Virus record (IMG/VR): IMGVR_UViG_3300042884_000510
Location: 1-33,610 of that record
Direction: 5' to 3' (one strand)
DNA: 33,610 bases
Source of the DNA: a virus
Position numbers and translations under genes: made by a program. Positions 1 to 33,610 of the stretch are shown one piece after another; the stretch's first letter is position 1, and each line of letters starts with the position of its first letter. The notes below the pieces were generated by a model. It did no database searches. It was not told where the DNA came from and saw only the letters and a program-made list of their open reading frames with translations.

Positions 1-127
1 GCCGTTGCGTTGATGGCATACGTTAGGTTGAGTTGGTCAATGCCTCCCGCTTGGAAATTGACCGACGCCGAGGAAATCAGAGCAGTCTGAAACGATACCG
101 CTGCGTTGGCGTTGATCTGAACCGTCC
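1..127. repeat. Terminal direct repeat, left copy
   Basis: These 127 bases are identical to the last 127 of the window (33484-33610). The repeat lies inside a tail gene whose reading frame is continuous across the joined ends. It is therefore most simply the overlap left by assembling a circular or circularly permuted molecule. An overlap of 127 is a common assembler word length, which argues against a true physical terminal repeat. Confidence 0.95.
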
Positions 128-149
128 AGTTGGTATTGGGCAATGGCAT
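1..149 (-). CDS. Tail hub protein, N-terminal 49 codons (gene continues at the right end)
   Basis: This is the 5' part of the gene whose remainder lies at 31179-33610. The ATG at 149-147 shares one base with the tape-measure stop (TAATG), so the two are translationally coupled. The encoded start reads MPLPNTNWTVQINANAAVSF. Across the joined ends the frame is open for 817 codons. On a linear reading the piece would look like a broken gene, but the break is only the window edge. Confidence 0.9.
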   Translation of the reverse strand, partial: MPLPNTNWTVQINANAAVSFQTALISSASVNFQAGGIDQLNLTYAINAT

Positions 150-1996
150 TACTTGGCAACGGCTAGGTCGTTAACTTCGGCTTTCAGCTTTTCCAAGTCA
201 GCCCGCGTCGATGCGCTCATCTTGTTTATGTTAGCCATAAGCATCTGCATGAGCTGCATAAGCTGCTCAGATGACCCGCCAGCGGCAGTCTGTGCCACGG
301 CTGATTGTAGCTGACCCACGAATGCACTGGATGCTCCGCCTTGAGCCAGAGACTCAGCCAACCGCCCGCCTGCGGTGCCGACTTGCTCGCGCTCGCGTGC
401 CATCCTAGCCGCCGCTCTTTCTTCGTCTTGTGCTTTCTTTTCCTCTTCTCGTCTAGCTGCCTCTGCTTGCCGCGCCTGCTCGGTTTCAATCTCCGCTTGT
501 GCGGTCGTAGCAGACGCAATCTGCCGAGTCTGGAAAACCTTTCCCTTCGTGCGTAAACCCATCTCCCCAGACTCCGCGGACTGGCGAGATTTAGCAGCAT
601 CGTCCGCAGACTTCTGCGCCTCGTCCCTTTGCTTCTCCACTTCCTTCTGGAGTTCTTCCTGAGTCTTCAGTCCGGTCCGTTTCTTCGCCGCCTCATTCTC
701 CGCGAGTTTCGCCTTTTCCCCCTCAATCCGCGCAATCATTTCTTGATAGCGGGCTTGTTCCTCGGTGAGCTTTTTGATGTCATTATCGGCAGCGTACTGC
801 TCTTGCATCAATCGCGACGACTCCATGCTTGCCTGATTGCTGGCAATTACTTCTTCGCTTTGTTTCTGCTGCTCTGGATTCATCAGACCAGTGCCCTTCT
901 GCTCAAGATCCATCGCGGCAATCTTCTTCTTTCTAGCAAGTTCATCCGCGGCTGCCGCTTTGGCTCTCTGCTCTGCAATCCTAGCTTCCGCCACACCTGA
1001 TTCTGCCGTAAATTTGCGAGCCTCTGATTCTGTCCTGATTTTCTCGCGGGCACGGATTGCGTCCTCTTTGCTCACTTCTCCGCGGGTTTCGGCAAGCTGT
1101 AGTTGAGCCATGGATAACGCCGCTTCTGCGTCTGCTGACGCAATCTCAGCGTCTGCCATCTCCTTTTTCTGGCGGGTTACTGCTTCAGCCTGCACAAGAA
1201 CTGCTTTGTAGCGGTTTTCTGCTAGTTGCAGAGTGGCGTTGTATTCCTCCTGCGCTTTTGCTGCCGCTTCGCTGGCTTTCGCATCCAGATACGCCGCATC
1301 CGCTTTCGCCATCATCTCTTGAGCCAGCGCCGCCGCCTCCTCTCGTGCTTTCTTTGCCTTCTCACCGAACAGGTCAAAGTAGTCAATGACCATGCCGATA
1401 ATCTTCAGCACAGCATCCAGAGCGCCGACGAGTCCGCCGCCGATAGCCCCGGCGAGCATAGACATAGCATTGCCAGCGACGCCAGCAGCGCCGCCGGATT
1501 CTCCTGCCATTTCTCCAACCTCCTCCAACGCGGCAGCGGATCCGGAAATTTTTCCTTTGGCTTTATCCGAAGATTTTCCGATTCCGTCAATCTCCTGAGA
1601 CGCCTTCCCTATTTTCTTTGACGAAGCCTCAATGATCTGCGCCGCTTCCTTCTGTTCTTCAGCGGCTTTCTCGGTGGCTTTTGCCTTTTCTTTTTCGGCG
1701 GCGGTAGATTCTTGGACAACCTTGATTTCCTTTTTCTGCTCGTCGGTCTTTTTATCGATAGCCTCGGCTTCTTTTTCTATCGCTTTGGTCGTCTCCTCCG
1801 TGGCTTTTTTCTGCTCTTCGACTGCCTTGGTGGCTTCCTCAGTGGCTTTTGTTGCCTCTTGCTGCTTTGGAGCAGCCGCTGGAGTGGTTGCCGCCGTTGC
1901 CGCATCCGTCAACTTTTTCAGCTCCGCCGCCGCCTGCTGCGCGCCTGCAGTGTCTGCGGTCAGCTTTACTTGGATCTCGAGGTTCTTGTCAGCCAT
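149..1996 (-). CDS. Tail tape measure protein
   Basis: 615 residues. Residues about 40-130 are rich in Ala, Lys and Glu and predict a long coiled coil. Residues about 168-210 are Gly/Ala-rich and hydrophobic. A second long Ala/Glu/Lys/Gln-rich helical region follows to the C terminus. This helix-hydrophobic-helix plan, the position between tail-assembly genes and the hub, and the size fit a tape measure, which sets tail length and is ejected with the DNA. At roughly 0.15 nm per residue the tail would be about 90 nm (inference). A strong Shine-Dalgarno (GGAGGG) precedes the ATG. The stop overlaps the hub start. Low-complexity helices evolve quickly, so the call rests on architecture and place rather than on a motif. 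Confidence 0.75.
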   Translation of the reverse strand: MADKNLEIQVKLTADTAGAQQAAAELKKLTDAATAATTPAAAPKQQEATKATEEATKAVEEQKKATEETTKAIEKEAEAIDKKTDEQKKEIKVVQESTAAEKEKAKATEKAAEEQKEAAQIIEASSKKIGKASQEIDGIGKSSDKAKGKISGSAAALEEVGEMAGESGGAAGVAGNAMSMLAGAIGGGLVGALDAVLKIIGMVIDYFDLFGEKAKKAREEAAALAQEMMAKADAAYLDAKASEAAAKAQEEYNATLQLAENRYKAVLVQAEAVTRQKKEMADAEIASADAEAALSMAQLQLAETRGEVSKEDAIRAREKIRTESEARKFTAESGVAEARIAEQRAKAAAADELARKKKIAAMDLEQKGTGLMNPEQQKQSEEVIASNQASMESSRLMQEQYAADNDIKKLTEEQARYQEMIARIEGEKAKLAENEAAKKRTGLKTQEELQKEVEKQRDEAQKSADDAAKSRQSAESGEMGLRTKGKVFQTRQIASATTAQAEIETEQARQAEAARREEEKKAQDEERAAARMAREREQVGTAGGRLAESLAQGGASSAFVGQLQSAVAQTAAGGSSEQLMQLMQMLMANINKMSASTRADLEKLKAEVNDLAVAK

Positions 1997-2610
1997 TAGA
2001 GTCCCTCCTTAATCGCCATTTCCAATTCAGTCAACGCTTCCTCAGCGGCGCGGATGAAAACCTCGTCCTTGGGTAGCAATGTCGGATCCGGAGCCTTTGC
2101 TTTTGTCTGTTTAGCCAGCACGAAATATGTTGGGTCTGACTCGCTGCGGGTTGGTCCCTGCTGCTTCTTGAGTGCGCCACCGACTCGGTAGAGTTCGACG
2201 CCTTTGCTGGCTTTAAGTGATGCCACAGTCTGCCCGTGTGCGGCAGCATTGACTGGGATCGTGAGGAACTTGATCGGTTTGTTAGTGACGACCGAAATGC
2301 GCCCCGTCGGTCTGATAGGCGGGCCGCCCATGACGTGGCGCCGGAAGCCCACGGTGGGGAATGTGACGCTGATGCTATTTCCGGTGACCGTGATGACGGA
2401 ATCCCTGCCAACGCGATCCCAGTAATTTGTTCTCTCTCCGCCGAGTTTATTGGCGCGAGAAGCATTCAGCGCGGTAAAGTGGTCGACGATTGAATCCCGA
2501 ACGCCAGCACGCATTGATGCCGCGATTTCCTCGGGATTTGCCGCGCCCTTATAATGCTCAATGGCGGAAAGCGACTCCTCCAGTCCCTTGATGGTAAATG
2601 TTAGAGTCAT
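1996..2610 (-). CDS. Tail completion / virion morphogenesis protein (HK97 gp10- or Mu gpG-like)
   Basis: 204 residues. The N terminus is a short beta strand followed by helices, with acidic and basic residues typical of head-tail joining proteins. The middle part (about 60-110) contains DRVGRDSVITVTG and the VGFRRHVMGGPPIRP segment, which resembles the dimer-like pattern of gp10/gpG-type proteins. It overlaps the preceding gene by four bases (ATGA) and ends one base into the tape-measure start. The likely role is joining the tail to the capsid or completing the tail. The family assignment is tentative. Confidence 0.5.
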   Translation of the reverse strand: MTLTFTIKGLEESLSAIEHYKGAANPEEIAASMRAGVRDSIVDHFTALNASRANKLGGERTNYWDRVGRDSVITVTGNSISVTFPTVGFRRHVMGGPPIRPTGRISVVTNKPIKFLTIPVNAAAHGQTVASLKASKGVELYRVGGALKKQQGPTRSESDPTYFVLAKQTKAKAPDPTLLPKDEVFIRAAEEALTELEMAIKEGL

Positions 2611-3926
2611 GACACAAGTTCCCAGAGTGCAGCGAGAAACGCCACCACTGTGCCGAGCGGCTTGATGCGTTGGATTAGGCGATTAAAATCGTCCAGCAGG
2701 TCAGTCCCAGCGAATTCCTTACGCATCGCGTCCACGGCTGGCTCGTCGCCTCCGAGCCTAGACCACTCACGCAGCGCTCGCCGTTGGTAGTTTTCCGTAC
2801 CGTCGACGTTATCGACTTGGATGACGCCCGCGAGGATGTCCAATGGCCATGTCCGCGTGCCGTTAGGGTCGGTAAACACTAACTTATCGTCCACGAAGAT
2901 GGCGAGCCCACCCATCTCCTTCTCTACTTTCTTCCGTGCCTCTGGGTCGCGGATTTCGGTGGCAACTTCCAGCGTGGAATTGAGCGACGGCGGCGGAAGC
3001 GCTTCCGTTGGGTCTGGATTCCGTGGGGGCGGTGGAGGCGGAACCAATAACGGCGACGGCGGGCGCGGAGGAATGACCGGAGCGGGCGGAGGTTTCGGTG
3101 CTTCCTGCTGCGGTTCTGCGGGCGTTGGCATCTCGGCAGGTGTCGGCACCTTAGGAGGAGGCGGCGGACCCGTTGGCGGTGCTTTGGGTGGCTTAGGGAG
3201 CGCAGGAAGTGGAGCTTTCCCGGGCACCCATACGTCGGCAGGCTTTACCTCCGGAGGCAGTGACTGCGGAATCGGATCTTGCTCGCTTTTCGGTGGTGGC
3301 TTGAGCAAGCCCCACTCCTTGGCCTTGCTGAATTTGACAGGCTTGAAGATCATCTTGGAGCCCCATTTCAGAGGTGCGTAGGTTGCACCGAAATCAGATA
3401 TAGCCAGCCAGATCGGATCATCGTGGAGTGCTGCCATCCGGTCTGGGTCTAGCTTGCTCTTCGTGTCCTGCAACGCCTTCGGCCAAATCTGTTGCAGCCA
3501 GCGGCGAGGTTCTTCTGCCGCTCCTCCACGGATCAGCTCCCGACCCGGAAATGCACGGGATGCTGCCCTCATTTCGGCGTCAACCATCCATCCACTAGCA
3601 AGGTCTACGTTTGTCCGCAGGTTGATTAGCTGCCTATGGATGTTGTTTAGGTCCTTGATGGTGCCTTCCTGCCCGGGCTCTGGCTTGTAGCCTGCCTTCT
3701 TGAGCCCCTCCTGGACGATTTCCGTGGCGCGGGCGAAGTTGATTTCCCCGTTTTGAATGGCTACCGCAGCGGACCGAAAAACCTCCAGAATCTCCGCTCG
3801 CATCACGCCAGCCATGAAGAACGACTGCTCTTTAACCCACAATGGCAGACGCGCAAATTCCCTCGTCCGCAGCTCTGTCGGAAGCGGCGTCTTTTCGCGG
3901 AAGAATTCCTGTGCGGTTGTTGCCAT
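2607..3926 (-). CDS. Minor virion protein with proline-rich linker (head-morphogenesis-like)
   Basis: 439 residues in three parts. Residues 1 to about 215 are helical and resemble phage minor head/morphogenesis proteins, including FPGRELIRGG and DDPIWLAISDFGATYAPLKW. Residues about 215-310 are an almost unbroken Pro/Ala-rich linker with runs of prolines. The last 130 residues are a folded-looking domain ending in a hydrophobic helix (VVAFLAALWELVS). The start overlaps the preceding stop as TGATG. Its place between tail genes is unusual for a capsid-associated protein, so it may act at the head-tail junction or in ejection. A role is not established. Confidence 0.5.
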   Translation of the reverse strand: MATTAQEFFREKTPLPTELRTREFARLPLWVKEQSFFMAGVMRAEILEVFRSAAVAIQNGEINFARATEIVQEGLKKAGYKPEPGQEGTIKDLNNIHRQLINLRTNVDLASGWMVDAEMRAASRAFPGRELIRGGAAEEPRRWLQQIWPKALQDTKSKLDPDRMAALHDDPIWLAISDFGATYAPLKWGSKMIFKPVKFSKAKEWGLLKPPPKSEQDPIPQSLPPEVKPADVWVPGKAPLPALPKPPKAPPTGPPPPPKVPTPAEMPTPAEPQQEAPKPPPAPVIPPRPPSPLLVPPPPPPRNPDPTEALPPPSLNSTLEVATEIRDPEARKKVEKEMGGLAIFVDDKLVFTDPNGTRTWPLDILAGVIQVDNVDGTENYQRRALREWSRLGGDEPAVDAMRKEFAGTDLLDDFNRLIQRIKPLGTVVAFLAALWELVS

Positions 3927-4075
3927 CAGAAAAGAAACGCGACCACGATAATCGCAATGATGCCGAACGCAAACCCTAGCAAGAGCGCGGCAATGTGCTG
4001 GTCATGCTGCCTCCTGCGCTTGTTCCGCTCCCTAGCCAACTCGGCAAAGTAGCGGTTGGCGCTCTCTTCAGACAT
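3926..4075 (-). CDS. Small membrane protein
   Basis: 49 residues. A charged N-terminal half (residues 1-27, ending in RNKRRRQHDQH) is followed by one hydrophobic helix (about 28-49) that runs to the C terminus. The start shares a base with the previous stop (TAATG) and the stop shares a base with the next start (TGATG), so it is embedded in a coupled tail operon. A longer in-frame extension to 4228 exists but lies entirely within the upstream gene and is not preferred. The function is unknown; a tail-anchored membrane protein active during lysis or ejection is possible. Confidence 0.6.
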   Translation of the reverse strand: MSEESANRYFAELARERNKRRRQHDQHIAALLLGFAFGIIAIIVVAFLF

Positions 4076-4452
4076 TAGGAGAGTCTGCCGGAAATGCTCC
4101 ACTGAATTGTCACCGTGCATCCCGTCCTGCTTATGTTGCCCGGTGTTACGGCAGCGTCCGCAAGGCTCAAGACCGTTCCGGACTCTGACATCGTCACACT
4201 TACAAGGTCTGTGTATCGGGTCGTCCATGACATCATTGCGGTCGCAGCCGCGGCTGGTGTTGCGTATTCGTAGGATACCGTAAACGAGCAGCTTATGAGA
4301 CGGTTTCCGCGGCGGACGATCTTCGGGTACGCGGCCCCGATCACGTTTTCGACACTGTCGCCGTCTTGGATTTGCAGCGCGAAATTCTGCTCATCCTCAA
4401 CCTTGCCAGAGTCGGCTCCGGCAATAGTATAGGTGCCCGCGACTATGGTCAT
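4075..4452 (-). CDS. Tail protein, small beta-rich
   Basis: 125 residues, rich in Thr, Ser, Val and Gly with alternating hydrophobic residues, as in a beta-sandwich tail protein. It starts at MTIVAGTYTIAGADSGKVED and overlaps the major tail protein gene by four bases. The middle part SCSFTVSYEYATPAAAATA resembles tail-tube-type strands. It may be a second tail-tube-like or tail-completion protein. No frameshift signal of the usual G/GT chaperone pair was found here. Confidence 0.5.
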   Translation of the reverse strand: MTIVAGTYTIAGADSGKVEDEQNFALQIQDGDSVENVIGAAYPKIVRRGNRLISCSFTVSYEYATPAAAATAMMSWTTRYTDLVSVTMSESGTVLSLADAAVTPGNISRTGCTVTIQWSISGRLS

Positions 4453-5711
4453 GGCGAATCAATGCTGAAAAGCGACTGGCGGACTCCGCCTGAGAATGTG
4501 CGCAGAGACTGCCATGTTAGGTCGCCGTTGCGCATGACCGTTGTGCCGTAATTGGCGGACCCGGCAGAAACGCTAGTGCTTCGAAGTTTAACGTCCAGAT
4601 AGTCGCCACCGTTTTCCATACGGAGCCAGAGCTGCATCGGAGTTGCGGCTTTCATACTCTGCCCGCGCCGCCGCCCCTCAAGGCTCGCGCCCATGTCCTG
4701 CTGAAGCAGTACCTTCTGGATTTCCTCGTCTGTCATAAGCTCACCGACTGGCTGGGCCGTGACGGTAACGGTTAGGTCGGTATATTTGATGTCAACGAGT
4801 CCACAAGTATCAACGACGTGGTCGGCGGTGGCAAGGTTGATGTTTACGACCGCACCATTTGCGGTACAGAAGTCATTCCAAGGTGCCGCCACCGGGTCCA
4901 GTGCGGTCCATGCGTTAGCGGAAACCGCGCCATAACGCAGCTTCGGCGGGGCAGTCCAGATGCGGTCAGGATCAAAGTCATCAAGATCACCCGCGGCAGG
5001 GGCGGACCATGTGCGGTAATCCACGATGGCATCAACGTCTGTTGCCTCGAGTTTCCGGTGGTAGATCGCGGTAAACGTCACTTGTCCGACCTGCGTTTGC
5101 GTTGCCGAGAACGTCAGAGTAGGCAGACCAGTTAGAGCCACGTTTTGGAAGGTGATGATTTTCTCAGCGCCGCCCGATTCAAAAAGCGGATGAATGACCA
5201 GCGTGTCAGACGAGAACAGAGACCCGTCCGTGGTTGGGTCAACTGTGTAGGCAACGGCGAGCTTTAGCTGTGTTGCGCTAGTGACCGCTTCAATCCGCCA
5301 CGTCCCGTTGTAGGTGGCGGTGGAGCATCCGGAGATCGTGACATACTGCCCGACGACGTAGCCGACGGTACTGCCGATTGTGATTGTGGTGGCGGCTCCT
5401 GCGTCTGCGGTCGCGTAACCAGTGATTGCGGTGCTGCTCCACTTAAAGAGGCTTTGCCCTGGCTGATATTCGGTGTCGACTCCGAAATTATTGAGCAATA
5501 GTGAAATGTCGTCCCACATGCCGGAAGGCGTGAACTGGATGGTGTGCCTAACCAAATTAACCCGTTGGTCAGTGATGCCAGCGGAGTCAACGGTTACGGG
5601 CGTCAGCGTGGTCTCCTTGTTGATGACCACGTCGCCTTGAGAGCGGTAAAAACGACCACGCCAACGGATTCCGCAAGGACCGGAAATAACTGTACAATCA
5701 CAAGTAGCCAT
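4449..5711 (-). CDS. Major tail (tube) protein candidate
   Basis: 420 residues, beta-rich. The N-terminal half contains DVVINKETTLTPVTVDSAG and a decorating insertion at about residues 85-165. That insertion has a GSTVGYVVGQYVTISG pattern followed by YNGTWRIEAV, a small beta module common in phage structural proteins. The C-terminal half contains GELMTDEEIQKVLLQQDMG and ends in strands. Size, composition and its place ahead of the tape measure suggest the tail tube subunit with an inserted surface domain. A leader of 20 bases separates it from the upstream gene. The start codon precedes a Cys-rich beginning (MATCDCTVISGPCG), which is unusual for a virion protein. Confidence 0.55.
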   Translation of the reverse strand: MATCDCTVISGPCGIRWRGRFYRSQGDVVINKETTLTPVTVDSAGITDQRVNLVRHTIQFTPSGMWDDISLLLNNFGVDTEYQPGQSLFKWSSTAITGYATADAGAATTITIGSTVGYVVGQYVTISGCSTATYNGTWRIEAVTSATQLKLAVAYTVDPTTDGSLFSSDTLVIHPLFESGGAEKIITFQNVALTGLPTLTFSATQTQVGQVTFTAIYHRKLEATDVDAIVDYRTWSAPAAGDLDDFDPDRIWTAPPKLRYGAVSANAWTALDPVAAPWNDFCTANGAVVNINLATADHVVDTCGLVDIKYTDLTVTVTAQPVGELMTDEEIQKVLLQQDMGASLEGRRRGQSMKAATPMQLWLRMENGGDYLDVKLRSTSVSAGSANYGTTVMRNGDLTWQSLRTFSGGVRQSLFSIDSP

Positions 5712-5731
5712 GTCTTTAGTGTTTTATGGGG

Positions 5732-6280
5732 TTAAGCTGCGCCGGGTTTCGGTGGTGTGGTCCGGCGGGTAAAGGTGACCAACGAGCAATTGGCCATTTC
5801 AAGGATGAGGTGATAGGCTCGACCTGTTGGCAGCGCTTGCCCGTCTGCGCCGACCGCAATCTGTTGCTCAATGCGGACAGGATTCCATATGCCGCCAGTC
5901 ATGCGGGTTCCGTCTTCGCGGAGTGCGCAGGCTTTACCTTGCAGCGCTTGAGCGGCCCTCTGCGCGACCCTCAGGCCGTTATCCCATGCGCCGCTGGCTC
6001 CGCGATTCTGTGGGATGATTTCGGTGACTCGCACAATGACAGAGCCAGACGCTGCAAGGCATCCGCCGGATTGAGGGAAGCTGATAGTGTCGTAGCCAAC
6101 CGCCACCAGAATCCCGCGGACCTCGGCGAGCTTGATTGCCTGCAAAACGTCCTGATTGACATCCTCAACCACCGGAATGGCGGGCCGTCCGTTCGTAGGC
6201 GTGAAATACGCGTCCTCCCTCAAGTGCTTGCAAACAGTAAGCAAGACCTGTGTCAGCGTGTCTTCGTTATTCTCTGCCAT
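5732..6280 (-). CDS. Tail terminator / head-tail joining protein candidate
   Basis: 182 residues. It has an N-terminal helix (ENNEDTLTQVLLTVCKHLRE), a middle region with strands around ILVAVGYDTISFP, and a C-terminal stretch ending in TFTRRTTPPKPGAA. Size and place directly before the major tail protein are typical of tail-terminator proteins, which cap the tube and bind the head. The start overlaps the upstream gene by 14 bases. The family was not recognised with certainty. Confidence 0.45.
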   Translation of the reverse strand: MAENNEDTLTQVLLTVCKHLREDAYFTPTNGRPAIPVVEDVNQDVLQAIKLAEVRGILVAVGYDTISFPQSGGCLAASGSVIVRVTEIIPQNRGASGAWDNGLRVAQRAAQALQGKACALREDGTRMTGGIWNPVRIEQQIAVGADGQALPTGRAYHLILEMANCSLVTFTRRTTPPKPGAA

Positions 6281-6494
6281 CGACTACGATTTCGGGCGGT
6301 TTCTCAGCAGGTTTCTTCGCCTGCTCTGCTTTGCGTCCTGTATTTGCTAGGGTGACATACGCAAGCCAGAAAGCAAGAAAGAACAGCTTCGTGCGCTTGG
6401 TTACGAGCGGCGGCGGGCGTTCTTGCTTCGTGGGCTTGCATCGGTCTAGCAGTTGGAGGACTTGTTTTAGGTCATCAAGATTGGGATCCCTCAT
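6267..6494 (-). CDS. Small single-span membrane protein (possible spanin or holin partner)
   Basis: 75 residues from the ATG at 6494. A TTG start six codons upstream (6512) is possible but less likely. Residues about 1-38 are charged. One hydrophobic helix follows (about 39-53, LFFLAFWLAYVTLA). The C-terminal tail is rich in Lys, Glu and Pro. It overlaps the previous small membrane gene by 20 bases in another frame. Two membrane genes side by side suggest a lysis pair, although the endolysin lies about 11 kb upstream in the transcript. Confidence 0.5.
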   Translation of the reverse strand: MRDPNLDDLKQVLQLLDRCKPTKQERPPPLVTKRTKLFFLAFWLAYVTLANTGRKAEQAKKPAEKPPEIVVDGRE

Positions 6495-6687
6495 GGCGGC
6501 GGATGTAATCAAGAAGCAAGTCCCTGATTTTCACGCGGTCTTGCTCGCATTCATCCGACCGTTTTTCAAGCGCCACGATGCGGCTCTCGTACTGCTGCGA
6601 TAGCTTGTTAGCCACGAAGTAAACCGCAGCCATGAGAAGCCCGGGCGTGCCGAGCTTGTCGAACATAGAGATGATTTCGCTACTCAT
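6475..6687 (-). CDS. Holin-like small membrane protein
   Basis: 70 residues. A weakly hydrophobic helix at about residues 13-30 (GTPGLLMAAVYFVANKLSQQ) is followed by a charged coiled-coil tail (YESRIVALEKRSDECEQDR). The plan of one N-terminal membrane helix plus a charged helical tail resembles BhlA/UviB-type holin-like proteins. It begins two bases after the fibre gene stop. The role is inferred from size, topology and neighbourhood only. Confidence 0.45.
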   Translation of the reverse strand: MSSEIISMFDKLGTPGLLMAAVYFVANKLSQQYESRIVALEKRSDECEQDRVKIRDLLLDYIRRHEGSQS

Positions 6688-6689
6688 AT

Positions 6690-9311
6690 TTAGGAAAGTC
6701 TGGCAATGATAAACCCCGCATTGCTGGTCCCGTTAATGGTCAGGGATCCCGCTGCGGTATTCGTTGAAACGATAGATCCATTCCGGACCCGAACGGACGA
6801 AATCGTTTTGTTATGCAGGTAGGCCGGAAGCGGAAGTGATACGGAGCCCGGTGCCGTCGTCCAAGCGGCGTAAACTAGGAATCCATCTCCGGAACGGACG
6901 AAAGTCCAGAAGTCAACTTCGGTTGTCCTTGCCACCCATCGGCGACTACTGCGAGTCCGGACGGTCGTGCCTGCTGGGAATGTTGCTGTCCGAGAAAACG
7001 AGTACGGATAAGTTTTCTTTGTGGAAATCATCCGCAGGAAACTCTCCGTCGTCGTAATCCGCGTTGCTGGCACACCGTCAATCCATGTCGGGTCCAGTGC
7101 GGTAAAGTGACCAAGACGCCAATCTGAGTGGGATGAGCTTGACGTGGAAAGCAGGTGGATTGTGAAGTCCGGGAGCACTCCGCTAATGATTGTATCCCCA
7201 ACCGCCCACGTCACCGTTCCGCCAACCGTTCCAAGGTAAAACGGCTGGTTTAGGTCAATGGTGGCGTTTGGCGTCCCGTTGATTGTTACCGTTGTGGCTT
7301 TTGACGCAATACCGGGAACCCAAGCCCACTGAAATGATCCTCCTGCCTGTGATGTCGTCGGTGGATTAAACTGCACATCGCCGACTTCCGAAAACTTGAT
7401 GTCGGCAGATACAGTGATGCCAGTGTTTTCCACTACCATCTCTCCCCATGGGTAATGCCGATAAGCCACCCGCCTCGTCCACATATTACCCAGCGCCACA
7501 TCGGACCACTGCGCCGTAGATCCGTTAGTGTTAAAGTAGTTGTATGCGTTGCGGATGTTGGGAGTCTCCGAGTACTCAACCAATTCCAGCACTTTACATT
7601 CTGCGATTTCGCCAGCGTTAAGCGGACGACCGTCCACAAGGAACTGTTGAGCGATGCGTACGGATCCAGGTGGTCCCTGCTGGATTGATGCAGTCCAACC
7701 AGTTAAATCAGCCTGTCCATCAAGAGCGGTCAGTGTTGTGCCTGCTGGAGGCAGAAATGCCGTATTCTGAGGGTTCCCACTGCTGACGACTGGGTTTTCT
7801 GCCATCCATAGCGTGTTTGCATCCACGATGGTTGCGATACAATACCGCCTGCTGCTGGTGTCCTGGAATCGCTTACCGATGTCCGCAGACGTGTATCCGT
7901 GGGATGTCTTGATGATCCGGCAGATTTCCAATCCATGACCACCGCCAGCCCTCCCGTTCCCAGTAGTGGCCCAACCTGTTGTTTCGTCTCCGCTGGTTTC
8001 AAACTGGGAAATTGTAGGAGTTCCGCCGACACTGGATGACTTCAGCACTGTCCCAATCGCAACCATCTGGAGGTTGCTGTTAATGCCGCTGTTTTTGATC
8101 CATGAAATGGCCAGATCATACGTGGCATCAAATGCCATGCGGACATAAATGCGGCCCGCTCCATTATCCCAGACCCACATGGTCGGAAGTTCTGGTGACA
8201 GCTTACCCATCAATTCTAGATTTGCCCGCGCACCTGCTGCGGTGCTTGCTCCGGTCCCGCCGTCTGCGATAGCCAGATGGGTGATTCCCGTGATGCTGCC
8301 GCCAGTGATAGACACGTTAGCGGATGATTGCTGCGCCATGCTTCCTGACACATCGGCGGCAGTGACAATAATGGCTCCGTTGTTGGCGTTGACTCGCTCA
8401 ACAATAGCAATGGACTGAGCCCGCACGGATGGCGCGGTCGCCGTCAGCCCGCCGCCGCTTGCAACATACAGCGGAGCGTTGACGGAATACGCTGCCGTGT
8501 TGAAGTTTTCAATGGTGCCGAGGATGACGGCATGCCCACTGGCATTGTTTGCCAGATCCTCATCAAGGATGCCGATGGCTGGCATGGTCGCAGCGCTCGC
8601 AGCGTTGGCAGCGGCGATAAGCGGGCGCGATTGACCGACCGAGAAGCCCGTGATGTAAACCGGAGTTCCTTTTGTCAGCGTTCCACCGGATTCATTCCTG
8701 ACGTGAGAATAGACTGCGCCAGCGAGGTTGCCGTGGATGTGACTGGCAGTAAGCGTGCCTGTGACGGCGGCATCTGAAACCGTGAGCAATCCCGCATCCG
8801 TGAGCGTGGCTGCGCTGTTCTGAATGAGCTTCCCTGTGGTTCCGTCAAACCGCGCCAGTGCATTGTCCGTGCTGCTTGCAGGTCCAAAGACATTACCAGC
8901 AATAGACGGTTCCGGCGGCGGCGGGATGACCTGCGAAATGTTATCGTACTGAAGCGTGAGGCGAATGGTAGCCAGCGTGAACAGTTCGGCGGTGGCACTA
9001 GTGGCATAGACGACCAGCCAGAACTCGACGTCCTCACCCGGCAGGACTGTTTGGTTCATCTGCGCGCCGGAAAACTCAAGCAGCCACGGACCCGTGCTGC
9101 CTGTGGTCATGGATACCGGACCAACCGCTGCCAGCGGCACACTCGCGGGTGTCCGGCTTGCGTGAAGCTCCGCGTACAGGCTCAGATTCTGCTCGACTTC
9201 TTCACTCCTCGCCAACGTGCATAAAAGCGTTAGCGGGTTGGCTTGGCTATGCCGCTCCGCAATTTCCCGCGGGTCTCGGCGAAGTTGAACAGGAATCTGG
9301 CGTGCCTCCAT
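6690..9311 (-). CDS. Fibre / receptor-binding structural protein
   Basis: 873 residues and one of the two largest proteins of the genome. Residues 1 to about 135 form a distinct N-terminal domain, followed by a Pro linker (VIPPPPEPS) and a fibre-type repeat region with NVFGPASSTDNALARFDG and GKLIQNSAATLTDAGLLTVS. Such stretches are common in tail-fibre shafts. The middle part contains IADGGTGASTAAGARANL, another fibre signature. The C-terminal 450 residues are beta-rich with many Trp/Thr/Ser, as in carbohydrate-binding or receptor-binding tips. The gene sits between head-completion and tail genes rather than at the end of the tail operon, which is unusual. Confidence 0.7.
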   Translation of the reverse strand: MEARQIPVQLRRDPREIAERHSQANPLTLLCTLARSEEVEQNLSLYAELHASRTPASVPLAAVGPVSMTTGSTGPWLLEFSGAQMNQTVLPGEDVEFWLVVYATSATAELFTLATIRLTLQYDNISQVIPPPPEPSIAGNVFGPASSTDNALARFDGTTGKLIQNSAATLTDAGLLTVSDAAVTGTLTASHIHGNLAGAVYSHVRNESGGTLTKGTPVYITGFSVGQSRPLIAAANAASAATMPAIGILDEDLANNASGHAVILGTIENFNTAAYSVNAPLYVASGGGLTATAPSVRAQSIAIVERVNANNGAIIVTAADVSGSMAQQSSANVSITGGSITGITHLAIADGGTGASTAAGARANLELMGKLSPELPTMWVWDNGAGRIYVRMAFDATYDLAISWIKNSGINSNLQMVAIGTVLKSSSVGGTPTISQFETSGDETTGWATTGNGRAGGGHGLEICRIIKTSHGYTSADIGKRFQDTSSRRYCIATIVDANTLWMAENPVVSSGNPQNTAFLPPAGTTLTALDGQADLTGWTASIQQGPPGSVRIAQQFLVDGRPLNAGEIAECKVLELVEYSETPNIRNAYNYFNTNGSTAQWSDVALGNMWTRRVAYRHYPWGEMVVENTGITVSADIKFSEVGDVQFNPPTTSQAGGSFQWAWVPGIASKATTVTINGTPNATIDLNQPFYLGTVGGTVTWAVGDTIISGVLPDFTIHLLSTSSSSHSDWRLGHFTALDPTWIDGVPATRITTTESFLRMISTKKTYPYSFSRTATFPAGTTVRTRSSRRWVARTTEVDFWTFVRSGDGFLVYAAWTTAPGSVSLPLPAYLHNKTISSVRVRNGSIVSTNTAAGSLTINGTSNAGFIIARLS

Positions 9312-9317
9312 GTGTTG

Positions 9318-9761
9318 TTATCTGATACCGTTAAAATCTACGTAATCCTCACCACCGTACCACCCGTTGTCCGGCGTCGGGCCGTTAGGGTCTGGCGTGG
9401 TCGGCTGTTCAACCGAAAGCTCACAGTTCATCACTGCCTTCAGTTCAATCTTAGCCTCTGAAATTCTGCGCTGCCTGCCCTCGTCCAGGGTGACAGCAGA
9501 CGCCGGAATGCTGGTCGCCATCTCCTCGACGAGAAGAGCGAGAGCGGAACTAACAAGTTCCTCCGGGATTGTTCCGGCGGGACCGAGCGCGTTGCGGTCG
9601 CAGCTTGCGACATGCATGCGCACGCGGGCGACGACCCGAGCGATGGCTTTCTCTACCACGTCACCTGCGCCGCTATCCCTAGCAGATGCGGTTAGCGCCT
9701 GCCATTCGTGTTCAACGAAGGCGGTCGCGGCGTCTTTGTCGGTGAGGAAAGTCCAAGCCAT
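9318..9761 (-). CDS. Head completion / connector protein candidate
   Basis: 147 residues from the ATG at 9761 (MAWTFLTDKDAATAFVEHEW). An 18-codon longer frame runs into the hairpin upstream and is not preferred. The protein is mostly helical with an acidic C-terminal tail ending in DNGWYGGEDYVDFNGIR. Its place just after the capsid gene is that of head-completion adaptors, such as the gp6/gp36-type proteins that dock on the portal. No diagnostic motif was recognised. Confidence 0.5.
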   Translation of the reverse strand: MAWTFLTDKDAATAFVEHEWQALTASARDSGAGDVVEKAIARVVARVRMHVASCDRNALGPAGTIPEELVSSALALLVEEMATSIPASAVTLDEGRQRRISEAKIELKAVMNCELSVEQPTTPDPNGPTPDNGWYGGEDYVDFNGIR

Positions 9762-9775
9762 AATGCTAGAGATTC

Positions 9776-9801
9776 GCCCGGGGGACACCCGCCCCCCGGG
9801 C
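9776..9801 (-). other. GC-only hairpin between capsid and connector genes
   Basis: A perfect 9-bp inverted repeat, GCCCGGGGG and CCCCCGGGC, with an 8-base loop lies in the 60-base gap after the capsid stop. On the minus transcript no U-run follows, so it is not a standard terminator. It could stabilise the capsid message at its 3' end or partly attenuate transcription into the downstream genes. Confidence 0.75.
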
Positions 9802-9821
9802 ACCATGCACACCAACAGTTG

Positions 9822-10784
9822 TTAGGTCGCGGAGACGCTAATCAGCTTGATAGCGTTAGCGTTCGTGGTGTGGATATTTTCATACCAGTTCCACGAAGCC
9901 AGCTCCATTCCGGTGCCGCTCTGAGCGTAAACCGGGTTGGTGCCGAAGCCGCCGTAACCCTCGAAGAATTTGAGAGCCGATGGGTCTTCCGTGCTGGCGG
10001 ATGGAGAAACCGCAGCAACGTAAATGCTGTTGTCCAGCAGGAACGCAGGCGACGGAGTTTGCCCGACCGCGGCGGAGTTGTAGACCGCACTGGTGACCTT
10101 AACGTTGACGTTGTAGCCAATGAGGCGGGCAACGTCCTGCTCGGTCGGAGTTGCCGGGATCGCCTTCGTGGCTCCGCCAGTGATGCGTCCTTGCACGCTG
10201 GTCGCATTGCTGAAGAGTTGGAAAGCGCCAGCGCCAAAGAGCACGTTGATGTTAGCGTAACCACCACCACCAGCGGCACGCTGCACGGTCTGCACAACGG
10301 CTTGGATTTGGCTCACGGCTTGCGTGGCGCTCGCTCCAGTGCATCGGATGGTGTCAACGGCAGCGCCCGCAGCACTGGCGGCAGCGGCGAGGATCCGCTG
10401 GAATCGGCCAGTAACCAACGATTGCGTTGCCAGCTTCACGCCGCCTTGCAGCTTGAGGAGCAGGTCTTCGTCAGACACGTTAGAGCTGACATCATACCAC
10501 TTCGTCGAAGCGCGGTGAGGGATGAGCGTTCCGGTCTTGAGTTCGCCACCGAACGCAAGCGTGGTGCCGTATGGGTCATTACCAGTCGCACGGGTGTCAG
10601 GGATGGTAATCCCGTCGGCGCGGTCAAACTGGGCGTATTGGTAGTTGATGCCAGTCTTGACTGGTTGCCCGGTCAGGAAGTAGGCGTCCTGGAGGGTGGA
10701 GTTAGCAATCGTAGTGGATGCGTATCCACTGGCGAAATTGGCAACTTGTTGGGTAATAGCGAGGGCTTCGGAGCGAGTAGCCAT
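9822..10784 (-). CDS. Major capsid protein
   Basis: 320 residues. The helical N terminus (ATRSEALAITQQVANFA) is followed by a strand-rich body and GFGTNPVYAQSGTGMELASW near the C terminus. This fits an HK97-fold capsid subunit. It lies where the capsid gene is expected, after the protease/scaffold and decoration genes. An AAAGGA Shine-Dalgarno stands about 11 bases ahead of the ATG in a 36-base gap. A strong hairpin follows the gene. There is no long N-terminal delta domain, consistent with the separate scaffold encoded upstream. The call rests on position, size and composition. Confidence 0.75.
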   Translation of the reverse strand: MATRSEALAITQQVANFASGYASTTIANSTLQDAYFLTGQPVKTGINYQYAQFDRADGITIPDTRATGNDPYGTTLAFGGELKTGTLIPHRASTKWYDVSSNVSDEDLLLKLQGGVKLATQSLVTGRFQRILAAAASAAGAAVDTIRCTGASATQAVSQIQAVVQTVQRAAGGGGYANINVLFGAGAFQLFSNATSVQGRITGGATKAIPATPTEQDVARLIGYNVNVKVTSAVYNSAAVGQTPSPAFLLDNSIYVAAVSPSASTEDPSALKFFEGYGGFGTNPVYAQSGTGMELASWNWYENIHTTNANAIKLISVSAT

Positions 10785-10820
10785 TGTATTGTGTCCTTTC
10801 GGTTATTGGTTCTGTGTGGC

Positions 10821-11189
10821 TTAGTAGACCACGATTTTAACCAGACCGCCAGCCGCGGCAGCTTCCTGCGCACGTCCGACTTTGGTTCCGGATGAGAATG
10901 CGACGACCTTGCCGATGTTGGTGGTTGCGCCGAATTCAACCTCAGCGCCTGCGGTGATGTTGCCAGCGGCGAGGACGCGGATTTCAGCGCCGCGGGGAAT
11001 CGGCATCACATCAACGCGGGAGCCGCTAGTGCCGTTGGTGAGGCAGAGAAGCGAAACCGGGCCAGTCGCCGGAGCGGCAACGACCTGATCCGCCGTGGAG
11101 TGAGGCACGACAAGCATGCCTTGAGAGAGAGCGCCGGAAGCCGTGTAAGGGCGTTCACCGAGGCGCACATCGAAGAGAGGTTCAGCCAT
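10821..11189 (-). CDS. DUF2190-type head decoration protein
   Basis: 122 residues, Ala/Gly/Val-rich and beta-strand-rich. The pattern GALSQGMLVVPHSTADQVVAA, GSRVDVMPIPRGAEIRVLAAG and AGAEVEFGATTNIGKVVAFS is that of the DUF2190 family of small capsid-surface proteins. These often sit beside the capsid gene in Mu-like head modules and are thought to stabilise the shell. The leader ahead of its ATG is AC-rich and lacks a clear Shine-Dalgarno. Confidence 0.75.
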   Translation of the reverse strand: MAEPLFDVRLGERPYTASGALSQGMLVVPHSTADQVVAAPATGPVSLLCLTNGTSGSRVDVMPIPRGAEIRVLAAGNITAGAEVEFGATTNIGKVVAFSSGTKVGRAQEAAAAGGLVKIVVY

Positions 11190-11228
11190 ATTGTTAGTCT
11201 AGTTTTGGGTTTGGTTTTGGGGTTACGA

Positions 11229-12272
11229 TTAAGCCGAGAGCAGAGCCCCAGCCATTTCCCACCCCGCTTCAAAGTTGGGGGCAGATTTTGACGCGACCAG
11301 CTCAAGGGCTTTCGCCATTCTCTGTTCGCCTTGCGCTTCGGCGGTCTTCGCCGGAGATTCGTTAGTGATGCGCTGCCCCAGCGGCGCAGCAGACCCGGCG
11401 ACGAGTTCCTTGCTGGCTTCCAGAGCCGCAGCGGAATCGGCGAGGTATTGGGAACGCCAGAGACGCTGCACGCCTTCGGCCTTGGGCGGGACTTTGCCAG
11501 AAGCGACGAGAGACTGAACGAAGGATTCGGCTTCGTTAGCCTTAGCCGCTTGGAGTTCTGCCTTAGCAGCGGCAAGCGCTTCCTTCATCTTGCCAGCTTC
11601 CGCCTCCATGTCGGCTTTTTCCTTTTCCATCGCGGGCATGTCGCCTTTCATTTTCTTATAGTCCGCGAAAGCTGACTCAAGCTCAGAGTACAGCTTTTCA
11701 TCATCCATCTCGGCGCCTTCTTCAAGCCCGAGCATTTTCATCAAACGCATTTTATCCATAGTTGTTTCGGTTGGGTTTTTGCTAGCGACGAGTGGCGCAA
11801 TCCTGACAAATGCAGGATCACTAACAAGACCGCCCGCCGCATTACCTGATTCGGCTGGGAGGAGACCCACAATGCGACCGCTAGCGACCGCGCACCGTGG
11901 GGAAAAATAGCGGACCGAGGGAAGCGTGCCAGTTTCCAAGTCATGCTTCGTGGCTTCCAGTCCCGCAGGCGTCCACCTGACCCGTGCCCAGATGCCGTTT
12001 TCGCGCCACTCAAACGCCTCGGGGTAAGCGGCGGCTTCGCGGGCATCGTGGTGAAGGTCGAAAAACGGCGGTGGTCCGCCTTCTGCCTTCCGTGCCTCAA
12101 GGTCACGTTGCAGCGCTTCGGCTCCCGACTGGTCAACGGTGATTTTGACCTTGCTAGGCTTGCCATTGAGCTTCGCGTGGATTGTCTGCGCACCTGCTGG
12201 CGCGTACATGATCCATTCGGGCGGTTTACCGTCGGTTTGCGGCGCTAACTCTGCTAGTAGCTCAAGCGTCAT
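11229..12272 (-). CDS. Mu gpI-like capsid maturation protease / scaffold
   Basis: 347 residues. Residues 1 to about 165 match the layout of Mu gpI-type proteases: FFDLHHDAREAAAYPEAFEW, a strand/helix domain, SVRYFSPRCAV and PAFVRIAPLVASKNP at its end. The His in DLHHD and the Ser of the SVRYFSP segment are candidate catalytic residues. From about 175 the sequence becomes a Met/Glu/Lys/Ala-rich coiled coil (EEGAEMDDEKLYSELESAFA onward), which is the scaffold part. In Mu the scaffold is also made separately from an internal start; here the internal MDKMRLMKMLGLEEGAEMDD could serve that purpose. A Shine-Dalgarno (AAAGGAGG) precedes the start, which overlaps the portal stop by four bases. Confidence 0.75.
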   Translation of the reverse strand: MTLELLAELAPQTDGKPPEWIMYAPAGAQTIHAKLNGKPSKVKITVDQSGAEALQRDLEARKAEGGPPPFFDLHHDAREAAAYPEAFEWRENGIWARVRWTPAGLEATKHDLETGTLPSVRYFSPRCAVASGRIVGLLPAESGNAAGGLVSDPAFVRIAPLVASKNPTETTMDKMRLMKMLGLEEGAEMDDEKLYSELESAFADYKKMKGDMPAMEKEKADMEAEAGKMKEALAAAKAELQAAKANEAESFVQSLVASGKVPPKAEGVQRLWRSQYLADSAAALEASKELVAGSAAPLGQRITNESPAKTAEAQGEQRMAKALELVASKSAPNFEAGWEMAGALLSA

Positions 12273-13708
12273 GCGGCCTCCTTTTCTTCTGTTTGCTCTA
12301 TAAACTCCGCGTTGCCTTCATTGATGGCTGCGACAAGTAGCCGCTCAATCGCTTCTGCCAGCTTGTCGTCCTTTGCCGTCTTCGCCGCAGACAGTGCGGC
12401 AGTCAGCGCTGGCACTGCCGTGGCTTTCGGTGCGGAAACGATAGCTTCGTCTTCGCTCGGTGCAGGTACATCATGCCTCTGCCTCAGGAACTTCTCGGGA
12501 ATGGATAGCCCCATGCGCAGCAGGATTTCGTCGCGCTGCGCGTTCTTCACTGCGTCTTCCGGCGCCGGAATTTCGCAGACTACCGTTGGCATCTCGCTAG
12601 TCTCGCCCCAGTTCAAGCGCACCACCATTTCGGCGAGTTGCTGCAAGGTCTGCGTGGCATCGTTGCAGTATCCTTGCATCGCTTCCCTCCGCACGCCCGC
12701 GTATACCGCGCCCGTATTCCCGAGTCCCTGATTACCATCGGTTCCGCCGCTCGCCACTTCGCCGCGGATGACGAGAGAGCACGCCTTGTTTGCTTGGTCG
12801 ATGACATACGCCTGTGGCATGTCCTGCCCTTTAGCGCCCGCTTCGTGGAACTTGATCTCCGTGCCCTCAGGGAATACTCCGCAGCCGGATGCGCCCACGT
12901 TCTGCATCATCTGGATGAGAGCGTTTCGTACCTGACTGCTTTCCTTGCGATAAGTGGCAATGCGGAACGGCACGCCGAAGCGCTGCGTGTACTGCATCAT
13001 CCACTGCCATGCCGCGTTCATGTAGCTCCAGAACCTAACAAGCGTGCGGAGCCGTCCTGCCTGGCTAGGATGTGCATCGGTGGCAGTTACCACATGCACC
13101 AAAAACTTGTTAGCCGGGAACTCAATCCATGACATGGACGAATCGCGGAACATGAGCGGGCCGTTGTTAGTCAGGTAGCCGTACCAACGCGGACCGACGT
13201 TGACCACGGTTCGTGGCAGGATAAGCGGCTCACCCTCAACGTCGCGACGCTCCCACAGTATCTCAAGGACAGCATGCCCGGTGATGCTGCCGCGGGCCAG
13301 ATGCTTCAGAAGTCCGTCGCGCCCGAGTTCCCGCTTTGCTGCGTTCGGCTTTAGTCCGGCAATGGCTAGCTTTACCAGATCCGCTTTCGCCTTCGCCACC
13401 TCGCTCACCGTTCCATCGCTGCCCTCGTAGGGCATCACATCAAACGGCGCAGATGTCAGTGCGTTCTCAACTGTCCTAACGTCATCCGCGAGCTGCGCCC
13501 ATGTGTCCATCATGCTGACGAACAGGTTTTGCAGCAGCGACATATCCCCGCCCCACGCGCTCCGCAGAATGCTTTCCGCCGTCGCCGGAGCCAGCATCCG
13601 ATCAACTACGTCAATCCAACCCGGACCCGCAAGGCCGCTATCGTTCGCATCCGCCGGAACGGTGTATTGCGTCGAGAGCTTGTTAGACCTGCGGAGTTTA
13701 GCGGGCAT
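12269..13708 (-). CDS. DUF935 (Mu gp29-like) portal protein
   Basis: 479 residues. The N terminus has a helical region with ILRSAWGGDMSLLQNLFVSM, DDVRTVENALTSAPFDVMP and the HAVLEILWERRD segment, the pattern of the Mu gp29 (DUF935) portal family. The C-terminal third contains YAGVRREAMQGYCNDATQTL and MGLSIPEKFLRQRHDVPAPS, also typical. It forms the ring at the capsid vertex through which DNA passes. The last 40 residues are acidic (EAIERLLVAAINEGNAEFIE). The start ATG is preceded by a 66-base gap. It is coupled to the protease by an ATGA overlap. Confidence 0.85.
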   Translation of the reverse strand: MPAKLRRSNKLSTQYTVPADANDSGLAGPGWIDVVDRMLAPATAESILRSAWGGDMSLLQNLFVSMMDTWAQLADDVRTVENALTSAPFDVMPYEGSDGTVSEVAKAKADLVKLAIAGLKPNAAKRELGRDGLLKHLARGSITGHAVLEILWERRDVEGEPLILPRTVVNVGPRWYGYLTNNGPLMFRDSSMSWIEFPANKFLVHVVTATDAHPSQAGRLRTLVRFWSYMNAAWQWMMQYTQRFGVPFRIATYRKESSQVRNALIQMMQNVGASGCGVFPEGTEIKFHEAGAKGQDMPQAYVIDQANKACSLVIRGEVASGGTDGNQGLGNTGAVYAGVRREAMQGYCNDATQTLQQLAEMVVRLNWGETSEMPTVVCEIPAPEDAVKNAQRDEILLRMGLSIPEKFLRQRHDVPAPSEDEAIVSAPKATAVPALTAALSAAKTAKDDKLAEAIERLLVAAINEGNAEFIEQTEEKEAA

Positions 13709-13774
13709 TAAAGAACGGGTGGCTTGCGCCTGCCCGCCGTTAGCGCAGGTTTGCGACCTGTCAAATGGAATCTG

Positions 13775-14104
13775 CTAGACTGGCAAAACGAGTCCTTCCG
13801 CGAGCAGTGCCATGGCAATGTCATCTGTGCCGTTGACCCTGACAGAGCCAAGCGCCCGCCCATACTTGTCCAGACGCCGGGAATCCAGAATCACGTTAGA
13901 GCCTGCGCCGATAAGCTGCTTGACCCTGTCCATGCAGATGGCGGCGCGGTTGCGCTCGTCCGGGTCTTTCGCGTTAAGTTCCGGAGCGTTGATGCCTGCC
14001 AGTCGGATCTTCTGGCGGCTGTAGATGCGGAATCCTAGGTCAATGGTCGCCTCTATGGTGTCGCCGTCAACTACGCGGATGTCTGTGAGTTTGTAGGTGT
14101 ACAT
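13775..14104 (-). CDS. Staphylococcal-nuclease-like (SNase/thermonuclease) protein
   Basis: 109 residues. VVDGDTIEATIDLGF (11-25), IRLAGINAPEL (33-43) and DKYGRALGSV (79-88) are the three hallmark blocks of the SNase fold. The Arg34, Glu42 and Arg83 positions match the catalytic Arg-Glu-Arg set, and the DGD Asp residues match the calcium site. It starts just after the terminase stop (one-base gap) from an ATG at 14104. It has no signal peptide and so would act in the cytoplasm or in the packaging complex. Such nucleases occur in phages with unclear roles; trimming or host DNA breakdown is plausible. Confidence 0.8.
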   Translation of the reverse strand: MYTYKLTDIRVVDGDTIEATIDLGFRIYSRQKIRLAGINAPELNAKDPDERNRAAICMDRVKQLIGAGSNVILDSRRLDKYGRALGSVRVNGTDDIAMALLAEGLVLPV

Positions 14105-14105
14105 A

Positions 14106-15746
14106 TCAAAAAGCAGACCAGCCCGAGAAGAACTGAGACGCTGCGGCAAACTCCGGTTCGGGAACCGCACTGTTGGCGATGTCCTGCATGTCCCATCCGC
14201 CGTTCCCGATGTTTTCCACGTAGCCGTGCAGAGCCAGAGCGAGAGCCCAGAACCTATCCGCGTGGTCGCTGTTGTCCCGGGCCGCAGCGATGAGAACGCG
14301 ATTGCCACGCTGAATCCGGCAGGGCTTGCGAAGGTCTGCCGCTAGTATGTGGTCATCCGGCAGGTGCAGCTTGCCGTCTTCCATCCAGCGCAGCATGTCC
14401 AGAGCCATCCGCTCGGGTATTAGCATAGTGGCTCTCTTGTCGCCCGCGAGCTTCAGCGTTGAATCTAGCGGGACCGTGCTGCTGAAATGGATGGGCAGGA
14501 TAAGCGATCCGTAACGGTCCGCGAGTTCGTCACTGAGTCCAGTTCCGTTGCCCGTGAAGTCGATGACCACGCGACCGACGACAGCACGGCACACGCTCAA
14601 GAGTCGCTCCATCTCGCGCCGTTGGTTGGCACTGGTTACGTCCCGCATCTCAAGGCGGGCGAAGTGCTCAAGCGTGCCGCTGCGGTCCACCAGCAAAGCG
14701 ACAACGGACAAGTCTCCGCTTCGGGCGAAGTCCTGCCCGATATAAATCTCCTGCTGCGCTTTAGCCATCCGCGCCACCATGTCGAGAGTCTGCCCGCTCC
14801 ATGCCTGCTCATCCACGATAAACGGCGGAGCCACCGATGCCTGCCGGATTACCTCAAACGACAGGAATGGCTGCGCGTCCCCGTGGTAAGGTTCGTTTTC
14901 ATAGTTTTGTCGGTAAACCGGACGTTCCCATCCTGCCTCTGATTCCCGCTCCTCGGGCGTGACCTCGGCGGGGTTTCCATCCTCGTCCCGATGGTGCATG
15001 CTGGCAATCACTAGCCTATCCTGCGGCTGCGCTGCGCCTCCGGTGGATTTCCACCAGGCATCACAGGCGTGCTTGTCTATCTTGTGCCAGCGTTCGCGGA
15101 ACGACTCAATGTGTGGTCGGCTCCCGCGCCCCATGTGCCACGCTTCCGACCGCTTGACCGACGCCACCGGAATCTTGCCCTCGCGGATCCATCGGCAGAA
15201 CAGCGTGCCGTCGCCGTTGTGCGTGGACGCCACCCTAACCACAAACTCAGGATTGGCGGAAATGATAGGCTCCGCTGCGTCCCAGATGCGTTCGGCATGC
15301 TCATGAAAGGCGAACTCGTCCAGAATCAGGTCGCCCGAGAAACCGCGGGCAGTGCGCGGAGAAGCGGCGAGGATGAGAATCCGCCCCTTTTTCCCATCAA
15401 CGCGAATCTCCATTCGCTGGAAAAAGTCCTCCACTTCCAGCGGCTCGCTCTGCCTCTCTGCTTTCGCTGCCGCCTCGCCCTCGGTGATGGAAAGGTCTGC
15501 GTCCCTAACGGATGCGAGCACGTCGGAAATCTTCTGACCGAACTCAACACCGTTGGCTCTGCTGTTGCTGATGACCACGATCAACCAACTCTGCACATCC
15601 GGTTTCGCCAACTGCTCAAGCATCCGCTTAACCGCCCAGTTTGCCAGGGTAAAGCTCTTGCCAGTCTGACGGGCAAACTCCACGATCAGCATCTTGCCCC
15701 GGAACAGCAGGACGGGCAGTTGATAGGTGCGCAGCTTGAGCTTCAT
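14106..15746 (-). CDS. terL: Terminase large subunit (Mu gp28-like)
   Basis: 546 residues. A Walker A-type motif FARQTGKSFT (24-33) and a Walker B segment DLILDEFAFHEH (139-150) form the packaging ATPase. A RNase H-like nuclease domain begins near GQDFARSGDLSVVALLVD (337-354), with further acidic residues at VVIDFTGNGTGLSDELADRY. The nuclease cuts concatemeric DNA and the ATPase drives it into the prohead. Length and order match the Mu gp28-type family, which suggests headful packaging (inference). That fits a circularly permuted assembly. The start overlaps the upstream gene by four bases (ATGA). Confidence 0.9.
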   Translation of the reverse strand: MKLKLRTYQLPVLLFRGKMLIVEFARQTGKSFTLANWAVKRMLEQLAKPDVQSWLIVVISNSRANGVEFGQKISDVLASVRDADLSITEGEAAAKAERQSEPLEVEDFFQRMEIRVDGKKGRILILAASPRTARGFSGDLILDEFAFHEHAERIWDAAEPIISANPEFVVRVASTHNGDGTLFCRWIREGKIPVASVKRSEAWHMGRGSRPHIESFRERWHKIDKHACDAWWKSTGGAAQPQDRLVIASMHHRDEDGNPAEVTPEERESEAGWERPVYRQNYENEPYHGDAQPFLSFEVIRQASVAPPFIVDEQAWSGQTLDMVARMAKAQQEIYIGQDFARSGDLSVVALLVDRSGTLEHFARLEMRDVTSANQRREMERLLSVCRAVVGRVVIDFTGNGTGLSDELADRYGSLILPIHFSSTVPLDSTLKLAGDKRATMLIPERMALDMLRWMEDGKLHLPDDHILAADLRKPCRIQRGNRVLIAAARDNSDHADRFWALALALHGYVENIGNGGWDMQDIANSAVPEPEFAAASQFFSGWSAF

Positions 15747-15985
15747 TCAACCAGTTCCCAGTCAGTGGCGAGGACGTCGTCAGAATCAAACCTGGCAAAC
15801 CATGCGCTCTCCGGGAACCTCGGCCAGAAGCAAATGACCGCGGGTCCGTTTTTCCATTTCTTAGCCTGCCTCTCGGTGCAGGCGTCGTGAATTGTTCCGA
15901 CCCTGTAATTCTGTTCAAGCCGCTCAGACTCGCGCCGGATCGTCCTGCCTGCCATCAAGTAACGTAAAGCCGTGGGAAAATCCAT
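15743..15985 (-). CDS. Small Tad2/DUF2829-like protein
   Basis: 80 residues. The first 18 residues (MDFPTALRYLMAGRTIRR) match the start of the DUF2829 family, where a helix with F..AL..L..G....R is followed by a variable middle. The end, FDSDDVLATDWELVE (66-80), matches its D.L..DWE.V signature. DUF2829 includes Tad2, a phage protein that binds the cyclic signal of the Thoeris defence system. The middle here is unusually Arg/Trp/Cys-rich, so ligand binding is not assured. It starts where the preceding small gene ends and overlaps terL by four bases. Confidence 0.6.
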   Translation of the reverse strand: MDFPTALRYLMAGRTIRRESERLEQNYRVGTIHDACTERQAKKWKNGPAVICFWPRFPESAWFARFDSDDVLATDWELVE

Positions 15986-16191
15986 TAGTCCGGTAAAAGT
16001 GTATGCTCCCGTAGAAGCTCTGGCGCGACAGCAAAACCAATAAATCGAATACGCTTAATTGTTTCGTGTCGTTGCAGCACGGCAATCGCTTCTTCAATTT
16101 CTTTGATCTGCTGCCTCGTACCATCATCAAAATCACGAAACGGCTCAAGGCTTTTGATGGTATTTTTCAGGAGGTAGATGGTGCAGTGCAT
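15985..16191 (-). CDS. Small helical protein, paralogue of the next gene upstream
   Basis: 68 residues. The N-terminal half (TIYLLKNTIKSLEPF, then QQIKEIEEAIAVLQRH) aligns with the neighbouring 61-residue protein (VLYLLTDHARYLSEL, then TQIGEVNEAIAILNQH). The shared EI/EV.EAIA.L..H core predicts a helical hairpin. The two genes abut head to tail, which suggests a tandem duplication followed by divergence. The function is unknown. Confidence 0.65.
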   Translation of the reverse strand: MHCTIYLLKNTIKSLEPFRDFDDGTRQQIKEIEEAIAVLQRHETIKRIRFIGFAVAPELLREHTLLPD

Positions 16192-16376
16192 TAGTCTGAT
16201 GCGTGTGGATAATCGCGGACGAATTCCGGCGGGGCGGCTGGCACCTTGGCTGAGTGCTGATTGAGGATGGCGATGGCTTCGTTGACTTCCCCAATCTGAG
16301 TCAGCGTCGCCGCGTCAGGATTCAACTCGCTCAGATATCTGGCATGGTCGGTCAGCAGGTACAGGACGTATTGCAT
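16191..16376 (-). CDS. Small helical protein, first of a tandem pair
   Basis: 61 residues from the ATG at 16376, which has an AAAGGAG Shine-Dalgarno and overlaps the MazG-like stop by one base (TGATG). The residues after about 44 are Pro-rich. It is a diverged copy of the gene that follows it. No known domain was recognised. Confidence 0.65.
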   Translation of the reverse strand: MQYVLYLLTDHARYLSELNPDAATLTQIGEVNEAIAILNQHSAKVPAAPPEFVRDYPHASD

Positions 16377-16873
16377 CAAAACTCCTTTCCATGCATTGGC
16401 GGGCGGCCCGCGTTGTGCTGAACCTTGGCAAGCAATGCACCTGCAACATCCCACCATCGACCTGCTGCCAGATCCATGATGCGGATGACCACGTCTGCCA
16501 GTTCCTCCTCGACGCTTGAGAACCCTGGCGCTTTCTCGCTCGGCAGGTTGCCCTCGCGCAGTGCTTCCAGTGCTTCGCTGACCTCGGAATGGATCAAGGC
16601 GAGCGCTTCTCCGTCGTTCCGCTCCTTATCCCAGAACCCCTTCGCTCGGGCGTTGGCGTGGATGGCCGCGCTGACATCTTTCCATGCGCCAGCGAAGTGC
16701 AGGCTATGAAGTTCCCATCGAACCAGATTGTTTCCAACCGCCCCGCCAATAAACGGGTTGTCGTCAAAGGCTCGCTCGCGGGCTTCCTTCGTGCTTTCGG
16801 CGAACGCCAGACAGGCGGCGTCTACTGCCTGCGCCGTCTCAATGTGTGGTGGTGTGTCTGTTGGTGTGCTCAT
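16376..16873 (-). CDS. MazG-like nucleotide pyrophosphohydrolase
   Basis: 165 residues. IHSEVSEALEALREG (94-108) and VEEELADVVIRIMDLA (121-136) form the paired E..E and EE..D motifs that hold metal ions in all-alpha NTP pyrophosphatases. Such enzymes hydrolyse NTPs or dNTPs, and phage versions may clean pools or lower host alarmones. The first 75 residues are extra to a minimal MazG domain (about 100 residues). The gene sits between the small and large terminase genes with six and one base junctions, so it belongs to the packaging transcript. Confidence 0.75.
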   Translation of the reverse strand: MSTPTDTPPHIETAQAVDAACLAFAESTKEARERAFDDNPFIGGAVGNNLVRWELHSLHFAGAWKDVSAAIHANARAKGFWDKERNDGEALALIHSEVSEALEALREGNLPSEKAPGFSSVEEELADVVIRIMDLAAGRWWDVAGALLAKVQHNAGRPPMHGKEF

Positions 16874-16879
16874 GGTAAA

Positions 16880-17428
16880 TCATGCGGCTTTGCTGAGATT
16901 CCCCCATACCGCTTCGACGAGCGCGGACATGCGGTGCTCCAGTCCTTTGTGCTTCGTGTCTTCGTTGATTTTGCGAAGCCTGTCCGCTTCCTCTGGTGAC
17001 TCCAGCAAATCGATGAGCTTGGAGCCCCACTTGCGCATCTGTTCCATTTCGGCGCGTCCTTCATTCCGCAGCAGTCCCTTGGCATTCATGTAGTCCCTAA
17101 AGAGTTGGACGACCTGCCGGAGTTCCTGCGGTGTTGCCATTTCGGTGGCAGCGGAGTGAATGCCCTTAGAAATCAGGTCTAGCGTATCCTCGTCGCGCTC
17201 GTCGGTGGTGACATCAATCGCCAGATCGCTGCGCCCCAGTTGCTTCATTTTCCACGCAAAAATGCCAGAGCCGCGAGCCCGGTGAATCGCCGTCAGGCTG
17301 ATGTGGATGTCATGCGTAGCGAGCCAGTCGGCGGTATCCTTAAGCGTCTCGCCGTCGACCGCGCGCTGATAGAATTCATCCAGCAGCTTCTTGCGGATGA
17401 GTGAGTTTTTCAGCGATGAACCTTTCAT
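16880..17428 (-). CDS. Terminase small subunit candidate
   Basis: 182 residues. The N-terminal third contains a predicted helix-turn-helix (LKDTADWLATHDIHISLTAI, 29-48), as in DNA-binding small terminases. Long helices follow (LRQVVQLFRDYMNAKGLLRN and onward), suitable for ring assembly. The plan is like Mu gp27 (DUF3486). Its place ahead of the large subunit supports the call. The small terminase recognises viral DNA for packaging. The sequence is divergent and the assignment is by architecture and context. Confidence 0.6.
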   Translation of the reverse strand: MKGSSLKNSLIRKKLLDEFYQRAVDGETLKDTADWLATHDIHISLTAIHRARGSGIFAWKMKQLGRSDLAIDVTTDERDEDTLDLISKGIHSAATEMATPQELRQVVQLFRDYMNAKGLLRNEGRAEMEQMRKWGSKLIDLLESPEEADRLRKINEDTKHKGLEHRMSALVEAVWGNLSKAA

Positions 17429-17510
17429 GGGTTTTTTCCGGTTTTCTTGGGTTGCCTTGCTTTGCGCCGTTGTCGGTTACTGGTCTGCGGCGTGCGGTGG
17501 GTTTTTACGC
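17429..17510 (-). promoter_or_regulatory. Intergenic leader before the packaging genes
   Basis: An 82-base gap between the endolysin and the small terminase. On the minus transcript it is rich in A and C and includes AACCCACCGCA, which recalls the leaders of the two earliest genes. No convincing terminator was seen. Its length in a genome with mostly overlapping genes suggests a promoter or translational control, but no clear -35/-10 pair was found. Confidence 0.3.
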
Positions 17511-18053
17511 TTAAGCGATCAACCGAATGAACCCGCGGGCGAGACTCCGCTGCCTATACTTCTGCCAGCAGCCGTCGCCATCCCTGCTGCCACTCGGACC
17601 TGTATTGGCCTCAATGGTTGTTAGTGCCTGCGAGCCCGTGGAAGGCACTGCCACGATGCCAATATGCGACATGTCAAACACCATAATATCTCCGACCATA
17701 AGCCGATTGCTGGGCGAGTCTGACAGCACCGTCAGCCGCTTGCTGGTCGCCCACGATAACCACCCAAACGCCGATGGGGATTTGCACCGCCACGATTCCG
17801 CCTGCTTCGGCGTCATCTTGAGCAGAGCCAGCACGCCCGGCAGCTTGAGCCACTCCGCGACCCAGTAGCTTACAGCCGCGGCGCAGTACGGCGGGCGTCC
17901 CCGGTAACTGCTGCCCATCGCGTACAGTCCCGGCAATGACGTAGTAGGCCAATATTTCGCAATCCACGGGGCGCGGTTATGCGTTTGCTCGCGTTGCCCA
18001 ACATCGCGGGAAGCGATTGCGACGAGTGCCTGTCTTGATTGGTCTTTGGTCAT
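17511..18053 (-). CDS. CHAP/NlpC-P60-type endolysin
   Basis: 180 residues. The cysteine in PPYCAAAVSYW (Cys57), the histidine in FDMSHIGIV (His130) and the polar residue in TIEANTG (Glu148 or Asn150) give the Cys-His-polar order of CHAP-type cell-wall amidases and endopeptidases. VGQREQTHN near the N terminus and GDIMVFDMS before the His are also typical. There is no signal peptide, so a holin would be needed for release to the wall. It overlaps the lipoprotein gene stop by four bases, which fits a lysis unit. Confidence 0.8.
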   Translation of the reverse strand: MTKDQSRQALVAIASRDVGQREQTHNRAPWIAKYWPTTSLPGLYAMGSSYRGRPPYCAAAVSYWVAEWLKLPGVLALLKMTPKQAESWRCKSPSAFGWLSWATSKRLTVLSDSPSNRLMVGDIMVFDMSHIGIVAVPSTGSQALTTIEANTGPSGSRDGDGCWQKYRQRSLARGFIRLIA

Positions 18054-18244
18054 TTCTGGCTAGTGGGGAAAAGTGTTGACTCCACTGGTCCCGGCTCAAT
18101 CGGCAACGGGGCGCGGCTGAGCGGGATCTGAATCTGCACGATGCCCTTGCCGCCGGGGAGTGTGTAGCTCCCCGAAAGAACAATTGGAACGGTGCTCACG
18201 CATGAGGTCAACCCGAACGCTATGGCAGCAAGGACAACGCGCAT
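18050..18244 (-). CDS. Small lipoprotein (possible outer-membrane spanin)
   Basis: 64 residues. A hydrophobic leader (VVLAAIAFG) ends in the lipobox LTSC, so Cys15 would be lipidated after signal peptidase II. The mature part is about 50 residues and Pro-rich near the end (LSRAPLPIEPGPVE). Size, lipidation and its overlap with the endolysin gene recall Rz1-type outer-membrane spanins, which help break the outer membrane at lysis. No embedded Rz partner was seen in another frame. It implies a diderm host if the role is right. Confidence 0.6.
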   Translation of the reverse strand: MRVVLAAIAFGLTSCVSTVPIVLSGSYTLPGGKGIVQIQIPLSRAPLPIEPGPVESTLFPTSQK

Positions 18245-18275
18245 TGTGGTTAGTGTACGGTGTGCGGTTGGATTG

Positions 18276-18470
18276 TCAAGCTACGCGCCAGACGCGGGTG
18301 GTGCCGTCATCCATGCTGCGGACTGCTATCTTGATGCCAGCCTGTTTTGCGCTGGCATGCGCGCGATGAACATGGTCGCGATCAATGGCGATACTGTCTC
18401 CGATTTCCATTTGCTCCAATGCGATGCGAAGCGGTTTTTTGCCGCGACGCAAGACTTTCAGCTCTGGCAT
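18276..18470 (-). CDS. Small DUF7303-like conserved phage protein
   Basis: 64 residues from the ATG at 18470, which has an AAAGGAG Shine-Dalgarno. An ATG ten codons upstream (18500) has no Shine-Dalgarno and only an AC-rich leader. LRIALEQMEIGDSIAIDRDH, then ASAKQAGIKIAVRSMDDGTT and a final RVWRV match a small phage family with a strand-turn-helix-strand plan. The function is unknown. It is the last gene before the lysis genes and is separated from them by 31 bases. Confidence 0.65.
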   Translation of the reverse strand: MPELKVLRRGKKPLRIALEQMEIGDSIAIDRDHVHRAHASAKQAGIKIAVRSMDDGTTRVWRVA

Positions 18471-18500
18471 GGTGACTCCTTTTTCGATTTGGTATTGCAT

Positions 18501-18642
18501 GGTTTTTATTCGGTTGGTTGTTTGGGTGAATTACCCTCTGCGCCCTCTCCGGGGTGATTTTTCGTCTTCCTGACCTTTCTATTGGTTAGAGGAAACCCGG
18601 CTCCCGCTACTGGCAGAAGAGCGAGCGACGCAGAGGAAAGTG
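18501..18642. other. 142-base intergenic region with long-range inverted repeat
   Basis: The largest gap within the minus-strand gene array apart from the control region. CCTCTGCG at 18535-18542 and CGCAGAGG at 18629-18636 are perfect 8-base inverted repeats enclosing 86 bases. No U-run follows the outer stem on the minus transcript. No ORF with a plausible start fits the gap. It lies between accessory and late genes, so a late promoter or a structured leader is possible. Confidence 0.4.
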
Positions 18643-18948
18643 TTAGACGACCTCCTGCCATTCGGTCACGGTAAGACCTTCCGCCTTCCATTCATTTGCT
18701 ACCTCAATGCGCTCTGTTCGGACATTATTAAAGTAGGGCCCAACCTCCCACATCCTGCGCGGCTCCGGCTTGATGCGCCATTCGTGCTTGCTATTCAGCG
18801 CGGAGCCAATTCCGGGCCAATAATCAACCGTATGGCAGTCAATCCATCCCCCTTCTGCGCCTTGCACCTGCACGGTTTTTCCTTGCGCAACTGCCGAGTA
18901 GAAATCAGCTAGCCAATGCGCCGCGTTTTTGCGTTGTTCGTCAGTCAT
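18643..18948 (-). CDS. Hypothetical phage protein
   Basis: 101 residues. A helical start (DEQRKNAAHWLADFYSAVAQ) is followed by strands and HEWRIKPEPRRMW (55-67), a segment seen in small phage accessory proteins. The end returns to EWQEVV. No catalytic motif was recognised. It overlaps the upstream gene by four bases, so the two are co-translated. Confidence 0.6.
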   Translation of the reverse strand: MTDEQRKNAAHWLADFYSAVAQGKTVQVQGAEGGWIDCHTVDYWPGIGSALNSKHEWRIKPEPRRMWEVGPYFNNVRTERIEVANEWKAEGLTVTEWQEVV

Positions 18949-19373
18949 GGGATTTCGGTGCTTGGGGTTGTGTTAGTGCTGACCGCTTCTCCGGTCACGG
19001 GATTGACATAGGGCGCTTCTGTGACTGCTGGCAGCTCTTCGGATTGGAGCCACCCGCAGACTCGGCATCGGTTTTTCCGCTTTGGGAAGCGGATGCCGCA
19101 TTTGATGCAAGGCGTCGCAGGTCGGCCCTTGAATGCTCCGGTGACGAGCAAGCCCTCAACATCGTAGGATGCCTTTGCCGCTTCGATGACGGCGCGGAGA
19201 TACACTGCTTGATCCAGCACCTCCTCGTAGGCATGTTGGAGGATCTGCAACGGAGCGAGTCCGGAGTCTGCCAGCGTGGTGCCGTATTTGGCAATCCCGA
19301 GCTTTTGCCGCTCCGCAATGTCCTGCGTGACGAGTAGCTCAATGCCTGTGGGTGTAGTTGGTTCTGCTGTCAT
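18945..19373 (-). CDS. dNTP-pyrophosphohydrolase-like helical domain with zinc ribbon
   Basis: 142 residues. Residues about 11-65 (KLGIAKYGTTLADSG, then ILQHAYEEVLDQAVYLRAVI) match the KYG...HAYEE.LD..YL pattern of small phage proteins related to all-alpha NTP pyrophosphatases. A zinc ribbon follows with Cys89-x2-Cys92 and Cys103-x2-Cys106. The C-terminal 30 residues are Thr/Pro-rich and probably unstructured. The helical part lacks a full second metal-binding block, so enzyme activity is uncertain. Confidence 0.6.
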   Translation of the reverse strand: MTAEPTTPTGIELLVTQDIAERQKLGIAKYGTTLADSGLAPLQILQHAYEEVLDQAVYLRAVIEAAKASYDVEGLLVTGAFKGRPATPCIKCGIRFPKRKNRCRVCGWLQSEELPAVTEAPYVNPVTGEAVSTNTTPSTEIP

Positions 19374-19376
19374 AAA

Positions 19377-20222
19377 TTAAACTCCACACATTCCTGTGCA
19401 TTCGTTACCGAAAAGGGAAAGCTGCCCGCGGTCTTCCTCACTGGAGAAATCCACGGTTTCGATGGGCTGGCAGGATTTGTGAAGAAATGGAATGCCTCGC
19501 ATTGTGGTTGTCTGCTGCTTGGCTGCTTGGAATTGCTTTTCAAACGCCACGGCTGCCGCAAACGCTTCTGGCTCTTCGGTTTTAAGCCTGCGCCATTCGG
19601 CGTCGGAATGGTACGGGCAAAACACGCACGACGACCGCGGTGGCTTTGGGTATCCATTCCGCTCCATCCATGCGATGCAATCTCCGCGACGCATGCCAAG
19701 GTCAACGAGCGGCCATTTTGATTCCGTCCACGGGTCGCGGGATGGCTTCATTCTGTGGACTTCATCCAGCGAGATCCCAATCCACTGAACAACGCCCACG
19801 GTTTTCTGACCTCGTTTGATTCCGCCGAGTTCCCGAGCCTTTCGCAGAATTGGCGCAATCTTGAAGTCGTAGGTACAGGCGCGGGATGGCATCATGCCAA
19901 TCTGGCCGCCCTGCCTGACGTGGCATGGGATGTTCCCGCCTGATATGATGTTGCCCGTTTTGCCAGTGTAAACCTTTGTCAGCTTATCGCTCAACCTGCC
20001 AGCCGTCACCCGGTGAATCGGGAACGGATGCGGGCTGCGCTGGATCTCTGCCTCTAGCCAATCCAGCCAGCGGTAAACGGACGCAGGCTCATCTTGAGTA
20101 TCCGCGAAGATGGCAGAGGAAAGCTGCGGGTATCCGGGTACTTCGCCGCGTGCTGCCATGATAGCCAGCGTTGAAGACTGGACGCCTGCGCCGAGGCTGA
20201 GGATGTGGATGGGGTCGCTCAC
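19377..20222 (-). CDS. PAPS-reductase-family PP-loop enzyme
   Basis: 281 residues from a GTG start that overlaps the upstream stop (GTGA). A longer frame to 20303 has no better start. SLGAGVQSST (9-18) is a PP-loop that would bind ATP or an adenylyl group. SRACTYDFKIAP (113-124) and SSCVFCPYHSDAEW (197-210) are characteristic of the phage branch of phosphoadenosine phosphosulfate reductase-like proteins, related to the DndC fold. Cys199 and Cys202 may bind zinc or an iron-sulfur cluster. The reaction in phages is not known. Sulfur or nucleotide chemistry on nucleic acids or on a cofactor is an inference. A separate Cys-rich end (NECTGMCGV) is notable. Confidence 0.75.
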   Translation of the reverse strand: MSDPIHILSLGAGVQSSTLAIMAARGEVPGYPQLSSAIFADTQDEPASVYRWLDWLEAEIQRSPHPFPIHRVTAGRLSDKLTKVYTGKTGNIISGGNIPCHVRQGGQIGMMPSRACTYDFKIAPILRKARELGGIKRGQKTVGVVQWIGISLDEVHRMKPSRDPWTESKWPLVDLGMRRGDCIAWMERNGYPKPPRSSCVFCPYHSDAEWRRLKTEEPEAFAAAVAFEKQFQAAKQQTTTMRGIPFLHKSCQPIETVDFSSEEDRGQLSLFGNECTGMCGV

Positions 20223-20461
20223 TGATTGACCTCCTGCTTGTGCGCTGCTGCTCTGGCTTTGGCAATTGCATCGGCAGTCGCCTCGTCCGTTTCGTCCTGC
20301 CACATCTGGTGCAGGCAGGACTCATAGACCTCATGCGGCGGTGCCTCGTCATCGGGCACGACGTGCCAGACGAGGTTTGTTTGTGCTGGTCGGTGAGGGA
20401 ATCCGACTTCGGTTAGGAGTTCGGCGAGCTTTTCGGCTTGCTGTTCTGTGAGCGGTGGCAT
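20219..20461 (-). CDS. Small acidic protein, function unknown
   Basis: 80 residues from the ATG at 20461 (MPPLTEQQAEKLAELLTEVG). An amphipathic helix at each end encloses a short strand region (TNLVWHVVPDDEAPPHEVYE). The protein is rich in Glu, Asp and Ala. It lies between the helicase loader and the PP-loop enzyme and overlaps the latter by four bases. No domain was recognised. Confidence 0.55.
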   Translation of the reverse strand: MPPLTEQQAEKLAELLTEVGFPHRPAQTNLVWHVVPDDEAPPHEVYESCLHQMWQDETDEATADAIAKARAAAHKQEVNQ

Positions 20462-20507
20462 GGTGTGCGTCTTTATTTCGGGCTTTTTGTCAGGGCAACT
20501 AGTTTTT

Positions 20508-21236
20508 TCAGCATTCTTCCTGCGTCGAGAAAATCCGGTATCCATCCGGTCCGGTGGCTAGGTCTACTAGTCGCTTAACAATTGCCGGACCGTAGTCCGC
20601 GCCGAGTTTTTTCCGGAGCCATCCGCTGCCGCCGTTACTGGTCCAGAATGTCAGTAGCTTCTCCGCCCGCCGATGTTCCAGCAGATTGTAAAACGCCTCG
20701 TCGCCCGCTGGCGTGTTTGCGCCCTTGCCGATGTCGTCAATCAACAAAGCCCGCGACCATTTGCACATGCGGATGAGTTCCTCTGCGCGGGATGCCGTTT
20801 CTTTCGCGCCAGAATGCCTCAGGGAGACGGCTTCCCTGTATTCCGCTGCCGTCACCCTGCCCGGCATTAATCCTCGCGCAGACGCCATTCTGAGCGCAAA
20901 GAACGCCACTCTAGTCTTCCCGATGCCTGACGGACCAACCAAACCTATGCCGGAACTGAAATCCAAGTCCATTGCCAGCGCGATAGTCGGATGGATTCGG
21001 GAGCGGTCGATTTTCTCGCGGTACGTCGGAGGCGTGACGACTGCCCACTGAGCCAGTGCCCGGTCAATTTTCTCGCGCTGGCGCCTCTGCTGCTTCTCTG
21101 CCTCCGCGCACCTCGGGCACTCATGCCAGATTCTGCCGAAAGCGGAGATTGCCTGCACTGGGTCGCCGCATCCCGGGCACGATTGGATGCCGATGCGGTC
21201 GAGACGAAATCGGTCTGCGATTGGGTCAGAATCCAT
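20508..21236 (-). CDS. DnaC-like AAA+ helicase loader
   Basis: 242 residues. A zinc ribbon at the N terminus has Cys20-x2-Cys23 and Cys40-x2-Cys43. Walker A is GPSGIGKT (101-108) and Walker B is ALLIDDIG (163-170). A sensor-like WTSNGG segment follows. This is the layout of DnaC/DnaI-type loaders, which place the replicative helicase on the origin. No helicase gene was recognised, so it probably recruits the host DnaB. It overlaps the upstream initiator-like gene by 11 bases. Confidence 0.85.
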   Translation of the reverse strand: MDSDPIADRFRLDRIGIQSCPGCGDPVQAISAFGRIWHECPRCAEAEKQQRRQREKIDRALAQWAVVTPPTYREKIDRSRIHPTIALAMDLDFSSGIGLVGPSGIGKTRVAFFALRMASARGLMPGRVTAAEYREAVSLRHSGAKETASRAEELIRMCKWSRALLIDDIGKGANTPAGDEAFYNLLEHRRAEKLLTFWTSNGGSGWLRKKLGADYGPAIVKRLVDLATGPDGYRIFSTQEEC

Positions 21237-22131
21237 ATTTCGAGTTAGGGTCGGGTTTGTGCAGGTCGGCTTGTCTCTGGTACTCGTCGTCTGACATGAT
21301 GCCGCCGCGGGATGGGCGGCTATCGCCCAGCTTGTCCAGATTCAATCCCTGCCATCCGCCTGCAATCGCAGACCGGATGCGGTCGGCTACGATCCGGGCA
21401 CCGTGGGATCTGGCAAACTCGTCAACCTGCCGAGCGGTTAGGCGTGCTGCCTGCTCTGTCCAGTCGATGCGTTTGCCGTTCATCGGTGAGCGGTGCCTAG
21501 ACTGACGGTATTGCTGCCATTCGTCCCATGCCGCGATAAGCTCGGCGTCAGCGCTGACGGGCACGACAGCACAGGCAGACGCATCTGGCTCATGAGTGCG
21601 CCGTTTCCGTGTAACAGGGGGAGGAGCGGTAGCGACGACCCTATCTGTGGATTGAGGATCTAGGGATGAGGATTGAGGGATGAGGGATGAGGGATGAGGA
21701 TGGCATGGTTCAAGCATTGCTTGAGGATATGCTTGCGGCATGCTTGCGGGATGCTTGGAGCATGCTTGGAGCATTGCTTGTGCATTGCTTGGAGCATCCG
21801 GCGACCATCGCGCATTCGCCGCCCGCTGCGCTCGGCCCTTGTTTTTCTGCATGCGTTCGACCTGTTCTTGCCTGACTCGCTCCAGCTTGGCATTGCGACG
21901 CTTGCCGTCCTCGCAGATCGGGAACTTGTCCAGCACCGCCGGGGATACATCGCCGCCAGCAAGGCGGGCAAGGATTCGCGGATCTTCGGGCAGCGACTCA
22001 GCGAGCCACTGGTGGCAAAGAAGCGTGATGTACGCGCCACGCTCGGCTAAATCCATGATGGCAGTTCCGGCAATAAACCGCTCGGGGTACATATCAAACC
22101 AGCCAGCGAATGGTTTCGGGTTTTCGCTCAT
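21226..22131 (-). CDS. DUF1376-type replication initiator-like protein with internal iterons
   Basis: 301 residues from the ATG at 22131, preceded by a GGAGGG Shine-Dalgarno and overlapping the HNH stop by four bases. Residues about 8-105 (GWFDMYPERFIAGTAIMDLA onward) match DUF1376, a winged-helix-like domain of phage replication proteins. Residues about 112-160 are a low-complexity linker rich in Gln, Ala, Pro, Ser and His, encoded by tandem DNA repeats. The C-terminal part has helices that could bind the helicase loader encoded next. The plan is like lambda O: DNA-binding domain, linker containing the origin, protein-interaction domain. The start chosen avoids a nine-codon extension. Confidence 0.75.
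   Translation of the reverse strand: MSENPKPFAGWFDMYPERFIAGTAIMDLAERGAYITLLCHQWLAESLPEDPRILARLAGGDVSPAVLDKFPICEDGKRRNAKLERVRQEQVERMQKNKGRAQRAANARWSPDAPSNAQAMLQACSKHPASMPQAYPQAMLEPCHPHPSSLIPQSSSLDPQSTDRVVATAPPPVTRKRRTHEPDASACAVVPVSADAELIAAWDEWQQYRQSRHRSPMNGKRIDWTEQAARLTARQVDEFARSHGARIVADRIRSAIAGGWQGLNLDKLGDSRPSRGGIMSDDEYQRQADLHKPDPNSKYGF
21650..21797. repeat. Iteron array, putative replication origin
   Basis: Plus-strand GCTTG repeats start at 21719, 21731, 21742, 21753, 21764, 21776 and 21787, that is every 11-12 bases, with consensus GCATGCTTGGA. A 15-base palindrome, TCAAGCATTGCTTGA, lies at 21710-21724. Beside it, 7-base units of the GGATGAG type repeat about seven times from 21650 to 21698. 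The 11-base period is one helical turn and is out of phase with codons, so selection seems to act on DNA. The site lies inside the initiator-like gene, as in lambda. No strong AT-rich unwinding segment was seen beside it. Confidence 0.65.
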
Positions 22132-22439
22132 GCGCCCTCCTTCCTTGCTCCTCGGCAATCATCGCAAATGACAGACCGCTCCTTGATATGTTTAGCTTTG
22201 AGCCTGACGCGAGCGCAGGAAGCACAACGGTGCGCATCTTCATGGCATGCCCGGCAAAGCATGACCAGATTTTCCGGCGGATCAAAGTCTCCCCATGCGC
22301 AATATCGGACATGGTGAGGCTCCGTCTCGGTAATCAGCAGACAATGCTCGCAACTGCCATTCGCCCGGCGGGCAGCGAGAGCCACGGATCGCCGGAATTG
22401 TGGGTGTGCGAGATACTCGGCGTAAGTGCTGTAGCTCAT
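22128..22439 (-). CDS. HNH nuclease with extra zinc ribbon
   Basis: 103 residues. Cys30-x2-Cys33, the His-His pair at 42-43, Asn57, Cys62-x2-Cys65 and His66/His70 form an HNH zinc-nuclease core (ETEPHHVRYC, then ENLVMLCRACHEDAH). A second ribbon, Cys72-x2-Cys75 and Cys92-x2-Cys95, follows. It may nick or cut DNA. Candidate roles are homing, packaging and host DNA breakdown. Both neighbours overlap it by four bases, so it is a stable part of the operon rather than a recent insertion. Confidence 0.75.
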   Translation of the reverse strand: MSYSTYAEYLAHPQFRRSVALAARRANGSCEHCLLITETEPHHVRYCAWGDFDPPENLVMLCRACHEDAHRCASCARVRLKAKHIKERSVICDDCRGARKEGA

Positions 22440-23863
22440 TTTCTGCGTGGCTCCATTTGTGTGAGTTTCATTCCCGGCGCTGTCAGTAGATTCGGCTTGA
22501 GGTAGTACGGCACACCTTGTGCCCGACACTGCGCCACCACGTCAGCGACCCACTCGAAATCCGGCGCAAACTCCGGCACAAATCCTTCCGGCTGGCGGGT
22601 GGATGTCTGCGCGCCAATAACAACCAGATCACACCACGACAAGTCTCCGAATGTGATTGGCTCAAGCATCGGCTCCAGACTGATCCATCGGACAATGCCG
22701 GAATGAACATCAAACGCGGTCATGTCAGCAGTCACTCGCTCCACGTCGCCCTGCTTAATGATGGATGCTCCGAACCATGCCTTAGGCAGAGACGCGAGCA
22801 TCTGATAACGGCGCGGCCATTTCGTCAGGAAAAGATATTCCCACTCCGGCGATTCGGCGCACGCAGCGAATACCTTTTCGATCCACGAATCCGGCACCCA
22901 TTTGCCAAACAGGTCAGCCATGGAACAGACGAAAACGCGACCGTCCCGCGGATCATCTGAGTCTCTGCGCTTCGTGTTCTTCGGCGCGGACAGTCGGTAA
23001 TCGTGGAACGCCGGAGCGAACTGGAACGGATAGACTGCTGCCATCCGGTCATTGTGCGCAATCTCTCTGGCGTAGCAGAACTTGCAGCCGTGATTGCACC
23101 CGGTCACTGGGTTCCACGTCCACGAAGCCCATGAAACGGAATCATTGGTTTGGTTGAAGATCGGATTGCTGGGCTTGTCGATCTCGGCGCTGCGTCCGTC
23201 CACTGTCACGATGACGGCTTTTTCCCGTGCTATCGGTTCTGGCTTTTTCTCCAGACCTTCCGCCTTTGCCGCGGCGATGATTGGAGCCACCTGCTTCAAT
23301 CCCTCCTTCAGCGTCAGCTTGCCGTCCAGCACGGCCTGCGCGACATCCGGCGCGGCCTTCTGAATCTTCGTGGCGGCATCGACGTATTTGCCATTCACTC
23401 CGGCAGCGTTTCCGGCGGCATCGCGGGACTTGGATTGGTCACTTGGTGGAACTTTTTCCACAATGTCCACCAAATCATTTCGCTGCCCTTGCCGTTTTTT
23501 CGCCTGCTCATCGTAGAACGGTCGGAGCCGTGCGGCGATGATTGCACGCTGGCCTGCGTCGAATTTCTTGGCATGCAGGTTCTTGGCAGTGACGTATGCC
23601 AGCACATATTCCGGCTCAATGTCCTCCACCTCGAAAAGCGACTGAGTGACCGACACAGCAAGCAGGCGGTTCCGCCCGTCAATCAGCAGCCCGGTTCCCT
23701 TTTCACGCAGTAGCTTTTCGGCAACGCCAACCTTTGAGATATGGTCAACGAGTTCCCAGAACTCATCCTCCGGTTTCATCGGAAACACGTCAGCGATAGG
23801 ATGCACGCCCGTAAACTCGGGATAATCGCGGATAACGTCTTGGATCTTTGGGATGGTCTTCAT
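22436..23863 (-). CDS. ParB/Srx domain fused to a radical-SAM-like DUF5131 (Gp37/Gp68) domain
   Basis: 475 residues from the ATG at 23863, four bases after the partner gene. Residues about 20-110 form a ParB/Srx nuclease-like domain with the signature GLLIDGRNRLLAV (58-70). Residues about 110-210 are helical and Lys/Ala-rich, resembling a ParB helix-turn-helix part and linker. Residues about 240-460 carry the DUF5131/Gp37-Gp68 domain: SWTWNPVTGCNHGCKFCYAR (248-267) has the three cysteines Cys256, Cys260 and Cys263 (CX3CX2C) that bind a 4Fe-4S cluster in radical SAM enzymes. LFLTKWP and WISLEPML are further family marks. The substrate is unknown; DNA is likely because of the ParB part (inference). 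It is paired with a TcmP-like gene, as in many genomes. Confidence 0.8.
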   Translation of the reverse strand: MKTIPKIQDVIRDYPEFTGVHPIADVFPMKPEDEFWELVDHISKVGVAEKLLREKGTGLLIDGRNRLLAVSVTQSLFEVEDIEPEYVLAYVTAKNLHAKKFDAGQRAIIAARLRPFYDEQAKKRQGQRNDLVDIVEKVPPSDQSKSRDAAGNAAGVNGKYVDAATKIQKAAPDVAQAVLDGKLTLKEGLKQVAPIIAAAKAEGLEKKPEPIAREKAVIVTVDGRSAEIDKPSNPIFNQTNDSVSWASWTWNPVTGCNHGCKFCYAREIAHNDRMAAVYPFQFAPAFHDYRLSAPKNTKRRDSDDPRDGRVFVCSMADLFGKWVPDSWIEKVFAACAESPEWEYLFLTKWPRRYQMLASLPKAWFGASIIKQGDVERVTADMTAFDVHSGIVRWISLEPMLEPITFGDLSWCDLVVIGAQTSTRQPEGFVPEFAPDFEWVADVVAQCRAQGVPYYLKPNLLTAPGMKLTQMEPRRK

Positions 23864-23867
23864 GGTA

Positions 23868-24668
23868 TTACTGGATTTCGGATTGAGTGAGGAAGAGTTC
23901 TTTGAATTTTGCTTCAATGGCTTTGCGTCCGTGGATCTTGAGCGAAAGCCCATCGACTCCGGCGGGCCAGATTTTATTCCCTGCTTTGATGGATGACGCG
24001 AGCGTTTCCGCTGCCCAGACTTTAGGAATAGATGCCAGATAGGCCCATTGCGAGGCATCGCGCACTAGCCAGATAAGCAGGATGTCGTGCCGCCGATTGA
24101 CTCGCTGAGTGACATTCATCGCGGTCTTCATCCATTGTTCCCGGTCTTCCCGCGGTAGTCGCTTGCAGCCGCCGACGTTGCATCCCAGCGTCATCAGGAA
24201 CAACGTCTCCGGCGTAAACGAATCAATGAGTTCCGAGGTAACTGGCAACGTCGTGATGGCGTTCGGGTCCGCATAGATAAAGACGCAGTCCTTCGGTCTG
24301 TGCTGGATCTGCCGGATCGTCCATCCTTTGCTGTCCATGTTGGCAAGGCTCATGTTGTCCGTCCCGCTGAATCGGGAACTGAGCCTGCGGAAGGTTGTTT
24401 CCTCACGCTCAAACAAATGGGCAGTGCGAGACTTGATGCGGTGACTTCCGGCGAATGTCGATTTGATGTGCTTGGCGATAATTGCCGGGCTCGACTGCTC
24501 GCTTTGACCGTACCCGAGACCGTCACCAGCGCACATGTCCACGATAGTGATTGCCGGATTGCATGGCGTCCTGCCTGTGCTGATTGCGCCGATGATCCGG
24601 CCCAGCATGTGATTGAGTAGCCAATGCTTGAATGGCGTCCTGCTTGATGTTCCTACTGTTGTTTCCAT
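23868..24668 (-). CDS. tcmP: Three-Cys-motif partner protein (TcmP)-like
   Basis: 266 residues. TPFKHWLLNHMLGRII (11-26) and TIVDMCAGDGLGYGQSEQSS (41-60) are the start and the glycine-rich VD..AG.G motif of TcmP proteins, which resemble a methyltransferase-like fold. HLFEREETTFRRL and FIYADPNA follow the usual spacing. TcmP proteins were named for genes beside three-Cys-motif radical-SAM-like proteins, and exactly such a gene follows here. The length is typical. The activity of the family is not known. The start ATG stands immediately after a terminator-type hairpin. Confidence 0.75.
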   Translation of the reverse strand: METTVGTSSRTPFKHWLLNHMLGRIIGAISTGRTPCNPAITIVDMCAGDGLGYGQSEQSSPAIIAKHIKSTFAGSHRIKSRTAHLFEREETTFRRLSSRFSGTDNMSLANMDSKGWTIRQIQHRPKDCVFIYADPNAITTLPVTSELIDSFTPETLFLMTLGCNVGGCKRLPREDREQWMKTAMNVTQRVNRRHDILLIWLVRDASQWAYLASIPKVWAAETLASSIKAGNKIWPAGVDGLSLKIHGRKAIEAKFKELFLTQSEIQ

Positions 24669-24671
24669 GGC

Positions 24672-24719
24672 AAAAAAGAGCCCCGCACAGGAGAGCCCAC
24701 TTTCGTGGCTGTGCGAGGC
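24672..24719 (-). terminator. Terminator hairpin directly before the tcmP-like start
   Basis: On the minus transcript an 11-bp stem (24719-24709 with 24690-24680, one G-U pair) encloses a small CCAC-GAAA-GTGG hairpin and is followed by a TCTTTTTT run ending four bases before the tcmP-like ATG. This is a textbook Rho-independent terminator. Its placement means the downstream genes need read-through or antitermination. Confidence 0.8.
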
Positions 24720-24739
24720 AAATTGGTTTTGTTAAGGCA

Positions 24740-24759
24740 GACTGGGCTCTCAACCAGTC
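24740..24759 (-). promoter_or_regulatory. Upstream hairpin, possible antiterminator arm
   Basis: GACTGG and CCAGTC form a 6-bp stem with an 8-base loop, 20 bases upstream of the terminator on the minus transcript. Bases 24743-24751 of this hairpin are complementary over nine positions to 24691-24699 in the terminator apex. The two structures could therefore exclude each other, as in transcription attenuators. Confidence 0.5.
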
Positions 24760-24785
24760 GTCCTACAGATGAGGCAGTGTGCCCG

Positions 24786-25100
24786 TTAGCTGCGCCCGGT
24801 CAAGCGGCATGGTCCGTCATGCCGATAATTCCCCACCTCATCCATGCGATACCACTGCCCGCGATGGATAACCGCGTCTGGCTGATGCGCCGGGATTGCG
24901 ACGATGGCGCCGTCACATGGTCCGCCGAATAGCTCTGCCTCGACGGTCGGAAGCGGTTGCCATTGCTTGCGGAACTCCTGACGTGCCGGGGCTTTGACGG
25001 ACCGCGGCTTTGTCAGGCACCATGCGAGGGTCTGGACGGCTGCGCAGACGGTCGCGGTGAAGGCGATGTAGGCGAGACCCACAGCAGCAGCGTCAGTCAT
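24786..25100 (-). CDS. Membrane-anchored small protein
   Basis: 104 residues. A hydrophobic segment at about 5-29 (AAVGLAYIAFTATVCAAVQT) probably anchors it in the membrane. The rest contains ELFGGPCDGAIVAIP and IHRGQWYRMDEVGNYRHDG, a small beta-rich domain found in phage accessory proteins. It is the last gene before the structured leader and terminator, so it closes the early operon segment. A GGAGG Shine-Dalgarno precedes the start. The function is unknown. Confidence 0.6.
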   Translation of the reverse strand: MTDAAAVGLAYIAFTATVCAAVQTLAWCLTKPRSVKAPARQEFRKQWQPLPTVEAELFGGPCDGAIVAIPAHQPDAVIHRGQWYRMDEVGNYRHDGPCRLTGRS

Positions 25101-25287
25101 TTTGCCCTCCTTCCGGCTCGATCAGGTTCGGGCATTGAAACGCGATGATCGGCGGCGGTTCAATTGTGGGACCGATGCCTTCCCGCGGCGCAGTCCTGCG
25201 CAGGCAAGTCTCGCATCCTTCGCGCCATCCCTCGGCATCGCTGCCGTAGCCATTGCATCGCGCATCGTCGTTCGGGAGCCAGTTCAT
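25093..25287 (-). CDS. Small Cys-containing protein
   Basis: 64 residues with CNGYGSDAEGWREGCETC in the first half and one later Cys; the cysteines could bind zinc. It has a GAGGAGG Shine-Dalgarno and overlaps its neighbours by four and eight bases. The middle is Pro/Ile-rich (GIGPTIEPPPII). No known domain was recognised. Confidence 0.5.
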   Translation of the reverse strand: MNWLPNDDARCNGYGSDAEGWREGCETCLRRTAPREGIGPTIEPPPIIAFQCPNLIEPEGGQND

Positions 25288-25445
25288 GCGTCCCTCCTCT
25301 CAACTCTGGCAATGACCCGGTCAATCATGGCGCGGCGTTGCTGATTGCGTTTCGCTGCTGCCCGATGAGCCAGCCGCTCGGCCAGCAGTCCGCAGGCGAA
25401 TCCGGCGACGACCAGCCCAATGGTGATTTGTGTGTTAGGGTCCAT
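25284..25445 (-). CDS. Very small membrane protein
   Basis: 53 residues. MDPNTQITIGLVVAGFACGL begins a single membrane helix (about 7-22), and the rest is strongly basic (AAAKRNQQRRAMIDRVIARV). The start lies two bases after the stop of the upstream gene, and the stop overlaps the next start as ATGA. The positive tail predicts N-out/C-in topology. The function is unknown; it could recruit a nucleic acid or protein to the membrane. Confidence 0.55.
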   Translation of the reverse strand: MDPNTQITIGLVVAGFACGLLAERLAHRAAAKRNQQRRAMIDRVIARVERRDA

Positions 25446-25447
25446 GG

Positions 25448-25642
25448 TTAGAATAGGGTAGGGGTTTGCTCGTCCTGTGCTCGGCGAGCACGGTCTTTTG
25501 CCCAGAGTACGGCGGCGCGGAGGTTGGCTGCGATTTCGTCTGCCTCCTGTGCGGTGCAGATGATCCGCGTAATGCTGATTTCGTATTGGTCTGTGATTGG
25601 GTTGTAATACCCTTCGACGTAGGGTCCGAATTGTTGGTGCAT
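25448..25642 (-). CDS. Small hypothetical protein
   Basis: 64 residues. It begins with strands (VEGYYNPITDQYEISITRII) and ends with an Ala/Arg-rich helix (EADEIAANLRAAVLWAKDRA). The leader ahead of its ATG is CTAACCC-rich with no Shine-Dalgarno. It lies just after the SSB-like gene in the early operon. Confidence 0.5.
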   Translation of the reverse strand: MHQQFGPYVEGYYNPITDQYEISITRIICTAQEADEIAANLRAAVLWAKDRARRAQDEQTPTLF

Positions 25643-25672
25643 GGTTTGATGGGTTAGGGTTTAGGGTTTATC

Positions 25673-25954
25673 CTAGAACGGAATATCATCGCCTGTCTCG
25701 TGGTCTTCCCACTTGGCAGCAGGCGCGGCGGGTTTCGGCTCTGACTTCTTAAGCGGAAACGCATTGCCGAGGATAGGGGCTTGCTCGCCTTTGCGGTCTT
25801 TGCCAAGGTCCTGCTTGACCATCCCGATCTCGCCGAACTTGCTTTCTCCGCGATTGGGCCAAACGATAATGTCCAGATAAGTTCCGTTCTTGCCCTTAAA
25901 CAAGGCGTCTTTGTCAATTTTGGTTACGTCGATCTTAATCTTGATAGGTTCCAT
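25673..25954 (-). CDS. SSB-like single-strand DNA-binding protein
   Basis: 93 residues from the ATG at 25954 (MEPIKIKIDVTKIDKDALFK). Strands with basic residues and TYLDIIVWPN are followed by a Pro/Lys linker and an acidic tip, EDHETGDDIPF. The DDIPF ending is the hallmark of bacterial SSB tails, which recruit replication and recombination proteins. The core is shorter than a full OB fold of E. coli SSB, so it may be a minimal phage form. Its place in the recombination cluster supports the role. A 20-codon longer frame is possible but overlaps rusA. Confidence 0.6.
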   Translation of the reverse strand: MEPIKIKIDVTKIDKDALFKGKNGTYLDIIVWPNRGESKFGEIGMVKQDLGKDRKGEQAPILGNAFPLKKSEPKPAAPAAKWEDHETGDDIPF

Positions 25955-25973
25955 GGTGTGTTTTTGGTTGGTG

Positions 25974-26405
25974 TTAGATGAGTGAGATTTCAATGATTGC
26001 GCCGCGGACTCCATCTCCGCCGACCCATGTTTTCTTTTCGTATGATAGGCATACCTGTTTGTCGTCGTCCCAGATTCCGGCGTCTGTCAATGCGTCCCAG
26101 ACTGCTTTGTTGAGGTTGTCCAGATCACGGGGTGGGATGGCGTTGAGATGCGCGGCCTTGACATAACCGAAGCGGTCCAGATGCGTCTTAGGGCGAGGGA
26201 AGACATAGGTCGATTGAAACGATAACGCAGCCTCGCCGAAGAATTGCCCATTCGCCGCATCCAGAGCAGCCTGCGCGACCGCTTTGCGCCACGCATGCAC
26301 CGGGTGGTCCTTAGGGACGTAAGCATGCGCAAACTTGCCTCTGGTCGTGATGCGTGCCCTCGGCTGAGGGACTGGCGTGCCCGGGACAAAAAACCGCAGA
26401 GTCAT
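25974..26405 (-). CDS. rusA: RusA-type Holliday junction resolvase
   Basis: 143 residues. The start RFFVPGTPVPQPRARITTRG, the metal-binding block RDLDNLNKAVWDALTDAG (93-110) and IWDDDKQV (111-118) are standard RusA features, with Asp94/Asp96 and Asp113-115 as likely metal ligands. RusA cuts four-way DNA junctions formed during recombination or fork stalling. It overlaps the upstream gene by four bases. The length is slightly above the E. coli enzyme (120). Confidence 0.9.
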   Translation of the reverse strand: MTLRFFVPGTPVPQPRARITTRGKFAHAYVPKDHPVHAWRKAVAQAALDAANGQFFGEAALSFQSTYVFPRPKTHLDRFGYVKAAHLNAIPPRDLDNLNKAVWDALTDAGIWDDDKQVCLSYEKKTWVGGDGVRGAIIEISLI

Positions 26406-26623
26406 ACCAGCACCTCCTCAAGGTTAGCGGTTGGGATGACTACGAGCCCGTAGCGCATGGTTTCGCAGACGGTGTGCGCCTCTGGCACATTCCACCCGTC
26501 CTGATCCGCTGCCGGATGCCTGACCGTGACACGGGATCCGTATGGGATGGGCACAAGTTTTCCTGCGGTCGGCGGCATATGATAGAGCGGATAGTGCCCG
26601 GCTTTAATGACTATTGCTTCCAT
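26402..26623 (-). CDS. Small hypothetical protein
   Basis: 73 residues, beta-rich: EAIVIKAGHYPLYHMPPTAG, then VPIPYGSRVTVRHP and LVVIPTANLEEVLV. It could be a small barrel. It lies between the exonuclease and rusA with a three-base gap and a four-base overlap, so it is co-expressed with recombination genes. No domain was recognised. Confidence 0.55.
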   Translation of the reverse strand: MEAIVIKAGHYPLYHMPPTAGKLVPIPYGSRVTVRHPAADQDGWNVPEAHTVCETMRYGLVVIPTANLEEVLV

Positions 26624-26626
26624 GGG

Positions 26627-27418
26627 TCAGGCTTTCCAAGTGGGCCATGATGGCACCACGATTTCGGATGAGTAGCTCGGCCATTTGCCAGACTCCGCGC
26701 ACTCCGTCCACAGGTCGATAGCGGTATCCATCTGCTGCTGACCCTCTTCCATCGCTGACTCAGGGCAGACATACGCAGCGATTCCGTGTGGGTCTTCGGT
26801 CTCGACCACTAGCCAGATAAATCCGGGGCGGTATTCCAGTTCCTCGGTAATCGCCAAAGTGTTAGTGTACCACGCGGCTTGCATTGCGTAGCGGTGCTTC
26901 TTGGCTGTGCGGATGAACGCTGACTCACTGGCGTCTGTGGTGGTTTTCAGATCCACGATAAACTGCTTTCCGTCCGCATCGGTGCCGACCATGTCGAGGA
27001 GCGCTTTGATGGGTACCCCGCGGTACTCGCAGACAATCGCCCGCTCGCGATCAGGAGCGGCTTTAAGCAGGCGTTGAGCCAGCGAGCTGGCGTCAATGGC
27101 AAAAGCCGTGTTGTGGATTCTGGCGAAGTCGTCAAAACAGAAAGTCTTGTCAGGGTCCGCCGAAGCAAGCCACTCCTTGCACCACTTCTTGTTCCCGTGC
27201 CAGATGTCGCTGGCGTCGTCCTGGTGGTGCTCGGGCTTCTGGATGGCGTCAATCCCGACGCCCTCGACGTGCCGATGGATCTGCGTGCCGATCCGCATCT
27301 CAAGCGTCGGAGGCTGCGGGTTTAGCTTCTGCTGCATGTAATGCGCCGGGGAGCGCAGCAGATGCTTGGCGAGGCTGTAGTTAAGGGCATTGTGCGCCCG
27401 GTATTCGCTGAGTGTCAT
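26627..27418 (-). CDS. RecE-like (exonuclease VIII) PD-(D/E)XK nuclease
   Basis: 263 residues. The start LSEYRAHNALNYSLAKHLLR with SPAHYM is typical of RecE/Cas4-like phage exonucleases. GTQIHRH (44-50), Glu131 in CEYRGVPIKALLDMV, Asp142, and Asp156-x-Lys158 in FIVDLKTT make up the nuclease core. QAAWYTN matches the last helix motif. The enzyme would resect double-strand ends so that RecT, encoded two genes upstream in the transcript, can anneal the exposed strand. A 67-base gap precedes the start. Confidence 0.85.
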   Translation of the reverse strand: MTLSEYRAHNALNYSLAKHLLRSPAHYMQQKLNPQPPTLEMRIGTQIHRHVEGVGIDAIQKPEHHQDDASDIWHGNKKWCKEWLASADPDKTFCFDDFARIHNTAFAIDASSLAQRLLKAAPDRERAIVCEYRGVPIKALLDMVGTDADGKQFIVDLKTTTDASESAFIRTAKKHRYAMQAAWYTNTLAITEELEYRPGFIWLVVETEDPHGIAAYVCPESAMEEGQQQMDTAIDLWTECAESGKWPSYSSEIVVPSWPTWKA

Positions 27419-27485
27419 AATGTGTGATGGTTAGGAAAATGCGCGTTGGTCGTATGCGCGCCCCACGTTTGTCGGTTCCGGATTG

Positions 27486-27818
27486 TTAGGGCAATGCTTT
27501 TTTCGGGCGCATTGGCACGATCGGTTTGCTCTTGAGGATGGCGACTTTCTGCACCCAAACATCCATTGAGCAGGTCAGCAGGCGCTTCTGGATACCGAGC
27601 GATTCGCAGATTTTTCCCAGGTACTCGCCATTGATCTGCTTTTCCGTCTCGAGTCGGGTTACTGGGTCAACCTTGATGCCGACCCTGTCACCGACCTCTT
27701 GCTGAGTCATGGGCTTTTTCGTGCCACAAGCCGAGTAGCTGCACCGTAGCCAGCGGCACCGCTGCCCGGGCGAGAATGCCCGCGAGCTTGGCCAATGTCC
27801 GGTTTTATCGGTCTCCAT
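27486..27818 (-). CDS. XRE-type helix-turn-helix regulator
   Basis: 110 residues. An HTH of the Cro/CI type is visible at about 37-75: MTQQEVGDRVGI as first helices, KVDPVTRLETEKQ as the recognition part, then YLGKICESLGI. The N-terminal segment before it holds three cysteines (Cys21, Cys26, Cys31), which is unusual. The start overlaps recT by 14 bases, and a GAGGGAG Shine-Dalgarno lies upstream. It may regulate early/late switching. There is no integrase, so a lysogeny role is doubtful. Confidence 0.65.
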   Translation of the reverse strand: METDKTGHWPSSRAFSPGQRCRWLRCSYSACGTKKPMTQQEVGDRVGIKVDPVTRLETEKQINGEYLGKICESLGIQKRLLTCSMDVWVQKVAILKSKPIVPMRPKKALP

Positions 27819-28572
27819 CTGTGGCTCCCTCTACGCTAACAGTTTCCGCCTCAGGCTCCGCAATCATGTCTGGCAGCGCTGCAATGCGTGGCACGGGCGT
27901 GATATTACGCTCAGTCAGTCGGTCGTCGTCCTTGTCCATCGCTTCGGCGATCTCGACCGAGAGCGGGAGGAGTTTAGACAAGCGGCGGATGGCGGTTTTC
28001 TTCGCCATCTCGCTCCAGTCTGTCGCCCATGGTCCGGATGCCCCGGCGCGGCTGCGCTTCCGGATTCCCTCCACTTCGTCCTTTGTCAGGACGGCGGTTT
28101 GCACCTCGCCGCTGGTCAATTTCGCCTCGGCATAGACCGCCTGCACTTCGCCCCGGGGATTCCGCCAATCAACGCGGTGCGTGATGGTGCCGTTTTCCCA
28201 CTGGAATTCGTCCGCCTCGCAGACCGTCTCTGCGCGGATTGCTGCGACCTCACCGGAGCGGCGGATGAGTTCCACCAGTCCTTTGTAGTCGATGATGAGC
28301 GTGCATTGCGTGCCGTACGGAATCAGATGCGCCCGTCGCCCGTCTGGCTCAATGCCGAGGGCGGAGCAATCCATGAGACAGCGCAGAAGGCTCTCCCGCG
28401 TGCATTCCATGAGCTTGGGCGTCCGAGTTAGTGCCGTAAGGCAGACGCGAGCAAAGCGCTCTGGTGTCAGATGCGCCGGAAGCGCTGCGGCTACCTGCTC
28501 GCGGAATTTGTCGGAGCCGATGAGGCTTCGGATGTCGTTCTTGGGGATGATTGATGTGGTTGGTGATGACAT
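27805..28572 (-). CDS. recT: RecT single-strand annealing protein
   Basis: 255 residues from the ATG at 28572; a start five codons upstream is possible. LIGSDKFREQVAAALPAHLT, then ARVCLTALTRTPKLMECT, LLRCLMDCSALGIEPDGRRA and LIPYGTQCTLIIDYKGLVEL are the hallmark blocks of the RecT/Redbeta family. GPWATDWSEMAKKTAIRRLS is the conserved C-terminal block. It anneals complementary DNA strands after resection by the RecE-like enzyme. The acidic tail (PEAETVSVEGATDGD) is typical. The stop of the small gene upstream lies one base ahead. Confidence 0.95.
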   Translation of the reverse strand: MSSPTTSIIPKNDIRSLIGSDKFREQVAAALPAHLTPERFARVCLTALTRTPKLMECTRESLLRCLMDCSALGIEPDGRRAHLIPYGTQCTLIIDYKGLVELIRRSGEVAAIRAETVCEADEFQWENGTITHRVDWRNPRGEVQAVYAEAKLTSGEVQTAVLTKDEVEGIRKRSRAGASGPWATDWSEMAKKTAIRRLSKLLPLSVEIAEAMDKDDDRLTERNITPVPRIAALPDMIAEPEAETVSVEGATDGDR

Positions 28573-28573
28573 G

Positions 28574-28729
28574 TTAGAATAGGTCAATGGTTCCTGTGCT
28601 TGTTAGGGTGCCGATTTGGCGGGTTGTCTGGCCGGATTTGCTGGTTTTGGTTAGTTGCCAGTAGACGCGACCGTCTAGGATGATGATTCTGCGCAGGTCT
28701 AGCCTGGCGCCTTGTTTGCGGTTTTTCAT
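28574..28729 (-). CDS. Very small protein before recT
   Basis: 51 residues: MKNRKQGARLDLRRIIILDG starts it and TGTIDLF ends it. The basic start and strand pattern (RVYWQLTKTSKSGQTTRQIG) suggest a small nucleic-acid-binding strand protein. The start overlaps the preceding stop (ATGA), and the TAA is one base ahead of the recT ATG. The function is unknown. Confidence 0.55.
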   Translation of the reverse strand: MKNRKQGARLDLRRIIILDGRVYWQLTKTSKSGQTTRQIGTLTSTGTIDLF

Positions 28730-28983
28730 GGGTCAATGATGGCGTTGGCGGTTGTGTCCCAGCTTTTCAGCGATTTGCGGGCTATCTCGGTCCACGGGTC
28801 GCCATTCGGGAGGTATGGTAGTGCTGCGCGGAGGTGGTCGGCCAGTTCGCAGGCGTGGTCCCAGATTTCGACAGCGTTGGCGGCGCAGATGCGCTCATCG
28901 CGCTCGCAATCCGGGCAGCGCTCCGTGACCTCGCCAGTCCATCCGCACTGGTCGCAATAGGTGATGCGGTCCGGCGGGGTCAT
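28726..28983 (-). CDS. Small zinc-ribbon protein
   Basis: 85 residues. ITYCDQCGWTGEVTERCPDC (7-26) holds two CxxC pairs that would bind zinc. The rest is helical (IWDHACELADHLRAALPYL). A Shine-Dalgarno (AAAGGAGG) precedes the ATG, and the gene overlaps both neighbours by four bases. Early phage proteins of this type often bind host enzymes or nucleic acids; no specific role can be given. Confidence 0.6.
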   Translation of the reverse strand: MTPPDRITYCDQCGWTGEVTERCPDCERDERICAANAVEIWDHACELADHLRAALPYLPNGDPWTEIARKSLKSWDTTANAIIDP

Positions 28984-29267
28984 GCTGCCTCCTTTCGGAG
29001 TTGCTCACCGACCGAAATCACGATGTCAAACAACCGGGCTTTTATGTCGGCTGCAATGATGCTGTCCGCTGGATGGGTTTGCGGCATGTAGTCCAGTACT
29101 GTGGCGGCGAAAAGTTGCCAGTCGATCCCGCGAAGGTAGTAAACAGGTCCGGGAACTTGGCTTACAAAAGCAATGCGGCCGATGACGGTTTCCCCGATTG
29201 ATGCCCGGACGAACTCGCCGTCGAGCCAGAATGAGACGGTTTTCCCGTCGATTTGTTTGGTTATCAT
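28980..29267 (-). CDS. Hypothetical early protein
   Basis: 95 residues from the ATG at 29267, which overlaps the upstream stop (ATGA); a longer frame would run into that gene. The N-terminal half is strand-rich (KTVSFWLDGEFVRASIGETV, then FVSQVPGPVYYLRGIDWQLF). The C-terminal half is helical (SIIAADIKARLFDIVISVGE). No domain was recognised. Confidence 0.55.
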   Translation of the reverse strand: MITKQIDGKTVSFWLDGEFVRASIGETVIGRIAFVSQVPGPVYYLRGIDWQLFAATVLDYMPQTHPADSIIAADIKARLFDIVISVGEQLRKEAA

Positions 29268-29515
29268 GGTTGTGTGTGGTTTGGGTTGTGGACAGCACGC
29301 CAGATGTAGGCCAGCGCAGTGTCCGGGATTTGCGGGTCGTCGCAAAGGGGTTCGCGGTCGATGGTCGGGATATAGCCCGACCCCTGGCGAAGCAAGGCGC
29401 AGCTTCGCCCGTGCATCTGGAACATAGCCATATCGTGGTCCCAGTAGGTAATTTTTGCATCCCAGCCCGGCGCGGTGATGCGGGCGCGGTGCTCTTTGGT
29501 GAGGTAATGGCGCAT
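29264..29515 (-). CDS. Hypothetical early protein
   Basis: 83 residues, rich in His, Tyr, Trp and Met: RHYLTKEHRARITAPGWDAK, then WDHDMAMFQMHGRSCALL. It starts two bases after the stop of the small membrane protein and is coupled by ATGA to the next gene. No domain was recognised. Confidence 0.5.
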   Translation of the reverse strand: MRHYLTKEHRARITAPGWDAKITYWDHDMAMFQMHGRSCALLRQGSGYIPTIDREPLCDDPQIPDTALAYIWRAVHNPNHTQP

Positions 29516-29517
29516 GG

Positions 29518-29697
29518 TCAGTCAGTGATGAGTTGATAGACCCAAGCGACCATCTGCGCCGCCTGGTAGGCAGCTAGGAGGATTGTGATTGTGGCGCCTG
29601 CCAGCAATGCCAGCACGATTGCCGGACCGGGCAGACCGGAGTCGTCCTGTGGCTGCAAGCCGAGGCTTGTTACGTCGTCTTCGTTGTCGGGATGCAT
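29518..29697 (-). CDS. Very small membrane protein
   Basis: 59 residues. The acidic N-terminal 25 residues (MHPDNEDDVTSLGLQPQDDS) are followed by a hydrophobic helix at about 29-47 (PAIVLALLAGATITILLAAY) and a short polar end. It would be a single-span inner-membrane protein. The leader is AC-rich (CTAACCCACCCACCCA) without a Shine-Dalgarno. The function is unknown. Confidence 0.55.
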   Translation of the reverse strand: MHPDNEDDVTSLGLQPQDDSGLPGPAIVLALLAGATITILLAAYQAAQMVAWVYQLITD

Positions 29698-29709
29698 TGG
29701 GTGGGTGGG

Positions 29710-29913
29710 TTAGGCGGTAGCCGCCATGATTTTGGCAAACGACGTCGGGGACGTCACCACTGGAGCGGTAGCGAGGTCCGCATACAGCCCGACGAACCGC
29801 ATATGGTGGCGGCTCGCAAGATTGGTGCAGCCCGTGCGGGTCCGGCGGTAGGCGGTGAGCGGGTAGCCAGAAAAAAAGAAAACGGTTCCGACAGCAAGTT
29901 CTTGAGCGTTCAT
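29710..29913 (-). CDS. Second early small protein
   Basis: 67 residues from the ATG at 29913 (MNAQELAVGTVFFFSGYPLT). The upstream longer frame runs through the previous gene and is not preferred. Strands are predicted in the first half and a helix near the end. Its leader is nearly identical to that of the gene before it, over 24 bases that include the start codon. No domain was recognised. Confidence 0.5.
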   Translation of the reverse strand: MNAQELAVGTVFFFSGYPLTAYRRTRTGCTNLASRHHMRFVGLYADLATAPVVTSPTSFAKIMAATA

Positions 29914-29934
29914 GTGATGCGTGGGTTGGAGTTG
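29911..29934 (-). repeat. AC-rich leader repeat, copy 1
   Basis: A 24-base leader ending at the start codon, CAACTCCAACCCACGCATCA followed by CATG. It differs from the copy at 30141-30165 by one missing base. It lacks a Shine-Dalgarno, so initiation may depend on another signal. Confidence 0.65.
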
Positions 29935-29942
29935 GGTGAGGG

Positions 29943-30143
29943 TTAGGCGTTCAGCGTTGCAATGCGGCGCTGACCGCGCACCGTGTGCTGAATGACGGCT
30001 GCGCGTTCGCATCCGCTGGCGATCTCGGAATGCGCGTATTCCAGAGCTTCGCGCCGAGTGTTGAATGAGCGCCCGTGGTGGCCATTGGTGCCATCGGTGG
30101 GAGCGGATTGGCGGGTGACGATAACGGTGAATGGGATGTTCAT
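29943..30143 (-). CDS. First early small protein
   Basis: 66 residues from the ATG at 30143 (MNIPFTVIVTRQSAPTDGTN). The frame continues upstream to 30236, but the ATG at 30143 has the AC-rich leader shared with two other genes. The plan is strand-turn-helix-strand (FNTRREALEYAHSEIASG, then AVIQHTVRGQRRIATL), which is like small phage inhibitors or DNA-binding beta-beta-alpha proteins. It is the first gene of the minus-strand array after the divergent region. Confidence 0.55.
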   Translation of the reverse strand: MNIPFTVIVTRQSAPTDGTNGHHGRSFNTRREALEYAHSEIASGCERAAVIQHTVRGQRRIATLNA

Positions 30144-30165
30144 GTGATGCGGTGGGTTGGAGTTG
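30141..30165 (-). repeat. AC-rich leader repeat, copy 2
   Basis: A 25-base leader, CAACTCCAACCCACCGCATC followed by ACATG, ahead of the first early gene. A related block, CCAACCGCATCACAACATG, stands before the plus-strand gene at 30958. Confidence 0.65.
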
Positions 30166-30343
30166 AATCGCGTTTCTTGCGACGACCCCACCATGCCACA
30201 GTCCACTTTTTTGGCAATTCTTTTTTGGCAAAACACTGAATTTCTGCGGGAAACCTTAGGTCAACCTCCAAAAATGCGCATGATTTCGCGTTAGGGTGGG
30301 GCATTTGTTGACTTTTTCGCGCCCAGGGGGACGGTGCGCGACC
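30166..30343. promoter_or_regulatory. Divergent control region
   Basis: About 180 bases between the minus-strand early genes and the plus-strand gene. TTTTTTGGCAA occurs twice (30207-30217 and 30221-30231), a 14-base period that suggests tandem operator sites. A TTGACC at 30264-30259 on the minus strand and a TTGACT near 30309 on the plus strand could be -35 elements, but no convincing -10 boxes were found at the right spacing. The placement at the only divergent junction makes a pair of promoters likely. Confidence 0.5.
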
Positions 30344-30760
30344 ATGAAAAACCATGCAATTCTCGCTGCCGTCGCCATCATCTGCGCATCTGGTGGTCTC
30401 TATCTGCTGACTCCGCGACCGCCCGCGCATCCCCAGCCCCGATTTACCCAGGAGCAAATTGAGACTCGGAAGGCGCAGGCTGAGGAAAAAATGGAAGCGC
30501 TTGATGTCGATATTGAGCTAACCAATCGCCGAATCTCCGCGATCCGCGACGAGTTGCGGATGGACGGCATAACGGCTGGCCGGGTCGCGTTGCTGTCTGC
30601 TGACCTGTCCGAGGAGATGGGGGATCTGGAGCGGCTGGGCAAGCAGCGCAGCACCGCGCACCGCATTTTCCTGCGGATGGGCAATGCCCAGCACTATCCC
30701 AACATCCCGTCCCCGCTGTGGGCAGAGACGGACGAAATCGACCCGCGCAACATTGAATGA
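30344..30760 (+). CDS. Membrane-anchored coiled-coil protein
   Basis: 138 residues from the ATG at 30344; a GTG 16 codons upstream is less likely. MKNHAILAAVAIICASGGLY is a signal anchor. A Pro-rich spacer (TPRPPAHPQP) and a long charged coiled coil (QEQIETRKAQAEEKMEALDV onward) follow. A periplasmic coiled coil on an inner-membrane anchor is the plan of Rz-type inner spanins, but the gene is alone on the plus strand and far from the endolysin. A superinfection or membrane role is equally possible. A terminator follows. Confidence 0.6.
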   Translation: MKNHAILAAVAIICASGGLYLLTPRPPAHPQPRFTQEQIETRKAQAEEKMEALDVDIELTNRRISAIRDELRMDGITAGRVALLSADLSEEMGDLERLGKQRSTAHRIFLRMGNAQHYPNIPSPLWAETDEIDPRNIE

Positions 30761-30832
30761 CCAGTTGACAGGCTCCGCTCCCTGCATATAGCGGGAGCCC
30801 TGACGGTTCGATATGTGATGACATAAGGGGGG
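30761..30832. other. Imperfect hairpin before the terminator
   Basis: GGCTCCGCT and AGCGGGAGCC form a 9-bp stem with a one-base bulge and a 10-base loop near 30770-30799. No U-run follows, so it is not itself a terminator. It may protect the 3' end of the plus-strand message. Confidence 0.4.
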
Positions 30833-30865
30833 AGCGGCATCCAGAAATGGGTGCCGCTTCTTTTT
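30833..30865 (+). terminator. Rho-independent terminator
   Basis: AGCGGCATCC pairs with GGGTGCCGCT (10 bp, one G-U) around the loop AGAAAT, then TTCTTTTT. It ends the message of the membrane-anchored protein on the plus strand and separates it from the next small gene. Confidence 0.85.
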
Positions 30866-30957
30866 GCCCATGCGCCTCAGATAAAAAACCCGAAAAAAGT
30901 ATTTGCGCGGGAAACGGGGTGTGCTAAATAAGGAGCACAAACCAACCGCATCACAAC
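30866..30957 (+). promoter_or_regulatory. Leader and possible promoter of the small plus-strand gene
   Basis: After the terminator an AT-rich stretch (GATAAAAAACCCGAAAAAAG) precedes a possible promoter, TTTGCG near 30902 and TAAATA near 30926, with a spacing near 17. An AAGGAG follows, but 24 bases before the ATG, which is too far for a normal Shine-Dalgarno. The leader then ends in the AC-rich block shared with two minus-strand genes. Confidence 0.35.
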
Positions 30958-31131
30958 ATGAACGCCACCACAATCTGCATTGAATTCAAAGGAACCGACA
31001 GTCTGCGCCGGGAAGTTTTTCAGAACAATGACGGGACGTTTACAGCGATGACATTCACCCGCTCCAAGACATTCAAGACGAAAGCCGGGGCCGTGCGGTG
31101 GCTCGCCCGCGCCATCGCTGCGATCTCCTAA
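30958..31131 (+). CDS. Small basic protein on the plus strand
   Basis: 57 residues: MNATTICIEFKGTDSLRREV starts it and a basic helical end (KTKAGAVRWLARAIAAIS) closes it. A beta hairpin followed by a helix is the likely fold, as in small regulators. It has its own terminator on both sides, so it forms a single-gene unit whose expression is probably separate from all other genes. The function is unknown. Confidence 0.6.
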   Translation: MNATTICIEFKGTDSLRREVFQNNDGTFTAMTFTRSKTFKTKAGAVRWLARAIAAIS

Positions 31132-31147
31132 ACCCAGCCGCAATCCG

Positions 31148-31175
31148 GCCCGCCTCGCAAGGGGCGGGCTTTTTT
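31148..31175 (+). terminator. Rho-independent terminator between convergent genes
   Basis: GCCCGCC (31148-31154) pairs with GGCGGGC (31163-31169) and is followed by six T. It ends the plus-strand transcript. On the minus strand the stem lies just past the hub stop without a matching U-run, so it would be less effective there. Confidence 0.85.
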
Positions 31176-31178
31176 GCG

Positions 31179-33610
31179 TTATGGAGCAAGCCCCACGGTG
31201 ATCTCGCTGAAGGCAGGGGCGCTAACCAATCCCCTGTGCTTTTGTTGCACGGTTATCGTACCTCCCGCCGTAATCCCAATCTCAGCAAGCAGGACATGCC
31301 CGCGGGTTGCGGTATCGGTCGGCGTTCCCGCCTGCTTGATGATGCTGCCACTCTCTGGATAGGTCGCCTTCCGCCGGATGCTGGCGGTGGTGTAGACCGA
31401 TATCGTCGCACTGGTCCCGCTCTCGCCATCATCGCCTTCTGCGCCGTAGCCGCCCGCTCCACCTGGTCCGCCGGATCCGCCAGCGTTGCCAGCATATGCG
31501 CCGCCCGGGGAGCCAGCAGCAGAGCCGCCTGCGCCGCCTGCCCCGGCTCCGGTTCCGCCCGCGCCGAATCCTAGAGTTGTGCCAACCCCGCCGTCGTCAC
31601 CGTCACTGCCAACGGTCCCGGCTGACCCGCCGCCACCACCACCACCACCACCACCACCTTGACCACCTCCACCACCTCCGCCGCCGTGACCTCCCTTACC
31701 ACCCGTACCTCCAGTGACCGTTACCGTGCTGCCGCCAGTGAGCGAGCCAACCGATGACGTGTCGCGGTTCAGATAGTCAATCCTCAACCAGATTTTATCC
31801 CCATCACTAACGGAAAACGTCTCGCCCGCCACGTCAAACGTGCGCCCGATTTTCTCCAGCACGCCGGAAGCGTTGACCTCGGGACCGTACACCTTGCCTC
31901 CTAGCACCTCCACTTCGGTGGCGGTTTTGGCTAGGACTTGGAAATATTCCTTTGCCGGGGCAGGCGTTGACCTAACCGAATTCCGCTTAGACCCGGCAAC
32001 GCTGCCTTTAACGTTTGGATTCGTCTGGGTGGCTTCTGTCCTGACTGAGCCAGAGGTAAAGCTAGGCTTCACCGCCCTCTCGCCGCCGCGTAAGAGCCCG
32101 ATGAAATCCTCTGGTGTTAGGCCCCGGTTAATGGGTCCGTAGTTGACCGTAGTGCGCCCCGAGAAAATGTCGGCGGTAACTGACTGGATGATGGCACCCG
32201 TCAGCGGGAATGCGCCTGTGAGTGTCAGTCGTTTGCCGGGTACGATTGACCTATCCACCTCGTCCGCCACCCACGAGATGCTGCCTGCTGGCGCCTCCGT
32301 GCTAAGTGCATCATAATAGGATTGAGCCAGACCAACAGGGGCAGACTCGCCACCGCTGCTTGCGCTTGTCTGGTAAGTGGTCGTTTCCGCGTCCGTGCCT
32401 GTCAGGTCAACGGTCAGTGTCAACTCCTTTGACGCCCCCGAGAACAAGCCTGCTAGGTTTTCGTTCCATGTGCTGCCAGTCCAGCGCAGCACGACCGTCA
32501 CTTTCGTGGGGCACGCACTGATGCCAGACTGCCACGGAGGAATGGCACCCGCCAGTAACTCCCGAGGATAGCGCGGAACGCCACCGGATTCGGGAATGCT
32601 GCCAAGTCCTACCTTCTTGGTGGTGTCAACTTCCTGCGAGACACTGACAACTGCCACCTGCCCCGCCACGAAATTCAAGTCCCGAAGCTCCGGAAAATGG
32701 TCCTTGAGCCAGTCCCCGGTAACGGCGCCCGTGCTGGTCGGGATGGTTTCCGTCACGCATTGCTGTTGCTGCGTCGTTATGTTAGGACCGTAGAGCGCGA
32801 TGGTGCGGCGGACGATGTCCAGACCGCTTGTCTGGTTAGCGGTCTGCGTCGTGAGCGTAGTGTACGGCGTTCCATCAACCGTCGTCGTCGTCTCAAACGT
32901 CAAGACAACGCCGCGCACCGCCCGACGCTGCAATGGCTTTGCGCGGTATGACTTCGCGCCGCTGCCTGTGCCGCTGGATGCCTTCGTTACGATGGTCGCA
33001 AGGTCCGTGGGCTTTTGTACGTTCAGCGTGCTGGCAGCATGGTCAAAATAGACAATCGCATCAGGATGCCAGCGCAGGATGCTCTGGATGACCTCCCAAC
33101 ATGAAGTATCGACCACCTCGAATTTCGGGAAATAGATTGCGCCGGATGGCAGAATTGAGCCAGCGGAGACGCCCGTGGCGCTGTTGGCATACGTCAGGAC
33201 ATCAGTTACTGATTCCGCAGTGGTCTGCGTCTCATCATCGTTGCTGATCCCAACGACGCACCGAGTTTTGAATGCGTAGGCTTGCGTTGGCGTAGCGGGA
33301 CCGACCGCATATTGCTGTTGATAGGCTATCCTGCGCAGGTTGCCGCTCTTGGCATCTGCAACGATGGTGTACCCTTCGCGCTCGCCGTCCGCGTAGGGCT
33401 CAATCTTAGTGACGTAGCCGCGGAAGTAGACGGTGCCACTGTAGGCAATAACGATGTTGTCATTGACTATACACGGAGCCACTGCCGTTGCGTTGATGGC
33501 ATACGTTAGGTTGAGTTGGTCAATGCCTCCCGCTTGGAAATTGACCGACGCCGAGGAAATCAGAGCAGTCTGAAACGATACCGCTGCGTTGGCGTTGATC
33601 TGAACCGTCC
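31179..33610 (-). CDS. Tail hub / baseplate protein with polyglycine C-terminal domain (5' end at 1-149)
   Basis: The main part of an 817-residue protein; the first 49 codons are at bases 149-1. The N-terminal third, with GTVYFRGYVTKIEPYADGER and EGYTIVADAKSGNLRRIAYQ, matches tail-hub proteins of the gpD/gp27 type, which close the tail tube. VDTSCWEVIQSILRWHPDA is also typical. Residues about 632-737 are glycine-rich with long Gly runs and G-x-x-like repeats (GGKGGHGGGGGGGGQGG, then GAGGTGAGAGGAGGSAAGSP), as in polyglycine-helix adhesins. The last 70 residues are a strand-rich cap. It would combine hub and host-binding tip. The gene ends at the convergent terminator. Confidence 0.7.
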   Translation of the reverse strand, partial: TVQINANAAVSFQTALISSASVNFQAGGIDQLNLTYAINATAVAPCIVNDNIVIAYSGTVYFRGYVTKIEPYADGEREGYTIVADAKSGNLRRIAYQQQYAVGPATPTQAYAFKTRCVVGISNDDETQTTAESVTDVLTYANSATGVSAGSILPSGAIYFPKFEVVDTSCWEVIQSILRWHPDAIVYFDHAASTLNVQKPTDLATIVTKASSGTGSGAKSYRAKPLQRRAVRGVVLTFETTTTVDGTPYTTLTTQTANQTSGLDIVRRTIALYGPNITTQQQQCVTETIPTSTGAVTGDWLKDHFPELRDLNFVAGQVAVVSVSQEVDTTKKVGLGSIPESGGVPRYPRELLAGAIPPWQSGISACPTKVTVVLRWTGSTWNENLAGLFSGASKELTLTVDLTGTDAETTTYQTSASSGGESAPVGLAQSYYDALSTEAPAGSISWVADEVDRSIVPGKRLTLTGAFPLTGAIIQSVTADIFSGRTTVNYGPINRGLTPEDFIGLLRGGERAVKPSFTSGSVRTEATQTNPNVKGSVAGSKRNSVRSTPAPAKEYFQVLAKTATEVEVLGGKVYGPEVNASGVLEKIGRTFDVAGETFSVSDGDKIWLRIDYLNRDTSSVGSLTGGSTVTVTGGTGGKGGHGGGGGGGGQGGGGGGGGGGGSAGTVGSDGDDGGVGTTLGFGAGGTGAGAGGAGGSAAGSPGGAYAGNAGGSGGPGGAGGYGAEGDDGESGTSATISVYTTASIRRKATYPESGSIIKQAGTPTDTATRGHVLLAEIGITAGGTITVQQKHRGLVSAPAFSEITVGLAP
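33484..33610. repeat. Terminal direct repeat, right copy
   Basis: Second copy of the 127-base end repeat, identical to bases 1-127. Removing one copy gives a 33,483 bp circle. The copy lies inside the hub gene and carries no stop in that frame. Confidence 0.95.

Follow-up and report, generated by a model that had tools for sequence, protein, structure and literature searches.

A TcmP-like protein and a ParB–DUF5131 radical-SAM fusion in a phage replication operon: a candidate DNA-targeted modification module

What do a TcmP-like protein and a radical-SAM-like DUF5131 protein do together among the early genes of a phage? Genes of the two families are widespread, and their pairing is a listed defence candidate with no known reaction. 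We have analysed a phage version of this pair, carried by IMG/VR virus record IMGVR_UViG_3300042884_000510 (the window, 33,610 nucleotides in full). The original prediction described a TcmP-like gene paired with a ParB/radical-SAM fusion inside a phage early operon, and both genes are indeed present, on the minus strand, where they fill positions 22436–24668. From the phage version come a predicted DNA target, a fold for each partner, a partnership that looks obligate and a third member, and it makes the function of TcmP and DUF5131 directly testable.

The gene for the TcmP-like protein (P0002, 266 aa; 23868–24668) ends four bases before the ATG of the fusion gene (P0001, 475 aa; 22436–23863). 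The longest open reading frame of the fusion is 540 aa long; its start was assigned to the internal ATG at 23863 because the relatives share the N-terminus MKTIPKI and have their own starts on the TcmP stop or shortly ahead of it. The fusion stop overlaps by 4 bases (22436–22439) the start of a gene on the same strand for a small HNH protein of 103 aa (22128–22439), a third module part in many relatives. The HNH gene in turn overlaps, at its stop, the beginning of a DUF1376 replication-type gene, after which comes a DnaC-like gene. Genes for RecT, a DUF3799 nuclease and RusA are found upstream of the module, and those for the terminase, the portal and the head protease further on in the window. 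With RecT, RusA, DUF1376 and DnaC-like genes as neighbours, the module is located in the phage replication operon.

In the fusion, a ParB N-terminal domain (about residues 1–126; 23486–23863), bearing the boxes DGRNR (62–66) and NL(H)RR-like (95–99), is followed by a central helical/HTH part (about residues 143–205; 23249–23437) and by the DUF5131 radical-SAM domain (about residues 240–457; 22493–23146), all on the minus strand. The predicted model has a mean pLDDT of 89.9 and a flexible link at 128–143 where pLDDT falls below 50. Neither PF02195 nor any other Pfam ParB model matched P0001, and PF02195 was matched by 6 of 43 relatives of the fusion. A profile of the fusion family matched the solved ParB/Noc structures at about E 1e-8 (1.4e-8) over about residues 7–212, that is, the N-domain and the HTH, and Foldseek paired the N-terminal part with ParB, Noc and KorB at probability 1.00. 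The ParB part announced by the original prediction is real and comprises a complete ParB N-domain together with the HTH, in one chain with DUF5131, so that a DNA target is well motivated; judged by domains and fold, this part probably binds DNA. As in ParB, Noc and KorB, the N-domain precedes the HTH and related boxes are found, but in the fusion an enzyme domain sits where those proteins have their dimerisation domain, and the CTP-box residues are only partly kept: the G-R-N-R and N-L-x-R-R boxes, retained in most fusions, differ from the GERR and ENLQR of ParB CTP boxes. Among the extended viral DUF5131 proteins some N-terminal extensions are degenerate or replaced. In one of them (L061:2023–3231) DUF3102 takes the place of ParB before DUF5131, a swapped targeting domain. 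Proteins with a ParB domain are known as neighbours of phage DNA methyltransferases, or in fusion with them (PMC12783734), for instance in CmoX contexts; those systems and a candidate DNA-modifying fusion such as ours both join a ParB part to an enzyme, which is a radical-SAM protein here and a cytosine-5 enzyme there.

The C-terminal part of the fusion matches PF07505 (DUF5131) with an E value of 2e-36 (126 bits against a cut-off of 28.9), and the Radical_SAM motif is present. The CX3CX2C motif that had been predicted (C256, C260 and C263; 23075–23098, minus strand), the expected [4Fe-4S] site, is invariant in the 43 phage and 45 bacterial sequences compared (88 in total). Besides these cysteines, phage and bacterial DUF5131 proteins have in common W245, WNP, Y264, S314-M315, D317, T347-K348, S395, E397-P398, G417, W438 and K456, which argues for one chemistry. 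In the radical-SAM superfamily three cysteines bind a [4Fe-4S] cluster, which cleaves SAM to give the 5'-deoxyadenosyl radical. At the sequence level no relative of this domain was found in the PDB, the best matches (E up to 10) being chance ones; by VIA-align its nearest structure is spore photoproduct lyase (Z 14.4, rmsd 3.4, 219 residues), and RlmN is the next family (Z 11.4). Viperin-like nucleotide chemistry was rejected, as viperin-like structures reached Z 10.3 against 14.4 for spore photoproduct lyase and the PADLOC pVip model an E value of only 0.02.

The domain resembles spore photoproduct lyase in the CX3CX2C motif, the overall fold and a tyrosine immediately following the third cysteine, but differs from it in having no sequence-level match, a fused ParB part, an obligate partner and no invariant fourth cysteine. 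In spore photoproduct lyase a fourth cysteine, outside the cluster motif, is the hydrogen donor. Among our 88 sequences no cysteine outside CX3CX2C is invariant; the nearest column, C313, holds C, G or S in phages and N in bacteria, and a straight spore photoproduct lyase function was rejected on this ground. A wider repair role, in which the radical enzyme would reverse or process a lesion or a cross-link like spore photoproduct lyase, guided by the ParB/HTH part during replication, would suit this nearest solved fold, the recombination and replication genes around the module and the Ku and DNA ligase genes that lie beside it on a Streptomyces plasmid. However, the hydrogen donor has no invariant counterpart, and repair of this kind leaves the near-obligate methyltransferase partner without a role; we consider this explanation unlikely.

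The partner, P0002, matched no Pfam or NCBIfam model, TIGR04474 at its cut-off included, and gave a weak match (E 0.003) to the PADLOC model PDC-M30A. TIGR04474 was matched by 15 of the 40 P0002 relatives in the alignment, at best with 3.8e-49, and hhalign linked the phage family to bacterial TcmP with 51% (E 1.5e-4) directly and with 98.4% and 98.9% through an intermediate family. Taken with the gene order, these matches suggest that P0002 is a remote TcmP, presumably too divergent for TIGR04474. A scan with P0002 alone as query retrieved nothing, and an alignment was needed. The predicted model of P0002 (pLDDT 91.3, pTM 0.90) has RlmJ and a homologue as all its best structural matches (Z 17.6, 209 residues, rmsd 3.0), other methyltransferases following at Z about 14 (13.9) and 12. 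Prediction of each protein singly, which had been suggested as a check, thus gave a ParB/HTH plus radical-SAM fold for the fusion and an RlmJ-like class I methyltransferase fold for the TcmP-like protein. In 40 divergent TcmP-like proteins K14, G48, L96 and D134 are invariant and D44, G50, S60, E87 and P135 nearly so; these are the places where SAM-binding residues and motif IV are normally found, and the family-conserved motifs read D44-x-x-A-G-x-G50 and D134-P135.

RlmJ is the 23S rRNA A2030 N6-methyltransferase. TcmP shares with it the fold over nearly the whole length, motif I, the acidic residue after strand 2 and the Asp-Pro of motif IV, and K14-H15 of P0002 are presumably equivalent to K18-H19 of RlmJ, in agreement with the structural ranges (4 to 8). 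Unlike RlmJ, with which it has 13% identity, TcmP has a DNA-linked partner, and the DPPY of RlmJ is replaced by DPN in the phage set and by DPF in the bacterial one. Both RlmJ, the top fold match of TcmP, and RlmN, the second one of the radical domain, act on RNA. These matches, and the lack of a ParB part in the bacterial copies, would be explained if TcmP and the radical enzyme modified rRNA or tRNA in the manner of RlmJ and RlmN, with the ParB part only regulating or tethering them. Yet a complete ParB N-domain plus HTH, which some 40 divergent viral copies carry as a fusion, would be an odd way of tethering an RNA enzyme, and the extra cysteines of RlmN are missing from the radical domain; an RNA target is in our opinion improbable.

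Does TcmP always accompany the fusion, as the original prediction wondered? Our scan of viral contigs used patterns of the radical-SAM domain only, so that neither TcmP nor ParB influenced the choice of loci. It yielded 71 loci, 51 of them non-redundant, in which the DUF5131 protein either is extended at its N-terminus by at least 110 aa (43 loci) or is short (8 loci). A TcmP-like gene, mostly with a short overlap, adjoins 42 of the 43 extended proteins (41 by clustering and one, L055, by HMM) and none of the 8 short ones, and the exception (L076) is without a demonstrated ParB domain. The pairing of TcmP with extended DUF5131 proteins in phages is near-obligate and far beyond chance. The two partners also co-diverge (r 0.77 with the radical-SAM domain and 0.85 with the ParB part; 0 of 2000 permutations), a correlation that shared ancestry confounds. 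In GenBank phages with a short DUF5131 protein (mycobacteriophages, Gordonia phages and Enterocloster phages) TcmP is mostly missing, PantheRoc being an exception, and annotated DNA methylases are often near TcmP-less DUF5131 genes, as occurs in Bakery, Matteo, Dulem virus 34, vir524, Labrenzia V1 and LunaStella.

In bacteria the same order is observed, with TcmP directly upstream of DUF5131 in 33 of 39 TcmP matches. In a sample of 296 bacterial genomes from one phylum, DUF5131 was found above the cut-off in 58 and TcmP in 35, against a single occurrence of the ParB–DUF5131 fusion, at a contig end (G140), so that the fusion with ParB is chiefly a feature of phages and plasmids. It is carried together with TcmP by two plasmids of Streptomyces (L179 and L180). 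In the first of them, a linear plasmid of Streptomyces caniferus, the two genes adjoin those for Ku and an ATP-dependent DNA ligase. The phage module thus shares with the bacterial TcmP–DUF5131 pair (TIGR04474 plus PF07505) both gene families, their order and the conserved radical-SAM residues, but its radical domain is joined to a ParB N-domain plus HTH, a part absent from the bacterial pair, its TcmP is more divergent, an HNH gene is its third member and its site is a phage replication operon.

That the pair is known from gene neighbourhoods had been recognised, and it stands; the original prediction lacked the listing of the bacterial pair as PDC-M30/M41, the RlmJ-like fold of TcmP and the HNH gene of many copies. 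The TcmP–DUF5131 pair is thus already known as a listed defence candidate. In the literature searched we found no paper on DUF5131 and no description of the fusion with ParB, of the RlmJ-like fold, of the link to HNH or of the near-obligate pairing in phages, and the expectation of an undescribed activity seems fair. In PADLOC the radical domain of the fusion matches PDC-M41B (1e-33) and PDC-M30B (4e-32), strong matches beside the weak one of P0002, and the bacterial TcmP proteins are PDC-M30A, with E values to 3e-157. The neighbourhoods of ten bacterial pairs hold PADLOC matches, type I restriction systems among them, far in excess of control regions of the same contigs, a comparison that is suggestive only, given the redundancy among PADLOC models, some residual TcmP copies in the test set and the small number of regions. 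Among 100 P. aeruginosa strains, 32 carry PDC-M30, and 68.8% of these carriers are phage-resistant (PMC10855318). In the Gordonia phage PantheRoc (L216:2507–4239, gp40–gp41) a short DUF5131 gene and an unannotated TcmP-like gene (E 3e-14) lie by the immunity repressor and the integrase, and this pair is likely a lysogeny-expressed copy. Surroundings of this kind are a frequent site of prophage defence genes. The module could on these grounds be a phage-borne, mobile version of PDC-M30/M41 for superinfection exclusion, in which the ParB/HTH part would sense DNA and either the HNH protein or the radical enzyme would be the effector. However, the window and its relatives have the module by replication initiation genes and not in a lysogeny-expressed cargo spot, and no published functional test of PDC-M30 was found in the literature searched; we hold anti-phage defence to be rather unlikely.

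The third gene takes more than one position. The window HNH protein has the HNH motif with the zinc cysteines, scores 21.4 bits with PF01844, exactly at the cut-off, and matches the HNH PHROG with 1e-6. An HNH gene directly follows the fusion in the group of the window, in that of L015 and L016 and in that of L022–L028; in L045, L047 and the Streptomyces plasmid L180 it separates TcmP from the fusion. In L057 (231–1226) TcmP and HNH are naturally fused in a single chain, directly upstream of the ParB–DUF5131 gene, and a partial protein in L062 is likewise fused. That HNH takes two positions and is also fused to TcmP suggests a functional link more than mere common descent. The L057 fusion also bridges the HNH and TcmP gene clusters. 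Many copies of the module lack HNH, and in others ThyX or further genes occupy that place. ThyX (PF02511; E 1e-52 in L018, 5401–6162) comes directly after ParB–DUF5131 in L018, L019, L021 and L023.

We propose, as a plausible but still tentative reading, that the TcmP-like protein and the fusion form a two-enzyme, DNA-targeted nucleobase-modification module that marks phage DNA and is expressed with the replication genes. The ParB N-domain and HTH would keep the radical-SAM domain on DNA, where the cluster bound by the three cysteines would cleave SAM and the resulting radical would attack a C-H of a DNA base or sugar, as spore photoproduct lyase does. The RlmJ-like TcmP, to judge from its fold and conserved motifs, may methylate the same or a neighbouring base, or prepare it. 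Translation along with the replication genes would lead to marking of the nascent phage DNA, and where an HNH gene is present, as here, its product might cut unmarked DNA or process modified DNA, which is the weakest step of the scheme. The nearest folds of both partners are nucleic-acid enzymes, which counts for DNA modification, as do the TcmP adjacency, the order in bacteria, the co-divergence, the ParB/HTH matches, the radical-domain core residues shared with bacterial copies, the HNH adjacency and fusions, the nearby methylases, the ParB-linked phage methyltransferases and the replication operon. Against it count the lack of an invariant fourth cysteine, the DPN in place of DPPY, the many copies without HNH and the RNA substrates of RlmJ and RlmN. 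Since the bacterial pair has no ParB part, DNA may be the target of the phage version only, or just its tether. Of what the original prediction deduced from the ParB link, a DNA target is well motivated and nucleic-acid modification fits both folds; these data do not separate modification from repair, counter-defence or phage-borne defence. A doubtful extension of our proposal is that the ParB-guided radical-SAM enzyme and the RlmJ-like methyltransferase build an undescribed DNA base modification and the HNH protein discriminates unmarked DNA, which would make the whole a compact phage-borne modification-restriction module, with the bacterial TcmP–DUF5131 pair as its ParB-less cellular form.

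Two further genes of the window deserve mention. The early region starts with a 767-aa open reading frame (31179–33482, minus strand) that has no PHROG match. A PAPS-reductase-like (PP-loop) phage protein is encoded two genes beyond the DnaC-like one (19377–20303, minus strand; phrog_424, E 1e-45); a direct tie to the module was rejected, as no homologue was seen in the relatives compared, whose flanks are short. In the Mycobacterium prophage prophiGD08-3 (L213), a PAPS-reductase-like gene comes immediately after a short DUF5131 gene.
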